Shown piece by piece: positions 1-36,753 of a stretch of DNA of 36,753 nt. How positions within the stretch are numbered: the first letter of the stretch is position 1; each line of letters opens with the position of its first letter. The notes beneath the pieces are model-generated. The model had not been told where the DNA came from, did no database searches, and was given only the letters and a program-made list of their open reading frames with translations. The DNA comes from a virus, in the IMG/VR virus record IMGVR_UViG_3300025086_000099, positions 1 through 36,753 of that record; one strand, given 5' to 3'. A program made the position numbers and the translations under genes.

Positions 1-173
1 TTACAGCCATAGTAGGTTGACTGCAAACTAAGTTTCCAAACTGCTGCTTGCCTGTCATTCCATTATTGATATTCATATTCTGATTAATTATTGATGAATT
101 ACCTACAGCATTAGGTTGAGCCTGTACATTTGTATCGCCTTCGGCTCTTGCTTTATTACTGACTAAAGACAGA
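1..173. repeat. Terminal overlap, left copy (matches 36581-36753)
   Basis: These 173 bases match the last 173 bases of the window except at positions 11, 29, 35, 44 and 47. All five differences are silent in the minus-strand gene running through both copies. This fits a circularly closed metagenomic assembly whose two ends came from slightly different strains. It does not look like an exact packaged terminal repeat. Confidence 0.85.
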
Positions 174-211
174 CAAAGAAGTGATAACGCTAGTGGTCGT
201 AATCGAATCAT
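1..211 (-). CDS. Secreted protein of unknown function, N-terminal part (gene continues at 36580-36252)
   Basis: The start codon is the complement of 209-211. The frame stays open to base 1 and continues without a break into the minus-strand frame at the other end of the window, because 1-173 equals 36581-36753. The joined gene encodes about 179 residues. The first 23 residues form a signal peptide: basic start (MIRLRP), a Leu-rich core, then a cleavage box ending ARA before EG. The mature start is Asn/Gln-rich. It overlaps the end of the next upstream minus-strand gene by 56 nt in another frame, which suggests co-transcription. No function is recognised; it resembles small exported proteins of unknown role seen in marine cyanophages. 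The gene identity is firm, the role is open. Confidence 0.75.
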   Translation of the reverse strand, partial: MIRLRPLALSLLCLSLVSNKARAEGDTNVQAQPNAVGNSSIINQNMNINNGMTGKQQFGNLVCSQPTMAV

Positions 212-521
212 TCTGTGTAATTTTTTCAGTCATTTGATTAGCAGCCCTTGTAGTTATAGACAAAGACCAATCGCTAGTTACAGTTTTTGGTGTAAATATT
301 GCATCTGAATGAGCTATACCACCACTAGAAGCACTTGTAACCTCTATGTTTGAAGCTTCCCAAGAATTTATTGCAGCCCCATATTTCTCAGTCACTACCG
401 AGCGGGTTATTGTCTGAGTAGTATTCTCTGTACGGTTACTAGAACCAGTAGTCCAAGAAGGCACTCCATTGGCATATACAGGACTAAACAAAAATAAAGA
501 CAGCAATAATAGCTTTTTCAT
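156..521 (-). CDS. Small secreted protein of unknown function
   Basis: Encodes 121 residues. Residues 1-17 are a clear signal peptide: MKK, a run of Leu/Phe, and a VYA cleavage box before NG. The mature part is rich in Ser and Thr, has no cysteine, no further membrane segment and no motif I can name. It is the middle gene of a three-gene minus-strand block: its start overlaps the stop of the 126-residue membrane protein by 4 nt (ATGA), and its end overlaps the start of the 179-residue secreted protein. The chained overlaps argue that all three are real and co-transcribed. Export to the periplasm or outer surface is likely; the role is unknown. Confidence 0.7.
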   Translation of the reverse strand: MKKLLLLSLFLFSPVYANGVPSWTTGSSNRTENTTQTITRSVVTEKYGAAINSWEASNIEVTSASSGGIAHSDAIFTPKTVTSDWSLSITTRAANQMTEKITQNDSITTTSVITSLSVFSQ

Positions 522-898
522 TTTTTATCAGTATCTAAGGTTAATTTTAAAGGAGTTTCAATACGAACGAGTTGTGTTTTACCTAACACTTCCTGTAACT
601 CAGCCTTTACGTTAGTACCATTCTTACCTTTCTCACCACCTTTTTGTGTAATAGAAGCTCCAAAACTACTAGCAAGCCCTACAAAAACCGAAGCGATAAA
701 AGTTGGATCTATTTTCTGCTGCGGTATTCCTAGTTTTGACAGATCTAAGTACGATAATGACAACATTGCTGTAGCCCAGGTCAACAAAATCAGTCTGACC
801 CCTAGTGATACCAATTCAAATTGCTCCTCTCTGCAAGGTACAGCTTCTTGTAATTTGAACCATACACTTTTCTTTTGTTCTTTTGGTTGTTCTGCCAT
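518..898 (-). CDS. Two-helix membrane protein, holin-like topology
   Basis: Encodes 126 residues. A charged N-terminus (residues 1-28) is followed by two hydrophobic segments at about 29-51 and 64-83, then a hydrophilic charged C-terminal tail. Small size, two helices and a charged tail match class II holin topology, but no sequence motif proves it. It is the first gene of the minus-strand block, followed by two signal-peptide proteins, so the block deals with the cell envelope. Alternatives are a superinfection-exclusion or other envelope protein. The start codon at 896-898 faces a 108-nt gap shared with the divergent plus-strand genes. Confidence 0.65.
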   Translation of the reverse strand: MAEQPKEQKKSVWFKLQEAVPCREEQFELVSLGVRLILLTWATAMLSLSYLDLSKLGIPQQKIDPTFIASVFVGLASSFGASITQKGGEKGKNGTNVKAELQEVLGKTQLVRIETPLKLTLDTDKK

Positions 899-904
899 AA
901 ATGA

Positions 905-957
905 ATAACTACCTAAGTATGGGGAGATAGCGTTATAGGCTAATCATAGGTAGTTAT
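905..957. promoter_or_regulatory. Inverted repeat between divergent gene blocks
   Basis: An 11-bp perfect inverted repeat, ATAACTACCTA at 905-915 and TAGGTAGTTAT at 947-957, has a 31-base spacer. It sits in the only gap (899-1006) between the minus-strand envelope block and the plus-strand packaging genes. It could be a protein-binding site, or a hairpin limiting transcription into the opposite block. There is no U-tract on either side, so a plain terminator is less likely. I see no convincing -35/-10 pair in the gap. Confidence 0.5.
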
Positions 958-1006
958 GGCAAACTTAACAAATCTTGGTATGTTTGGAAAGTAACACATT
1001 ACTTTT

Positions 1007-1171
1007 ATGTTAAAGATTTTAAAACCAATACTGCTAAAATTCTTCTCTACGACTGCTGTTAAGAGGTTAGTAGTGGACTTGCTTCGTGCAATTTGTAAGC
1101 AGACCTCAAATACATTGGACGATAAAGCTGTAGATATGTTGGAGTATCAATTATTTCCCAAACAGAACTAA
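1007..1171 (+). CDS. Small hypothetical protein upstream of the terminase genes
   Basis: A 54-residue frame beginning ATGTTAAAG, ending with TAA at 1169-1171; the final A is also the A of the next ATG (TAATG). The N-terminal half is hydrophobic with interspersed Lys/Arg (LKPILLKFF, LVVDLLRAI), so it looks amphipathic rather than a clean membrane helix. The C-terminal half has an acidic DDKAVDMLE segment. In T7 the holin gene 17.5 occupies this place, between tail fibre and small terminase, so a lysis role is possible by position only. No Shine-Dalgarno sequence is visible. Confidence 0.55.
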   Translation: MLKILKPILLKFFSTTAVKRLVVDLLRAICKQTSNTLDDKAVDMLEYQLFPKQN

Positions 1172-1470
1172 TGAAAGATAAAGACTTCTTTCATATACTT
1201 CTAGGTGAACCACCACCAGAAGTAGAGTTTGAGATTGAACTAAAGATTAGAGAAGTAAATCAACTACCTGATTCTCTATTAAGACAACATTGCTCTGATC
1301 TTGTGAGACACTCAAGACTACAAGACCTATTGCTTACTGCTGCTCTTACTCGTATGTCAGAATCAGAAAGCAAATGCTTTAGAGCAGAACAAAAGCTTCA
1401 TAAATATAAACAAGGTAATATTTTCAATAAGATTCACTATGTCTTGTTTGGCAAAAGACCTAAAAAGTGA
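1171..1470 (+). CDS. Hypothetical protein
   Basis: Encodes 99 residues, mostly charged and predicted helical, with no signal peptide or membrane segment. The middle contains a helical stretch around LRQHCSDLVRHSRLQDLLLTAALTR. The start is fixed by TAATG overlap with the preceding gene, and 28 nt separate it from the small terminase gene. I do not recognise a family. Its place in the packaging block suggests a role in DNA packaging or lysis, by position only. Confidence 0.6.
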   Translation: MKDKDFFHILLGEPPPEVEFEIELKIREVNQLPDSLLRQHCSDLVRHSRLQDLLLTAALTRMSESESKCFRAEQKLHKYKQGNIFNKIHYVLFGKRPKK

Positions 1471-1498
1471 TTATATTAATTCATAAATACAGCTAACT

Positions 1499-1720
1499 AT
1501 GGATAAGAATTTTAAATTATTAGAACAGTTACATCTAGTCTTAGCTCAAGAATTATTAGACAAAGTTAAAAGTGGAGAAGCAAAGGCAGGGGATCTAAAT
1601 GTAGCTAGACAGTTCCTTAAAGATAATGGTGTTGAATGTATTCCTGTAGAAAAGAATCCTATGGAAGAACTAATGTTAAATTTACCAGACTTAGATGCTG
1701 TACCTTTAGCTGATTTATGA
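1499..1720 (+). CDS. Terminase small subunit (T7 gp18-like)
   Basis: Encodes 73 residues, close to the length of T7 gp18 (89). It carries the pattern typical of small phage maturases of this group: an N-terminal helix (LLEQLHLVLAQELLDKV), then SGEAKAGDLNVARQFLKDNG, then a short acidic tail. The small subunit binds phage DNA and loads the large terminase during packaging of concatemeric DNA. It lies two genes upstream of the large subunit, as in T7, and its stop overlaps the next ATG (ATGA). The call rests on motif and synteny. Confidence 0.75.
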   Translation: MDKNFKLLEQLHLVLAQELLDKVKSGEAKAGDLNVARQFLKDNGVECIPVEKNPMEELMLNLPDLDAVPLADL

Positions 1721-1869
1721 ATTGTTTAAATTGTAAAGCTGAATTAGTTTGGGGTGGAGATCATGATGCAGAAGACGATAGCGAATATTCAATTATAACT
1801 AATTTTTCTTGTAAAAAATGTAATTGTTATGTAGAAGTCTATCTTCCAAAAAATGCAGCCATTACCTAA
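1717..1869 (+). CDS. Small zinc-ribbon protein
   Basis: A 50-residue frame starting in the ATGA overlap with the small terminase stop and ending 17 nt inside the large terminase gene. It has two CxxC pairs, Cys3/Cys6 and Cys32/Cys35, plus an acidic linker (GGDHDAEDDSE) between them, as in a minimal zinc ribbon. The chained overlaps with both terminase genes support it as a real gene. Its role may be linked to packaging, but there is no direct evidence for that. Confidence 0.65.
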   Translation: MNCLNCKAELVWGGDHDAEDDSEYSIITNFSCKKCNCYVEVYLPKNAAIT

Positions 1870-3574
1870 AAAACTACAAGACTTTAGATATTTCTTAATC
1901 GTTACCTGGAGACATCTAAACCTACCAGACCCTACACCAGTTCAGTTAGACATAGCTGAATACCTACAATATGGTGCTAGACGTAAGATCATACAGGGAT
2001 TCAGAGGTGTAGGTAAGAGTTGGATTACTTCTACATACGTTGTGTGGAGACTTCGTATGAATCCACAGCTTAAATTCTTAGTTGTCTCAGCCAGTAAAGA
2101 CAGAGCAGATAATTTTACTACCTTCACTATGCGTCTTATAAACGAGATGCCTATACTATCTGATTTGATCCCCAGAGATGACCAGAGAAACAGTAAGGTA
2201 AGTTTTGATGTAAGACCAGCACAAGCCGATCATGCACCCTCCTGTTCGTCCAGAGGGGTCTTAGGGCAGATGTCTGGTGCTAGGGCTGATGAAGTTATAG
2301 CTGATGACGTAGAAGTTCCTAATAATTCCTTTACTCAACCTATGAGAGATAAGTTATCGGAAGCTGTAAAAGAATTTGAAGCAATACTAAAACCAAATGG
2401 CAAGATTACCTTTCTCGGTACACCACAAGTAGAAAATTCTGTATATCTAACCTTAGAAGAAAGAGGATATGAAACTAGAATCTGGACTGCACGTTATCCA
2501 GAACTAAAAAACAACTACGGAGATAGACTTGCTCCCAAGATCCAGAAAGAACTCCTGGAAGGTCTTGTAAAGCCTAAAGATCCTGTAGATCCTATAAGGT
2601 TCTCTGCACAGGATCTAATGGAACGTGAAGCTTCCTACGGACGTTCTGGATTTAACCTTCAATTCCAACTGGACACCACCCTTTCAGACCAAGATAGATA
2701 CCCATTAAAGATAAACGACCTGGTAATTGCTTCCATCAACAAAGAATTTGCACCAGAAAAAGTTATCTGGTCTAATAATCCCGAATATGTAATACAAGAT
2801 CTTCAATGTGTAGGCTTCAATGGTGACAGATTTTACCGACCTGCACAGGAATTTGGTGACTTCATAGAATATACAGGTTCAGTTATGTTCGTTGACCCAT
2901 CAGGAAAGGGAAAGGACCAGACCGCTATAAGCTGCGTGAAGATGCTTAATGGTAATTTATACGTTACTGAGTGTTTAGGACTGTCTGGGGGCTATACAGA
3001 CCCTGTTCTGGATAAAATATCAAGACTAGCTAAAGAAAATAATATTAATACTATCCTTATTGAACAAAACTTTGGTGGTGGAATGTTTGCTGAACTACTA
3101 AAACCTTTCATCTCACGCATACACCCTTGCAAAATTGAAGACATCAGAAACAACAAGACCAAAGAATTACGCATAATTGATACCCTAGAACCTGTTATGA
3201 ACTCTCACCGACTAATAATTGACCGCAAAGTGATAGAAAAAGACTTCCGTTCCAACCCTCAAGAGACTCCAGAACGTAGATTAAAACTTCAACTTGTCTA
3301 TCAGCTATCACGAATCTCTCGCCACAGAGGTTCTTTAGTTCACGATGACCTCGTAGATTCCCTCGCAGGGGCAGTAGCCTACTGGACTGACTATATGGCT
3401 CAAAATGAAGACCTAAACATGGCTAGAAGGCAAGATGAACTTCTTTCAATACATACAGATAACTGGAACTCTCTCTTCAATAACACTATCTCTCAGTCCG
3501 CTATGGGTATGAACTCTCAACAGATAAGAAATTCTAATGTATCTACCGATGGATTTATAAGTGACGCTTATTAA
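1853..3574 (+). CDS. Terminase large subunit (T7 gp19-like)
   Basis: Encodes 573 residues, close to T7 gp19 (586). It is the ATP-driven motor and nuclease that packs DNA through the portal and cuts concatemers. The N-terminal ATPase shows Walker A GFRGVGKSW (49-57) and a Walker B with acidic pair VIADDVE (148-154). A later LGTP (188-191) fits the coupling motif. The C-terminal RNase H-like nuclease shows FVDPSGKGKD (346-355), a Glu at about 404 (ILIEQ) and HDDLVDSLA (497-505), supplying the acidic metal ligands. It is the last gene before the 486-base non-coding region. In T7 the right genome end follows gene 19. Confidence 0.95.
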   Translation: MQPLPKKLQDFRYFLIVTWRHLNLPDPTPVQLDIAEYLQYGARRKIIQGFRGVGKSWITSTYVVWRLRMNPQLKFLVVSASKDRADNFTTFTMRLINEMPILSDLIPRDDQRNSKVSFDVRPAQADHAPSCSSRGVLGQMSGARADEVIADDVEVPNNSFTQPMRDKLSEAVKEFEAILKPNGKITFLGTPQVENSVYLTLEERGYETRIWTARYPELKNNYGDRLAPKIQKELLEGLVKPKDPVDPIRFSAQDLMEREASYGRSGFNLQFQLDTTLSDQDRYPLKINDLVIASINKEFAPEKVIWSNNPEYVIQDLQCVGFNGDRFYRPAQEFGDFIEYTGSVMFVDPSGKGKDQTAISCVKMLNGNLYVTECLGLSGGYTDPVLDKISRLAKENNINTILIEQNFGGGMFAELLKPFISRIHPCKIEDIRNNKTKELRIIDTLEPVMNSHRLIIDRKVIEKDFRSNPQETPERRLKLQLVYQLSRISRHRGSLVHDDLVDSLAGAVAYWTDYMAQNEDLNMARRQDELLSIHTDNWNSLFNNTISQSAMGMNSQQIRNSNVSTDGFISDAY

Positions 3575-3585
3575 AGCCTTGTATA

Positions 3586-3611
3586 GGAGAGATAAAGGTT
3601 CGTTCCTCTCC
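3586..3611 (+). terminator. Hairpin after the terminase gene
   Basis: GGAGAG (3586-3591) pairs with CTCTCC (3606-3611) across a 14-base loop, 11 bases after the terminase stop. There is no U-tract, so termination by the hairpin alone is doubtful. It may instead stabilise an mRNA end or mark the packaging region. Confidence 0.35.
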
Positions 3612-3612
3612 C

Positions 3613-3660
3613 ACACTAAGGATTACACTTAAGAATACACTTAAGAATACACTAAGGGGG
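3613..3660 (+). repeat. Four tandem 12-bp repeats near the presumed genome end
   Basis: Units start at 3613, 3625, 3637 and 3649. The two central units are identical (ACACTTAAGAAT) and the outer two begin ACACTAAGG. T7 carries comparable short repeat arrays next to its terminal redundancy, so this array may mark the packaging end. Confidence 0.7.
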
Positions 3661-3808
3661 GTTCTTTGATTGCCTGCTGCATGATCCTCACTACCCTAAA
3701 AATATTTAGGAACAAAAATTTGAAGGGGTTTACGAATATGTCGATTGCAAGTTTTACCCGTAGCCCTTGCAAAAATCCACAAAAAAGGTAGTTTTATAAG
3801 CAAAACCA

Positions 3809-3837
3809 TTGATATAACTAGGATTTCATAATATATC
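3809..3837 (+). promoter_or_regulatory. Candidate host sigma-70-type early promoter
   Basis: TTGATA (3809-3814) and TATATC (3832-3837) are separated by 17 bases, upstream of the early genes in the region where T7 keeps its host-read promoters. The -10 match is imperfect and the region is AT-rich, so this is weak. Confidence 0.25.
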
Positions 3838-4018
3838 TTATATTATTTATGGGGTATTTGGTCAATTCTTTTGATTGACTATGTATATTTCTAAGTAATC
3901 GCTAGGGGGGTATATATTACAAAATGTTAAGTTGGATTTCATAAGTGATACTAAGGGGTTAGGGGAAAGTTTCTATTGAAGCCTTGCAGTTGGCAACAGT
4001 ATATGTCATGATGTCTAC

Positions 4019-4035
4019 ATCGGATTCAAACCGAT
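4019..4035 (+). promoter_or_regulatory. Leader hairpin before the first early gene
   Basis: ATCGG (4019-4023) pairs with CCGAT (4031-4035) over loop ATTCAAA, followed by an A/C-rich unpaired leader ending TAAGAACCACA before the ATG. It resembles the downstream hairpin of the four early competing-hairpin modules that follow, but I find no upstream competitor arm. A smaller hairpin TTGC/GCAA lies at 3984-3996. Confidence 0.4.
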
Positions 4036-4060
4036 CAACCAAACCAAACTAAGAACCACA

Positions 4061-4255
4061 ATGCAAACAATTAAAGTATCTACAAGATCAGCTTATGGTC
4101 AAACTTATGTAGATGTTATTGATGACAAAACTAGAGGGGCTTTACAGTCTTTAACAGGCAACTCAACTCTTACTCAAAACAATATCAACTCTTTGAAAGT
4201 CCTAGGCTTTAACTTTGAGTTAGTCCAGGACAAACCACAAGACATTAGTTTTTAA
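4061..4255 (+). CDS. Small early protein of unknown function
   Basis: Encodes 64 residues. No motif, membrane segment or cysteine pattern is recognised; the middle is Thr/Asn/Gln-rich. It is the first gene after the long non-coding region, so probably among the first expressed. It has an A/C-rich leader without Shine-Dalgarno sequence that ends in the TAAGAACCAC box shared by several early genes. The stop is followed at once by a competing-hairpin module. Confidence 0.55.
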   Translation: MQTIKVSTRSAYGQTYVDVIDDKTRGALQSLTGNSTLTQNNINSLKVLGFNFELVQDKPQDISF

Positions 4256-4256
4256 C

Positions 4257-4308
4257 GATTCCTTAAAGCCTTTAGCTAGGCTTTAAAGAGTCCTTAAACC
4301 GAGACTCT
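4257..4308 (+). promoter_or_regulatory. Competing-hairpin RNA module A (upstream of the gene at 4337)
   Basis: Structure 1: GATTC (4257-4261) pairs with GAGTC (4288-4292), enclosing an inner stem 4263-4271 with 4278-4286. Structure 2: AGAGTC (4287-4292) pairs with GACTCT (4303-4308). The 4288-4292 segment cannot be in both. The U4259-G4290 wobble forms only in plus-strand RNA. Modules B, C, D and E have the same design with different stem sequences. It sits just after one stop codon and 28 bases before the next ATG, as expected for a leader switch or processing site. Confidence 0.55.
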
Positions 4309-4336
4309 ACAAACCAAAACCAAATTAAGAACCATT

Positions 4337-4915
4337 ATGACCACTTTGTTAAGTGTTGAAGAAACAAACAAACTAAGCATTTCTAAACAGATTGAAGCTT
4401 TAACAATGAAAACATTAGACCGAGATAGAGAAGATCTAGCAGAGTTTAAAAAGATCATTGAATTTTTAAAACCTTACGAAGGAAAGAAACTAACTAAAAC
4501 AGTATTAAGGAAACTTAATATATTTTTAGATAGACCTTATACAAAAACTGAGCATGGGGAATGTATGAATAGTAAAGGTTATTTTTCCAGGCAGATATGC
4601 CAGGATTCATGTTCTTATATCGAACGCTTAGACTATTCAAACTCAGGCGGTAGGCAAGGATTAAGCATACTTTTAAGTCAGTCTGAAAAATGCCCAGTAA
4701 TAAATATTAATTTTATTATTGAAGAAAATCCTTATTATTCTAAAACACTACAAAAGAACATAGGCAAGGCAACAAGTCTTTTAAGTTATCGCAAGCATAG
4801 AGAACTTGCGAAAAGATGGGAAAGATTAAACAATGCTATGTATGAATATAGACAGTTGTTAGATCAATTCCCAAACAAATACGCTTTAAAAGAATTAGGC
4901 CTTGAATCTTATTGA
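4337..4915 (+). CDS. Early protein of unknown function
   Basis: Encodes 192 residues, the longest of the small early genes. It is charged and predicted mostly helical, with four Cys in the middle, three of them clustered (ECMNSKG, QICQDSC), but no clear zinc-binding pattern and no signal or membrane segment. The ATG follows the recurring TTAAGAACCA leader box, and there is no Shine-Dalgarno sequence. It is flanked on both sides by competing-hairpin modules. No family is recognised. By position it may be a host-takeover protein; that is inference only. Confidence 0.6.
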   Translation: MTTLLSVEETNKLSISKQIEALTMKTLDRDREDLAEFKKIIEFLKPYEGKKLTKTVLRKLNIFLDRPYTKTEHGECMNSKGYFSRQICQDSCSYIERLDYSNSGGRQGLSILLSQSEKCPVININFIIEENPYYSKTLQKNIGKATSLLSYRKHRELAKRWERLNNAMYEYRQLLDQFPNKYALKELGLESY

Positions 4916-4917
4916 AT

Positions 4918-4965
4918 CTTTCCAGGTGGGCTGTTAAGCCTACCTTGAAAGGCTCTCAACCTTTC
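4918..4965 (+). promoter_or_regulatory. Competing-hairpin RNA module B (upstream of the gene at 4998)
   Basis: CTTTC (4918-4922) pairs with GAAAG (4947-4951) around an inner 9-bp stem, AGGTGGGCT (4924-4932) with AGCCTACCT (4937-4945), loop GTTA. Alternatively GAAAGG (4947-4952) pairs with CCTTTC (4960-4965). The G-U pair inside the inner stem indicates function as plus-strand RNA. It lies between the stop at 4915 and the ATG at 4998. Confidence 0.6.
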
Positions 4966-4997
4966 ACTTACAAACCTTATTAAGAACCACTAAACAA

Positions 4998-5201
4998 ATG
5001 TTAAATACTACAATGTATAACTTCTTAGATGCTCGCTATCAAGTCCACAAAGTCTTTTGTGGACATGAAAAAGCAATGTATCAAAGTTTATTTTGTGACG
5101 AGCTACTAGGTTTTTCTGATACACAAGCTGAAGCCGAATGTAATTGTTATCAACATAGGCTTAACTTCTATAAAGAATTAGAAGAAGGCTTTAAGTCATG
5201 A
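4998..5201 (+). CDS. Small early protein of unknown function
   Basis: Encodes 67 residues with four Cys and three His spread along the chain (VFCGHE, LFCDE, AECNCYQHR), so metal binding is possible but no standard motif is met. A second in-frame ATG at 5013 could be the real start. The A/C-rich leader carries the TTAAGAACCAC box. Its stop overlaps the next ATG (ATGA), so the two are translated together. Function unknown. Confidence 0.55.
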   Translation: MLNTTMYNFLDARYQVHKVFCGHEKAMYQSLFCDELLGFSDTQAEAECNCYQHRLNFYKELEEGFKS

Positions 5202-5362
5202 GTAAATCAAAATACATTTACAGGACTTATGACGAGTCAAGTATTGATGGCATTAAGAAAGCCGATAGAGAACATAACAGGCTTATTAACTTAGGTTATA
5301 GAGTAAGCCATACATCATGTAGTCCTTTTACTGCATATATGACTTACGAGTTATGTTCTTAG
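5198..5362 (+). CDS. Small early protein of unknown function
   Basis: Encodes 54 residues, starting in the ATGA overlap with the preceding stop and ending just before competing-hairpin module C. It is basic at the start and rich in Tyr and Ser (five Tyr before residue 51). No motif recognised. Support comes from the translational coupling, the clean start and stop, and codon use like its neighbours. Confidence 0.55.
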   Translation: MSKSKYIYRTYDESSIDGIKKADREHNRLINLGYRVSHTSCSPFTAYMTYELCS

Positions 5363-5365
5363 ATT

Positions 5366-5414
5366 CTTTCTCAGAGGGCTTTATAGCCCTCTCTGAAAGG
5401 CTCTTAAACCTTTC
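5366..5414 (+). promoter_or_regulatory. Competing-hairpin RNA module C (upstream of the gene at 5442)
   Basis: CTTTC (5366-5370) pairs with GAAAG (5395-5399) around AGAGGGCT (5373-5380) with AGCCCTCT (5385-5392). Alternatively GAAAGG (5395-5400) pairs with CCTTTC (5409-5414). Compared with module B, the outer and competing arms are the same but the inner stem differs on both sides and still pairs, which is compensatory change. Confidence 0.6.
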
Positions 5415-5441
5415 ACTTGTAAACGTAACTATTAACCACAA

Positions 5442-5606
5442 ATGATTGTATTAGAAATCCTATTAACAGTAGGTGTAGTTGTACTTTTTGCTGAGCTTGC
5501 AGACCGGTTTGACAGGTATGCAAGACATCACAAGTTAGTACAAAACAAAAGAGATAGAAAGCCTAAGACCTTAGAAGGTGAATTTATTCCAGGATTTCAC
5601 GATTAG
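5442..5606 (+). CDS. Small early membrane protein
   Basis: Encodes 54 residues. Residues 1-19 are a hydrophobic helix (MIVLEILLTVGVVVLFAEL), followed by a strongly basic stretch (ARHHKLVQNKRDRKPK), so the protein is probably anchored with its C-terminus in the cytoplasm. The leader follows module C and ends ATTAACCACAA before the ATG. No family recognised. Phage early membrane peptides of this size often act on host envelope enzymes, but nothing here shows that. Confidence 0.55.
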   Translation: MIVLEILLTVGVVVLFAELADRFDRYARHHKLVQNKRDRKPKTLEGEFIPGFHD

Positions 5607-5661
5607 TAGTCCTTAAAATTCCGTAGGCCAAAGTTAGTCAGCTTATTTTATAAAAGAATTA

Positions 5662-5732
5662 GGTTGACTTTCCTTTTATTCTTTGGCATACTTATATATA
5701 GGTATGTCAACCCTTAAAAGTCGTTTGACTTT
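5662..5732 (+). promoter_or_regulatory. Competing-hairpin RNA module D (upstream of the gene at 5766)
   Basis: GACTTT (5666-5671) can pair with AAAGTC (5717-5722), enclosing an inner stem GCATACTT (5686-5693) with AGGTATGT (5700-5707). The same AAAGTC can instead pair with GACTTT (5727-5732) over loop GTTT. A further alternative is GGTTGAC (5662-5668) with GTCAACC (5706-5712). Two wobble pairs in the inner stem form only in plus-strand RNA. Same logic as modules A-C, with new stem sequences. Confidence 0.5.
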
Positions 5733-5765
5733 ACCACTAACCAAATTCTAGGAGCCACAAAGCAC

Positions 5766-5933
5766 TTGAAAAGAAAAACTTATCAGACTGTATGGGAATT
5801 AGAGTCTATTTATATCAGAGCTTGCAGAGTTGCAGGCATAAATCCTGATATTGAATCTTATAAAGACCTTGATAATAAAGAAACTATTGTCATTCTTAAA
5901 AGATTAATTGTAAAAACTATCACCAACATTTAA
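5766..5933 (+). CDS. Small early protein, TTG start
   Basis: Encodes 55 residues from a TTG codon, supported by a TAGGAG Shine-Dalgarno-like sequence at 5749-5754 that its neighbours lack. The frame is closed by TAA, directly followed by the AAAGGAGA of the next gene. The protein is basic and probably helical (TVWELESIYIRACRVAG, ETIVILKRLIVK). No family recognised. Confidence 0.5.
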   Translation: MKRKTYQTVWELESIYIRACRVAGINPDIESYKDLDNKETIVILKRLIVKTITNI

Positions 5934-5945
5934 AGGAGAATCACA

Positions 5946-6122
5946 ATGAAACAAGAAGACAACGATCAGTATGACCTTACTGAACTAGAGAATGATGAAG
6001 TCATTAGAAAACTTCTTAATATCTCAATGAGTAGTAGTGACTATTACTCTATGCCTGAGTTTAGAGCAAAACATTTTGTTGTTTTAACTAGACTTCAAAA
6101 ACTTTATAACGAAGGCGAATGA
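5946..6122 (+). CDS. Small acidic early protein
   Basis: Encodes 58 residues with an acidic N-terminus (QEDNDQYDLTELENDE) and a more basic C-terminus (AKHFVVLTRLQKLY). It has a good Shine-Dalgarno sequence, AAAGGAGA at 5932-5939, about 7 bases before the ATG. Its stop overlaps the next start (ATGA), beginning a chain of four overlapped genes. Function unknown. Confidence 0.55.
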   Translation: MKQEDNDQYDLTELENDEVIRKLLNISMSSSDYYSMPEFRAKHFVVLTRLQKLYNEGE

Positions 6123-6262
6123 ATTTTATGGAAGAACTTGAAAAGGAAACTCAAGCCATGTTGAAACAAATCAACATAAGAAAAATTGAGAAAACAAACA
6201 ACGCTAAGAAGCGGATAGCTGAACTAAAAAAACTTATTAAATTCTGGGAGCAAGACTTATGA
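6119..6262 (+). CDS. Small coiled-coil-like early protein
   Basis: Encodes 47 residues, almost entirely Lys/Glu/Leu-rich helix (EELEKETQAMLKQI, AKKRIAELKKLIKF), compatible with a short coiled coil. The start lies in the ATGA overlap with the previous gene and the stop in the ATGA overlap with the next. Function unknown. Confidence 0.5.
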   Translation: MNFMEELEKETQAMLKQINIRKIEKTNNAKKRIAELKKLIKFWEQDL

Positions 6263-6420
6263 CACAAGAAAGAGATTCTTTAGAAGATAAAAAAAGGTGG
6301 GATTCTTTTTGGAATAACCCTGATTTATCTAAACGTGAAGCTTTTAGATTATGGAATACTAAACCTAATTGTTTAACAAAACAACAAAGGTTATTAATCA
6401 AAGAATTATTTTCACAATGA
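6259..6420 (+). CDS. Small early protein of unknown function
   Basis: Encodes 53 charged residues with three Trp (KKRWDSFW, FRLWNTK). It starts and ends in ATGA overlaps, so it is coupled with both neighbours. No motif recognised; it precedes the NrdR-like zinc ribbon. Confidence 0.5.
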   Translation: MTQERDSLEDKKRWDSFWNNPDLSKREAFRLWNTKPNCLTKQQRLLIKELFSQ

Positions 6421-6650
6421 AGTGTACAAAATGCGGCAGCCAGGATATAAAAGTTCGAGAAACTATTTATAGAAAGGCTGAACAGACTAAAGGCTTCCGA
6501 AACAAAAGCAGCACACCTTATGTCTATAGACGTAGGGTGTGTTCTTGTGGTCATAGATTTACCACAAGAGAATATACAATTCCTGATCTTATAGCCTTTG
6601 GCAAACAGGGTTATCTTGAAATGATAGATGACCTGATGCCTAACAAATAA
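6417..6650 (+). CDS. NrdR-like zinc-ribbon protein without the ATP-cone
   Basis: I start this gene at the ATG at 6417, inside the ATGA overlap with the previous stop, giving 77 residues that begin MKCTKCGSQDIKVRET. The ribbon is CxxC (Cys3, Cys6), then RRRVCSCGHRFTTRE (about residues 38-52). This is very close to the N-terminal zinc ribbon of the bacterial NrdR repressor, which controls ribonucleotide reductase genes. The ATP-cone that senses dATP/ATP in NrdR is missing: only about 25 residues follow. It may bind NrdR boxes or act as a decoy, or be a general phage zinc-ribbon regulator. No reductase gene is in the phage. Confidence 0.7.
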   Translation: MKCTKCGSQDIKVRETIYRKAEQTKGFRNKSSTPYVYRRRVCSCGHRFTTREYTIPDLIAFGKQGYLEMIDDLMPNK

Positions 6651-6672
6651 ACCTATTAATTAAAGAACCACC

Positions 6673-7524
6673 ATGAAAACTAAAATGCCTACACTTTCTG
6701 AAGCAACCAGGGTTGTATATAAAAGAAGGAAGAACGGAACTAAATCTGCTACTAATTTCTTGATAGGAATGAAGCATAACATCAAAGCACTTGGGGATCT
6801 ACCAGTAAATAAAATTACTAGACCCTTAGTAAATAAAATGATGGATTATCACAAAGAAAAATTAAAGAATAGTAATGCAGTTATCAATCAGAAGATGGGT
6901 TATCTTAGGGTTGTCTTATCTGAAATGGAAGAGGACGGATATATAGAAATGATAAAAATGCCAAAACCTAGACCTACAAAGAACAGTAAGGTTCATTACC
7001 TTACCGAGGATATGGAAAAAGAACTGTTAAAATATATATGGCTTAATTCTTCTTTTGAAAATATACAAACTGTTGATATTGTTACTTGTTTAATTGATTT
7101 AGGTTGCAGAGTAAATGAGTTATTAAATTTAGAAAAAAGGTTTATTGACTTTGACAATAATCAAATCAACTTCAATGAAAGAAAGAACGATCAAGCTGTA
7201 GCTGTTCCTATGACAGATAGAGTGCAAACAATAATGAAAAAATACTATAAAAAAGTAAAAGATTTTGACAAAGTTTTTAATATTAATTACACACAACTAA
7301 ATGCTGTATGGCAGAAGGCTAGGAAGGACTTAGGCTATGCCGATAAGAAGTTTTATACTATCCACCTATGCCGACATACCTGTGCATCAAGGCTAGTACA
7401 AAGAGGAGTACCGATACTGTTAGTTAAAGATTGGCTAGGGCATGAAGACATAGAGAACACCATGATATATGCTCACCTCGCACCTAAAGCACTTCATAGT
7501 GTGGTCGGAGTATTGAATGATTGA
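6673..7524 (+). CDS. int: Tyrosine recombinase / integrase
   Basis: Encodes 283 residues. The C-terminal catalytic domain has all expected residues: Arg146 (GCRVNELLNL), Lys171 (ERKND), His231 and Arg234 (HLCRHTCASR), His257 (LGH) and the Tyr266 nucleophile (MIYAHL). Residues 20-100 form the usual SAM-like core-binding domain. Such enzymes join attP to a host attB, commonly in a tRNA gene. Cyanopodoviruses such as P-SSP7 carry one at the same place, ahead of the RNA polymerase gene. The last 8 nt overlap the polymerase start. No recognisable tRNA-matching attachment site follows. The leader ends TTAAAGAACCACC, like other early genes. Confidence 0.93.
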   Translation: MKTKMPTLSEATRVVYKRRKNGTKSATNFLIGMKHNIKALGDLPVNKITRPLVNKMMDYHKEKLKNSNAVINQKMGYLRVVLSEMEEDGYIEMIKMPKPRPTKNSKVHYLTEDMEKELLKYIWLNSSFENIQTVDIVTCLIDLGCRVNELLNLEKRFIDFDNNQINFNERKNDQAVAVPMTDRVQTIMKKYYKKVKDFDKVFNINYTQLNAVWQKARKDLGYADKKFYTIHLCRHTCASRLVQRGVPILLVKDWLGHEDIENTMIYAHLAPKALHSVVGVLND

Positions 7525-9913
7525 GCCTAGCAAGAAACAACTAGAGCTAGAGCAAAGTATCTGTAGTATCTCAGCCTATAACAAGATCAGTAAACAAAAT
7601 AAAAACATAGAAAAAGGTAGAGAATCAGAGAACTATTATGCTCGCAACATCATAGAGTCAGGACTACAGAGATTAAGTAAAGCCATAGAAGAACATATAG
7701 AAGAAAGTCTAAGCGGTAAGGTTGGTGTCAAAGCTGTCTCTGCTTTGTTTCTTTCACAGTTCCCAGACGTAGATGTAGTTTCCTTTATTGCTTTCAAAGT
7801 ATTACTGGATAATGCTTCGCAACTAAAGACAACTGTTACTACTGCTTTAAAGATAGGGCAGAAGTTAGAAGACGAACTAAGGTTTACTAAGTTTGAAGAA
7901 CTAGACCCTAAACATTTTAGGAATATAAAGAAACATACCAGAGATACCAGGCATGAAAGGTATAAAAGAAATCTTTTGGTCTATCACATGAACAGTAAAG
8001 GCCATGACTTTCAGACTTGGACAAGAGGTAATAAGGTTAAGGTTGGTCTAAAGTTGATTGAGTTGGTAATGATAAAAATTAATATGGTCAGAATGATTAA
8101 TAAAAAGGTAGGTAAAACATCAGCAAGTTATGTAGTTTTTACTGAAAGGTTTATGAAGTATATAAGACAGGGTAGAACAAACAGGATAGCTGCCTTTCCT
8201 ATATATCTTCCTTGCTTAGACAAACCTCGCCCTTGGAAGTCCATTGACGAGGGTGGATATTTTACAGACAGACTAAAAGCAAAAGCTATAAAGAGTTCTA
8301 ATCGAGACTACCTAAACACACTACGAACAGAAGACTTATCAACAAGTTTGAAAGCGTTAACTCTGGCGAGTCAGACAGCCTGGGAAGTAAATCAATTTGT
8401 ATTAGAAACTCTTGAATACTGTTGGGAGGAACGAATAGAGGTTGGTTCATTAATTGATAGGGAGCTTGCAGAACTGCCAACAAAACCACTTGATATAGAT
8501 ACAAATAAAGAAGCAAGAAAAGAGTGGCGATATATGGCTTCCTTAATACATGATATGAACCATCAGAATATGGTCAAGCGGTATCAGATACTATCCATGA
8601 TTGATACAGCTAAAAGATATATTGGTGAAAAATTTTATCACGTTTATCAGTTTGATTTTACTGGTCGTATGTACCCAATGACTGCACACTTTCACCCACA
8701 AGGTAATGATATTGCAAGAGGATTACATAGGTTTCATAAAGGTGCAGAGATAAGAACTAAACAAGATTTAAACTGGCTTGCCATAGCAGGTGCTAATCAT
8801 TGGGGTATGAATAAACATACATATGAGGAAAGATTAGAGTGGGCTTATATAGAAGGTACTGATCTTGCAGAAGAAGTTTATAAAGATCCTTTGGCTAATG
8901 TTGGTATCTGGGGTAAGGCAAAAGAACCATTTCAATTCCTTGCCTGGTGTAGAGAATGGTCTGAGTTTCAAATTACAGGTTGGGGTTATATCTCTCATCA
9001 TGTTTGCTGTCTTGATGGTACAAATAATGGCTATCAACATATAGCAGGTCTTATATCAAATAAACATTTAGCTAATAAAGTAAATCTACAAAATGAAAAA
9101 CAACCACAGGATTTATATAAACAAATCCTTGATATTCTATTGCTATTACTGAAGAGTGAAGACTCTGAACAAGCTAAAGAATGGTATAAGTTAAAAGATA
9201 AATTAACAAGAAAGTTTATAAAGAAACCTGTACTTATGATTCCATATAATTCAACAACATTCGGGATAGCAAACTATATAGAAAAATATTTTGTAAATGA
9301 AAATGTTTTTATGGCAAAAAATTATAAGAACAATTTCTATCTGGCAAGCATGATAGAACAAGCAGTTAAATATGTAACCCCAGAAAGTTATGAAGTTCTA
9401 AAATATTTACGGACTACAGCTTCTTGTTTCAATAACGAGAATAAATCTATTTCCTGGCATACACCATCAGGTTTCTTTGTGCAGCAAAACTACCACAAGA
9501 ATGATATTAAAATTGTCAGAACTAAATTAAGCGATTCAAGTATGAGGTTACATCTAAACGAACCTGATAGAAGTAAAGTAGATAAACGTAAACAGTCACA
9601 AGGTTTTCCTAGTAATTATATTCATAGTCTTGATGCTGCACATTGCCACTTGAGTTTGGTTGAAGCAAGCAAGCATGGACTTACAAACTTTTGCGTTATC
9701 CATGACTGCTATGGAAGCCCTGCAAGTGAACTACAAAAATTTATTGAATGTGTAAAGCAAAGTTTTTTTAAAATTTATAGCGATAATAATTTAGATAATT
9801 TATATCAACAGACAGCAAGCCAGTTAAGTGATACCAGTAAATTACCAACAGCACTAGATATGGGAGACTATGAAATTAAAGATGTCTTGACTGCACCATA
9901 TATATTTACATAA
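7517..9913 (+). CDS. T7-type single-subunit DNA-directed RNA polymerase (gp1-like)
   Basis: Encodes 798 residues, shorter than T7 (883) mainly at the N-terminus, as in other cyanopodoviruses. It should transcribe the middle and late phage genes from phage promoters. Key residues are visible: the YQFDFTGRMYP segment (about 377-387), motif A Asp500 in LDGTNNGYQH, motif B Lys569 and Tyr577 in KKPVLMIPYNS (equivalents of T7 Lys631 and Tyr639), His703 in YIHSLDAAH, and motif C Asp730 in IHDCYGS. After Tyr577 there is Asn where T7 has Gly640. The gene overlaps the integrase by 8 nt and should be made with it. Confidence 0.95.
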   Translation: MIEPSKKQLELEQSICSISAYNKISKQNKNIEKGRESENYYARNIIESGLQRLSKAIEEHIEESLSGKVGVKAVSALFLSQFPDVDVVSFIAFKVLLDNASQLKTTVTTALKIGQKLEDELRFTKFEELDPKHFRNIKKHTRDTRHERYKRNLLVYHMNSKGHDFQTWTRGNKVKVGLKLIELVMIKINMVRMINKKVGKTSASYVVFTERFMKYIRQGRTNRIAAFPIYLPCLDKPRPWKSIDEGGYFTDRLKAKAIKSSNRDYLNTLRTEDLSTSLKALTLASQTAWEVNQFVLETLEYCWEERIEVGSLIDRELAELPTKPLDIDTNKEARKEWRYMASLIHDMNHQNMVKRYQILSMIDTAKRYIGEKFYHVYQFDFTGRMYPMTAHFHPQGNDIARGLHRFHKGAEIRTKQDLNWLAIAGANHWGMNKHTYEERLEWAYIEGTDLAEEVYKDPLANVGIWGKAKEPFQFLAWCREWSEFQITGWGYISHHVCCLDGTNNGYQHIAGLISNKHLANKVNLQNEKQPQDLYKQILDILLLLLKSEDSEQAKEWYKLKDKLTRKFIKKPVLMIPYNSTTFGIANYIEKYFVNENVFMAKNYKNNFYLASMIEQAVKYVTPESYEVLKYLRTTASCFNNENKSISWHTPSGFFVQQNYHKNDIKIVRTKLSDSSMRLHLNEPDRSKVDKRKQSQGFPSNYIHSLDAAHCHLSLVEASKHGLTNFCVIHDCYGSPASELQKFIECVKQSFFKIYSDNNLDNLYQQTASQLSDTSKLPTALDMGDYEIKDVLTAPYIFT

Positions 9914-9954
9914 CAAAAGATCAAGGTATAGTTAAGGAACGTCTTTTATAGACG
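9914..9954 (+). promoter_or_regulatory. Gap between RNA polymerase and SSB: hairpin and promoter-like sequence
   Basis: A 5-bp hairpin, CGTCT (9940-9944) with AGACG (9950-9954), is followed by the A/C-rich leader of the SSB gene. Just upstream, TATAGTTAA at 9927-9935 repeats the core of the T7-like promoter candidate at 15968-15989, so a phage promoter here is possible. T7 also has promoters right after gene 1. Weak evidence. Confidence 0.3.
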
Positions 9955-9986
9955 CAATAAAACGGAAACCAAACCAAGGTAAAAAC

Positions 9987-10643
9987 ATGGAAGAACTCAA
10001 GCCAGAGACTATTAAGATAGTCACACCTAACCCTACTAACTTTAGGTATTCATATCTTGTAACCCCTGATGAATACAAAGGTGTTAGGAAATATAAAGCA
10101 GAGTGTCTAATAAGAAAAGGCACTATGATGAAAGATGAAATGGGTAAAGAAGTAGATGCAGTAGAGCATATCTTTGAACAACTGGAAGGGTTACTTGAAA
10201 GATGGAAAGTTGCTTTGAAAGAACACTATCCAGACAGGAAGTTTAGTCTTACAAAAAACAAACATGGCGAACCATCATTACCTTACTTTCTTGAAGATGA
10301 TTACCTAGTAATCAGAACAAGCAAGAAGGCTGGTGGTGTTAAACAGAATGGTGATGTATGGACTAATCCACCTGTAACCTTTTGGGCTAATGAAGATCCC
10401 TTACGTCTTATGACAGAGGAAGAAAAGAAAGAGTATGAAAAAATTAGTCCATCTTTAGAAGGTCAAATGTCTATGAAGTGTAGTGGCTATGATGCAGGTG
10501 CTAATGGTGTCGGTATCAGATGCCAACCTTTACAAGTCATAGTAAGAAGACACGCTGAATGGACAGGCAGCCCAGACTTTGAAGCAGAAGCACAACCTAG
10601 TTATGAAGAAAAAAGAACTGCATCATCAGCAGCAGATTTCTAA
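9987..10643 (+). CDS. Single-stranded DNA-binding protein (T7 gp2.5-like)
   Basis: Encodes 218 residues against 232 in T7 gp2.5. Recognised from its place between RNA polymerase and endonuclease I, the N-terminal VTPNPTNFRYSYLVTPDEYKG region, the GDVWTNPPVTFWANEDPL segment, and an acidic C-terminal tail ending in Phe (AADF), the feature gp2.5 uses to contact the replication proteins. It coats single-stranded DNA and aids annealing. Its end overlaps the endonuclease start by about 40 nt. With no phage DNA polymerase present, its tail must contact helicase or a host polymerase. Confidence 0.85.
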   Translation: MEELKPETIKIVTPNPTNFRYSYLVTPDEYKGVRKYKAECLIRKGTMMKDEMGKEVDAVEHIFEQLEGLLERWKVALKEHYPDRKFSLTKNKHGEPSLPYFLEDDYLVIRTSKKAGGVKQNGDVWTNPPVTFWANEDPLRLMTEEEKKEYEKISPSLEGQMSMKCSGYDAGANGVGIRCQPLQVIVRRHAEWTGSPDFEAEAQPSYEEKRTASSAADF

Positions 10644-10986
10644 ATACAAAAGTAAGTTTGAAGCTGACTTTGCAGCTACACTAAACAAAAAGAAAATTGT
10701 ATTTACTTACGAAACTCTCGAAATAGATTATGAAATTACTTGCTGCTACAAGCCTGATTTTATCCTCGACAATTTTATTGTTGAAACAAAAGGGTACTTC
10801 TCAAAAGAAGATAGAAGAAAGCATCTTATCATCAAGAAGACTAGACCCGAACTAGATATTAGATTCTGTTTTCAAAACAGCAAGACTAAATTATCTAAAG
10901 CTAAAAACTCTATCTCGTATGCCAAATGGTGTACGAGACATGGGTTTCAATACTGCGATAAAACTATTCCTGATGATTGGTACTAA
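10603..10986 (+). CDS. Endonuclease I, Holliday-junction resolvase (T7 gp3-like)
   Basis: I choose the ATG at 10603 (127 residues) over the one at 10579, since T7 gp3 has only about 18 residues before its first catalytic Glu. The catalytic set matches T7 gp3: Glu in SKFEADFA, Asp in KPDFIL, and Glu and Lys in VETKGYFS. The region RKHLIIKKTRPELDIRFCF also matches the T7 pattern. The enzyme resolves branched DNA and helps degrade host DNA for nucleotides. It overlaps the SSB gene in another frame, and its stop overlaps the next ATG (TAATG). Confidence 0.9.
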   Translation: MKKKELHHQQQISKYKSKFEADFAATLNKKKIVFTYETLEIDYEITCCYKPDFILDNFIVETKGYFSKEDRRKHLIIKKTRPELDIRFCFQNSKTKLSKAKNSISYAKWCTRHGFQYCDKTIPDDWY

Positions 10987-11141
10987 TGTTTAACTACCAT
11001 TTACCTGATGATCCAAAACCAGGTGCTATTTATTTTGATCCTATTAATGAAATGTGGAGAGTCTTTAATGGTAAAACATGGGTTGATGTCAGCTTGAAAG
11101 AACACAAATGCAACTTAGATGAAGAGCCAATACAAGAGTAA
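10986..11141 (+). CDS. Small hypothetical protein between gp3 and gp4 homologues
   Basis: Encodes 51 residues. It starts in the TAATG overlap with the endonuclease stop and ends 23 nt inside the helicase gene. The pattern PDDPKPGAIYFDPINEMWRV-NGK-WVDV resembles the short beta-type repeat seen in many phage tail or accessory proteins, but no firm family can be named. T7 has the lysozyme gene 3.5 near here; this is far too short to be it. Confidence 0.55.
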   Translation: MFNYHLPDDPKPGAIYFDPINEMWRVFNGKTWVDVSLKEHKCNLDEEPIQE

Positions 11142-12726
11142 AAAGATTTGCCCTGAGTGTGGCAAAAAGAATTGTGCAGTCTTTGATGATGGACATGAAC
11201 ATTGCTTTACTATGGACTGTGGCTATACCTACTACCCAAACAAGAAAGAAAAAAAATTGACTAACATCATTCCAATAAGAAAGAAACTACCTAACTTATT
11301 AAAGGTGACACCCATAGCTCTACCTAAACGTGGAATCACTAAAGAAACTTGCGAACTATTTGGTTATGGGCAGGGAGAATATAAAGGACAACCAGTTCAA
11401 GTAGCTACTTACAAGGATCAATTCGGTAAAGATGTAGCACAGCATATAAGGTTTCAAGACAAGAAGTTTATATGGATTGGTGATATGTCAAAAGTACAAC
11501 TATGGGGTCAGCATTTATGGAGACAACATGGTAGTAATGGATCAGTCTTTGTTACCTGTTGTGAGGGAGAGATTGACTGCATGAGTGCTAGTCAAATACA
11601 GGGTAATAAGTTTCCTTGTATATCTATTCCATCAGGAGTGCAGTCAGCAGCTAAGTATCTAGCAGCAAACTATAAATGGCTTGATAATTATTGTCGTATA
11701 GTTCTTTGCTTTGATAATGATGAAGCAGGGGAGAAAGCTAGTGAGAAATGTATGGAGGTCTTGCCTAAAGGTAAGGTTGCTATTGCAAGACTAGATAGAA
11801 AAGATGTCAACGAACATCTTGTATTAAACGAAGGTGAACTTGTAAGAGATAGATTATGGAAAGCTAGACCAGTAAGACCAGACAGTTTAATTAATGCTGC
11901 TGATGCTTGGGATCTATTTAATAAAGAAACAAGCCTACCTATCTCAGACTTTCCTTATCCAAAGCTGAACGAATATACAAGAGGTTTATTTCCTAGCCAA
12001 CTGTTTACGATAGCTAGTGGTAGCGGTGCAGGTAAAAGCACTATATGTAGAGAGATGGCTTATCACTTTCTGCAACGTGACATCAAGGTAGGTTATATAG
12101 GGCTAGAAGAAACAGTACAAAGAACATTACAAGGATTAGTTGGCATAGATCTTAACTGCCCTTTACATCTAAATGACAATAGATATACAGATGAAGAGAT
12201 CAAAGCTGCATTTGATAAGCTGACATCTACAAGAAATTTATTTTTATATAACCACTTTGGTAGTCTTGATCCTGATGTATTGCTTGAACAGATAAGGTAT
12301 CTAGCAACAGTAGATAAAGTAAAGGTAGTAATACTAGATCACATATCTATAGTCATGTCTGGACTTGAGTTAGACAATGAACGAAGAGCTATAGATGTAA
12401 CCATGACAAAGCTTAGAAGCTTATGTGAATCTACAAATATAGCCTTGATAGTAGTCAGCCATCTACGCAGACCACAAGGACAAGGACATGAGGAAGGTAG
12501 AGACATATCTGTTTCTGATCTGCGAGGATCTCATAGTCTTGTTCAGTTAAGTGATATTGTTCTTGGTGCTTCACGAAACCAAGTAGGAGAAGCATACGAA
12601 AGATCAAGACTACAACTAAAGATACTTAAGTCAAGACATACTGGTATGACAGGAGAAGTAGATAGGTTATTGTACGACCAGAACACAGGTCGGTTAGTTG
12701 TTTATGAAGACACCTTTGGAGATTAA
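11119..12726 (+). CDS. Primase/helicase (T7 gp4-like)
   Basis: Encodes 535 residues (T7 gp4: 566). The zinc-binding domain has CPEC (11-14) and further Cys at 29 and 34. The TOPRIM primase core shows CCEGEIDCMS (147-156) and LCFDNDEAGE (196-205). The hexameric helicase has Walker A GSGAGKST (301-308), a catalytic Glu in GLEE (329-332), Walker B VVILDH (403-408) and the later SDLRGSH motif (466-472). It unwinds DNA and makes primers at the fork. The zinc domain means the full-length primase form is encoded. The stop at 12726 is only 2 nt from the exonuclease ATG, where T7 relatives carry the DNA polymerase. Confidence 0.95.
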   Translation: MKSQYKSKKICPECGKKNCAVFDDGHEHCFTMDCGYTYYPNKKEKKLTNIIPIRKKLPNLLKVTPIALPKRGITKETCELFGYGQGEYKGQPVQVATYKDQFGKDVAQHIRFQDKKFIWIGDMSKVQLWGQHLWRQHGSNGSVFVTCCEGEIDCMSASQIQGNKFPCISIPSGVQSAAKYLAANYKWLDNYCRIVLCFDNDEAGEKASEKCMEVLPKGKVAIARLDRKDVNEHLVLNEGELVRDRLWKARPVRPDSLINAADAWDLFNKETSLPISDFPYPKLNEYTRGLFPSQLFTIASGSGAGKSTICREMAYHFLQRDIKVGYIGLEETVQRTLQGLVGIDLNCPLHLNDNRYTDEEIKAAFDKLTSTRNLFLYNHFGSLDPDVLLEQIRYLATVDKVKVVILDHISIVMSGLELDNERRAIDVTMTKLRSLCESTNIALIVVSHLRRPQGQGHEEGRDISVSDLRGSHSLVQLSDIVLGASRNQVGEAYERSRLQLKILKSRHTGMTGEVDRLLYDQNTGRLVVYEDTFGD

Positions 12727-12728
12727 TT

Positions 12729-13463
12729 ATGACACTATTAATAGATGCTGATTGGTTGATATTCAATTCCTGTTGTGCTTGTGAACAAGACACACGTTGG
12801 AATGAATGGGAGCATACTCTTCACTCTGATGAAAGAGATATACTTAATCTGATTGAAAATAGATTAGATGTTTATAGAAGTATTGCTGATAATAACCATG
12901 ACATAGTTATGTGCTTTACTTCATACCCTACATTTCGACATGAGATATTTCCTGAGTACAAGATCAACAGAATAGGCAAACGCAAACCACTTGCACTAAA
13001 AAGTATTATCAAAGAAGTAAAACAAAGATATGAAACTGTTGCCTATGAAAACCTGGAAGGTGATGATGTATTAGGTTTGCTTGCTACCAATGGCAGATAT
13101 AAAGATCCGATTATAGTTTCAGTTGATAAGGACATGAGAACTTTACCTTGTAAGCTTATAGCTGCTGAAGAGATAGAACATATAACAAACAAGAAAGCAA
13201 CTAGACATTGGTTTGAAATGTCTCTAGCTGGTGATGCAGGTGACGGAATACTAGGCATCAAAGGTATGGGTATGGTTACAGCAAGCAAAACATTGGCTGA
13301 TACACCTGATACTAAAGAAGCACTATGGTCTAAGGTACAGGAAACATATACAAAGAAAGGTTATACAATAGCTGACGCTATCTTGAACGCAAGACTGACA
13401 AGAATATTAAGAGAAGGAGATTATAATTATCAGACAGGTGAAGTAAAACTTTGGAATCCATAA
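12729..13463 (+). CDS. 5'-3' exonuclease (T7 gp6-like, FEN family)
   Basis: Encodes 244 residues (T7 gp6: 300). The metal-binding acids of the FEN/5'-nuclease fold are visible: Asp6 and Asp8 (LIDADW), Glu110-Asp112-Asp113 (EGDD), Asp133 and Asp135 (SVDKDM), Asp169 and Asp172 (GDAGD), followed by a helix-hairpin-helix stretch (GILGIKGMGMVTASK). In T7 it removes RNA primers and degrades host DNA. It is the last gene of the replication block and is followed by a strong hairpin. It is not a DNA polymerase fragment: no palm motifs are present. Confidence 0.9.
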   Translation: MTLLIDADWLIFNSCCACEQDTRWNEWEHTLHSDERDILNLIENRLDVYRSIADNNHDIVMCFTSYPTFRHEIFPEYKINRIGKRKPLALKSIIKEVKQRYETVAYENLEGDDVLGLLATNGRYKDPIIVSVDKDMRTLPCKLIAAEEIEHITNKKATRHWFEMSLAGDAGDGILGIKGMGMVTASKTLADTPDTKEALWSKVQETYTKKGYTIADAILNARLTRILREGDYNYQTGEVKLWNP

Positions 13464-13464
13464 A

Positions 13465-13502
13465 GAAAACCCCTAGATAGAACCACTTACCTAGAGGTTT
13501 TC
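13465..13502 (+). terminator. Hairpin after the replication block
   Basis: A 12-bp stem with one mismatch: 13465-13476 (GAAAACCCCTAG) pairs with 13491-13502 (CTAGAGGTTTTC). It starts 2 bases after the exonuclease stop and is followed by TTGTTG rather than a pure U-run. Likely a terminator or mRNA 3' stabiliser. Confidence 0.55.
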
Positions 13503-13536
13503 TTGTTGCAATACAACAAGGTAACCACTCCTTGTT
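13502..13536 (+). promoter_or_regulatory. Competing-hairpin RNA module E
   Basis: CTTGTTG (13502-13508) pairs with CAACAAG (13514-13520). The overlapping AACAAGG (13515-13521) can instead pair with CCTTGTT (13530-13536). The shared segment cannot do both, the same logic as modules A-D in the early region, but here without a separate inner stem. It lies upstream of the structural block. Confidence 0.45.
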
Positions 13537-13580
13537 ATCTACACATTAACATATACTATAAGAATAGCTCTTAAATTTTT

Positions 13581-13775
13581 GTGCCTTTACCAGTTATTAC
13601 TGATGAACTTATACAAGCTTTAGATCAAGTGTTTCCTAACAGACACCCAGATCTATCGCTTTCTGATCGTGAGGTGTGGTATCGTGCAGGGCAAAGGTCT
13701 GTTGTTGATTATTTAATTGAACAACAACTTAGACAAAAAGAAACTATGTTAAGCAACAGAGTATTGGAGAATTAA
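13581..13775 (+). CDS. Small hypothetical protein, GTG start
   Basis: Encodes 64 residues from GTG. The sequence ITDELIQALDQVFP then DREVWYRAGQRSVVDYL looks like a family seen in cyanophages at this place, ahead of the portal; no function is known to me. It is the first gene after the replication-block terminator, so it probably belongs to the virion transcription unit. A promoter-like ACTATAAGAATAG occurs about 25 bases upstream, too weak to annotate separately. Confidence 0.55.
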   Translation: MPLPVITDELIQALDQVFPNRHPDLSLSDREVWYRAGQRSVVDYLIEQQLRQKETMLSNRVLEN

Positions 13776-13777
13776 CT

Positions 13778-13996
13778 ATGTGTTTTTTCGGTAGTAGTAG
13801 AAGAGAACCTGCGGTACAGAAATATAAAAGTAAAAATGATCCTGTTGTAGTTACAGGTGAACAGGAAAACATTGAAGAAACTTCTAAAAAAGTTCCAGAA
13901 GTTGCAGACAGTTTAAAAATTGTAAGTGCAAAACAAAACCCAACTCTTACGACAGCTAAAAAGCTTTCCCAAACAAAAAAGAAGACAATCATTTAG
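13778..13996 (+). CDS. Small MCFF protein 1, possible tail/virion component
   Basis: Encodes 72 residues beginning MCFF, like the next gene, with a charged, low-complexity, probably unstructured body and a Lys-rich end. Short proteins starting Met-Cys just ahead of the portal are common in marine podoviruses, and T7 gp7.3, a small tail protein, occupies this place. Homology to gp7.3 is inferred from position, not from motif. Starts 2 nt after the preceding stop. Confidence 0.5.
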   Translation: MCFFGSSRREPAVQKYKSKNDPVVVTGEQENIEETSKKVPEVADSLKIVSAKQNPTLTTAKKLSQTKKKTII

Positions 13997-14034
13997 CTCA
14001 TGCTAGTATAAAGAAAAAATAATATACACTTGTT

Positions 14035-14259
14035 ATGTGTTTTTTTAGGCAACCATCACCACCACCTGCACCTGCACCAGAGCCAGAAGATTCTCCTATA
14101 GAAGAGACTGCTGATGCAGTTGTAGTTGGTAAGCAACAGAAAAAGAAAAAGAGTGAAAGTCAGGTTGCTTTGGGTAGAAGAATGGGAACTAAATCTTTAC
14201 AGATACCATTACTAGGCACAACAGGTAGTTCTTCTGGTAATTTAAATTACCCAACTTAA
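14035..14259 (+). CDS. Small MCFF protein 2, possible tail/virion component
   Basis: Encodes 74 residues: MCFF start, a proline-rich segment (PSPPPAPAPEPE), a Lys cluster, then GRRMGTKSLQIPL and a Gly/Ser-rich end. The pattern of MC start, proline-rich middle and R-R-x-G-x-x-S-L-x-I end is common next to the portal gene in marine T7-like phages. A T7 gp7.3-like tail role is possible. Together with the previous gene it looks like a diverged pair. The portal follows 1 nt after the stop. Confidence 0.55.
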   Translation: MCFFRQPSPPPAPAPEPEDSPIEETADAVVVGKQQKKKKSESQVALGRRMGTKSLQIPLLGTTGSSSGNLNYPT

Positions 14260-14260
14260 T

Positions 14261-15841
14261 ATGGAATACTCAGCACAAGGCACAACCGCAGCAGGTAGGT
14301 ATGAAGCACTTGTTAGCAGTAGATCAACCTACGATAGAGAAGCAAAAGAATCTTCAAAATTAACAATACCAAGTTTGATACCAGAACAGACATCTGGCAC
14401 AAGAGCAAGAATCAAAACACCTTTCCAGGCTACTGGTAGTCGTGGTGTTAATAGTTTGTCGAATAAATTATTAATGACTTTGCTTCCACCAAGCACATCA
14501 TTTTTTAAATTAGAAATAGATGCTCTTGAAATTAGAAAGCAAGGGCAAGAACAAATGCAAAGTGAAATAGATAAAGGACTACGCACAATAGAAAATGCTT
14601 TGATGAATCAGATAGAAATATCTAATGACAGAGTTGCTATGTTTGAAGCGATCAAGCATCTTGTCGTGTCTGGTAATGTCTTGTTATATCTGACAGATAA
14701 AGGATTGAAGGTATATCCATTATCAAAGTTTGTATGTAAAAGAGATGAAGTAGGTAATGTCTTAGAAATACTTACAAAAGAAACAGTTCACCCACAGGCT
14801 TTGCCTGCTGATTTCCTAGAACAGATTAAAAAGAAAGAGAACTATGATGCCAAGACAATGACAGATGATCTTGATATATATACACATATTCAAAGGATTA
14901 ATGATGATGTCTTCTGGTTTCAAGAATGTAAAGGAGAAAAGATACCAGGTACAGATGGCAGATCAAGAGTTGATGTAACACCCTGGCTACCTCTTAGATT
15001 TATCCGAGTTGATGGTGAAGATTACGGAAGAGGATATGTTGAAGAATACAGAGGAGATTTAATCAGTCTTGAGTCTTTGATGCAGGCAATAATTGAAGGT
15101 GCTGCTGCAAGTGCAAAGACTATATTCCTTGTAAATCCTAATGGGGTGACAAGGGCAGCCACAATAGCAAAAGCTCCAAATGGTGCAGTAAGAGAAGGTA
15201 CAGCATCAGATATTTCTGTAATGCAGGTAGGTAAAGGTGGTGATTTTAATGTTGCCTTTAGTGCTATACAACGTATTGAACAAAGACTTGAGTTTGCTTT
15301 TCTGATGGCAAGATCAGTACAACGTGACGCAGAAAGAGTAACAGCAGCAGAGATAAATCTTATGGCACAAGAACTAGAGAATAGTCTTGGTGGTATTTAC
15401 AGTATCTTGACTCAGGAGTTTCAACTACCTTATCTAAGAAGACGTATGCACTTACTTGTAAGACAAGGTAAAGTTCCCAAGCTGCCTGATGAACTGGTCA
15501 AACCTAAGATCGTTACAGGCTTGCAAGGACTTGGTAGAGGTAATGATAGAAATAAATTAATAGAGTTTATAGGAACTGTAGCTCAAGCTTTAGGACCAGA
15601 TGTTATGAGACAGTACGTTAATGTAGATGAAGCAGTCAAACGTCTTGCTACCAGTATAGGAATTGATACTGCTAACCTTATAAAAACACAAGAACAAATT
15701 CAAGAAGAGCAACAGGCAGCACAACAACAGCAGCTTATTCAAAGTCTTGGACCTGCTGCTTTAGGTTCACCTTTAGTTGATCCTAAAAAACTAGCTGATG
15801 CTCAACAACAACTACCAATGGAGGAAACTCAAGATGCCTAG
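14261..15841 (+). CDS. Portal / head-tail connector (T7 gp8-like)
   Basis: Encodes 526 residues (T7 gp8: 536). The dodecameric portal forms the channel through which terminase packs DNA and onto which the tail assembles. Typical features are the N-terminal RYEALVSSRSTYDREAKESS, the TPFQATGSRGVNSLSNKL segment, the RVTAAEINLMAQELENSLGGIYS helix near residue 370, and a Gln-rich C-terminus. It is followed by the scaffold and capsid genes as in T7. The next small gene overlaps its 3' end by 8 nt. Confidence 0.93.
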   Translation: MEYSAQGTTAAGRYEALVSSRSTYDREAKESSKLTIPSLIPEQTSGTRARIKTPFQATGSRGVNSLSNKLLMTLLPPSTSFFKLEIDALEIRKQGQEQMQSEIDKGLRTIENALMNQIEISNDRVAMFEAIKHLVVSGNVLLYLTDKGLKVYPLSKFVCKRDEVGNVLEILTKETVHPQALPADFLEQIKKKENYDAKTMTDDLDIYTHIQRINDDVFWFQECKGEKIPGTDGRSRVDVTPWLPLRFIRVDGEDYGRGYVEEYRGDLISLESLMQAIIEGAAASAKTIFLVNPNGVTRAATIAKAPNGAVREGTASDISVMQVGKGGDFNVAFSAIQRIEQRLEFAFLMARSVQRDAERVTAAEINLMAQELENSLGGIYSILTQEFQLPYLRRRMHLLVRQGKVPKLPDELVKPKIVTGLQGLGRGNDRNKLIEFIGTVAQALGPDVMRQYVNVDEAVKRLATSIGIDTANLIKTQEQIQEEQQAAQQQQLIQSLGPAALGSPLVDPKKLADAQQQLPMEETQDA

Positions 15842-15989
15842 CAAGAAGCCTAGTACAAAAAAAGAAACACCAGAAAATGCACCAGAACAAGCTATCGTTA
15901 GCGAACTTGGTGTAAACGAAACTAACCCTGTACCAGAGAAGTCAGGTGATGTCGTTACTGGACATGGCAATACAATTCACTATAGTTAA
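15834..15989 (+). CDS. Small hypothetical protein between portal and scaffold
   Basis: The best start is the ATG at 15834 (51 residues), which has GGAGGAAA upstream inside the portal gene. A longer frame from 15798 overlaps the portal more and lacks that signal. The sequence is Lys/Pro/Glu-rich at the start and ends GHGNTIHYS. The last codons coincide with a T7-like promoter candidate. Function unknown; co-expression with portal and scaffold suggests a virion role. Confidence 0.5.
   Translation: MPSKKPSTKKETPENAPEQAIVSELGVNETNPVPEKSGDVVTGHGNTIHYS
15968..15989 (+). promoter_or_regulatory. Candidate phage promoter ahead of the scaffold gene
   Basis: AATACAATTCACTATAG (15969-15985) matches the T7 class III promoter at 15 of the 18 positions -17 to +1, with +1 at 15985, 17 bases before the scaffold ATG. 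T7 has its phi9 promoter in the same place. The bases also encode the end of the previous gene. I find only a partial echo (TATAGTTAA at 9927), so chance is not excluded. Confidence 0.35.
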
Positions 15990-16001
15990 AAGAAAACTAC
16001 T

Positions 16002-16808
16002 ATGACATCATCACAAGTTAATGTTTCAGAAACACCGCCAATGTCGGCTAACGACTTGGAAGGTTTAAAAGATGAAAATGGTTTGTATGCTGGCAAGTTT
16101 AAAACTGTTGAAGATCTTGTTGGCAGCTATAAAGAACTTGAAGGTAAGCTTGGTGCTATAGATCAAACCAGAGAAGAACCAGAAGCTAACGCTGAAGAAC
16201 AAACAGAAGAAGCAGAAACAGAACAGGAAACAAATGATTCTGATTTTAATGCAGAAGAATTTTATGGAGAAGGTCTTGCTTCTGTCTTAGAAGAAGTTGG
16301 TATTGATCCACAAGACATATCAAATAGATTTGCAGAAAATGATGAAATCTCTGAAGATGATTACAGCAAACTAAATGAAGCTGGTTTCTCAAAACAAATC
16401 GTTGATACCTATTTAGATGGTCTTCGTAATGCAGGGATAGCAGGTGAAGTTGATGCACAAGGTATTAAAGATTCAGTTGGTGGAGATGAAAGCTATGGTC
16501 AAATGGTTTCTTGGGCTATAGAAAATCTACCTGCTGAAGAAGTCCAGGCTTTTAACAAACTTACCGATACTGGAGATGGACCTGCTATTAAGTTGGCTGT
16601 TCAAGGTATCTATTCACAATACAATAACGCTATGGGAGTTGAACCAAGTCTTTACTCAGGTCGTGCTTCAACAAGTGGACCTACACCATTTAGATCTACA
16701 GCAGAAGTAGTAACTGCTATGTCTGATCCTCGTTGGGAAAAAGATGTAGCATATACAGAAAACGTGAAACAGCGTTTACAAGGTTCTAACGTATTTGGTA
16801 ATGGCTAA
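16002..16808 (+). CDS. Capsid scaffolding protein (T7 gp9-like)
   Basis: Encodes 268 residues (T7 gp9: 307). It is strongly acidic, with a Glu-rich stretch (about residues 62-85) and a segment LKDENGLYAGKFKTVEDLV typical of phage scaffolds. It lies between portal and capsid genes. The scaffold guides procapsid assembly and leaves before or during packaging. Unusually, about 1 kb of tiny basic genes separates it from the capsid gene. Its last bases overlap the start of the first of these. Confidence 0.85.
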   Translation: MTSSQVNVSETPPMSANDLEGLKDENGLYAGKFKTVEDLVGSYKELEGKLGAIDQTREEPEANAEEQTEEAETEQETNDSDFNAEEFYGEGLASVLEEVGIDPQDISNRFAENDEISEDDYSKLNEAGFSKQIVDTYLDGLRNAGIAGEVDAQGIKDSVGGDESYGQMVSWAIENLPAEEVQAFNKLTDTGDGPAIKLAVQGIYSQYNNAMGVEPSLYSGRASTSGPTPFRSTAEVVTAMSDPRWEKDVAYTENVKQRLQGSNVFGNG

Positions 16809-16947
16809 CAAACCTACAAAACCAAAGCTTTATGCAAGAATTAAAGCTAAAGTAAAAGCAAGGGTCAAAAAATGGCCTAGTGCTTATGCAAGTGGACAAC
16901 TTGTAAGAGAATACAAAGCAGCAGGTGGAGGGTACACTAAAGCATGA
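16801..16947 (+). CDS. Tiny basic protein, DUF5872-like
   Basis: Encodes 48 residues. The pattern KPKLYARIKAKVKARVKKWPSAYASGQLV-EYK-AGGGY is one I associate with small proteins of marine phages and large algal viruses (DUF5872-like); this match is from memory. Very basic. The start overlaps the scaffold stop by 8 nt and the stop overlaps the next ATG (ATGA). First of a five-gene cassette inserted between scaffold and capsid. A virion DNA-binding role is possible from charge and place only. Confidence 0.6.
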   Translation: MANKPTKPKLYARIKAKVKARVKKWPSAYASGQLVREYKAAGGGYTKA

Positions 16948-17066
16948 AAAAACTATCAGCTAAACAAAAGAAAAGTCTTGATAAAACTGGTGATGGTAAA
17001 CTCACTAAAGAAGATTTTTTATTAGTTCGCAGATTAAGAGACAAAAAGAAAAATGGCAAAGCTTAA
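16944..17066 (+). CDS. Tiny basic protein with an EF-hand-like loop
   Basis: Encodes 40 residues. Residues 13-24 (DKTGDGKLTKED) follow the EF-hand calcium-loop pattern at positions 1, 3, 5 and 6, but position 12 is Asp rather than Glu, so binding is uncertain. The rest is Lys/Arg-rich. The start is in an ATGA overlap and the stop lies 14 nt inside the next gene. Probably real because of the overlap chain; function unknown. Confidence 0.5.
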   Translation: MKKLSAKQKKSLDKTGDGKLTKEDFLLVRRLRDKKKNGKA

Positions 17067-17205
17067 TCTTTCACAGATGAGAAAACTGAAAGCACATTCA
17101 GTTCATCACACACCTAAACACATGAACCTTATGAAGAAGCTCATGCGTGAAGGTAAATCATTTAAACAGGCTCATACTGCTGCACAGAAACAAGTAGGCA
17201 AATGA
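17053..17205 (+). CDS. Tiny basic His-rich protein
   Basis: Encodes 50 residues with the pattern HSVHHTPKHMNLMKKLMREGKSFKQAH-AAQK-VGK. I recognise similar 40-60-residue proteins from marine cyanophages and algal viruses, without known function. Basic, probably two helices. It overlaps both neighbours (14 nt and 4 nt). Confidence 0.6.
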   Translation: MAKLNLSQMRKLKAHSVHHTPKHMNLMKKLMREGKSFKQAHTAAQKQVGK

Positions 17206-17456
17206 GTCTTAAAAGATGGTTTAAAGAAAAATGGGTTGATGTCAAAACAGGCAAGAAATGTGGTCGAGGTACTAATGAAAAAGGCAGACCTTACCCTGCT
17301 TGCAGACCATCTAAAAGAATTAGTAGCAAGACTCCTAAGACTACAAGTGAGATGAGTAGTAAAGAAAAAGCTAGGTTTAAAAGAGAAAAGACAAGTTCTA
17401 AAAATATTACTTATCAACATAGAAGAAGAAAAAGAAATAGTTTAAAGATTGCATAA
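17202..17456 (+). CDS. Small basic protein, WVDVKTGKKCGR family
   Basis: Encodes 84 residues. The N-terminal half has the recognisable RWFKEKWVDVKTGKKCGR then PYPACRPSKRISSKTPKT pattern, with Cys at about residues 19 and 33, shared with small proteins of marine phages and algal viruses. The C-terminal half is Lys/Arg/Ser-rich and likely disordered. The start overlaps the previous stop (ATGA). Function unknown; basic charge and place beside the capsid gene suggest a virion or DNA-associated role. Confidence 0.6.
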   Translation: MSLKRWFKEKWVDVKTGKKCGRGTNEKGRPYPACRPSKRISSKTPKTTSEMSSKEKARFKREKTSSKNITYQHRRRKRNSLKIA

Positions 17457-17488
17457 GAGTGTTATATTTTAAATAGCTTACATTTTTT

Positions 17489-17758
17489 ATGTCTAAAGGT
17501 GTATCAATGACTAAGAAGGACAAAGATCCCACAGGGGGTCTTACTGCTTCTGGTCGTAGAAAATACAACCGAGCAACAGGTGGAAACTTGCAAGCTCCTG
17601 TTACTAAAAAGACAGGTCTTTCTCCTAGACAGAAAGCAAGAAGAAAATCTTTTTGTGCAAGAATGTCTAAGGTAAAAGGACCACTAAAAAAAGATGGCAA
17701 GCTAACTCGCAAAGCCCTTGCTTTAAGGAAGTGGAATTGTGGGTCAGTAAAAACTTAA
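17489..17758 (+). CDS. Small basic protein, DUF6321-like
   Basis: Encodes 89 residues; a second in-frame ATG at 17507 may be the true start (MTKKDKDPTGGLTASGRR). The pattern DPTGGLTASGRRKY, then SFCARMS-VKGP, then GKLTRKALALRKWNC resembles what I know as DUF6321, found in marine phages and algal viruses; the assignment is from memory. Very basic. Last of the cassette before the capsid gene, with a 32-base AT-rich gap before it. Confidence 0.6.
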   Translation: MSKGVSMTKKDKDPTGGLTASGRRKYNRATGGNLQAPVTKKTGLSPRQKARRKSFCARMSKVKGPLKKDGKLTRKALALRKWNCGSVKT

Positions 17759-17786
17759 CAGAGTAGAAATCTAAATATCCTTGTGC

Positions 17787-17863
17787 CTGATGCGTCAGAT
17801 ACCACTTGTGAGAAAGGATCGAAACGAAGTTAGTTTCTCAAATTTGTAAATTTTATCAAGGAG
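17787..17863 (+). promoter_or_regulatory. Capsid gene leader: hairpins and strong ribosome binding site
   Basis: The 112-base gap before the capsid gene holds hairpin CTGA/TCAG (17787-17798), hairpin GAGAAA (17810-17815) with TTTCTC (17834-17839), and AAGGAG (17858-17863) 7 bases before the ATG. This is among the clearest Shine-Dalgarno sequences in the window, fitting the high output needed for capsid protein. A phage promoter is expected here (T7 phi10) but none is obvious. Confidence 0.55.
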
Positions 17864-17870
17864 TTTTCCT

Positions 17871-19118
17871 ATGGCTAACGCCACAGTATCTCGTCTTGGT
17901 TTGGTTAATAATACTGGTACAGCGTTTGACGCTCTTTTTCTGAAAATTTTTTCGGGGGAAGTCCTAACTGCGTTTGCCAGAAACAACATTTTTAACGAGC
18001 AACTACATTCAGTTCGTACTATCACAAGTGGTAAGTCAGCACAGTTCCCAGTATTAGGAACTGCTACTGCTGCATATCACACAGTAGGAACTCCACTTGT
18101 AGGAGCAAACCAAATCAAGGCAAACGAAAAGATTATCAACATTGATGATCTATTAATTGCCCAAAGTTTTATAGCGAACATAGATGAGCTTTTTTCTAAA
18201 ATGATTAGAGCCTTTTGCTGGTAACAGCAATAAGATAACAAGGTGAATTGCTGGAAATCCTCCAATAAAAAGGACAATCAGCAGCCAAGCTAACCTACAA
18301 GTTAGAAGGTTCAACGACTAACTCCCGATAGGAAACTAAGTAACGGAGACACGAGTGCCTTGCAACCCACAGGGTTGAAGATATAGTCTGAACTGCATCA
18401 ATGGCAAAGATGCAGAACTAAAGGATAAAGAGCCTTTAGGGTAACAATCTTGAAGAATCATTATGACGTTAGAGCTACCTATGCTGATGAGCTAGGTAAG
18501 GCACTTGCCAGAACGTATGACCAAAACGTAGCGAAGCAAATCGCTAACGCTTCCAGAGCTTCTACTAACCTTAGTGGTGGTAATGGTGGTCTTGTTCTTA
18601 CACTTGCTACTGGTAACACAAACTCTGCTGCTGTAACTGGAGATGAGATAGCAGCAGCTATCTATGACATTGCACAGACATTTGACGAAAGAGACATTCC
18701 TCCAACAGATCGTTTCTGTGTACTACCACCTGCTGAGTACTACAAACTTGCTGAGTCTGCTACAAGAACTGTAGATGTTGACTTTAACCCAGGTGGTAAT
18801 GGTTCATTTGCTTCTGGTCGTGTACAACAAGTTGCAGGTATTCCTGTAATGATGAGTAACAACGTACCTCAATCAAACGTAGGATCAAACCCATCAGGTG
18901 CTAACAACACTTACTCAGGTGACGATAGTAAAACTATTGGTCTTGTCTTCCACAAATCTGCTGTTGGTACAGTTAAATTAATGGATATGACAACTGAGAT
19001 CTCTGGTTCTGACTACGGAATTATGTATCAAGGTACATTAATGGTTGCTAAGTATGCTCTTGGTCATGGAATCCTAAGACCAGAATGTGCAGCTACTATT
19101 AAGTTATCTGCTACTTAA
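17871..19118 (+). CDS. Major capsid protein (T7 gp10-like), interrupted by a group I intron
   Basis: The coding sequence is two exons, 17871-18191 (107 codons) and 18453-19118 (221 codons plus stop), joined after intron removal to a 328-residue protein; T7 gp10A has 345. Exon 1 ends ...NIDEL and exon 2 begins KNHYDVRATY, restoring the conserved NHYDVR segment of T7-type capsids. Without splicing, translation would stop after 117 codons (last residues FSKMIRAFCW). The spliced protein is the main shell subunit. The gene follows the scaffold and the basic-protein cassette, and is followed by a strong terminator, as T7 gene 10 is by T-phi. Confidence 0.9.
18192..18452 (+). ncRNA. Group I intron (subgroup IA-like) in the capsid gene, no homing endonuclease
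   Basis: 261 nt. The 5' exon ends GCUU and pairs with GAGC in the intron, putting the required U-G wobble at the splice site; the intron ends with G18452. Helices found: P2 18215-18220/18225-18230 with a GUAA loop; P3 18239-18245/18356-18362; P4 UUGCUG near 18248-18253 with CAGCAG near 18279-18284; P6 GCUAAC.../GUUAG; P7 GACUA 18316-18320/UAGUC 18384-18388; P8 18363-18368/18372-18377; P9 18393-18399/18409-18415; a last hairpin 18418-18424/18433-18439. An extra stem (CUCC/GGAG) between P7 and P3 fits subgroup IA, usual in phages. The R (UUCAACGACUA) and S (AAGAUAUAGUC) boxes are classic. Confidence 0.93.
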
Positions 19119-19130
19119 TTTCAATTTATA

Positions 19131-19163
19131 GGGTATCTTATTATTAGATACCCTTTTTTTTTT
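19131..19163 (+). terminator. Intrinsic terminator after the capsid gene
   Basis: GGGTATCT (19131-19138) pairs perfectly with AGATACCC (19146-19153) over a 7-base loop, followed by ten T. It begins 12 bases after the capsid stop. T7 places its T-phi terminator in the same spot, which sets a high capsid to tail transcript ratio. Confidence 0.9.
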
Positions 19164-19182
19164 ACTAATACGGAGAATTATT

Positions 19183-19263
19183 ATGGGTTATGGTACATCA
19201 ATGAAAAAGAAGAAAAAGAAAAAAATGAAAGGTGGTAGAGATTCCTTAAAAATTAAATACTAA
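19183..19263 (+). CDS. 26-residue lysine-rich peptide
   Basis: ATG at 19183, TAA at 19261. Composition is extreme: seven Lys in a row, then MKGGRDSLKIKY. The start is preceded by GGAGAA about 6 bases upstream, a fair ribosome site. Similar Lys-rich mini-proteins occur near structural genes in marine phages, as far as I recall. It may bind nucleic acid; function unknown. It lies between the capsid terminator and the tail genes. Confidence 0.5.
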   Translation: MGYGTSMKKKKKKKMKGGRDSLKIKY

Positions 19264-19265
19264 TC

Positions 19266-19874
19266 ATGGCAGTAGCAGCAACTACAGAACTTGAAGCTAT
19301 CAATATTATGTTGGCAGCTATAGGAGAAGCACCTATCAATAGTCTTGTGGGTACACTTCCTGTTGATGCTCGTATTGCTCAATCAACTCTTACAGAAGTT
19401 AATAAAAGTGTTCAGTCAGAAGGCTGGTCTTTTAATACAGAGATAGATGTAACTCTTACCAGAGATGCTTCTAATCAAATAAACATTCCTATAAATGTAT
19501 TAAGGGTAGATGCAAACATACATCAACACCCAACCATTGATCCTATACAACGTGGTCTAAAATTATATGACAGACAAAACAATAAGTTTGAATTTGATGA
19601 AGACTTAATTTGTACTGTTGTTTATTTAAGAGATTTTGATGAGATACCAGAACCAGCTAGACATTATATGAATATACAAGCTGCAAGAAAGTTTGTTGAC
19701 AGACTTGTTAGTGACCAATCTTTAAGAACCTATACGCAACAAGACGAGCAAAGAGCTAGAGCTATATTGATGGAAACAGATTTAGCAAACGGAGATCATA
19801 ATATACTTAGAGGAGATCCTTCTCTTACCAGTATTTTTGATACTTACAATCCTTCTAGTGCCTTAATTAGATAA
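19266..19874 (+). CDS. Tail tubular protein A (T7 gp11-like)
   Basis: Encodes 202 residues (T7 gp11: 196). The N-terminal TELEAINIMLAAIGEAPINSL pattern and the Arg-rich ARKFVDRLVSDQSLRTYTQQDE helix near the end are typical of this family. It forms the ring joining portal and tail nozzle. The order gp10, gp11, gp12 is conserved; tail tubular protein B starts 3 nt after its stop. Confidence 0.9.
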   Translation: MAVAATTELEAINIMLAAIGEAPINSLVGTLPVDARIAQSTLTEVNKSVQSEGWSFNTEIDVTLTRDASNQINIPINVLRVDANIHQHPTIDPIQRGLKLYDRQNNKFEFDEDLICTVVYLRDFDEIPEPARHYMNIQAARKFVDRLVSDQSLRTYTQQDEQRARAILMETDLANGDHNILRGDPSLTSIFDTYNPSSALIR

Positions 19875-19876
19875 CT

Positions 19877-22546
19877 ATGGCTGTCATATCAAGAGCTATA
19901 CCTACATTATTAAGAGGTATATCGCAGTCTTCTGATGCTTTGAAACAAGCAGATCACGCTGACATACAGGATAATGCTGACAGCAACCCTGTTCTTGGTC
20001 TTACGAAAAGGTCTGGATCTCAATTCTTGGCAACAATCAGCAATTCGACTCTAGGAAATGTACATATTCAAACTATAAATAGAGATGCAACTGAACAGTA
20101 TGTAGCTGTATTTAGTAATGGTAATGTAAAAGTTTTTGAATTAGATGGTACAGAACTTACAGTCCATAAACCAGATGGCACATCATATTTAAACACATCA
20201 AATCCTAGAAGTGTAATGAAGACAGTTACTATTGCTGACTTCACGTTTGTTGTTAATACCAGTATCACCCCTGCAATGGATAGTGCCTTATCAAATAGTG
20301 CAAGCAACATAACTCAGGCAATTATATTCATAAACCAAGCAACATCTAAAACTACTTATTCTGTGACTGTAGATGGAGTGACAGTAACAGATAACACTAC
20401 TGGTAATGATCCATTATCAACTGATACTGTGGCTAATGATCTTGCAGGTGGTTTAAACTCTGGCCTTACAGGTTTTGCCATTGCCAGAAATGGTCCTGTT
20501 ATACATATAAAAAAGAATGATGGTAGTGATTTTTCAATAGATGGTAGTGACTCACAAGGTAATACCAAGATGACAATAATAAAAGATACAGTCCAGCAAT
20601 TTACTGACTTACCAAATGTGTCACCTAATGGATATGTAGTAGAGGTTGCTGGTGATGAAAGTACAGATTTTGATAATTACTACGTTAAATTTACGACTAA
20701 TAATGGAAATGCTTTTGAAGAAGGCCAATGGTCTGAAACAGTAGAAGCTGGCATACCTTTTAAATTTAATTACGATACTATGCCACACGTTCTGATACGT
20801 CAGGCTGATGGTAACTTTAGATTTGCAAGGGTAGATGGTGATAGCTATACAGCTTTTACAGGGTCAGGTACATATAATCAACCAAACTCAACTACTGTTA
20901 CTGTTACCTCAAACAATCATGGATTATCAACTGGAAATTCAATAACTTTTGACCACACTACTGGAACTGCTGTTGATGGTACATTTACAATTACAAAAGT
21001 AGATGCAAACACGTTTACATATACAGCAGCAGGTACATTAACAACAAGTGGCAATGTAAAGTTTGGCATTAATAATGCCTATACATTACCTAAATGGGGT
21101 GAACGTATTGTTGGTGATTTAGTATCAGCACCAGATCCTTCTTTTATTGGTAACAAAATTAATAACGTATTTTTCTTTAGAAACAGGCTTGGATTTTTAG
21201 CAGGTGATAATGTAATACTTTCAACAGTATCAGAATTTTTTAATTTTTTTCCAGAAACAGTTATATCAGTTTTAGATACTGAACCCATAGATGTAGCTGC
21301 ATCTCATACAAAAGTTGCGATCTTAAAACACGCAGTAACTATGGGAGAAAAGTTGATATTATTTTCTGAACAAACACAATTTGTCTTATCAAGTTCAGCA
21401 GATAACCTTACACCTTCAACAGCTAACGTACTGGTACAAACTGAATTTGAAAGTAATGCAGCAGCACAGCCTGTAGGTTCTGGTTCTTCTATTTATTTTC
21501 TTACAAAAAAAGGTTCTTTTGCAGGTATTAGAGAATATATTATTGCAGGTAATCAACAGATCCAAGATGCTGCAAACACAACTATTCATGTACCAAGACT
21601 GATACCAAGTGGTATTTTTAAAATGGCAGTATCAAACAACCAGGATATTCTTGTCTTGCTTGGTACAGAAAATCCAAACAAGCTATATGTAAACAGATGG
21701 TTATATGGTGAAGGTTTTACTAAAGCCTTAAATGCTTGGTTTACTTTTACTATCAACAGTAATAGATCTATTTTAAATATTGATTTTATTGGTACTGATT
21801 TAATAATGGTCATACAAGAAGCTAATAAAGTTACATTAGAAAAAATACCATTTGAGACAAGCTTCAGAGAACCTAATGCAGAGTTTGAATATCATCTTGA
21901 CCATAAAGTAACAGAAGCAACTAGCGGTGTATCTGTTGCTTATAACTCTTCTACTGGCATCTCTACCTTTACAGTTCCTTATAGATTAAGAGCCGATATG
22001 AATATAGTTGGCAGGTATCTTGCGAGTGGAGAAACAAGCACGTTTGTTGATGCTCAAGGTAATACAAAAACTCTTATATCAGGACAAGCACTTACAACTA
22101 CTAATGCAACCAATGGCTCTACTTCTACCATTACAGCTACAGGAGATTTTAGAAATAGTAAGTTTATTATTGGTGAACCTTATGAAATGCACTATAGATT
22201 CAGTCAACAGAGATTAACTCAAGGTGGTGGAGGTGCTACTGAATTAATTAGTGGTCGATTACAGATTCATCATTTTTATATCAAGTATGAAGATTCTGGT
22301 TTCTTCCAGGTAGAAGTTACACCAGAGAACAGAGATACATCTTTACATAAATTTACTGGTCGTTTGCTTGGTGCTGCTTCTGCTTCTATTGGTCAGATTA
22401 ATTTAGATACAGGAACATTTAAAGTACCTATTATGAGTAAGTCAGATAGAGTTGATATAGATATAAAAAACAATACATTCTTGCCTACATTATTAGCTAG
22501 TGCAGAATATGAAGGAGTATTTCACATGAGGAGTAGAAGAACTTAA
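19877..22546 (+). CDS. Tail tubular protein B (T7 gp12-like)
   Basis: Encodes 889 residues (T7 gp12: 794). Recognised by size, position, and segments such as AIPTLLRGISQSSDALKQADHADIQDN at the start, FFFRNRLGFLAGDNVILS near residue 434 and the C-terminal DRVDIDIKNNTFLPTLLASAEYEG. It forms the tail nozzle. Two Ser/Thr/Gly-rich beta-like stretches (about residues 330-390 and 690-760) may account for the extra length. Its last base is also the first base of the next ATG. Confidence 0.9.
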   Translation: MAVISRAIPTLLRGISQSSDALKQADHADIQDNADSNPVLGLTKRSGSQFLATISNSTLGNVHIQTINRDATEQYVAVFSNGNVKVFELDGTELTVHKPDGTSYLNTSNPRSVMKTVTIADFTFVVNTSITPAMDSALSNSASNITQAIIFINQATSKTTYSVTVDGVTVTDNTTGNDPLSTDTVANDLAGGLNSGLTGFAIARNGPVIHIKKNDGSDFSIDGSDSQGNTKMTIIKDTVQQFTDLPNVSPNGYVVEVAGDESTDFDNYYVKFTTNNGNAFEEGQWSETVEAGIPFKFNYDTMPHVLIRQADGNFRFARVDGDSYTAFTGSGTYNQPNSTTVTVTSNNHGLSTGNSITFDHTTGTAVDGTFTITKVDANTFTYTAAGTLTTSGNVKFGINNAYTLPKWGERIVGDLVSAPDPSFIGNKINNVFFFRNRLGFLAGDNVILSTVSEFFNFFPETVISVLDTEPIDVAASHTKVAILKHAVTMGEKLILFSEQTQFVLSSSADNLTPSTANVLVQTEFESNAAAQPVGSGSSIYFLTKKGSFAGIREYIIAGNQQIQDAANTTIHVPRLIPSGIFKMAVSNNQDILVLLGTENPNKLYVNRWLYGEGFTKALNAWFTFTINSNRSILNIDFIGTDLIMVIQEANKVTLEKIPFETSFREPNAEFEYHLDHKVTEATSGVSVAYNSSTGISTFTVPYRLRADMNIVGRYLASGETSTFVDAQGNTKTLISGQALTTTNATNGSTSTITATGDFRNSKFIIGEPYEMHYRFSQQRLTQGGGGATELISGRLQIHHFYIKYEDSGFFQVEVTPENRDTSLHKFTGRLLGAASASIGQINLDTGTFKVPIMSKSDRVDIDIKNNTFLPTLLASAEYEGVFHMRSRRT

Positions 22547-22998
22547 TGGGATATTTAAGAAAATCAAAACTATCAGACTTAAATTATGTATGTAAAAACA
22601 TGAGAGAAATAGATCGACTAGAAGGTTTATATCAAACAGGAAGAGATGCAGCAGATTCTTTACGTTTATGTTATCTATTTGGTCAAAAAATACAAACTAT
22701 AGCAGGTGACGAAGATCAACCTATGGGGTTATGCGGAGTAATAAAAGGTGGTTGTATATTTATGATTTGTACTGATGAATTGTTTTCTAATAAAAAATAT
22801 AAAATACAACTTATTAGAAAAGGCAGAAAATGGGTAGATAGTTTGTTGAAATCTTATAAACTCCTATATAATTTTGTATATGCAGAGAATCATTCTGCTA
22901 TAAAGTGGTTAGAAGCTTTAGGTTTTGTTTTTATAAAGTATCACGAAAAGTATGGACAACATGAAAAACCATTTTATGAATTTCTGAGGATCGCCTAA
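22546..22998 (+). CDS. GNAT-like protein at the T7 gp13 position (internal virion protein A)
   Basis: Encodes 150 residues (T7 gp13: 138). The C-terminal region, with YAENHSAIKWLEALGFVF at about 113-130, has the shape of the GNAT acetyltransferase acyl-CoA-binding end (N-x-x-A-x-x-x-L-x-x-x-G-F). Proteins at this place in T7-like phages share this fold and are needed for virion assembly, whether or not they acetylate. It is coupled to both neighbours (1-nt overlap upstream, 0-nt gap downstream). Confidence 0.7.
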   Translation: MGYLRKSKLSDLNYVCKNMREIDRLEGLYQTGRDAADSLRLCYLFGQKIQTIAGDEDQPMGLCGVIKGGCIFMICTDELFSNKKYKIQLIRKGRKWVDSLLKSYKLLYNFVYAENHSAIKWLEALGFVFIKYHEKYGQHEKPFYEFLRIA

Positions 22999-23538
22999 AT
23001 GTGTTCTATCGTTGCTGCTGTTAGTGGAGGTTTAAGTTTATTCTCAGGACTTGCTATGCAAGGTGCAAAAAGAGATGCTGCTGAACAGACTTATGAACAA
23101 GAAGTAGAGGGTTCAACTTTTGCAGAAAACAATAAAAGAAATAAACAATTAGCTCTGGCTGAAGAAAAACAGGCAAAAAAAGCACAAGAAGCACAAAATA
23201 TATTTGCTAAAAACATTGAAAGTTTACAAGCAACTAAAACCTTATTAGCATCAGGGCAAGTTGGTAATACTATAAATTTATTAGTAATGGATCAAGCAAG
23301 ACAAGCAGGTAATTACAGGGAGTCTGTAAGGCAAACATTAGAATCGTTTAGCAGACAATATGATAGAAATATAGAATCTACAAGAGCAGAATATCAAAAC
23401 ATAAGAAATAGATTAAGAAGTAATACTATAAATGCGTATAATCAAATACCTTCAACAGGATCAATACTTTTAGGTGCTGCTACAAGTGCCTTTAATACTG
23501 AACTTGGATTAGGTGAAGACAGTTTCTTTAGACGTTAA
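22999..23538 (+). CDS. Internal virion protein B (T7 gp14-like)
   Basis: Encodes 179 residues (T7 gp14: 196). It has a short hydrophobic Gly-rich N-terminus (CSIVAAVSGGLSLFSGLAMQG) followed by a long charged helix rich in Ala/Gln/Lys/Glu, as in T7 gp14. That protein is ejected into the outer membrane as part of the DNA-ejection conduit. Position between the gp13- and gp15-like genes supports the call. Confidence 0.8.
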   Translation: MCSIVAAVSGGLSLFSGLAMQGAKRDAAEQTYEQEVEGSTFAENNKRNKQLALAEEKQAKKAQEAQNIFAKNIESLQATKTLLASGQVGNTINLLVMDQARQAGNYRESVRQTLESFSRQYDRNIESTRAEYQNIRNRLRSNTINAYNQIPSTGSILLGAATSAFNTELGLGEDSFFRR

Positions 23539-23541
23539 ATT

Positions 23542-26205
23542 ATGACTTCTAGTTTTCAAAGCACAGCACAAAGACAAATCTTTGACACACCTGTAGATAC
23601 CCTTGTGCAACCTGTTACTGCTATACGCAAAACTGGCATGATGGAATTAGCAGAAGTTTTACAAATAGTTAATCCAACCTTACAAAACTTTGTAAATGTA
23701 AAAACTCAAGAGCAAAGAGATAAGCAAAAAGCAGAAGGTGAGCTTATTATTACAATGGCAAATCCTGCTAAAATACAGGAAATTACTAATGCTTTAGCTA
23801 GTAAAGATAAAACAGCTATAAAAGATTTAATTGGTAGTAATTATTTTGTAAGAACAGGTGTAGAAAAAAGAATTGCAGAACTGCAAGGTCTATCTCAAGA
23901 AGGTAAAATTAATGATTTTTTAACTACTTATAAAGTTCAGAAAGAAAAAGATGGTGCAACTGTATCTATACCTTTAAATGAATTTAGTGTTAATTCACCA
24001 GAGTTTAAAGAAGCAATGCAACAATTTCAACAAAAAGAAGTTGCTGATTTAACTGGTGTAAGACAATCATTTATAAATCAATATTTTCTACCAAAACAAG
24101 GTATTGCAATTCAAGGTGCTTATTCTCAACAACAAAAAGATCACAATGAATTTAATGTTAAAATTGCATCTGATACTTTAAATGACAGTATTATTAGTAA
24201 TTTTTCAGCAATAGATTTTGATGATGTTGAAGATATAGATGTAACTAATCCAAACTCACCTATAAATGTTGCTATTAAAAACATACAAAATGAAATTAAT
24301 TATCAAGTTGCATTAGGTCTAGTAAAAAGTGTATCGCCTTCAGAATTAGCAAAATCAGTAACAGCACAGGCAGAACAAATATTTTTAATTAATCAAAGAA
24401 AAGGAAAAAGTGGTGTTGTAGCAATAGAAGATTTTTATAATGTTATATCTAGGTTACAAGTAGGTCCAGAGCAAAATGTAAAGATAGGTATTGACGAAAA
24501 AGGTAAACCTATATTTGAAAAAAGACGAGCAACTTTAGCAAAGTTTCTTGGTGAAGATTGGAATAAAATGAAAGCTAGATTAATTAATGCAGAAGAAAGT
24601 TATGACAAATTTAAAGAAGAAAAATATTTAAAAGTTATTACACCAAGAATAGAAAATGCTTTAAAAGATTTTGATTTCTTAGCAGAAGATGGTAGAAGAA
24701 ATACAAAAGCTTTAGAAACTATAGGTTCTGCATTTGGTGAAAAGTATAGAGAACCTTTTTTAGAAGCTATAGAAAACTTAGATGTATCAAGAGATAATTT
24801 TTTTGATGACTTTGATATAAGAATTATAAATAAAGATTTTGTTTCTCCTTTGTATGCTTTGCGTGAATTAGAAGAATTTAGAAAATCTTTAGGTACAACA
24901 ATTACAGCAGAAGATAAAACAAGACTAAATGAAGCAAAAGAACAAATTGTAAAATTATTAGGTAAAGATGTTTTAGGAGTTCAAAGAACAAAAATTGACG
25001 CTATTATTAAACAAGCAGGTACATTATTAGGTAAAGATAATTTTGGTAGTGATTTTTATAAAGAACAAACTTCTTTATATTATTCAGATGCTACAAATGC
25101 TCTTAATAAAAAAATTATAGAGATTTCAAAAAATGCAGATAATTTAAATGCACAAGAATTTGAACAACAAATAAATGCAGCATTGCAAGCTTATACAGTT
25201 GATATATATAAAATTAATAATCCTGACTTAGCTGGTTCTGATAAAGAATACAAATTAAAAACAAACTCAATATGGAATGAAGGTAGAAAACAATATGAAA
25301 TAGAAGTACCACTTGGGGATAGAAGCATAGAAATACAACGACAAAAAACAAAAGCAGAAGAAGCAGCAGAAGCAGAAAGATTACGATTAGAAAAAGAAAG
25401 GATAGAAAAAGAAAAAAGAGAAGCAAAGAAAAAAGAAACACCAAAAGAAGAGAAAAAAGGTTTTAGACAAAATATTCTTGAATTTTTTACACCTAAAGAT
25501 GTAAGTCAAAACACCAATAACCTTGCTACACAGTTTGTGAGTCAACTACAGGATTATGGAATCAATGAAGATGATGCAAACAATCTTGTAAATACTTTTG
25601 CTGCTAGTCTCAACTTGCCTTTCTCTGGTGGTGGTGAAGATATGGATAGACCTGATGGTGTATTAACTAGCGGTCTTAAAACAATGACAGATAAGTTTGA
25701 CCAGTTTAATGGTGCTGTTTCTTATGGTAGTGGTGGTAGAGAAGAAAATTTAAAGAAAGATCCAAACTTTATAACAACTATAGAAAAAGATGGTTTTAGC
25801 CATACTTACGCTGATAAATCATCACAAGAAGTCATAGATGAAGCAAAGAATATATATATAGATTTAGTTGAAAACAATACTCAAGAAAATGTTGAAGCAA
25901 AATACGCTATAGCCCAAATGGTTCTTACAGAAGCAATATTAAGTAGTGAAGACGATATAATAGGTGTAATGCAATCTGTCTTAATGAGAGTAGCAAGAGC
26001 CAGGTTAGGTATTAGAGAAGAGCCTTATGGTGCTTATGAAAAAGATATTATTACTGAAATGCTTAGACCTTACCAGTATGCAGGTTTAGAAGGCAAGACA
26101 AAGGAAGATTTATTAAGTCCTACACCAATTAAGGAAGATGAAGAGACATTGAAGAGAGTAATTGATATTCTATGGAAGAAACAACCTGACCAAACAATAA
26201 TCTAA
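23542..26205 (+). CDS. Internal virion protein C (T7 gp15-like) with C-terminal SleB-like hydrolase region
   Basis: Encodes 887 residues (T7 gp15: 747). Most of it is helical and fits the internal core and ejection-tube protein. Residues about 592-640 are a Lys/Glu/Arg coiled-coil linker. After it, residues about 790-850 (LTEAILSSEDDIIGVMQSVLMRVARARLG, then LRPYQYAGL) resemble the SleB/CwlJ-type cell-wall hydrolase pattern: a Glu, then an NVILNRV-like helix, then PxQFSG. In T7 the wall-cutting domain is instead the lytic transglycosylase at the start of gp16, which I do not see in the next gene. The hydrolase call is moderate and rests on pattern only. Confidence 0.75.
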   Translation: MTSSFQSTAQRQIFDTPVDTLVQPVTAIRKTGMMELAEVLQIVNPTLQNFVNVKTQEQRDKQKAEGELIITMANPAKIQEITNALASKDKTAIKDLIGSNYFVRTGVEKRIAELQGLSQEGKINDFLTTYKVQKEKDGATVSIPLNEFSVNSPEFKEAMQQFQQKEVADLTGVRQSFINQYFLPKQGIAIQGAYSQQQKDHNEFNVKIASDTLNDSIISNFSAIDFDDVEDIDVTNPNSPINVAIKNIQNEINYQVALGLVKSVSPSELAKSVTAQAEQIFLINQRKGKSGVVAIEDFYNVISRLQVGPEQNVKIGIDEKGKPIFEKRRATLAKFLGEDWNKMKARLINAEESYDKFKEEKYLKVITPRIENALKDFDFLAEDGRRNTKALETIGSAFGEKYREPFLEAIENLDVSRDNFFDDFDIRIINKDFVSPLYALRELEEFRKSLGTTITAEDKTRLNEAKEQIVKLLGKDVLGVQRTKIDAIIKQAGTLLGKDNFGSDFYKEQTSLYYSDATNALNKKIIEISKNADNLNAQEFEQQINAALQAYTVDIYKINNPDLAGSDKEYKLKTNSIWNEGRKQYEIEVPLGDRSIEIQRQKTKAEEAAEAERLRLEKERIEKEKREAKKKETPKEEKKGFRQNILEFFTPKDVSQNTNNLATQFVSQLQDYGINEDDANNLVNTFAASLNLPFSGGGEDMDRPDGVLTSGLKTMTDKFDQFNGAVSYGSGGREENLKKDPNFITTIEKDGFSHTYADKSSQEVIDEAKNIYIDLVENNTQENVEAKYAIAQMVLTEAILSSEDDIIGVMQSVLMRVARARLGIREEPYGAYEKDIITEMLRPYQYAGLEGKTKEDLLSPTPIKEDEETLKRVIDILWKKQPDQTII

Positions 26206-29200
26206 ATGACAGACTCAGCATTAAATAACCAAACAAATAATGAAGAGGAATCTTTTGATTTCTCTGATTTGACAAACTTTAATAAAGTTAAATATGAACC
26301 TGCAAATGTAGGTAATAATGGTACGCAAAAAAATAGTTACTTTGATTGGAATACACAAATAGATATAAAAGATACTTATAACACTTTGTATAAGGATACA
26401 GAAGATGATGATGATGATTTTGAGTTTTATAACGAAAGTATGTTTGATCCTTCGCAAGAAGTGTTTTCAGCATTTACACAAGCCGATAACGAAAGTAAAA
26501 ACCTTCATGTATCTGATGGTATGTTGAAGTATCTTGGATTAAATAATTTCTTTGATAAAACAAAAAATACCAATACACCTTTAAGAAAACCTAGCGACAG
26601 AATAGCTATTGAAAAAGTATTTAAAGATTCAACAGGTTTTTATTTTCAAGATTTTCTTAATAATGAAATACCTAAGTCTTCAATAGAAACAGAACAATTT
26701 CAAACTGGATTAGATAAAGTATTTCAGTTTTATGAGGATCAAGGGTTTGAAGTAGAAATACCAGAAAGAACAAACCTGACACAATTTCAACAAACCATGA
26801 AAGGTTTAGGTATCGAAGTAGGTGGTGGACTTACTCTTGATGCTTTGACAGCACCTTTACTAGGTGCAGGTCCATACGGAATACTTGCTTATGGAGTTGT
26901 AAATACTGTTGGCGGTGGTATTTTTAACTATGAAGCACAAAAGAAAAGATTTGGACAAACAGGGTTTTTAGGTGTTAAAGATGAAATTAATTACGGAGAA
27001 CTTTTAACTGCTAGTGCTATTCAAGCTATACCTTTTGCAACAGAAACTAAAGGATTAAAAGGTGTAGCTAAATCAGGACTTTTTGGTGGTACTTTAGGTG
27101 GTGCTGAAGTGACAGCTAGAACTTTAATAGATGAAAAAAGACTACCTTCTTTTGAAGAATTTGTAACTTCTGTAGGTCTTGGTGCTGGTTTTGCTACAGC
27201 TTTTAAAGGTGGATTAGAATTTCTTGAAGGTTTAAGTAAAAAGTTTGCAGGTAAAAATGCAGATGAAGTAAACAAGTTACTTACTAAAACTGATAAAGAA
27301 AAGATTGATAAAGTTGTTGAAGATAGTTTTGTACTACAAGAACAAATACAACAACAACCACAAGCTAATGTAAGAGGTGATGGTGGTTTTAATATTGGTG
27401 AAACTAATTTAGGTGAATTTGAATTACCTAAAGGTTTTTTAAAAATGAGTCCTAGATATGGTTCTGCTACTTTAGAATTTGGTTCTGATATAGATAAAGT
27501 TGCATACATATTAAGAGGTAACAGAGTAAAACCTTTAACAGAGAAACAAAAAATATCACACGAAAGATTGACGAAACTATTAGAAGATCAAGGTATTGAT
27601 GTTAATACAGTAAGAAATCATGGATCTAAAATACATCAAAAGATAAAAGATATAGTAAAACAACAAACAGGCTCACCTAAAGCAACACCTGATAATACAG
27701 GTGGTATGAACATCAAAGTACCAACTGATAATGTATTTATAAAGAAAGTAAAACAAAAAACAGGTGGAGAAGACTTAGGACCAAAAAATCTTAATCCTAA
27801 TCAAACTAGCTTATTGAAAGCTGTAGATCAAGCAAGTGCTACTAACATTAGAAATGCAGTAAAAGCTCTTAAATCAAAAGGTTGGACAAGTGCAAAGACA
27901 GTTACAGATAAAGAAAATATTTTAAAAGCTGTAGGGTTGTTTGACCCAGATCAACCAGATTTTACAAAAAAAGTATTGGAATTAGAAAAGTCTGATTTGA
28001 TTGTAAAAATGGCAGACGAAATAGAAGCTTATGGTCTTATAGATAAACAAGCAGAAGTTAATACTGCTTTAGCTTTAAATGCTGTATTTTCAGCAGAACG
28101 ATTAAATAATAAAAATAATGCTTTTTTAAATGCCTTAAATAGTAAAAACCCAGAACAGATTGAAACAGCCATAACAGAACTTACTGGTTCTATAGATGCA
28201 ATGAAACTATGGCTAATGAGATATTTAAAACCAAGCAGTAGGGCAGGTCAGATCTTACAAAAATTAAATATAAAACCTCAAAAAGGTATGGAAGGCAAAA
28301 CAGCAGCAGAATATGTAGAAGCTGCAAACTTAAAATTAAATAAAACTGCTGAAGAGAAGTTAATAAATACTTTAGAAGAAGTTGCTTTTAGTGGCGATAA
28401 TTTAAAAAAAGATTTAATAAGACAATTAGAAACATCAAAACAAACAGGTGATTATAGTGAGCTTTATAGAATAGGAAAGATAATACAAGCAGCAGATGGA
28501 GAAACAGAAACTTTATTTGGTCTTACAAAAGTAGATGCTTTTCGAGTACAAGATGAAAGTGGCATTTCTAAAGGTTTAAAAATAGCTAACGAGATTGGTA
28601 TAAATGGAATGTTATATAGGTTTGGTACTAATACAGCAAACTTTGTATCTGCAACTTTAAACACTTATCACAGACAATTAAAATTGTTTATGGGTGCAGA
28701 AAATCCAGAAATGTTTGAAGCTGCTATGCGACATTTTGTTTCTTTACATAGCAACTATCACTTTATGAGAAAGGCATATAAAAAATCTATGAAGATGGAA
28801 GATAACTTTATTAATTTAGGAAATAGAAAATATCAGAATAGATTTGCTATTAAATCTGATGGTAGTGGTGCAGGTGCTAAAGCTGTTAATGCTGCTGGTA
28901 CTGCAATAAGATTCTCTGGTCGTAATATGACAGCTACAGACGCAGCAGTACAAGCACCAAACTTAATTGCAGATGTAACTTATATGGCATTTATAGAAGC
29001 TAAAAGACAAGGATTACCAAGAAATGAAATAGATAAATTTATTAAAAAACATACTAATGCAGTTCTTGAGTGGTATGCACAAAATGGCGATAATGAATTA
29101 GAACCACTTACAAAGAGATTTTTATTACACGCTAAAAAACAAGCCAAGTTTGCAACTTTTACTCAAGACATTGATACTACAGGTAAGTTTGGTCAGGCCA

Positions 29201-30828
29201 TGAAGTTTGCTGATAATGCAGCAAATAAATATCCATTAGTAAGGTTAGGAATATCTTTTACAAGAACACCAGCAAATATTAAATCAGGTAATTTTAGAAA
29301 TAATCCTATGTTTACACCTGTAGTAAATCCTTTTAATAAACAACAGTCAATTAACTTCCCAGATCAAACACCTTTGATTGGTGGTAAAAACTTAAATTTA
29401 TTAAGTGAATTAACAGTACCAGAATTAAGAAAACAACTTAATAGTCCTGATCCAAAGATACGAGCCATAGCAAATGCAGATATAAATCAAGCTGTTGCTT
29501 TTGTCACAAGTATTGCTGGTTTTGTTACTTCTGCAAACATATTGGCAAATGACCCAGAGTACATACCTCCCACAATTCTTACAGGAGGTGGACCTGATTT
29601 TGGTACTAAAGAAGGTGCTGCTATGTGGAAGAAAATGTATTTAAATGGTTGGCGACCATATAGCATTGGGTATCTTCAATATGATGAAAATGGTGAACCC
29701 AAAATAGGAAAAGATGGCAAACCTGTTTATATTTATAGATCTTATGAAGGTTGGTTAGAACCTTTATCTGGAACTTTAAAAATGACAGTTGACACTATAA
29801 ATTCATTAGGAATACTTGGTGGTAAACCTTATGACGAAGCAACAACAGGGTTAGTAATGTCTATAGTACAAAACCTTTACAATGATTCATGGACTTCTCA
29901 AGCAGAAGAATTAATTAATGTTATGAGAAGTAGTGCAGATTTAGTAGATAGTGAAGGTGATCCTGTTAAAGATTATAGAAGTAAAAAGTTTGCTAATTTT
30001 GTTGGAAGATTTATTACATCAAGAGGACCATTCTCAGGTGTTGTTGCTGAATTAAGAAGGTATCCAGCAGATTTGTTAAAAGTAATGGGCTTTAGTAATG
30101 AAGAAATAAAAGTATTTCAAAGAAGACCAGACACAAAAGTAAGGGCTGGTGATATAAACAAATCAGATGACCCTACAGATCCAAACTATAACAAGTCTTC
30201 AATGTTTGCTTTAGCCTGGAGATCGACCTTAAATGAAATTAGCCGTAGGTATGGCATAGGACCAGATTTGCCTTTTGATGTAGAACACATAACCAATGAA
30301 CCAATCCTTTACCCAAATAGAATGGGTGGTAATATTTTTGGAATTGGTGTTACCAAAAAAAGTAAAAATTATCCTGTATATACTGCTTTAAAAGAAATAG
30401 GAAGAAGACTAGCAGAGCCTAGTGAGTTTGTTACAGGTGAATATAACAAGCAAAATTTTGTGCCGATTAGATTAGATACCTATGAATACAACGCTATGAA
30501 AAAAGATATTAATACTATGAAACTTAATGCTGGTTATGGTAAAAAAACTATATTAGAAAGTATGGAAGCATATTTAAAAACTGATAGATATTTAGATGCT
30601 AAACGTATTGTTGATGAATTTGGTTTAAAAAGTGAACAAGGTTCAATAGCAGCTAATAATATTTTTTATGAATTAAGTGCAATAAATAAAAGATATATAC
30701 AACGAGGAGAATATAATCATATTAATAAAAAATTCTCAAAAGAAGAACAAAGAGGTATATTGAATTATAAAAGAGGAATACAAAAAGATTATAATAATCT
30801 TATAAGAAGACCCTCTTTAAACGAGTAA
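26206..30828 (+). CDS. Internal virion protein D (T7 gp16-like)
   Basis: Encodes 1540 residues (T7 gp16: 1318), the largest gene. The acidic N-terminus (TEDDDDDFEFY) lacks the transglycosylase domain found in T7 gp16. A hydrophobic Gly-rich stretch at about 200-245 (GGGLTLDALTAPLLGAGPYG) and further membrane-active-looking stretches follow. The C-terminal half is basic and helical. In T7, gp16 enters the host to form the DNA-translocating tube. Assignment is by size, order (next to the gp14- and gp15-like genes, before the fibre) and composition. It starts immediately after the gp15-like stop. Confidence 0.8.
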   Translation: MTDSALNNQTNNEEESFDFSDLTNFNKVKYEPANVGNNGTQKNSYFDWNTQIDIKDTYNTLYKDTEDDDDDFEFYNESMFDPSQEVFSAFTQADNESKNLHVSDGMLKYLGLNNFFDKTKNTNTPLRKPSDRIAIEKVFKDSTGFYFQDFLNNEIPKSSIETEQFQTGLDKVFQFYEDQGFEVEIPERTNLTQFQQTMKGLGIEVGGGLTLDALTAPLLGAGPYGILAYGVVNTVGGGIFNYEAQKKRFGQTGFLGVKDEINYGELLTASAIQAIPFATETKGLKGVAKSGLFGGTLGGAEVTARTLIDEKRLPSFEEFVTSVGLGAGFATAFKGGLEFLEGLSKKFAGKNADEVNKLLTKTDKEKIDKVVEDSFVLQEQIQQQPQANVRGDGGFNIGETNLGEFELPKGFLKMSPRYGSATLEFGSDIDKVAYILRGNRVKPLTEKQKISHERLTKLLEDQGIDVNTVRNHGSKIHQKIKDIVKQQTGSPKATPDNTGGMNIKVPTDNVFIKKVKQKTGGEDLGPKNLNPNQTSLLKAVDQASATNIRNAVKALKSKGWTSAKTVTDKENILKAVGLFDPDQPDFTKKVLELEKSDLIVKMADEIEAYGLIDKQAEVNTALALNAVFSAERLNNKNNAFLNALNSKNPEQIETAITELTGSIDAMKLWLMRYLKPSSRAGQILQKLNIKPQKGMEGKTAAEYVEAANLKLNKTAEEKLINTLEEVAFSGDNLKKDLIRQLETSKQTGDYSELYRIGKIIQAADGETETLFGLTKVDAFRVQDESGISKGLKIANEIGINGMLYRFGTNTANFVSATLNTYHRQLKLFMGAENPEMFEAAMRHFVSLHSNYHFMRKAYKKSMKMEDNFINLGNRKYQNRFAIKSDGSGAGAKAVNAAGTAIRFSGRNMTATDAAVQAPNLIADVTYMAFIEAKRQGLPRNEIDKFIKKHTNAVLEWYAQNGDNELEPLTKRFLLHAKKQAKFATFTQDIDTTGKFGQAMKFADNAANKYPLVRLGISFTRTPANIKSGNFRNNPMFTPVVNPFNKQQSINFPDQTPLIGGKNLNLLSELTVPELRKQLNSPDPKIRAIANADINQAVAFVTSIAGFVTSANILANDPEYIPPTILTGGGPDFGTKEGAAMWKKMYLNGWRPYSIGYLQYDENGEPKIGKDGKPVYIYRSYEGWLEPLSGTLKMTVDTINSLGILGGKPYDEATTGLVMSIVQNLYNDSWTSQAEELINVMRSSADLVDSEGDPVKDYRSKKFANFVGRFITSRGPFSGVVAELRRYPADLLKVMGFSNEEIKVFQRRPDTKVRAGDINKSDDPTDPNYNKSSMFALAWRSTLNEISRRYGIGPDLPFDVEHITNEPILYPNRMGGNIFGIGVTKKSKNYPVYTALKEIGRRLAEPSEFVTGEYNKQNFVPIRLDTYEYNAMKKDINTMKLNAGYGKKTILESMEAYLKTDRYLDAKRIVDEFGLKSEQGSIAANNIFYELSAINKRYIQRGEYNHINKKFSKEEQRGILNYKRGIQKDYNNLIRRPSLNE

Positions 30829-30829
30829 C

Positions 30830-32155
30830 ATGGCTACTAACACAACAGCTACCTCACAAAATCATAATGGTACAGGTAGTCAAAATAACTTTGCTATAAG
30901 TTTTGCTTTCTTAGCCAATACTGAAGTTGATGTAACAGTCGGAGGTGTTCTTAAAACATTAGGTACTCACTATAATATTGTAGGATCTGAAGTACAATTT
31001 ACTTCTGGTAATACCCCTCCAAGTGGTACAGGTAATGTTAAATTTACTAGAGATACAAATATCAGTACAAAGAAAGTAGATTTTAAAGATGGTAGTGTTT
31101 TAACTGAAATAGATTTAGACACCAATAGCGACCAGGTATTATTTGCTCAACAAGAAATTACAGATAAATTAGGAGGAATTGAAGAAAATGCTACCGCAGA
31201 TCAGACAGATGCGGAGATAAGAACTGCGGTAGGTAATGCAAGTGACAGTAATATTTTTACAGATGCACTAAAAAGTAAATTAGATGCAATAGAAGCTAAT
31301 GCAACCCAAGATCAAACCGCAGGTGAGATAAGAACACTTGTTGAAAGTGCTAGTGACAGCAATGTGTTTACTGATGCAGACCATACTAAATTAAATAATA
31401 TAGAAGCTAATGCAACTGCCGATCAAACTAACGCTGAGATAAAGACAGCTTATGAAGCAAACTCAGATACAAATGCTTTTACTGATGCAGAGAAAACAAA
31501 ACTAGCAGGTATATCGGCTGGTGCAGGAGCAACTTCATTTGCTGCGTTAACAGATACCCCTGCAAACTTTAGTGGAGCAGGTGGTAAAACTGTAAAGGTA
31601 AATAGCGGAGCAAATGCTTTAGAGTTTGTAGATCAAATATCAGATGTTGTAGGAGATACTACACCGCAGCTAGGAGGAGATTTAGATGTACAGACGAGAG
31701 AGATAAATACATCACAATCTAATGCAAATATAAAATTAAATCCTAATGGCTCTGGTGCAGTAGAAGTAAAAGGTGATGGTAGTAGTAATAATGGAAAGGT
31801 ACAACTTAACTGTTCACAAAATAGTCATGGTGTAAAAGTAGAATCCCCAGATCATTCTGCTGGACAGTCTTATACTATGAAGCTACCTGATAACCAGATA
31901 GCTGCTGATAAGATTTTAAAGGTTAAAAGTATTAGTGGATCTGGTGCAACTGCTATAGGACAGTTGGAGTTTGCGGATGCTGGAGGTGCTGGTGCTACTG
32001 GAGGTGGAACAGATCAGGCTTTCTTCGAGGGAGATCAGACTGTTACTACTTCTTACACATTGACAGCAAATAAAAATGCTATGGCTATATCGCCTACAAT
32101 AGCTTCAGGTGCAGTTATAACCGTGCCAAGTGGTGCAATCCTTGTTATTCTTTAA
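30830..32155 (+). CDS. Tail fibre, T7 gp17-like N-terminus
   Basis: Encodes 441 residues. Residues 1-115 match the T7 tail-fibre N-terminal domain that attaches to the tail (NNFAISFAFLANTEVDVTV, SGTGNVKFTRDTNIS, FKDGSVLTEIDLDTNSDQVLFAQQE). Residues 116-226 are three 37-residue repeats. The C-terminal part is a Gly/Ser/Ala-rich beta structure without recognised enzyme or receptor-binding domain. It likely serves as the adaptor onto which the following fibre-like proteins are built. Confidence 0.88.
   Translation: MATNTTATSQNHNGTGSQNNFAISFAFLANTEVDVTVGGVLKTLGTHYNIVGSEVQFTSGNTPPSGTGNVKFTRDTNISTKKVDFKDGSVLTEIDLDTNSDQVLFAQQEITDKLGGIEENATADQTDAEIRTAVGNASDSNIFTDALKSKLDAIEANATQDQTAGEIRTLVESASDSNVFTDADHTKLNNIEANATADQTNAEIKTAYEANSDTNAFTDAEKTKLAGISAGAGATSFAALTDTPANFSGAGGKTVKVNSGANALEFVDQISDVVGDTTPQLGGDLDVQTREINTSQSNANIKLNPNGSGAVEVKGDGSSNNGKVQLNCSQNSHGVKVESPDHSAGQSYTMKLPDNQIAADKILKVKSISGSGATAIGQLEFADAGGAGATGGGTDQAFFEGDQTVTTSYTLTANKNAMAISPTIASGAVITVPSGAILVIL
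31175..31507 (+). repeat. Three 37-codon repeats in the tail fibre
   Basis: Each 111-nt unit encodes a variant of IE-NAT-DQT-AEI-T followed by SDSN-FTDA-KSKL, starting at residues 116, 153 and 190. A partial fourth start (GISAGA) follows. Such repeats usually build a trimeric fibre shaft and can change number by recombination. Confidence 0.8.
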
Positions 32156-32157
32156 TT

Positions 32158-32598
32158 ATGCCAGTAACAATTAACGGAAACGGAACTATTACAGGAGTCT
32201 CAGTAGGAGGACTTCCAGACGGTATTGTTGATACCGATATGCTTGCTGCTAATGCTGTAACAGATGCAAAAGAAAATTTAAGTGGTACTGCTAAAGCATG
32301 GGCTAATTTTGATGGCACTGCTTCATCTAATCACATAAGATCAAGTTTTAATGTTAGTTCAATAACTGATGAAGGAACAGGGGAATATCAAGCAAATTTT
32401 AATAACGGTTTTTCTAATACAAACTATTGTGTTGTAACAGGATTTAATTCATATCATTGGGGCAGTGGAGATATGAGATGGCCTTTGGCAGTTAGGGCTA
32501 TAAATACGGGTAATGCAAAGTTTTACTGTAGACAAGTTTCTAATGGAGGAAGCTTCGTTGACACCTCTTATGCCCTTTTTGCTGTTTTTGCTTCTTAA
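32158..32598 (+). CDS. Tail fibre-like protein
   Basis: Encodes 146 residues. The start (VTINGNGTITGVSVGGLPDGIVDTDMLAANAVT) is a pattern common at the N-terminus of marine phage tail fibres. The C-terminal region (KAWANFDGTA, then alternating aromatic and polar residues ending YALFAVFAS) resembles short fibre tip domains. Likely a receptor-binding or tail accessory protein. It starts 2 nt after the gp17-like stop. Confidence 0.7.
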   Translation: MPVTINGNGTITGVSVGGLPDGIVDTDMLAANAVTDAKENLSGTAKAWANFDGTASSNHIRSSFNVSSITDEGTGEYQANFNNGFSNTNYCVVTGFNSYHWGSGDMRWPLAVRAINTGNAKFYCRQVSNGGSFVDTSYALFAVFAS

Positions 32599-32603
32599 CT
32601 ATT

Positions 32604-32804
32604 ATGGCTAATTCTGATAAACGTATAATTTATACAAGAGATGATGGAAGGCTTGTAATTGTTATTCCTACAGATAATTGTGGTTTGACAGTTGAACAGA
32701 TACAAGCAAAAGATGTTCCTAGCGGAAAAGCATCCTATATTGTAGATAAATCTCAAATTCCTACAGATAGGAGTTTCAGAAATGCTTGGACTTATACGGA
32801 GTAA
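32604..32804 (+). CDS. Small tail-associated protein
   Basis: Encodes 66 residues: IIYTRDDGRLVIVIP, then GLTVEQIQAKDVP, ending DRSFRNAWTY. This pattern recurs in marine and other phages among tail-fibre genes, usually next to a chaperone-like gene as here. Function not established; a fibre assembly accessory role is plausible. Confidence 0.6.
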   Translation: MANSDKRIIYTRDDGRLVIVIPTDNCGLTVEQIQAKDVPSGKASYIVDKSQIPTDRSFRNAWTYTE

Positions 32805-32807
32805 ATT

Positions 32808-33068
32808 ATGGGGTTCGGTATAGACATGGCAAAAGCTAGAGAAATTCATAAAACTAATATAAGAAATGCAAGAGAACCAAAACTTGCAGAACTTGATATT
32901 GAGTTTCAAAAAGCATTAGAGACATCATCTAGTACTACTGATATAGTTAGTAAGAAGCAAGCACTAAGGGATGCCCCTGCGGATTCTGCCATAGCTTCTG
33001 CCTCAAATGAAGCTGAACTAAAAGCACAATGGAACACTTCTATTCTTGGTACTTCTCCTTATAGCTAA
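32808..33068 (+). CDS. Tail-fibre chaperone-like protein
   Basis: Encodes 86 residues: FGIDMAKAREIHKTNIR-AREPKLAELDIEFQKA, then KKQALRDAP, ending LKAQWNTSILG. Proteins with this pattern sit beside fibre genes in many phages and resemble tail-fibre assembly chaperones in size and helical, charged composition. The assignment is by pattern and place. Confidence 0.6.
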   Translation: MGFGIDMAKAREIHKTNIRNAREPKLAELDIEFQKALETSSSTTDIVSKKQALRDAPADSAIASASNEAELKAQWNTSILGTSPYS

Positions 33069-33070
33069 TT

Positions 33071-33676
33071 ATGAGCCAGATCAAACTAAAACATAGCGGT
33101 GGTAATTCAGTAATTATAGCTGCACCAGATAGTAACCCTGCATCTGATCGCACTCTTAAATTACCTAGTGATGGTGATGGTACTATCCTTACTTCTAACT
33201 CTTCTGTAGGTAAAATTCTTCAAGTTGTTTCAACAACTAAAACAGATACAGCATCACATTCTGTTGGTGTGGGGTCTGTTTCTGGTGATGTTATAACGAC
33301 TTCAATTACTCCATCATCAGCATCTAACAAAATTTTAGTGATATGTAGCATATGGGTTGGTACTCCTGACGAAGGTGCGTACGGAACTTTTTATAGAGGT
33401 GGTTCTGTTATAACAGCCGCTACAGGTGATTCAAATAGTAATAGACAAAGAGTTTCAGTAAATAGTTTTGTTATTAACGACAATAGATCCACAGAGCTTA
33501 ATAAAACATTTTTAGATTCTCCTTCAACTACGAGTTCTACGACTTATTCAGTAAGAATTGGAGGAAGTAAAGATGGAACTACAACTTATTATGTTAATAG
33601 ACCATATCAATGGGCAGATGATAATAGAAGAGCTACAGGTATTTCAACACTAACCCTTATGGAGATAGCAACATAA
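33071..33676 (+). CDS. Tail fibre-like protein
   Basis: Encodes 201 residues. The N-terminal IKLKHSGGNSVIIAAPDSNPASDRTLKLP-DGDGTIL is common in marine phage fibre and virion-surface proteins. The C-terminal part is Ser/Thr-rich beta, ending ISTLTLMEIAT. No enzyme motif. A surface or receptor-binding role is likely. Starts 2 nt after the previous stop. Confidence 0.65.
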   Translation: MSQIKLKHSGGNSVIIAAPDSNPASDRTLKLPSDGDGTILTSNSSVGKILQVVSTTKTDTASHSVGVGSVSGDVITTSITPSSASNKILVICSIWVGTPDEGAYGTFYRGGSVITAATGDSNSNRQRVSVNSFVINDNRSTELNKTFLDSPSTTSSTTYSVRIGGSKDGTTTYYVNRPYQWADDNRRATGISTLTLMEIAT

Positions 33677-33707
33677 TGGCTATCTCTTATAATTAAGGAA
33701 AAACACT

Positions 33708-34031
33708 ATGGCACTAGATCACGAAGCTATTTACAAGGCATACGCAGGCACAGTTGTTTCTATTGATGACTCTGCTGGTGCGTTTGACGCAAGCGGTAAT
33801 TCAGTAACTCTTGAGCAATCTAAAATAGATGCTGCAAGAGCTGAACTTAATACTGCTGCTGCTGCTATTAAGTACCAAACTGATAGAACAACTGATGGTG
33901 AAACAACCTATGCTTCTATAGGAGATCAGTTGGATATGTTATACAAAGATATAGTAGCTGGAACTGTTACTACTTCTGGTACATGGGCTACTCACATCAA
34001 AGCTGTAAAAGACGCTAATCCAAAACCATGA
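33708..34031 (+). CDS. Hypothetical protein in the tail-fibre block
   Basis: Encodes 107 residues, Ala/Thr/Asp-rich: ALDHEAIYKAYAGTVVSIDD, then QSKIDAARAELNTAAAAIKYQ. A helix in the middle fits an assembly accessory role. It has an AAGGAAA ribosome-site-like sequence about 9 bases before the ATG and overlaps the next start (ATGA). I recall similar proteins among marine phage tail genes; function unknown. Confidence 0.6.
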   Translation: MALDHEAIYKAYAGTVVSIDDSAGAFDASGNSVTLEQSKIDAARAELNTAAAAIKYQTDRTTDGETTYASIGDQLDMLYKDIVAGTVTTSGTWATHIKAVKDANPKP

Positions 34032-35212
34032 GTGAAATCAAAGTAAATTCGATAAAAGGGGTAGGAGCTAGTGCTGCTGCTATTACCGTAAATAATTCTG
34101 ATGGAACGTGTACTGCCAATATTACTAATAACCTAAGTAACAGACGACTCACAATCAACGGAGATATGAGAATAGCCCAACGTGGTACGTCATCTACTTC
34201 AACAGGAGTTGTAGCTGTAGATAGAGTTAGAACCTATCATGTAAGTACTGACGAAGCTCCTACCTATTCACAAGTAGATGTTGCAAGTGGAACAACACCA
34301 TACAGTTTAGGATTGAGAAAAGCTTATAGAGTCACAAACGGAAATCAAACAAGTGGTGTTGCTGCTACTAATCAAATTCAACTTGATTACTTAGTAGAAG
34401 CACAAGATTTAGCTTGTTCTGGTTGGGATCATAAATCACCTTCAAGCTTTCTAACTTTATCTTATTGGGCAAAATCAAGCGTTGCTCAAGAATTTAAAGC
34501 ACAGATGCGAACTGTAGATGGAACTCCCAAAAACTTTGCTTATTCTCTTGGATCTTTAGCTGCTAATACTTGGACAAAAGTAACAATACTTATACCCGGA
34601 AATTCCAATTTACAAATAGATAATGATAATGGAACAGGTTTAGAAATAGGTCTATTTAGTCAATGGGGAACTAACCTTACAGCAAATAGTGTTTCAGAAA
34701 ATGCTTGGGGTGCTTATAGTGGCTCAGCAAGAACTCCAGATCAAACTTTAACATGGTACACAACAAATGATGCGACATTTGAAATTACAGGAGTTCAATT
34801 AGAAGTAGGCAGCGTGGCAACAGATTTTGAGCATAGGTCATTCGGTCAGGAGCTTGCTTTATGTCAGAGGTATTACTATAGAGTCGGATTAAATCAAGGA
34901 GTATATTATGGTGGAGATTATGGAATAGGATTTACTGATAATGACAATAATAACATCTATATTAGAACAGAATTTCCAACTCAGATGAGGATAGCACCAA
35001 CTGCTGTTGAACAAACTGGTGATGCTGGTGAATATAAAGTTAGAAGAGATACCACAAAAACTTGTAGTAGTGTTCCTACTTTTTCTCAAGCGACTGCTTG
35101 GGCAGCTAAGACCAACTTCCCATCATCAGGTCATGGTTGGGGGACTGCTACGCCTGTTTGGGGTCAAACAGGAAATTCAGATTCATTTTTAGCTTGGAGT
35201 GCAGAATTATGA
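34028..35212 (+). CDS. Large tail fibre / receptor-binding protein candidate
   Basis: Encodes 394 residues. The N-terminus (SEIKVNSIKGVGASAAAITVNN-DGT) is a common attachment segment. From about residue 38, LTINGDMRIAQRGTS, then DRVRTYHVS, SYWAKSS, a jelly-roll-like middle and FEITGVQLEVGSVATDFEHRSFGQELALCQRYYYR follow a pattern repeated in many cyanophage fibre proteins with carbohydrate-binding character. Likely contacts the host surface. Starts and ends in ATGA overlaps. Confidence 0.75.
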   Translation: MSEIKVNSIKGVGASAAAITVNNSDGTCTANITNNLSNRRLTINGDMRIAQRGTSSTSTGVVAVDRVRTYHVSTDEAPTYSQVDVASGTTPYSLGLRKAYRVTNGNQTSGVAATNQIQLDYLVEAQDLACSGWDHKSPSSFLTLSYWAKSSVAQEFKAQMRTVDGTPKNFAYSLGSLAANTWTKVTILIPGNSNLQIDNDNGTGLEIGLFSQWGTNLTANSVSENAWGAYSGSARTPDQTLTWYTTNDATFEITGVQLEVGSVATDFEHRSFGQELALCQRYYYRVGLNQGVYYGGDYGIGFTDNDNNNIYIRTEFPTQMRIAPTAVEQTGDAGEYKVRRDTTKTCSSVPTFSQATAWAAKTNFPSSGHGWGTATPVWGQTGNSDSFLAWSAEL

Positions 35213-35364
35213 CTTACAAATTACTATACACAGATTCAGATACAGGTAAAAAAATATACAAGAAAGTAAGTGCTGATGGGAAATCATACTCATCATGTTC
35301 AGAAGATAATCTAGATTTTAAAGCATGGGTAGCAGAGGGAAACACAGCCGAAGCTGCTGATTAA
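35209..35364 (+). CDS. Small hypothetical protein after the fibre
   Basis: The start is chosen at 35209 (ATGA overlap with the fibre stop), giving 51 residues: TYKLLYTDSDTGKKIYKKV and SEDNLDFKAWVAEGNTAEAAD. A longer upstream frame overlaps the fibre gene and is not needed. Similar small proteins follow fibre genes in marine phages as I recall; function unknown. Its end overlaps a small minus-strand frame. Confidence 0.55.
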   Translation: MTYKLLYTDSDTGKKIYKKVSADGKSYSSCSEDNLDFKAWVAEGNTAEAAD

Positions 35365-35489
35365 TTAGTCTTATGTTGCATCTGCCTTGTCATAAGGCTC
35401 ATAGTGACATACAAAGGTGCTAGTGCCATAATTCCTACAAAAGTTATTATGGTGACAGGTACTAAGGCTCTAGCAAAAGCTTCTCTCAT
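35361..35489 (-). CDS. Possible 42-residue membrane peptide on the minus strand
   Basis: The frame runs from the ATG complement at 35487-35489 to TAA at 35361-35363, almost exactly filling the 128-base gap between two plus-strand genes. The product starts MREAFARALVP and has one hydrophobic helix at about residues 8-31 (VTIITFVGIMALAPLYVTM), then a polar tail. The helix and exact fit argue for a real gene; the short length argues for caution. If real it is a single-helix membrane peptide, possibly lysis-related. Confidence 0.45.
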   Translation of the reverse strand: MREAFARALVPVTIITFVGIMALAPLYVTMSLMTRQMQHKTN

Positions 35490-35492
35490 AAT

Positions 35493-35999
35493 ATGGATGA
35501 AATATACTACCCAAACCTACCAGATACAAACTATATACTCAATCCTCCTAAAACAATTTTTTATCCCCCTGTAGCGGAGATACCTTATTTAGATCCAGTT
35601 CTTTTACCGAGTCTGGAACAAGTTCAATCGGGTTTGGCAGAAGAGAAGGCAAATACTTCTTCAAAAGAAAAGGAGCAAGACGAGGAAGTAACAGGTATAA
35701 AGCAAGAAGTGATCCCAACGAACCTGCCAAAAAACTTAGAAAATACTTCAACAGAAGAACCTATAGCTACTTTTAATGTACCGTTCTTTGGTGATTTTCC
35801 AATACCTGCACCAGAAGTTATAGCTTCTAGTGTTATAGCAGCAGGTACAGCTAGTGTTGTAAGTGTTGCAGGTGGTGTTGCTATGCAGGCTGTAGTAGGA
35901 CAAATAAAAAAGATATTTAAAAAAATTATTACTAAAGTTTTAAAGAAAGAAGTAGCTAATGTAAAGGAAAAAATGACAGAGAAAAAAGATAAGCTATAA
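35493..35999 (+). CDS. Membrane-anchored protein of unknown function
   Basis: Encodes 168 residues. The proline-rich N-terminus (NPPKTIFYPPVAEIPYLDP) and a charged middle are followed by one Ala/Val/Gly-rich hydrophobic helix at about 108-136 and a Lys-rich C-terminus (KKIFKKIITKVLKKE). Similar proteins occur in cyanophages as far as I recall, without known function. It is the last plus-strand gene before the structured RNA region. The ATG has no clear ribosome site. Confidence 0.6.
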   Translation: MDEIYYPNLPDTNYILNPPKTIFYPPVAEIPYLDPVLLPSLEQVQSGLAEEKANTSSKEKEQDEEVTGIKQEVIPTNLPKNLENTSTEEPIATFNVPFFGDFPIPAPEVIASSVIAAGTASVVSVAGGVAMQAVVGQIKKIFKKIITKVLKKEVANVKEKMTEKKDKL

Positions 36000-36027
36000 T
36001 AACTAATACGAGGTAATCTCCAAAATC

Positions 36028-36041
36028 CTAACGGACTAGGT
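36028..36041 (+). ncRNA. Short hairpin leading into the structured RNA array
   Basis: CCTA (36028-36031) and TAGG (36038-36041 region) can pair over ACGGAC-type loop sequence, about 20 bases before unit 1 of the array. TGCCTCTAC at 36048-36056 is nearly complementary to the conserved GTAGGCA of the units. Minor feature, shown for context. Confidence 0.3.
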
Positions 36042-36059
36042 TGACAATGCCTCTACTAA

Positions 36060-36119
36060 ACAAGGGAAGCTGTAGGCACACTAGCTAGATCTAGTCCCTG
36101 TTCGAGGACGATCCCTTGT
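36060..36119 (+). ncRNA. Structured RNA repeat, unit 1
   Basis: The outer stem ACAAGGGA (36060-36067) with TCCCTTGT (36112-36119) closes a probable three-way junction. Inside are the conserved box GGAAGCTGTAGGCA (36065-36078), a hairpin ACTAG/CTAGT, a short second hairpin with loop CTGTTCGA, and the conserved box CGAGGACGATCC (36103-36114). No open reading frame. Not a family I can name. Confidence 0.7.
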
Positions 36120-36122
36120 ACT

Positions 36123-36186
36123 AAACAAAGGAAGCTGTAGGCATATTGGCTCGATTCAATCTCTGCTCGAAGATGATCCTTTGTTT
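36123..36186 (+). ncRNA. Structured RNA repeat, unit 2
   Basis: The outer stem AAACAAAGGA (36123-36132) with TCCTTTGTTT (36177-36186) has an A-U pair where unit 1 has G-C, a compensatory change. It has the same conserved box (36130-36143), hairpin ATTG/CAAT, and a second hairpin ATCT/AGAT with loop CTGCTCGA, then CGAAGATGATCC (36168-36179). Confidence 0.7.
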
Positions 36187-36187
36187 T

Positions 36188-36255
36188 ATAAGTATTGGAA
36201 GCTGTAGGCAAGTTAATTAAATTTAACCTCTGACCGAAGATGATCCAGTACTTAT
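36188..36255 (+). ncRNA. Structured RNA repeat, unit 3, ending in a terminator
   Basis: The outer stem is 12 bp, 36188-36199 with 36244-36255, including a U-G pair that exists only in plus-strand RNA. Inside are the identical GGAAGCTGTAGGCA box (36197-36210), hairpin GTTAA/TTAAC, and CGAAGATGATCC (36235-36246). The 3' arm runs into T's at 36255-36261, so this unit can also act as an intrinsic terminator for the plus strand. Its end overlaps the stop codon of the minus-strand gene. Confidence 0.7.
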
Positions 36256-36753
36256 TTTTTTGTCTTAAAAAGGTTGGGATTAGCTTTTACATAACTTCTT
36301 ATATTTATTACATCACTACAAAGACCTGCATAAGGTGATTTAGGATTAATCATATAACCGCTTGCATGAAGCTGTGAACACTTTAAAACTCTCACTAATT
36401 GCTTATCATGCACTTGCTTTGATAATTCTTCTTTGGCTAGGTCTAGCTTTACTTTTGCTAGATCCTCACACGTTTGATTACTACCGCCTAATGGAATCAT
36501 AAAACTCATTTGTACCCCCCAACCTTCATTGATGCTATAAGTTTCTTCTCCTTGAGCATCATTACCTGTATAAAAAGGAGTTACAGCCATTGTAGGTTGA
36601 CTGCAAACCAAGTTCCCAAACTGTTGTTTGCCTGTCATTCCATTATTGATATTCATATTCTGATTAATTATTGATGAATTACCTACAGCATTAGGTTGAG
36701 CCTGTACATTTGTATCGCCTTCGGCTCTTGCTTTATTACTGACTAAAGACAGA
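36252..36753 (-). CDS. Secreted protein of unknown function, C-terminal part (start at 211)
   Basis: The minus-strand frame runs from the window end to TAA at 36252-36254. Because 36581-36753 repeats 1-173, the true start is the ATG at 211-209 and the joined protein has about 179 residues; a shorter frame from the internal ATG at 36656 would lose the signal peptide. Two Cys in GNLVCSQ and QTCEDL and two more further on (LKCSQL, GLCSD) could form disulphides after export. The middle has PFYTGNDAQGEETY and GWGVQMSFMIPLGG, which looks beta-like; then a Lys/Glu helix. Function unknown. The stop lies inside the stem of structured RNA unit 3. Confidence 0.75.
   Translation of the reverse strand, partial: LSLVSNKARAEGDTNVQAQPNAVGNSSIINQNMNINNGMTGKQQFGNLVCSQPTMAVTPFYTGNDAQGEETYSINEGWGVQMSFMIPLGGSNQTCEDLAKVKLDLAKEELSKQVHDKQLVRVLKCSQLHASGYMINPKSPYAGLCSDVINIRSYVKANPNLFKTKK
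36581..36753. repeat. Terminal overlap, right copy (matches 1-173)
   Basis: Same stretch as 1-173 with five silent differences, all in the first 47 bases; the remaining 126 bases are identical. See the left copy for interpretation. Confidence 0.85.

What the first reader, a model, noticed from the sequence alone, without database searches (positions are those of the whole stretch)
4257..5732. Recurring competing-hairpin modules before early genes
Modules A (4257-4308), B (4918-4965), C (5366-5414) and D (5662-5732) share one design: arm, inner hairpin, shared segment, short loop, second copy of the first arm. The shared segment can pair upstream or downstream but not both. Stem sequences differ between modules (GAGTC, GAAAG, GAAAG, AAAGTC) while the pairing logic is kept, and G-U pairs fix the RNA sense as plus. 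Each lies between a stop codon and the next start. This looks like a reusable RNA switch, processing site or attenuator set for the early operon.
Basis: seen in the sequence. Interest (0 to 1): 0.8.

Follow-up and report, generated by a model that had tools for sequence, protein, structure and literature searches.

The report
Cut-and-refold hairpins between phage genes
A family of ocean viruses that infect the cyanobacterium Prochlorococcus separates its first genes with a repeated ~80-base RNA connector that can fold in two competing ways; it is probably a site where the long RNA is cut and the freed end snaps into a protective hairpin.

Summary
The window is a T7-like, integrase-carrying cyanopodovirus related to Prochlorococcus phage P-SCSP2 (MPP-C clade). 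Modules A, B and C are real: 3 found, 0 in 400 dinucleotide shuffles. Relatives hold 125 distinct copies in at least 75 contigs. Copies chosen on the downstream pairing alone keep the upstream arm in 121/121; copies chosen on the upstream arm alone keep the downstream arm in 124/127. Three sequence classes (CUUUC, GAUUC, UCUCU) replace one another at junctions while both pairings and two mismatches persist. The two folds are near-isoenergetic. Copies sit at nearly every non-overlapping junction of the first early transcription unit and never beyond the second early promoter. D is different: a sigma-70-like promoter plus that transcript's leader hairpin. Primary early transcripts also begin with covarying 5' hairpins. 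Best reading: RNase III-type processing sites like T7's R sites, built so that a cut in the internal loop frees the shared segment to refold as a 5'-terminal hairpin on the downstream mRNA. The dual fold is shown by comparison; cutting, enzyme and protection are inferred. No Rfam family matches. I rate it a new variant of a known kind.

The parts
4019..4035 (+). 5' leader hairpin ATCGG-ATTCAAA-CCGAT of the first early transcript (putative promoter P1 just upstream, about 3976-4010)
   Evidence: 13 distinct relatives' leaders, nearly all with a hairpin here with changed stems, e.g. ATCAGATC/GATTTGAT; P1 assigned by conservation and position only
4251..4308 (+). Module A (class II connector): outer arm 4251-4255 (holds the stop codon TAA 4253-4255), arm GATTC 4257-4261, upper stem 4263-4271/4278-4286, shared GAGTC 4288-4292, re-pairing arm GACTCT 4303-4308
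   Evidence: class II copies in relatives
4914..4966 (+). Module B (class I connector): outer GA 4914-4915 (end of stop codon TGA), arm CTTTC 4918-4922, upper stem 4924-4932/4937-4945, shared GAAAGG 4947-4952, re-pairing arm CCTTTCA 4960-4966
   Evidence: class I copies in relatives
5362..5415 (+). Module C (class I connector): outer GA 5362-5363 (G is the end of stop codon TAG), arm CTTTC 5366-5370, upper stem 5373-5380/5385-5392, shared GAAAGG 5395-5400, re-pairing arm CCTTTCA 5409-5415
   Evidence: nearest isolate copy in P-SCSP2 36254-36317, 92% identical
5664..5692 (+).
   Evidence: conserved in relatives
5716..5732 (+).
   Evidence: 48 distinct P2 leaders nearly all start with a 5' hairpin of varied sequence
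4061..4255 (+). early gene 1 (64 aa, unknown) upstream of A
4337..4915 (+). early gene 2 (192 aa, unknown) between A and B
4998..5362 (+). overlapping early genes 3 and 4 (67 and 54 aa) between B and C; no connector at their overlap
5442..5606 (+). early gene 5 (54 aa, unknown) downstream of C, before P2

Best explanation
A, B and C are copies of an intergenic RNA processing connector. As the polymerase passes, the upstream arm, the upper hairpin and the shared segment fold into one ~20-pair irregular stem with a small internal loop, the shape of a T7-type RNase III site. A host double-strand-specific RNase cuts the 3' side of the internal loop. The upstream mRNA is left ending in the upper hairpin. 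The downstream mRNA starts with the freed shared segment, which at once pairs with the second copy of the arm and becomes a 5'-terminal hairpin with 0-1 unpaired leading bases, shielding the new 5' end from RNase E. Processed mRNAs thus get the same 5' hairpin design that the two primary early transcripts carry. Shown here: both folds, their conservation, covariation, position and energy balance. Inferred: the cutting, the enzyme, the cut position and the protection.
For: Both pairings kept in 121/121 and 124/127 copies under reciprocal selection. On 18 distinct arm sets both 5-pair stems covary: score 1.08 and 1.14 against shuffled means of 0.39 and 0.40, 0/500 shuffles, slid versions at most 0.34. 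Inner mismatch (UxU, CxU, CxA or a 2x2 loop) is present in all 125; the outer mismatch opposes C with A, U or C in classes I and II, never G. The two folds differ by about -1.8, -1.1 and 0.0 kcal/mol in the three classes. A fragment starting at the internal-loop base folds with 0-1 leading unpaired bases in 125/125. Where both ends of the first unit are seen, 28 of 29 gaps of 45 nt or more hold a module and all other junctions overlap or are 4 nt or less; 183 module records lie upstream of P2, 0 downstream. P1 and P2 leaders carry covarying 5' hairpins. T7 R1.1, with its published cut at nt 5887 (PMC8708148), gives a fragment whose 5' end folds into a hairpin using the lower-stem strand. RNase III genes occur in all sequenced cyanobacteria (PMC10989914).
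Against: No transcript ends, cleavage or half-life data for these phages were available here. Much of the covariation is between three classes that may have separate origins; within class I the arms hardly vary. Three near-identical class II-like copies lack the second arm. A fourth connector type with one 12-bp hairpin and no consistent re-pairing serves similar junctions. P-SCSP1u, another MPP-C phage, has no module. Most T7 R sites (R0.3, R1, R1.3) show no 5' hairpin after an assumed homologous cut.
Confidence: 0.6

Rival explanations
1. Translation-gated switch. The stop codon of the upstream gene lies in or beside the upstream arm, so a terminating ribosome covers that arm. When the upstream gene is translated the long stem cannot form and the downstream hairpin forms instead; when it is not, the long stem forms and the RNA is cut or decays. 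The module would couple the fate of the downstream gene to translation of the upstream one.
For: Stop codon ends within 8 nt of the arm in 105/125 copies, and by its position falls inside the outer stem in most class II copies and many class I copies. Near-isoenergetic folds suit a switch.
Against: Compact phage genomes put features close to stop codons anyway; some copies have the stop 10-19 nt away or inside the arm; start sites are not sequestered in either fold.
Confidence: 0.15
2. Insulating 5'/3' hairpins without cutting: each connector is a 3' stabiliser for one gene next to a leader hairpin for the next, sharing bases only for economy.
For: Primary leaders also have 5' hairpins; a simple-hairpin connector class exists.
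Against: Does not explain conservation of the lower stem pairing with the upstream arm, nor the kept mismatches.
Confidence: 0.12
3. Binding site for a phage or host RNA-binding regulator that locks one of the two folds.
For: Many near-identical copies in one operon; conserved loop CUC..AA in class I.
Against: Three classes with different arm and loop sequences replace each other; no candidate regulator recognised among the window's early proteins of this unit.
Confidence: 0.08
4. Transcription attenuator: one fold is a terminator, the other an antiterminator.
For: Two exclusive folds between genes.
Against: No U-tract after either hairpin; the terminator scan finds none at A-C, while relatives have a clear terminator-like hairpin with a U-tract only at the end of the unit, before P2.
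Confidence: 0.03

Closest known systems
T7 early-region RNase III processing sites (R0.3 to R1.3)
   Same: Lie between genes of the host-polymerase early unit of a T7-like phage; 9-10 bp upper stem, small loop, internal loop, lower stem. R1.1 cut at nt 5887 gives a fragment whose lower-stem strand refolds into a 5' hairpin.
   Different: No sequence similarity seen; the finder scores none of the T7 sites examined as a dual-fold module of this design; small 1x1 or 2x2 internal loops here; a dedicated re-pairing arm is present in almost every copy here, in few T7 sites.
5' stabilising stem-loops of bacterial mRNAs (for example recA, vacA 5' UTR, PMC7509114)
   Same: Hairpin at or next to the 5' end, then an unstructured linker and the start codon.
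   Different: Here the hairpin strand is also part of a larger upstream stem, so it is available only after cutting or refolding.
Mycobacteriophage cluster K extended start-associated sequences (recalled from own knowledge, not checked)
   Same: Repeated inverted-repeat element plus a start-associated motif before many genes of one phage.
   Different: No alternative pairing known to me; unrelated phages and sequences.

Membership tests
T7-type RNase III processing site | between genes of the host-RNAP-transcribed early unit | tested here: met
   (that host RNAP transcribes the unit is inferred from its position before the phage RNAP gene and the sigma-70-like P2)
T7-type RNase III processing site | irregular stem-loop of about two turns with an internal loop below an 8-10 bp upper stem | tested here: met
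T7-type RNase III processing site | cut by RNase III, single cut in the internal loop | not testable with these tools
   needs RNA or enzyme; enzyme family present in all sequenced cyanobacteria by literature
T7-type RNase III processing site | post-cut downstream fragment starts with a hairpin (seen in T7 only at R1.1 and, more weakly, at the assumed R0.5 cut; so not a strict defining feature) | tested here: met
   predicted fold in 125/125 copies; T7 comparison
Intrinsic terminator or attenuator | G+C-rich hairpin followed by a U-tract | tested here: not met
   sequences
Any Rfam 15 family (riboswitches, leaders, processing elements) | covariance-model match | tested here: not met
   no match at gathering score near the modules nor up to E 5 in 3900-5900

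The most novel reading that the evidence does not exclude
A phage RNA module in which one strand is used twice: first in an RNase substrate stem, then, after the cut or after ribosome termination at the embedded stop codon, as a 5' cap-like hairpin, so processing, mRNA protection and possibly translation state are tied together in a reusable ~80-nt gene connector.
Probability: 0.2. Interest if true: 0.8.

Novelty: new variant of a known kind. Interest (0 to 1): 0.62.

Why it matters
The paper describing MPP-C reports it as abundant and cosmopolitan (PMC9860041). How the early mRNAs of these phages survive in a host whose RNase E gene is induced by a related T7-like phage (PMC10989914) is open. 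A compact connector that would both separate genes and protect each new 5' end would explain it, is directly testable with the cultured isolate P-SCSP2, and would be a ready-made part for stable multi-gene expression in cyanobacteria.

Tried and rejected
Rfam search, gathering and permissive: nothing near the modules. A loose finder gave many coding-region hits, replaced by a tight one with a shuffle control. Pattern search of 84,980 bacterial and archaeal genomes gave 88 hits in scattered phyla, none titled as cyanobacterial; my estimate of the chance expectation for 17 fixed bases is about 90, so no host source is indicated. D was rejected as a member. Terminator/attenuator rejected. Two class I pattern rows inside the integrase gene were chance hits and were dropped. 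No modules found in P-SSP7 or P-SCSP1u. First MAFFT alignment across classes introduced gaps; replaced by a fixed-spacer composite of the arms only. Literature searches found no description of such an element; the library lacks most subscription journals.

Full report
What the window is. The 36,753-base record is a virus record with the gene set of a T7-like cyanopodovirus: terminase 1853-3574, early genes 4061-6650, tyrosine integrase 6673-7524 and single-subunit RNA polymerase 7517-9913 (terminase by homology of position with P-SCSP2). Its closest isolate among the annotated phages is Prochlorococcus phage P-SCSP2 (73% DNA identity over the integrase and polymerase region; polymerase 71% protein identity), a member of the MPP-C clade that lacks DNA polymerase (PMC9860041). 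IMG/VR gave 62 loci related to the polymerase and 52 related to the integrase.

Conservation test. Chosen on the downstream hairpin only, 79 class I, 32 class II and 10 class III distinct sites in relatives all have the upstream arm; the only failures are chance matches in other viruses. Chosen on the upstream hairpin only, 82, 31 and 11 have the downstream arm; one class I failure is the antisense strand and three class II-like failures (L010, L014, L124) are near-identical copies. The final set of 125 copies has arms CUUUC/GAAAG/CUUUC, CUUUC/GAAGG/CCUUC, GAUUC/GAGUC/GACUC, GAUUC/GAAUC/GAUUC, GAAUC/GAUUC/GGGUC, UCUCU/AGAGA/UCUCU and UCUCU/AGGGA/UCUCU, plus one copy with a broken end pair. Own pairs are complete in 125/125 (upstream) and 124/125 (downstream); arms swapped between classes never pair completely. 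Formal counts on 18 distinct arm sets give covariation scores of 1.08 and 1.14 against 0.39 and 0.40 in shuffles, with 0/500 shuffles reaching them and slid versions at 0.34 or less. Most of this signal is between the three classes, which may not be descended from one another; it shows that the architecture is selected, not that each base changed by compensation.

Details that speak for a processed stem. The inner mismatch is U-U, C-U, C-A or a 2x2 loop in nearly every copy (two or three have a larger loop). The outer mismatch sets a C against A, U or C in classes I and II, never against the G that would close it. The long and alternative folds differ on average by -1.8 (class I), -1.1 (II) and 0.0 (III) kcal/mol at 37 C, and -2.1, -1.7 and -0.3 at 25 C. 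If the RNA is cut at the internal loop, the downstream fragment folds into a hairpin that starts at its first or second base in all 125 copies.

Context. Copies lie just after a stop codon (within 8 nt in 105/125) and a median of 42 nt before the next start, among 28 families of upstream and 35 families of downstream proteins; the same gene family can carry class I, II or III (families by single-linkage BLAST of short proteins, so the numbers are approximate). In 11 contigs where the first unit is complete, 28 of 29 gaps of 45 nt or more hold a module; connectors there are 70-84 nt long and all other junctions overlap or are at most 4 nt. The one exception is a simple-hairpin connector, class IV, seen also in other relatives. 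All 183 module records (not de-duplicated) in loci with a recognisable second promoter lie upstream of it.

What D is. The second promoter P2, TTGACT-17-CATACT at 5664-5692 (the scan as a whole finds no more promoter-like sites than shuffles do, so the case for P2 rests on its conservation), is preceded in relatives by a terminator-like hairpin ending in a U-tract. D's first arm is part of this promoter, so a P2 transcript cannot contain it; D's second half is the P2 leader hairpin. In 48 distinct relatives the P2 leader almost always starts with a hairpin whose sequence varies with pairing kept (AGUUAUG/CAUAGCU, AGUUAUG/CAUAACU, AGUCAUG/UAUGACU, GGUAU/AUACC); 13 distinct P1 leaders behave likewise, 12 of them with a clear hairpin. 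So hairpin-first leaders are the rule for early mRNAs here, and the modules would give the same leader to internal, processed ends.

Mechanism. The best-supported reading is a processing connector of the T7 R-site type with a built-in refolding step. The steps shown by sequence comparison are the two folds, their conservation, position and energy balance. The steps inferred are cutting by a host RNase III, the position of the cut, and protection from RNase E. Support from known biology: RNase III genes occur in all sequenced cyanobacteria and the host RNase E gene is induced during infection by the related P-SSP7 (PMC10989914); T7 R1.1 is cut at nt 5887 and this matures and protects T7 mRNA (PMC8708148). 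Reading T7 itself, the fragment from 5888 folds as GAUUGACC-loop-GGUUAAU one base from its end, using the strand that formed the lower stem before the cut. That is the same logic in one T7 site; R0.3, R1 and R1.3 do not show it.

Rivals. A translation-gated switch is the most interesting rival, because the stop codon sits in or beside the upstream arm. Insulating hairpins without cutting, a protein-binding site and an attenuator are less likely; the last lacks any U-tract.

Limits. Nothing here measures RNA. P-SCSP1u and P-SSP7 have no module, so the device belongs to the integrase-carrying branch as far as seen. The literature held does not describe it, but most subscription journals could not be searched.

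Noticed in passing
window 17871-19118: The major capsid protein gene is split into two reading frames (17871-18224 and 18450-19118, both matching Gp10A-like) by a complete group I intron at 18188-18415.
   Followed up: partly
L008:2543, L057:3175, L102:3407, L154 and others: A fourth connector type (class IV) with one covarying 12-bp hairpin (CGCCTAGAAGGTG..CATCTTCTAGG) replaces the dual-fold module at a late junction of the first early unit; a short re-pairing GGUAU/AUACC appears in only a few copies.
   Followed up: partly
window 5664-5692 and relatives: In relatives a terminator-like hairpin GTCAACCC..GGGTTGACTTTTTTT shares its 3' arm with the -35 box of the second early promoter.
   Followed up: partly
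T7 NC_001604 5845-5910 (L284): The fragment downstream of the published R1.1 cut folds into a hairpin at its 5' end that reuses the lower-stem strand, the same logic as the modules.
   Followed up: partly
window 4051, 4327, 4982, 6663 and relatives: Many starts are preceded closely by GAACCAC or GGAGCCAC, often without a Shine-Dalgarno sequence; a start-associated motif of unknown role.
   Followed up: no
L172 (P-SCSP2) 35301-36251: The gene before the P-SCSP2 module encodes an ArdC-like anti-restriction protein (ArdcN plus zincin-like metallopeptidase).
   Followed up: partly
window 3617-3660: Short direct repeats (TTAAGAATACACT) between terminase and the first early gene, near where a genome end would be expected from gene order.
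   Followed up: no
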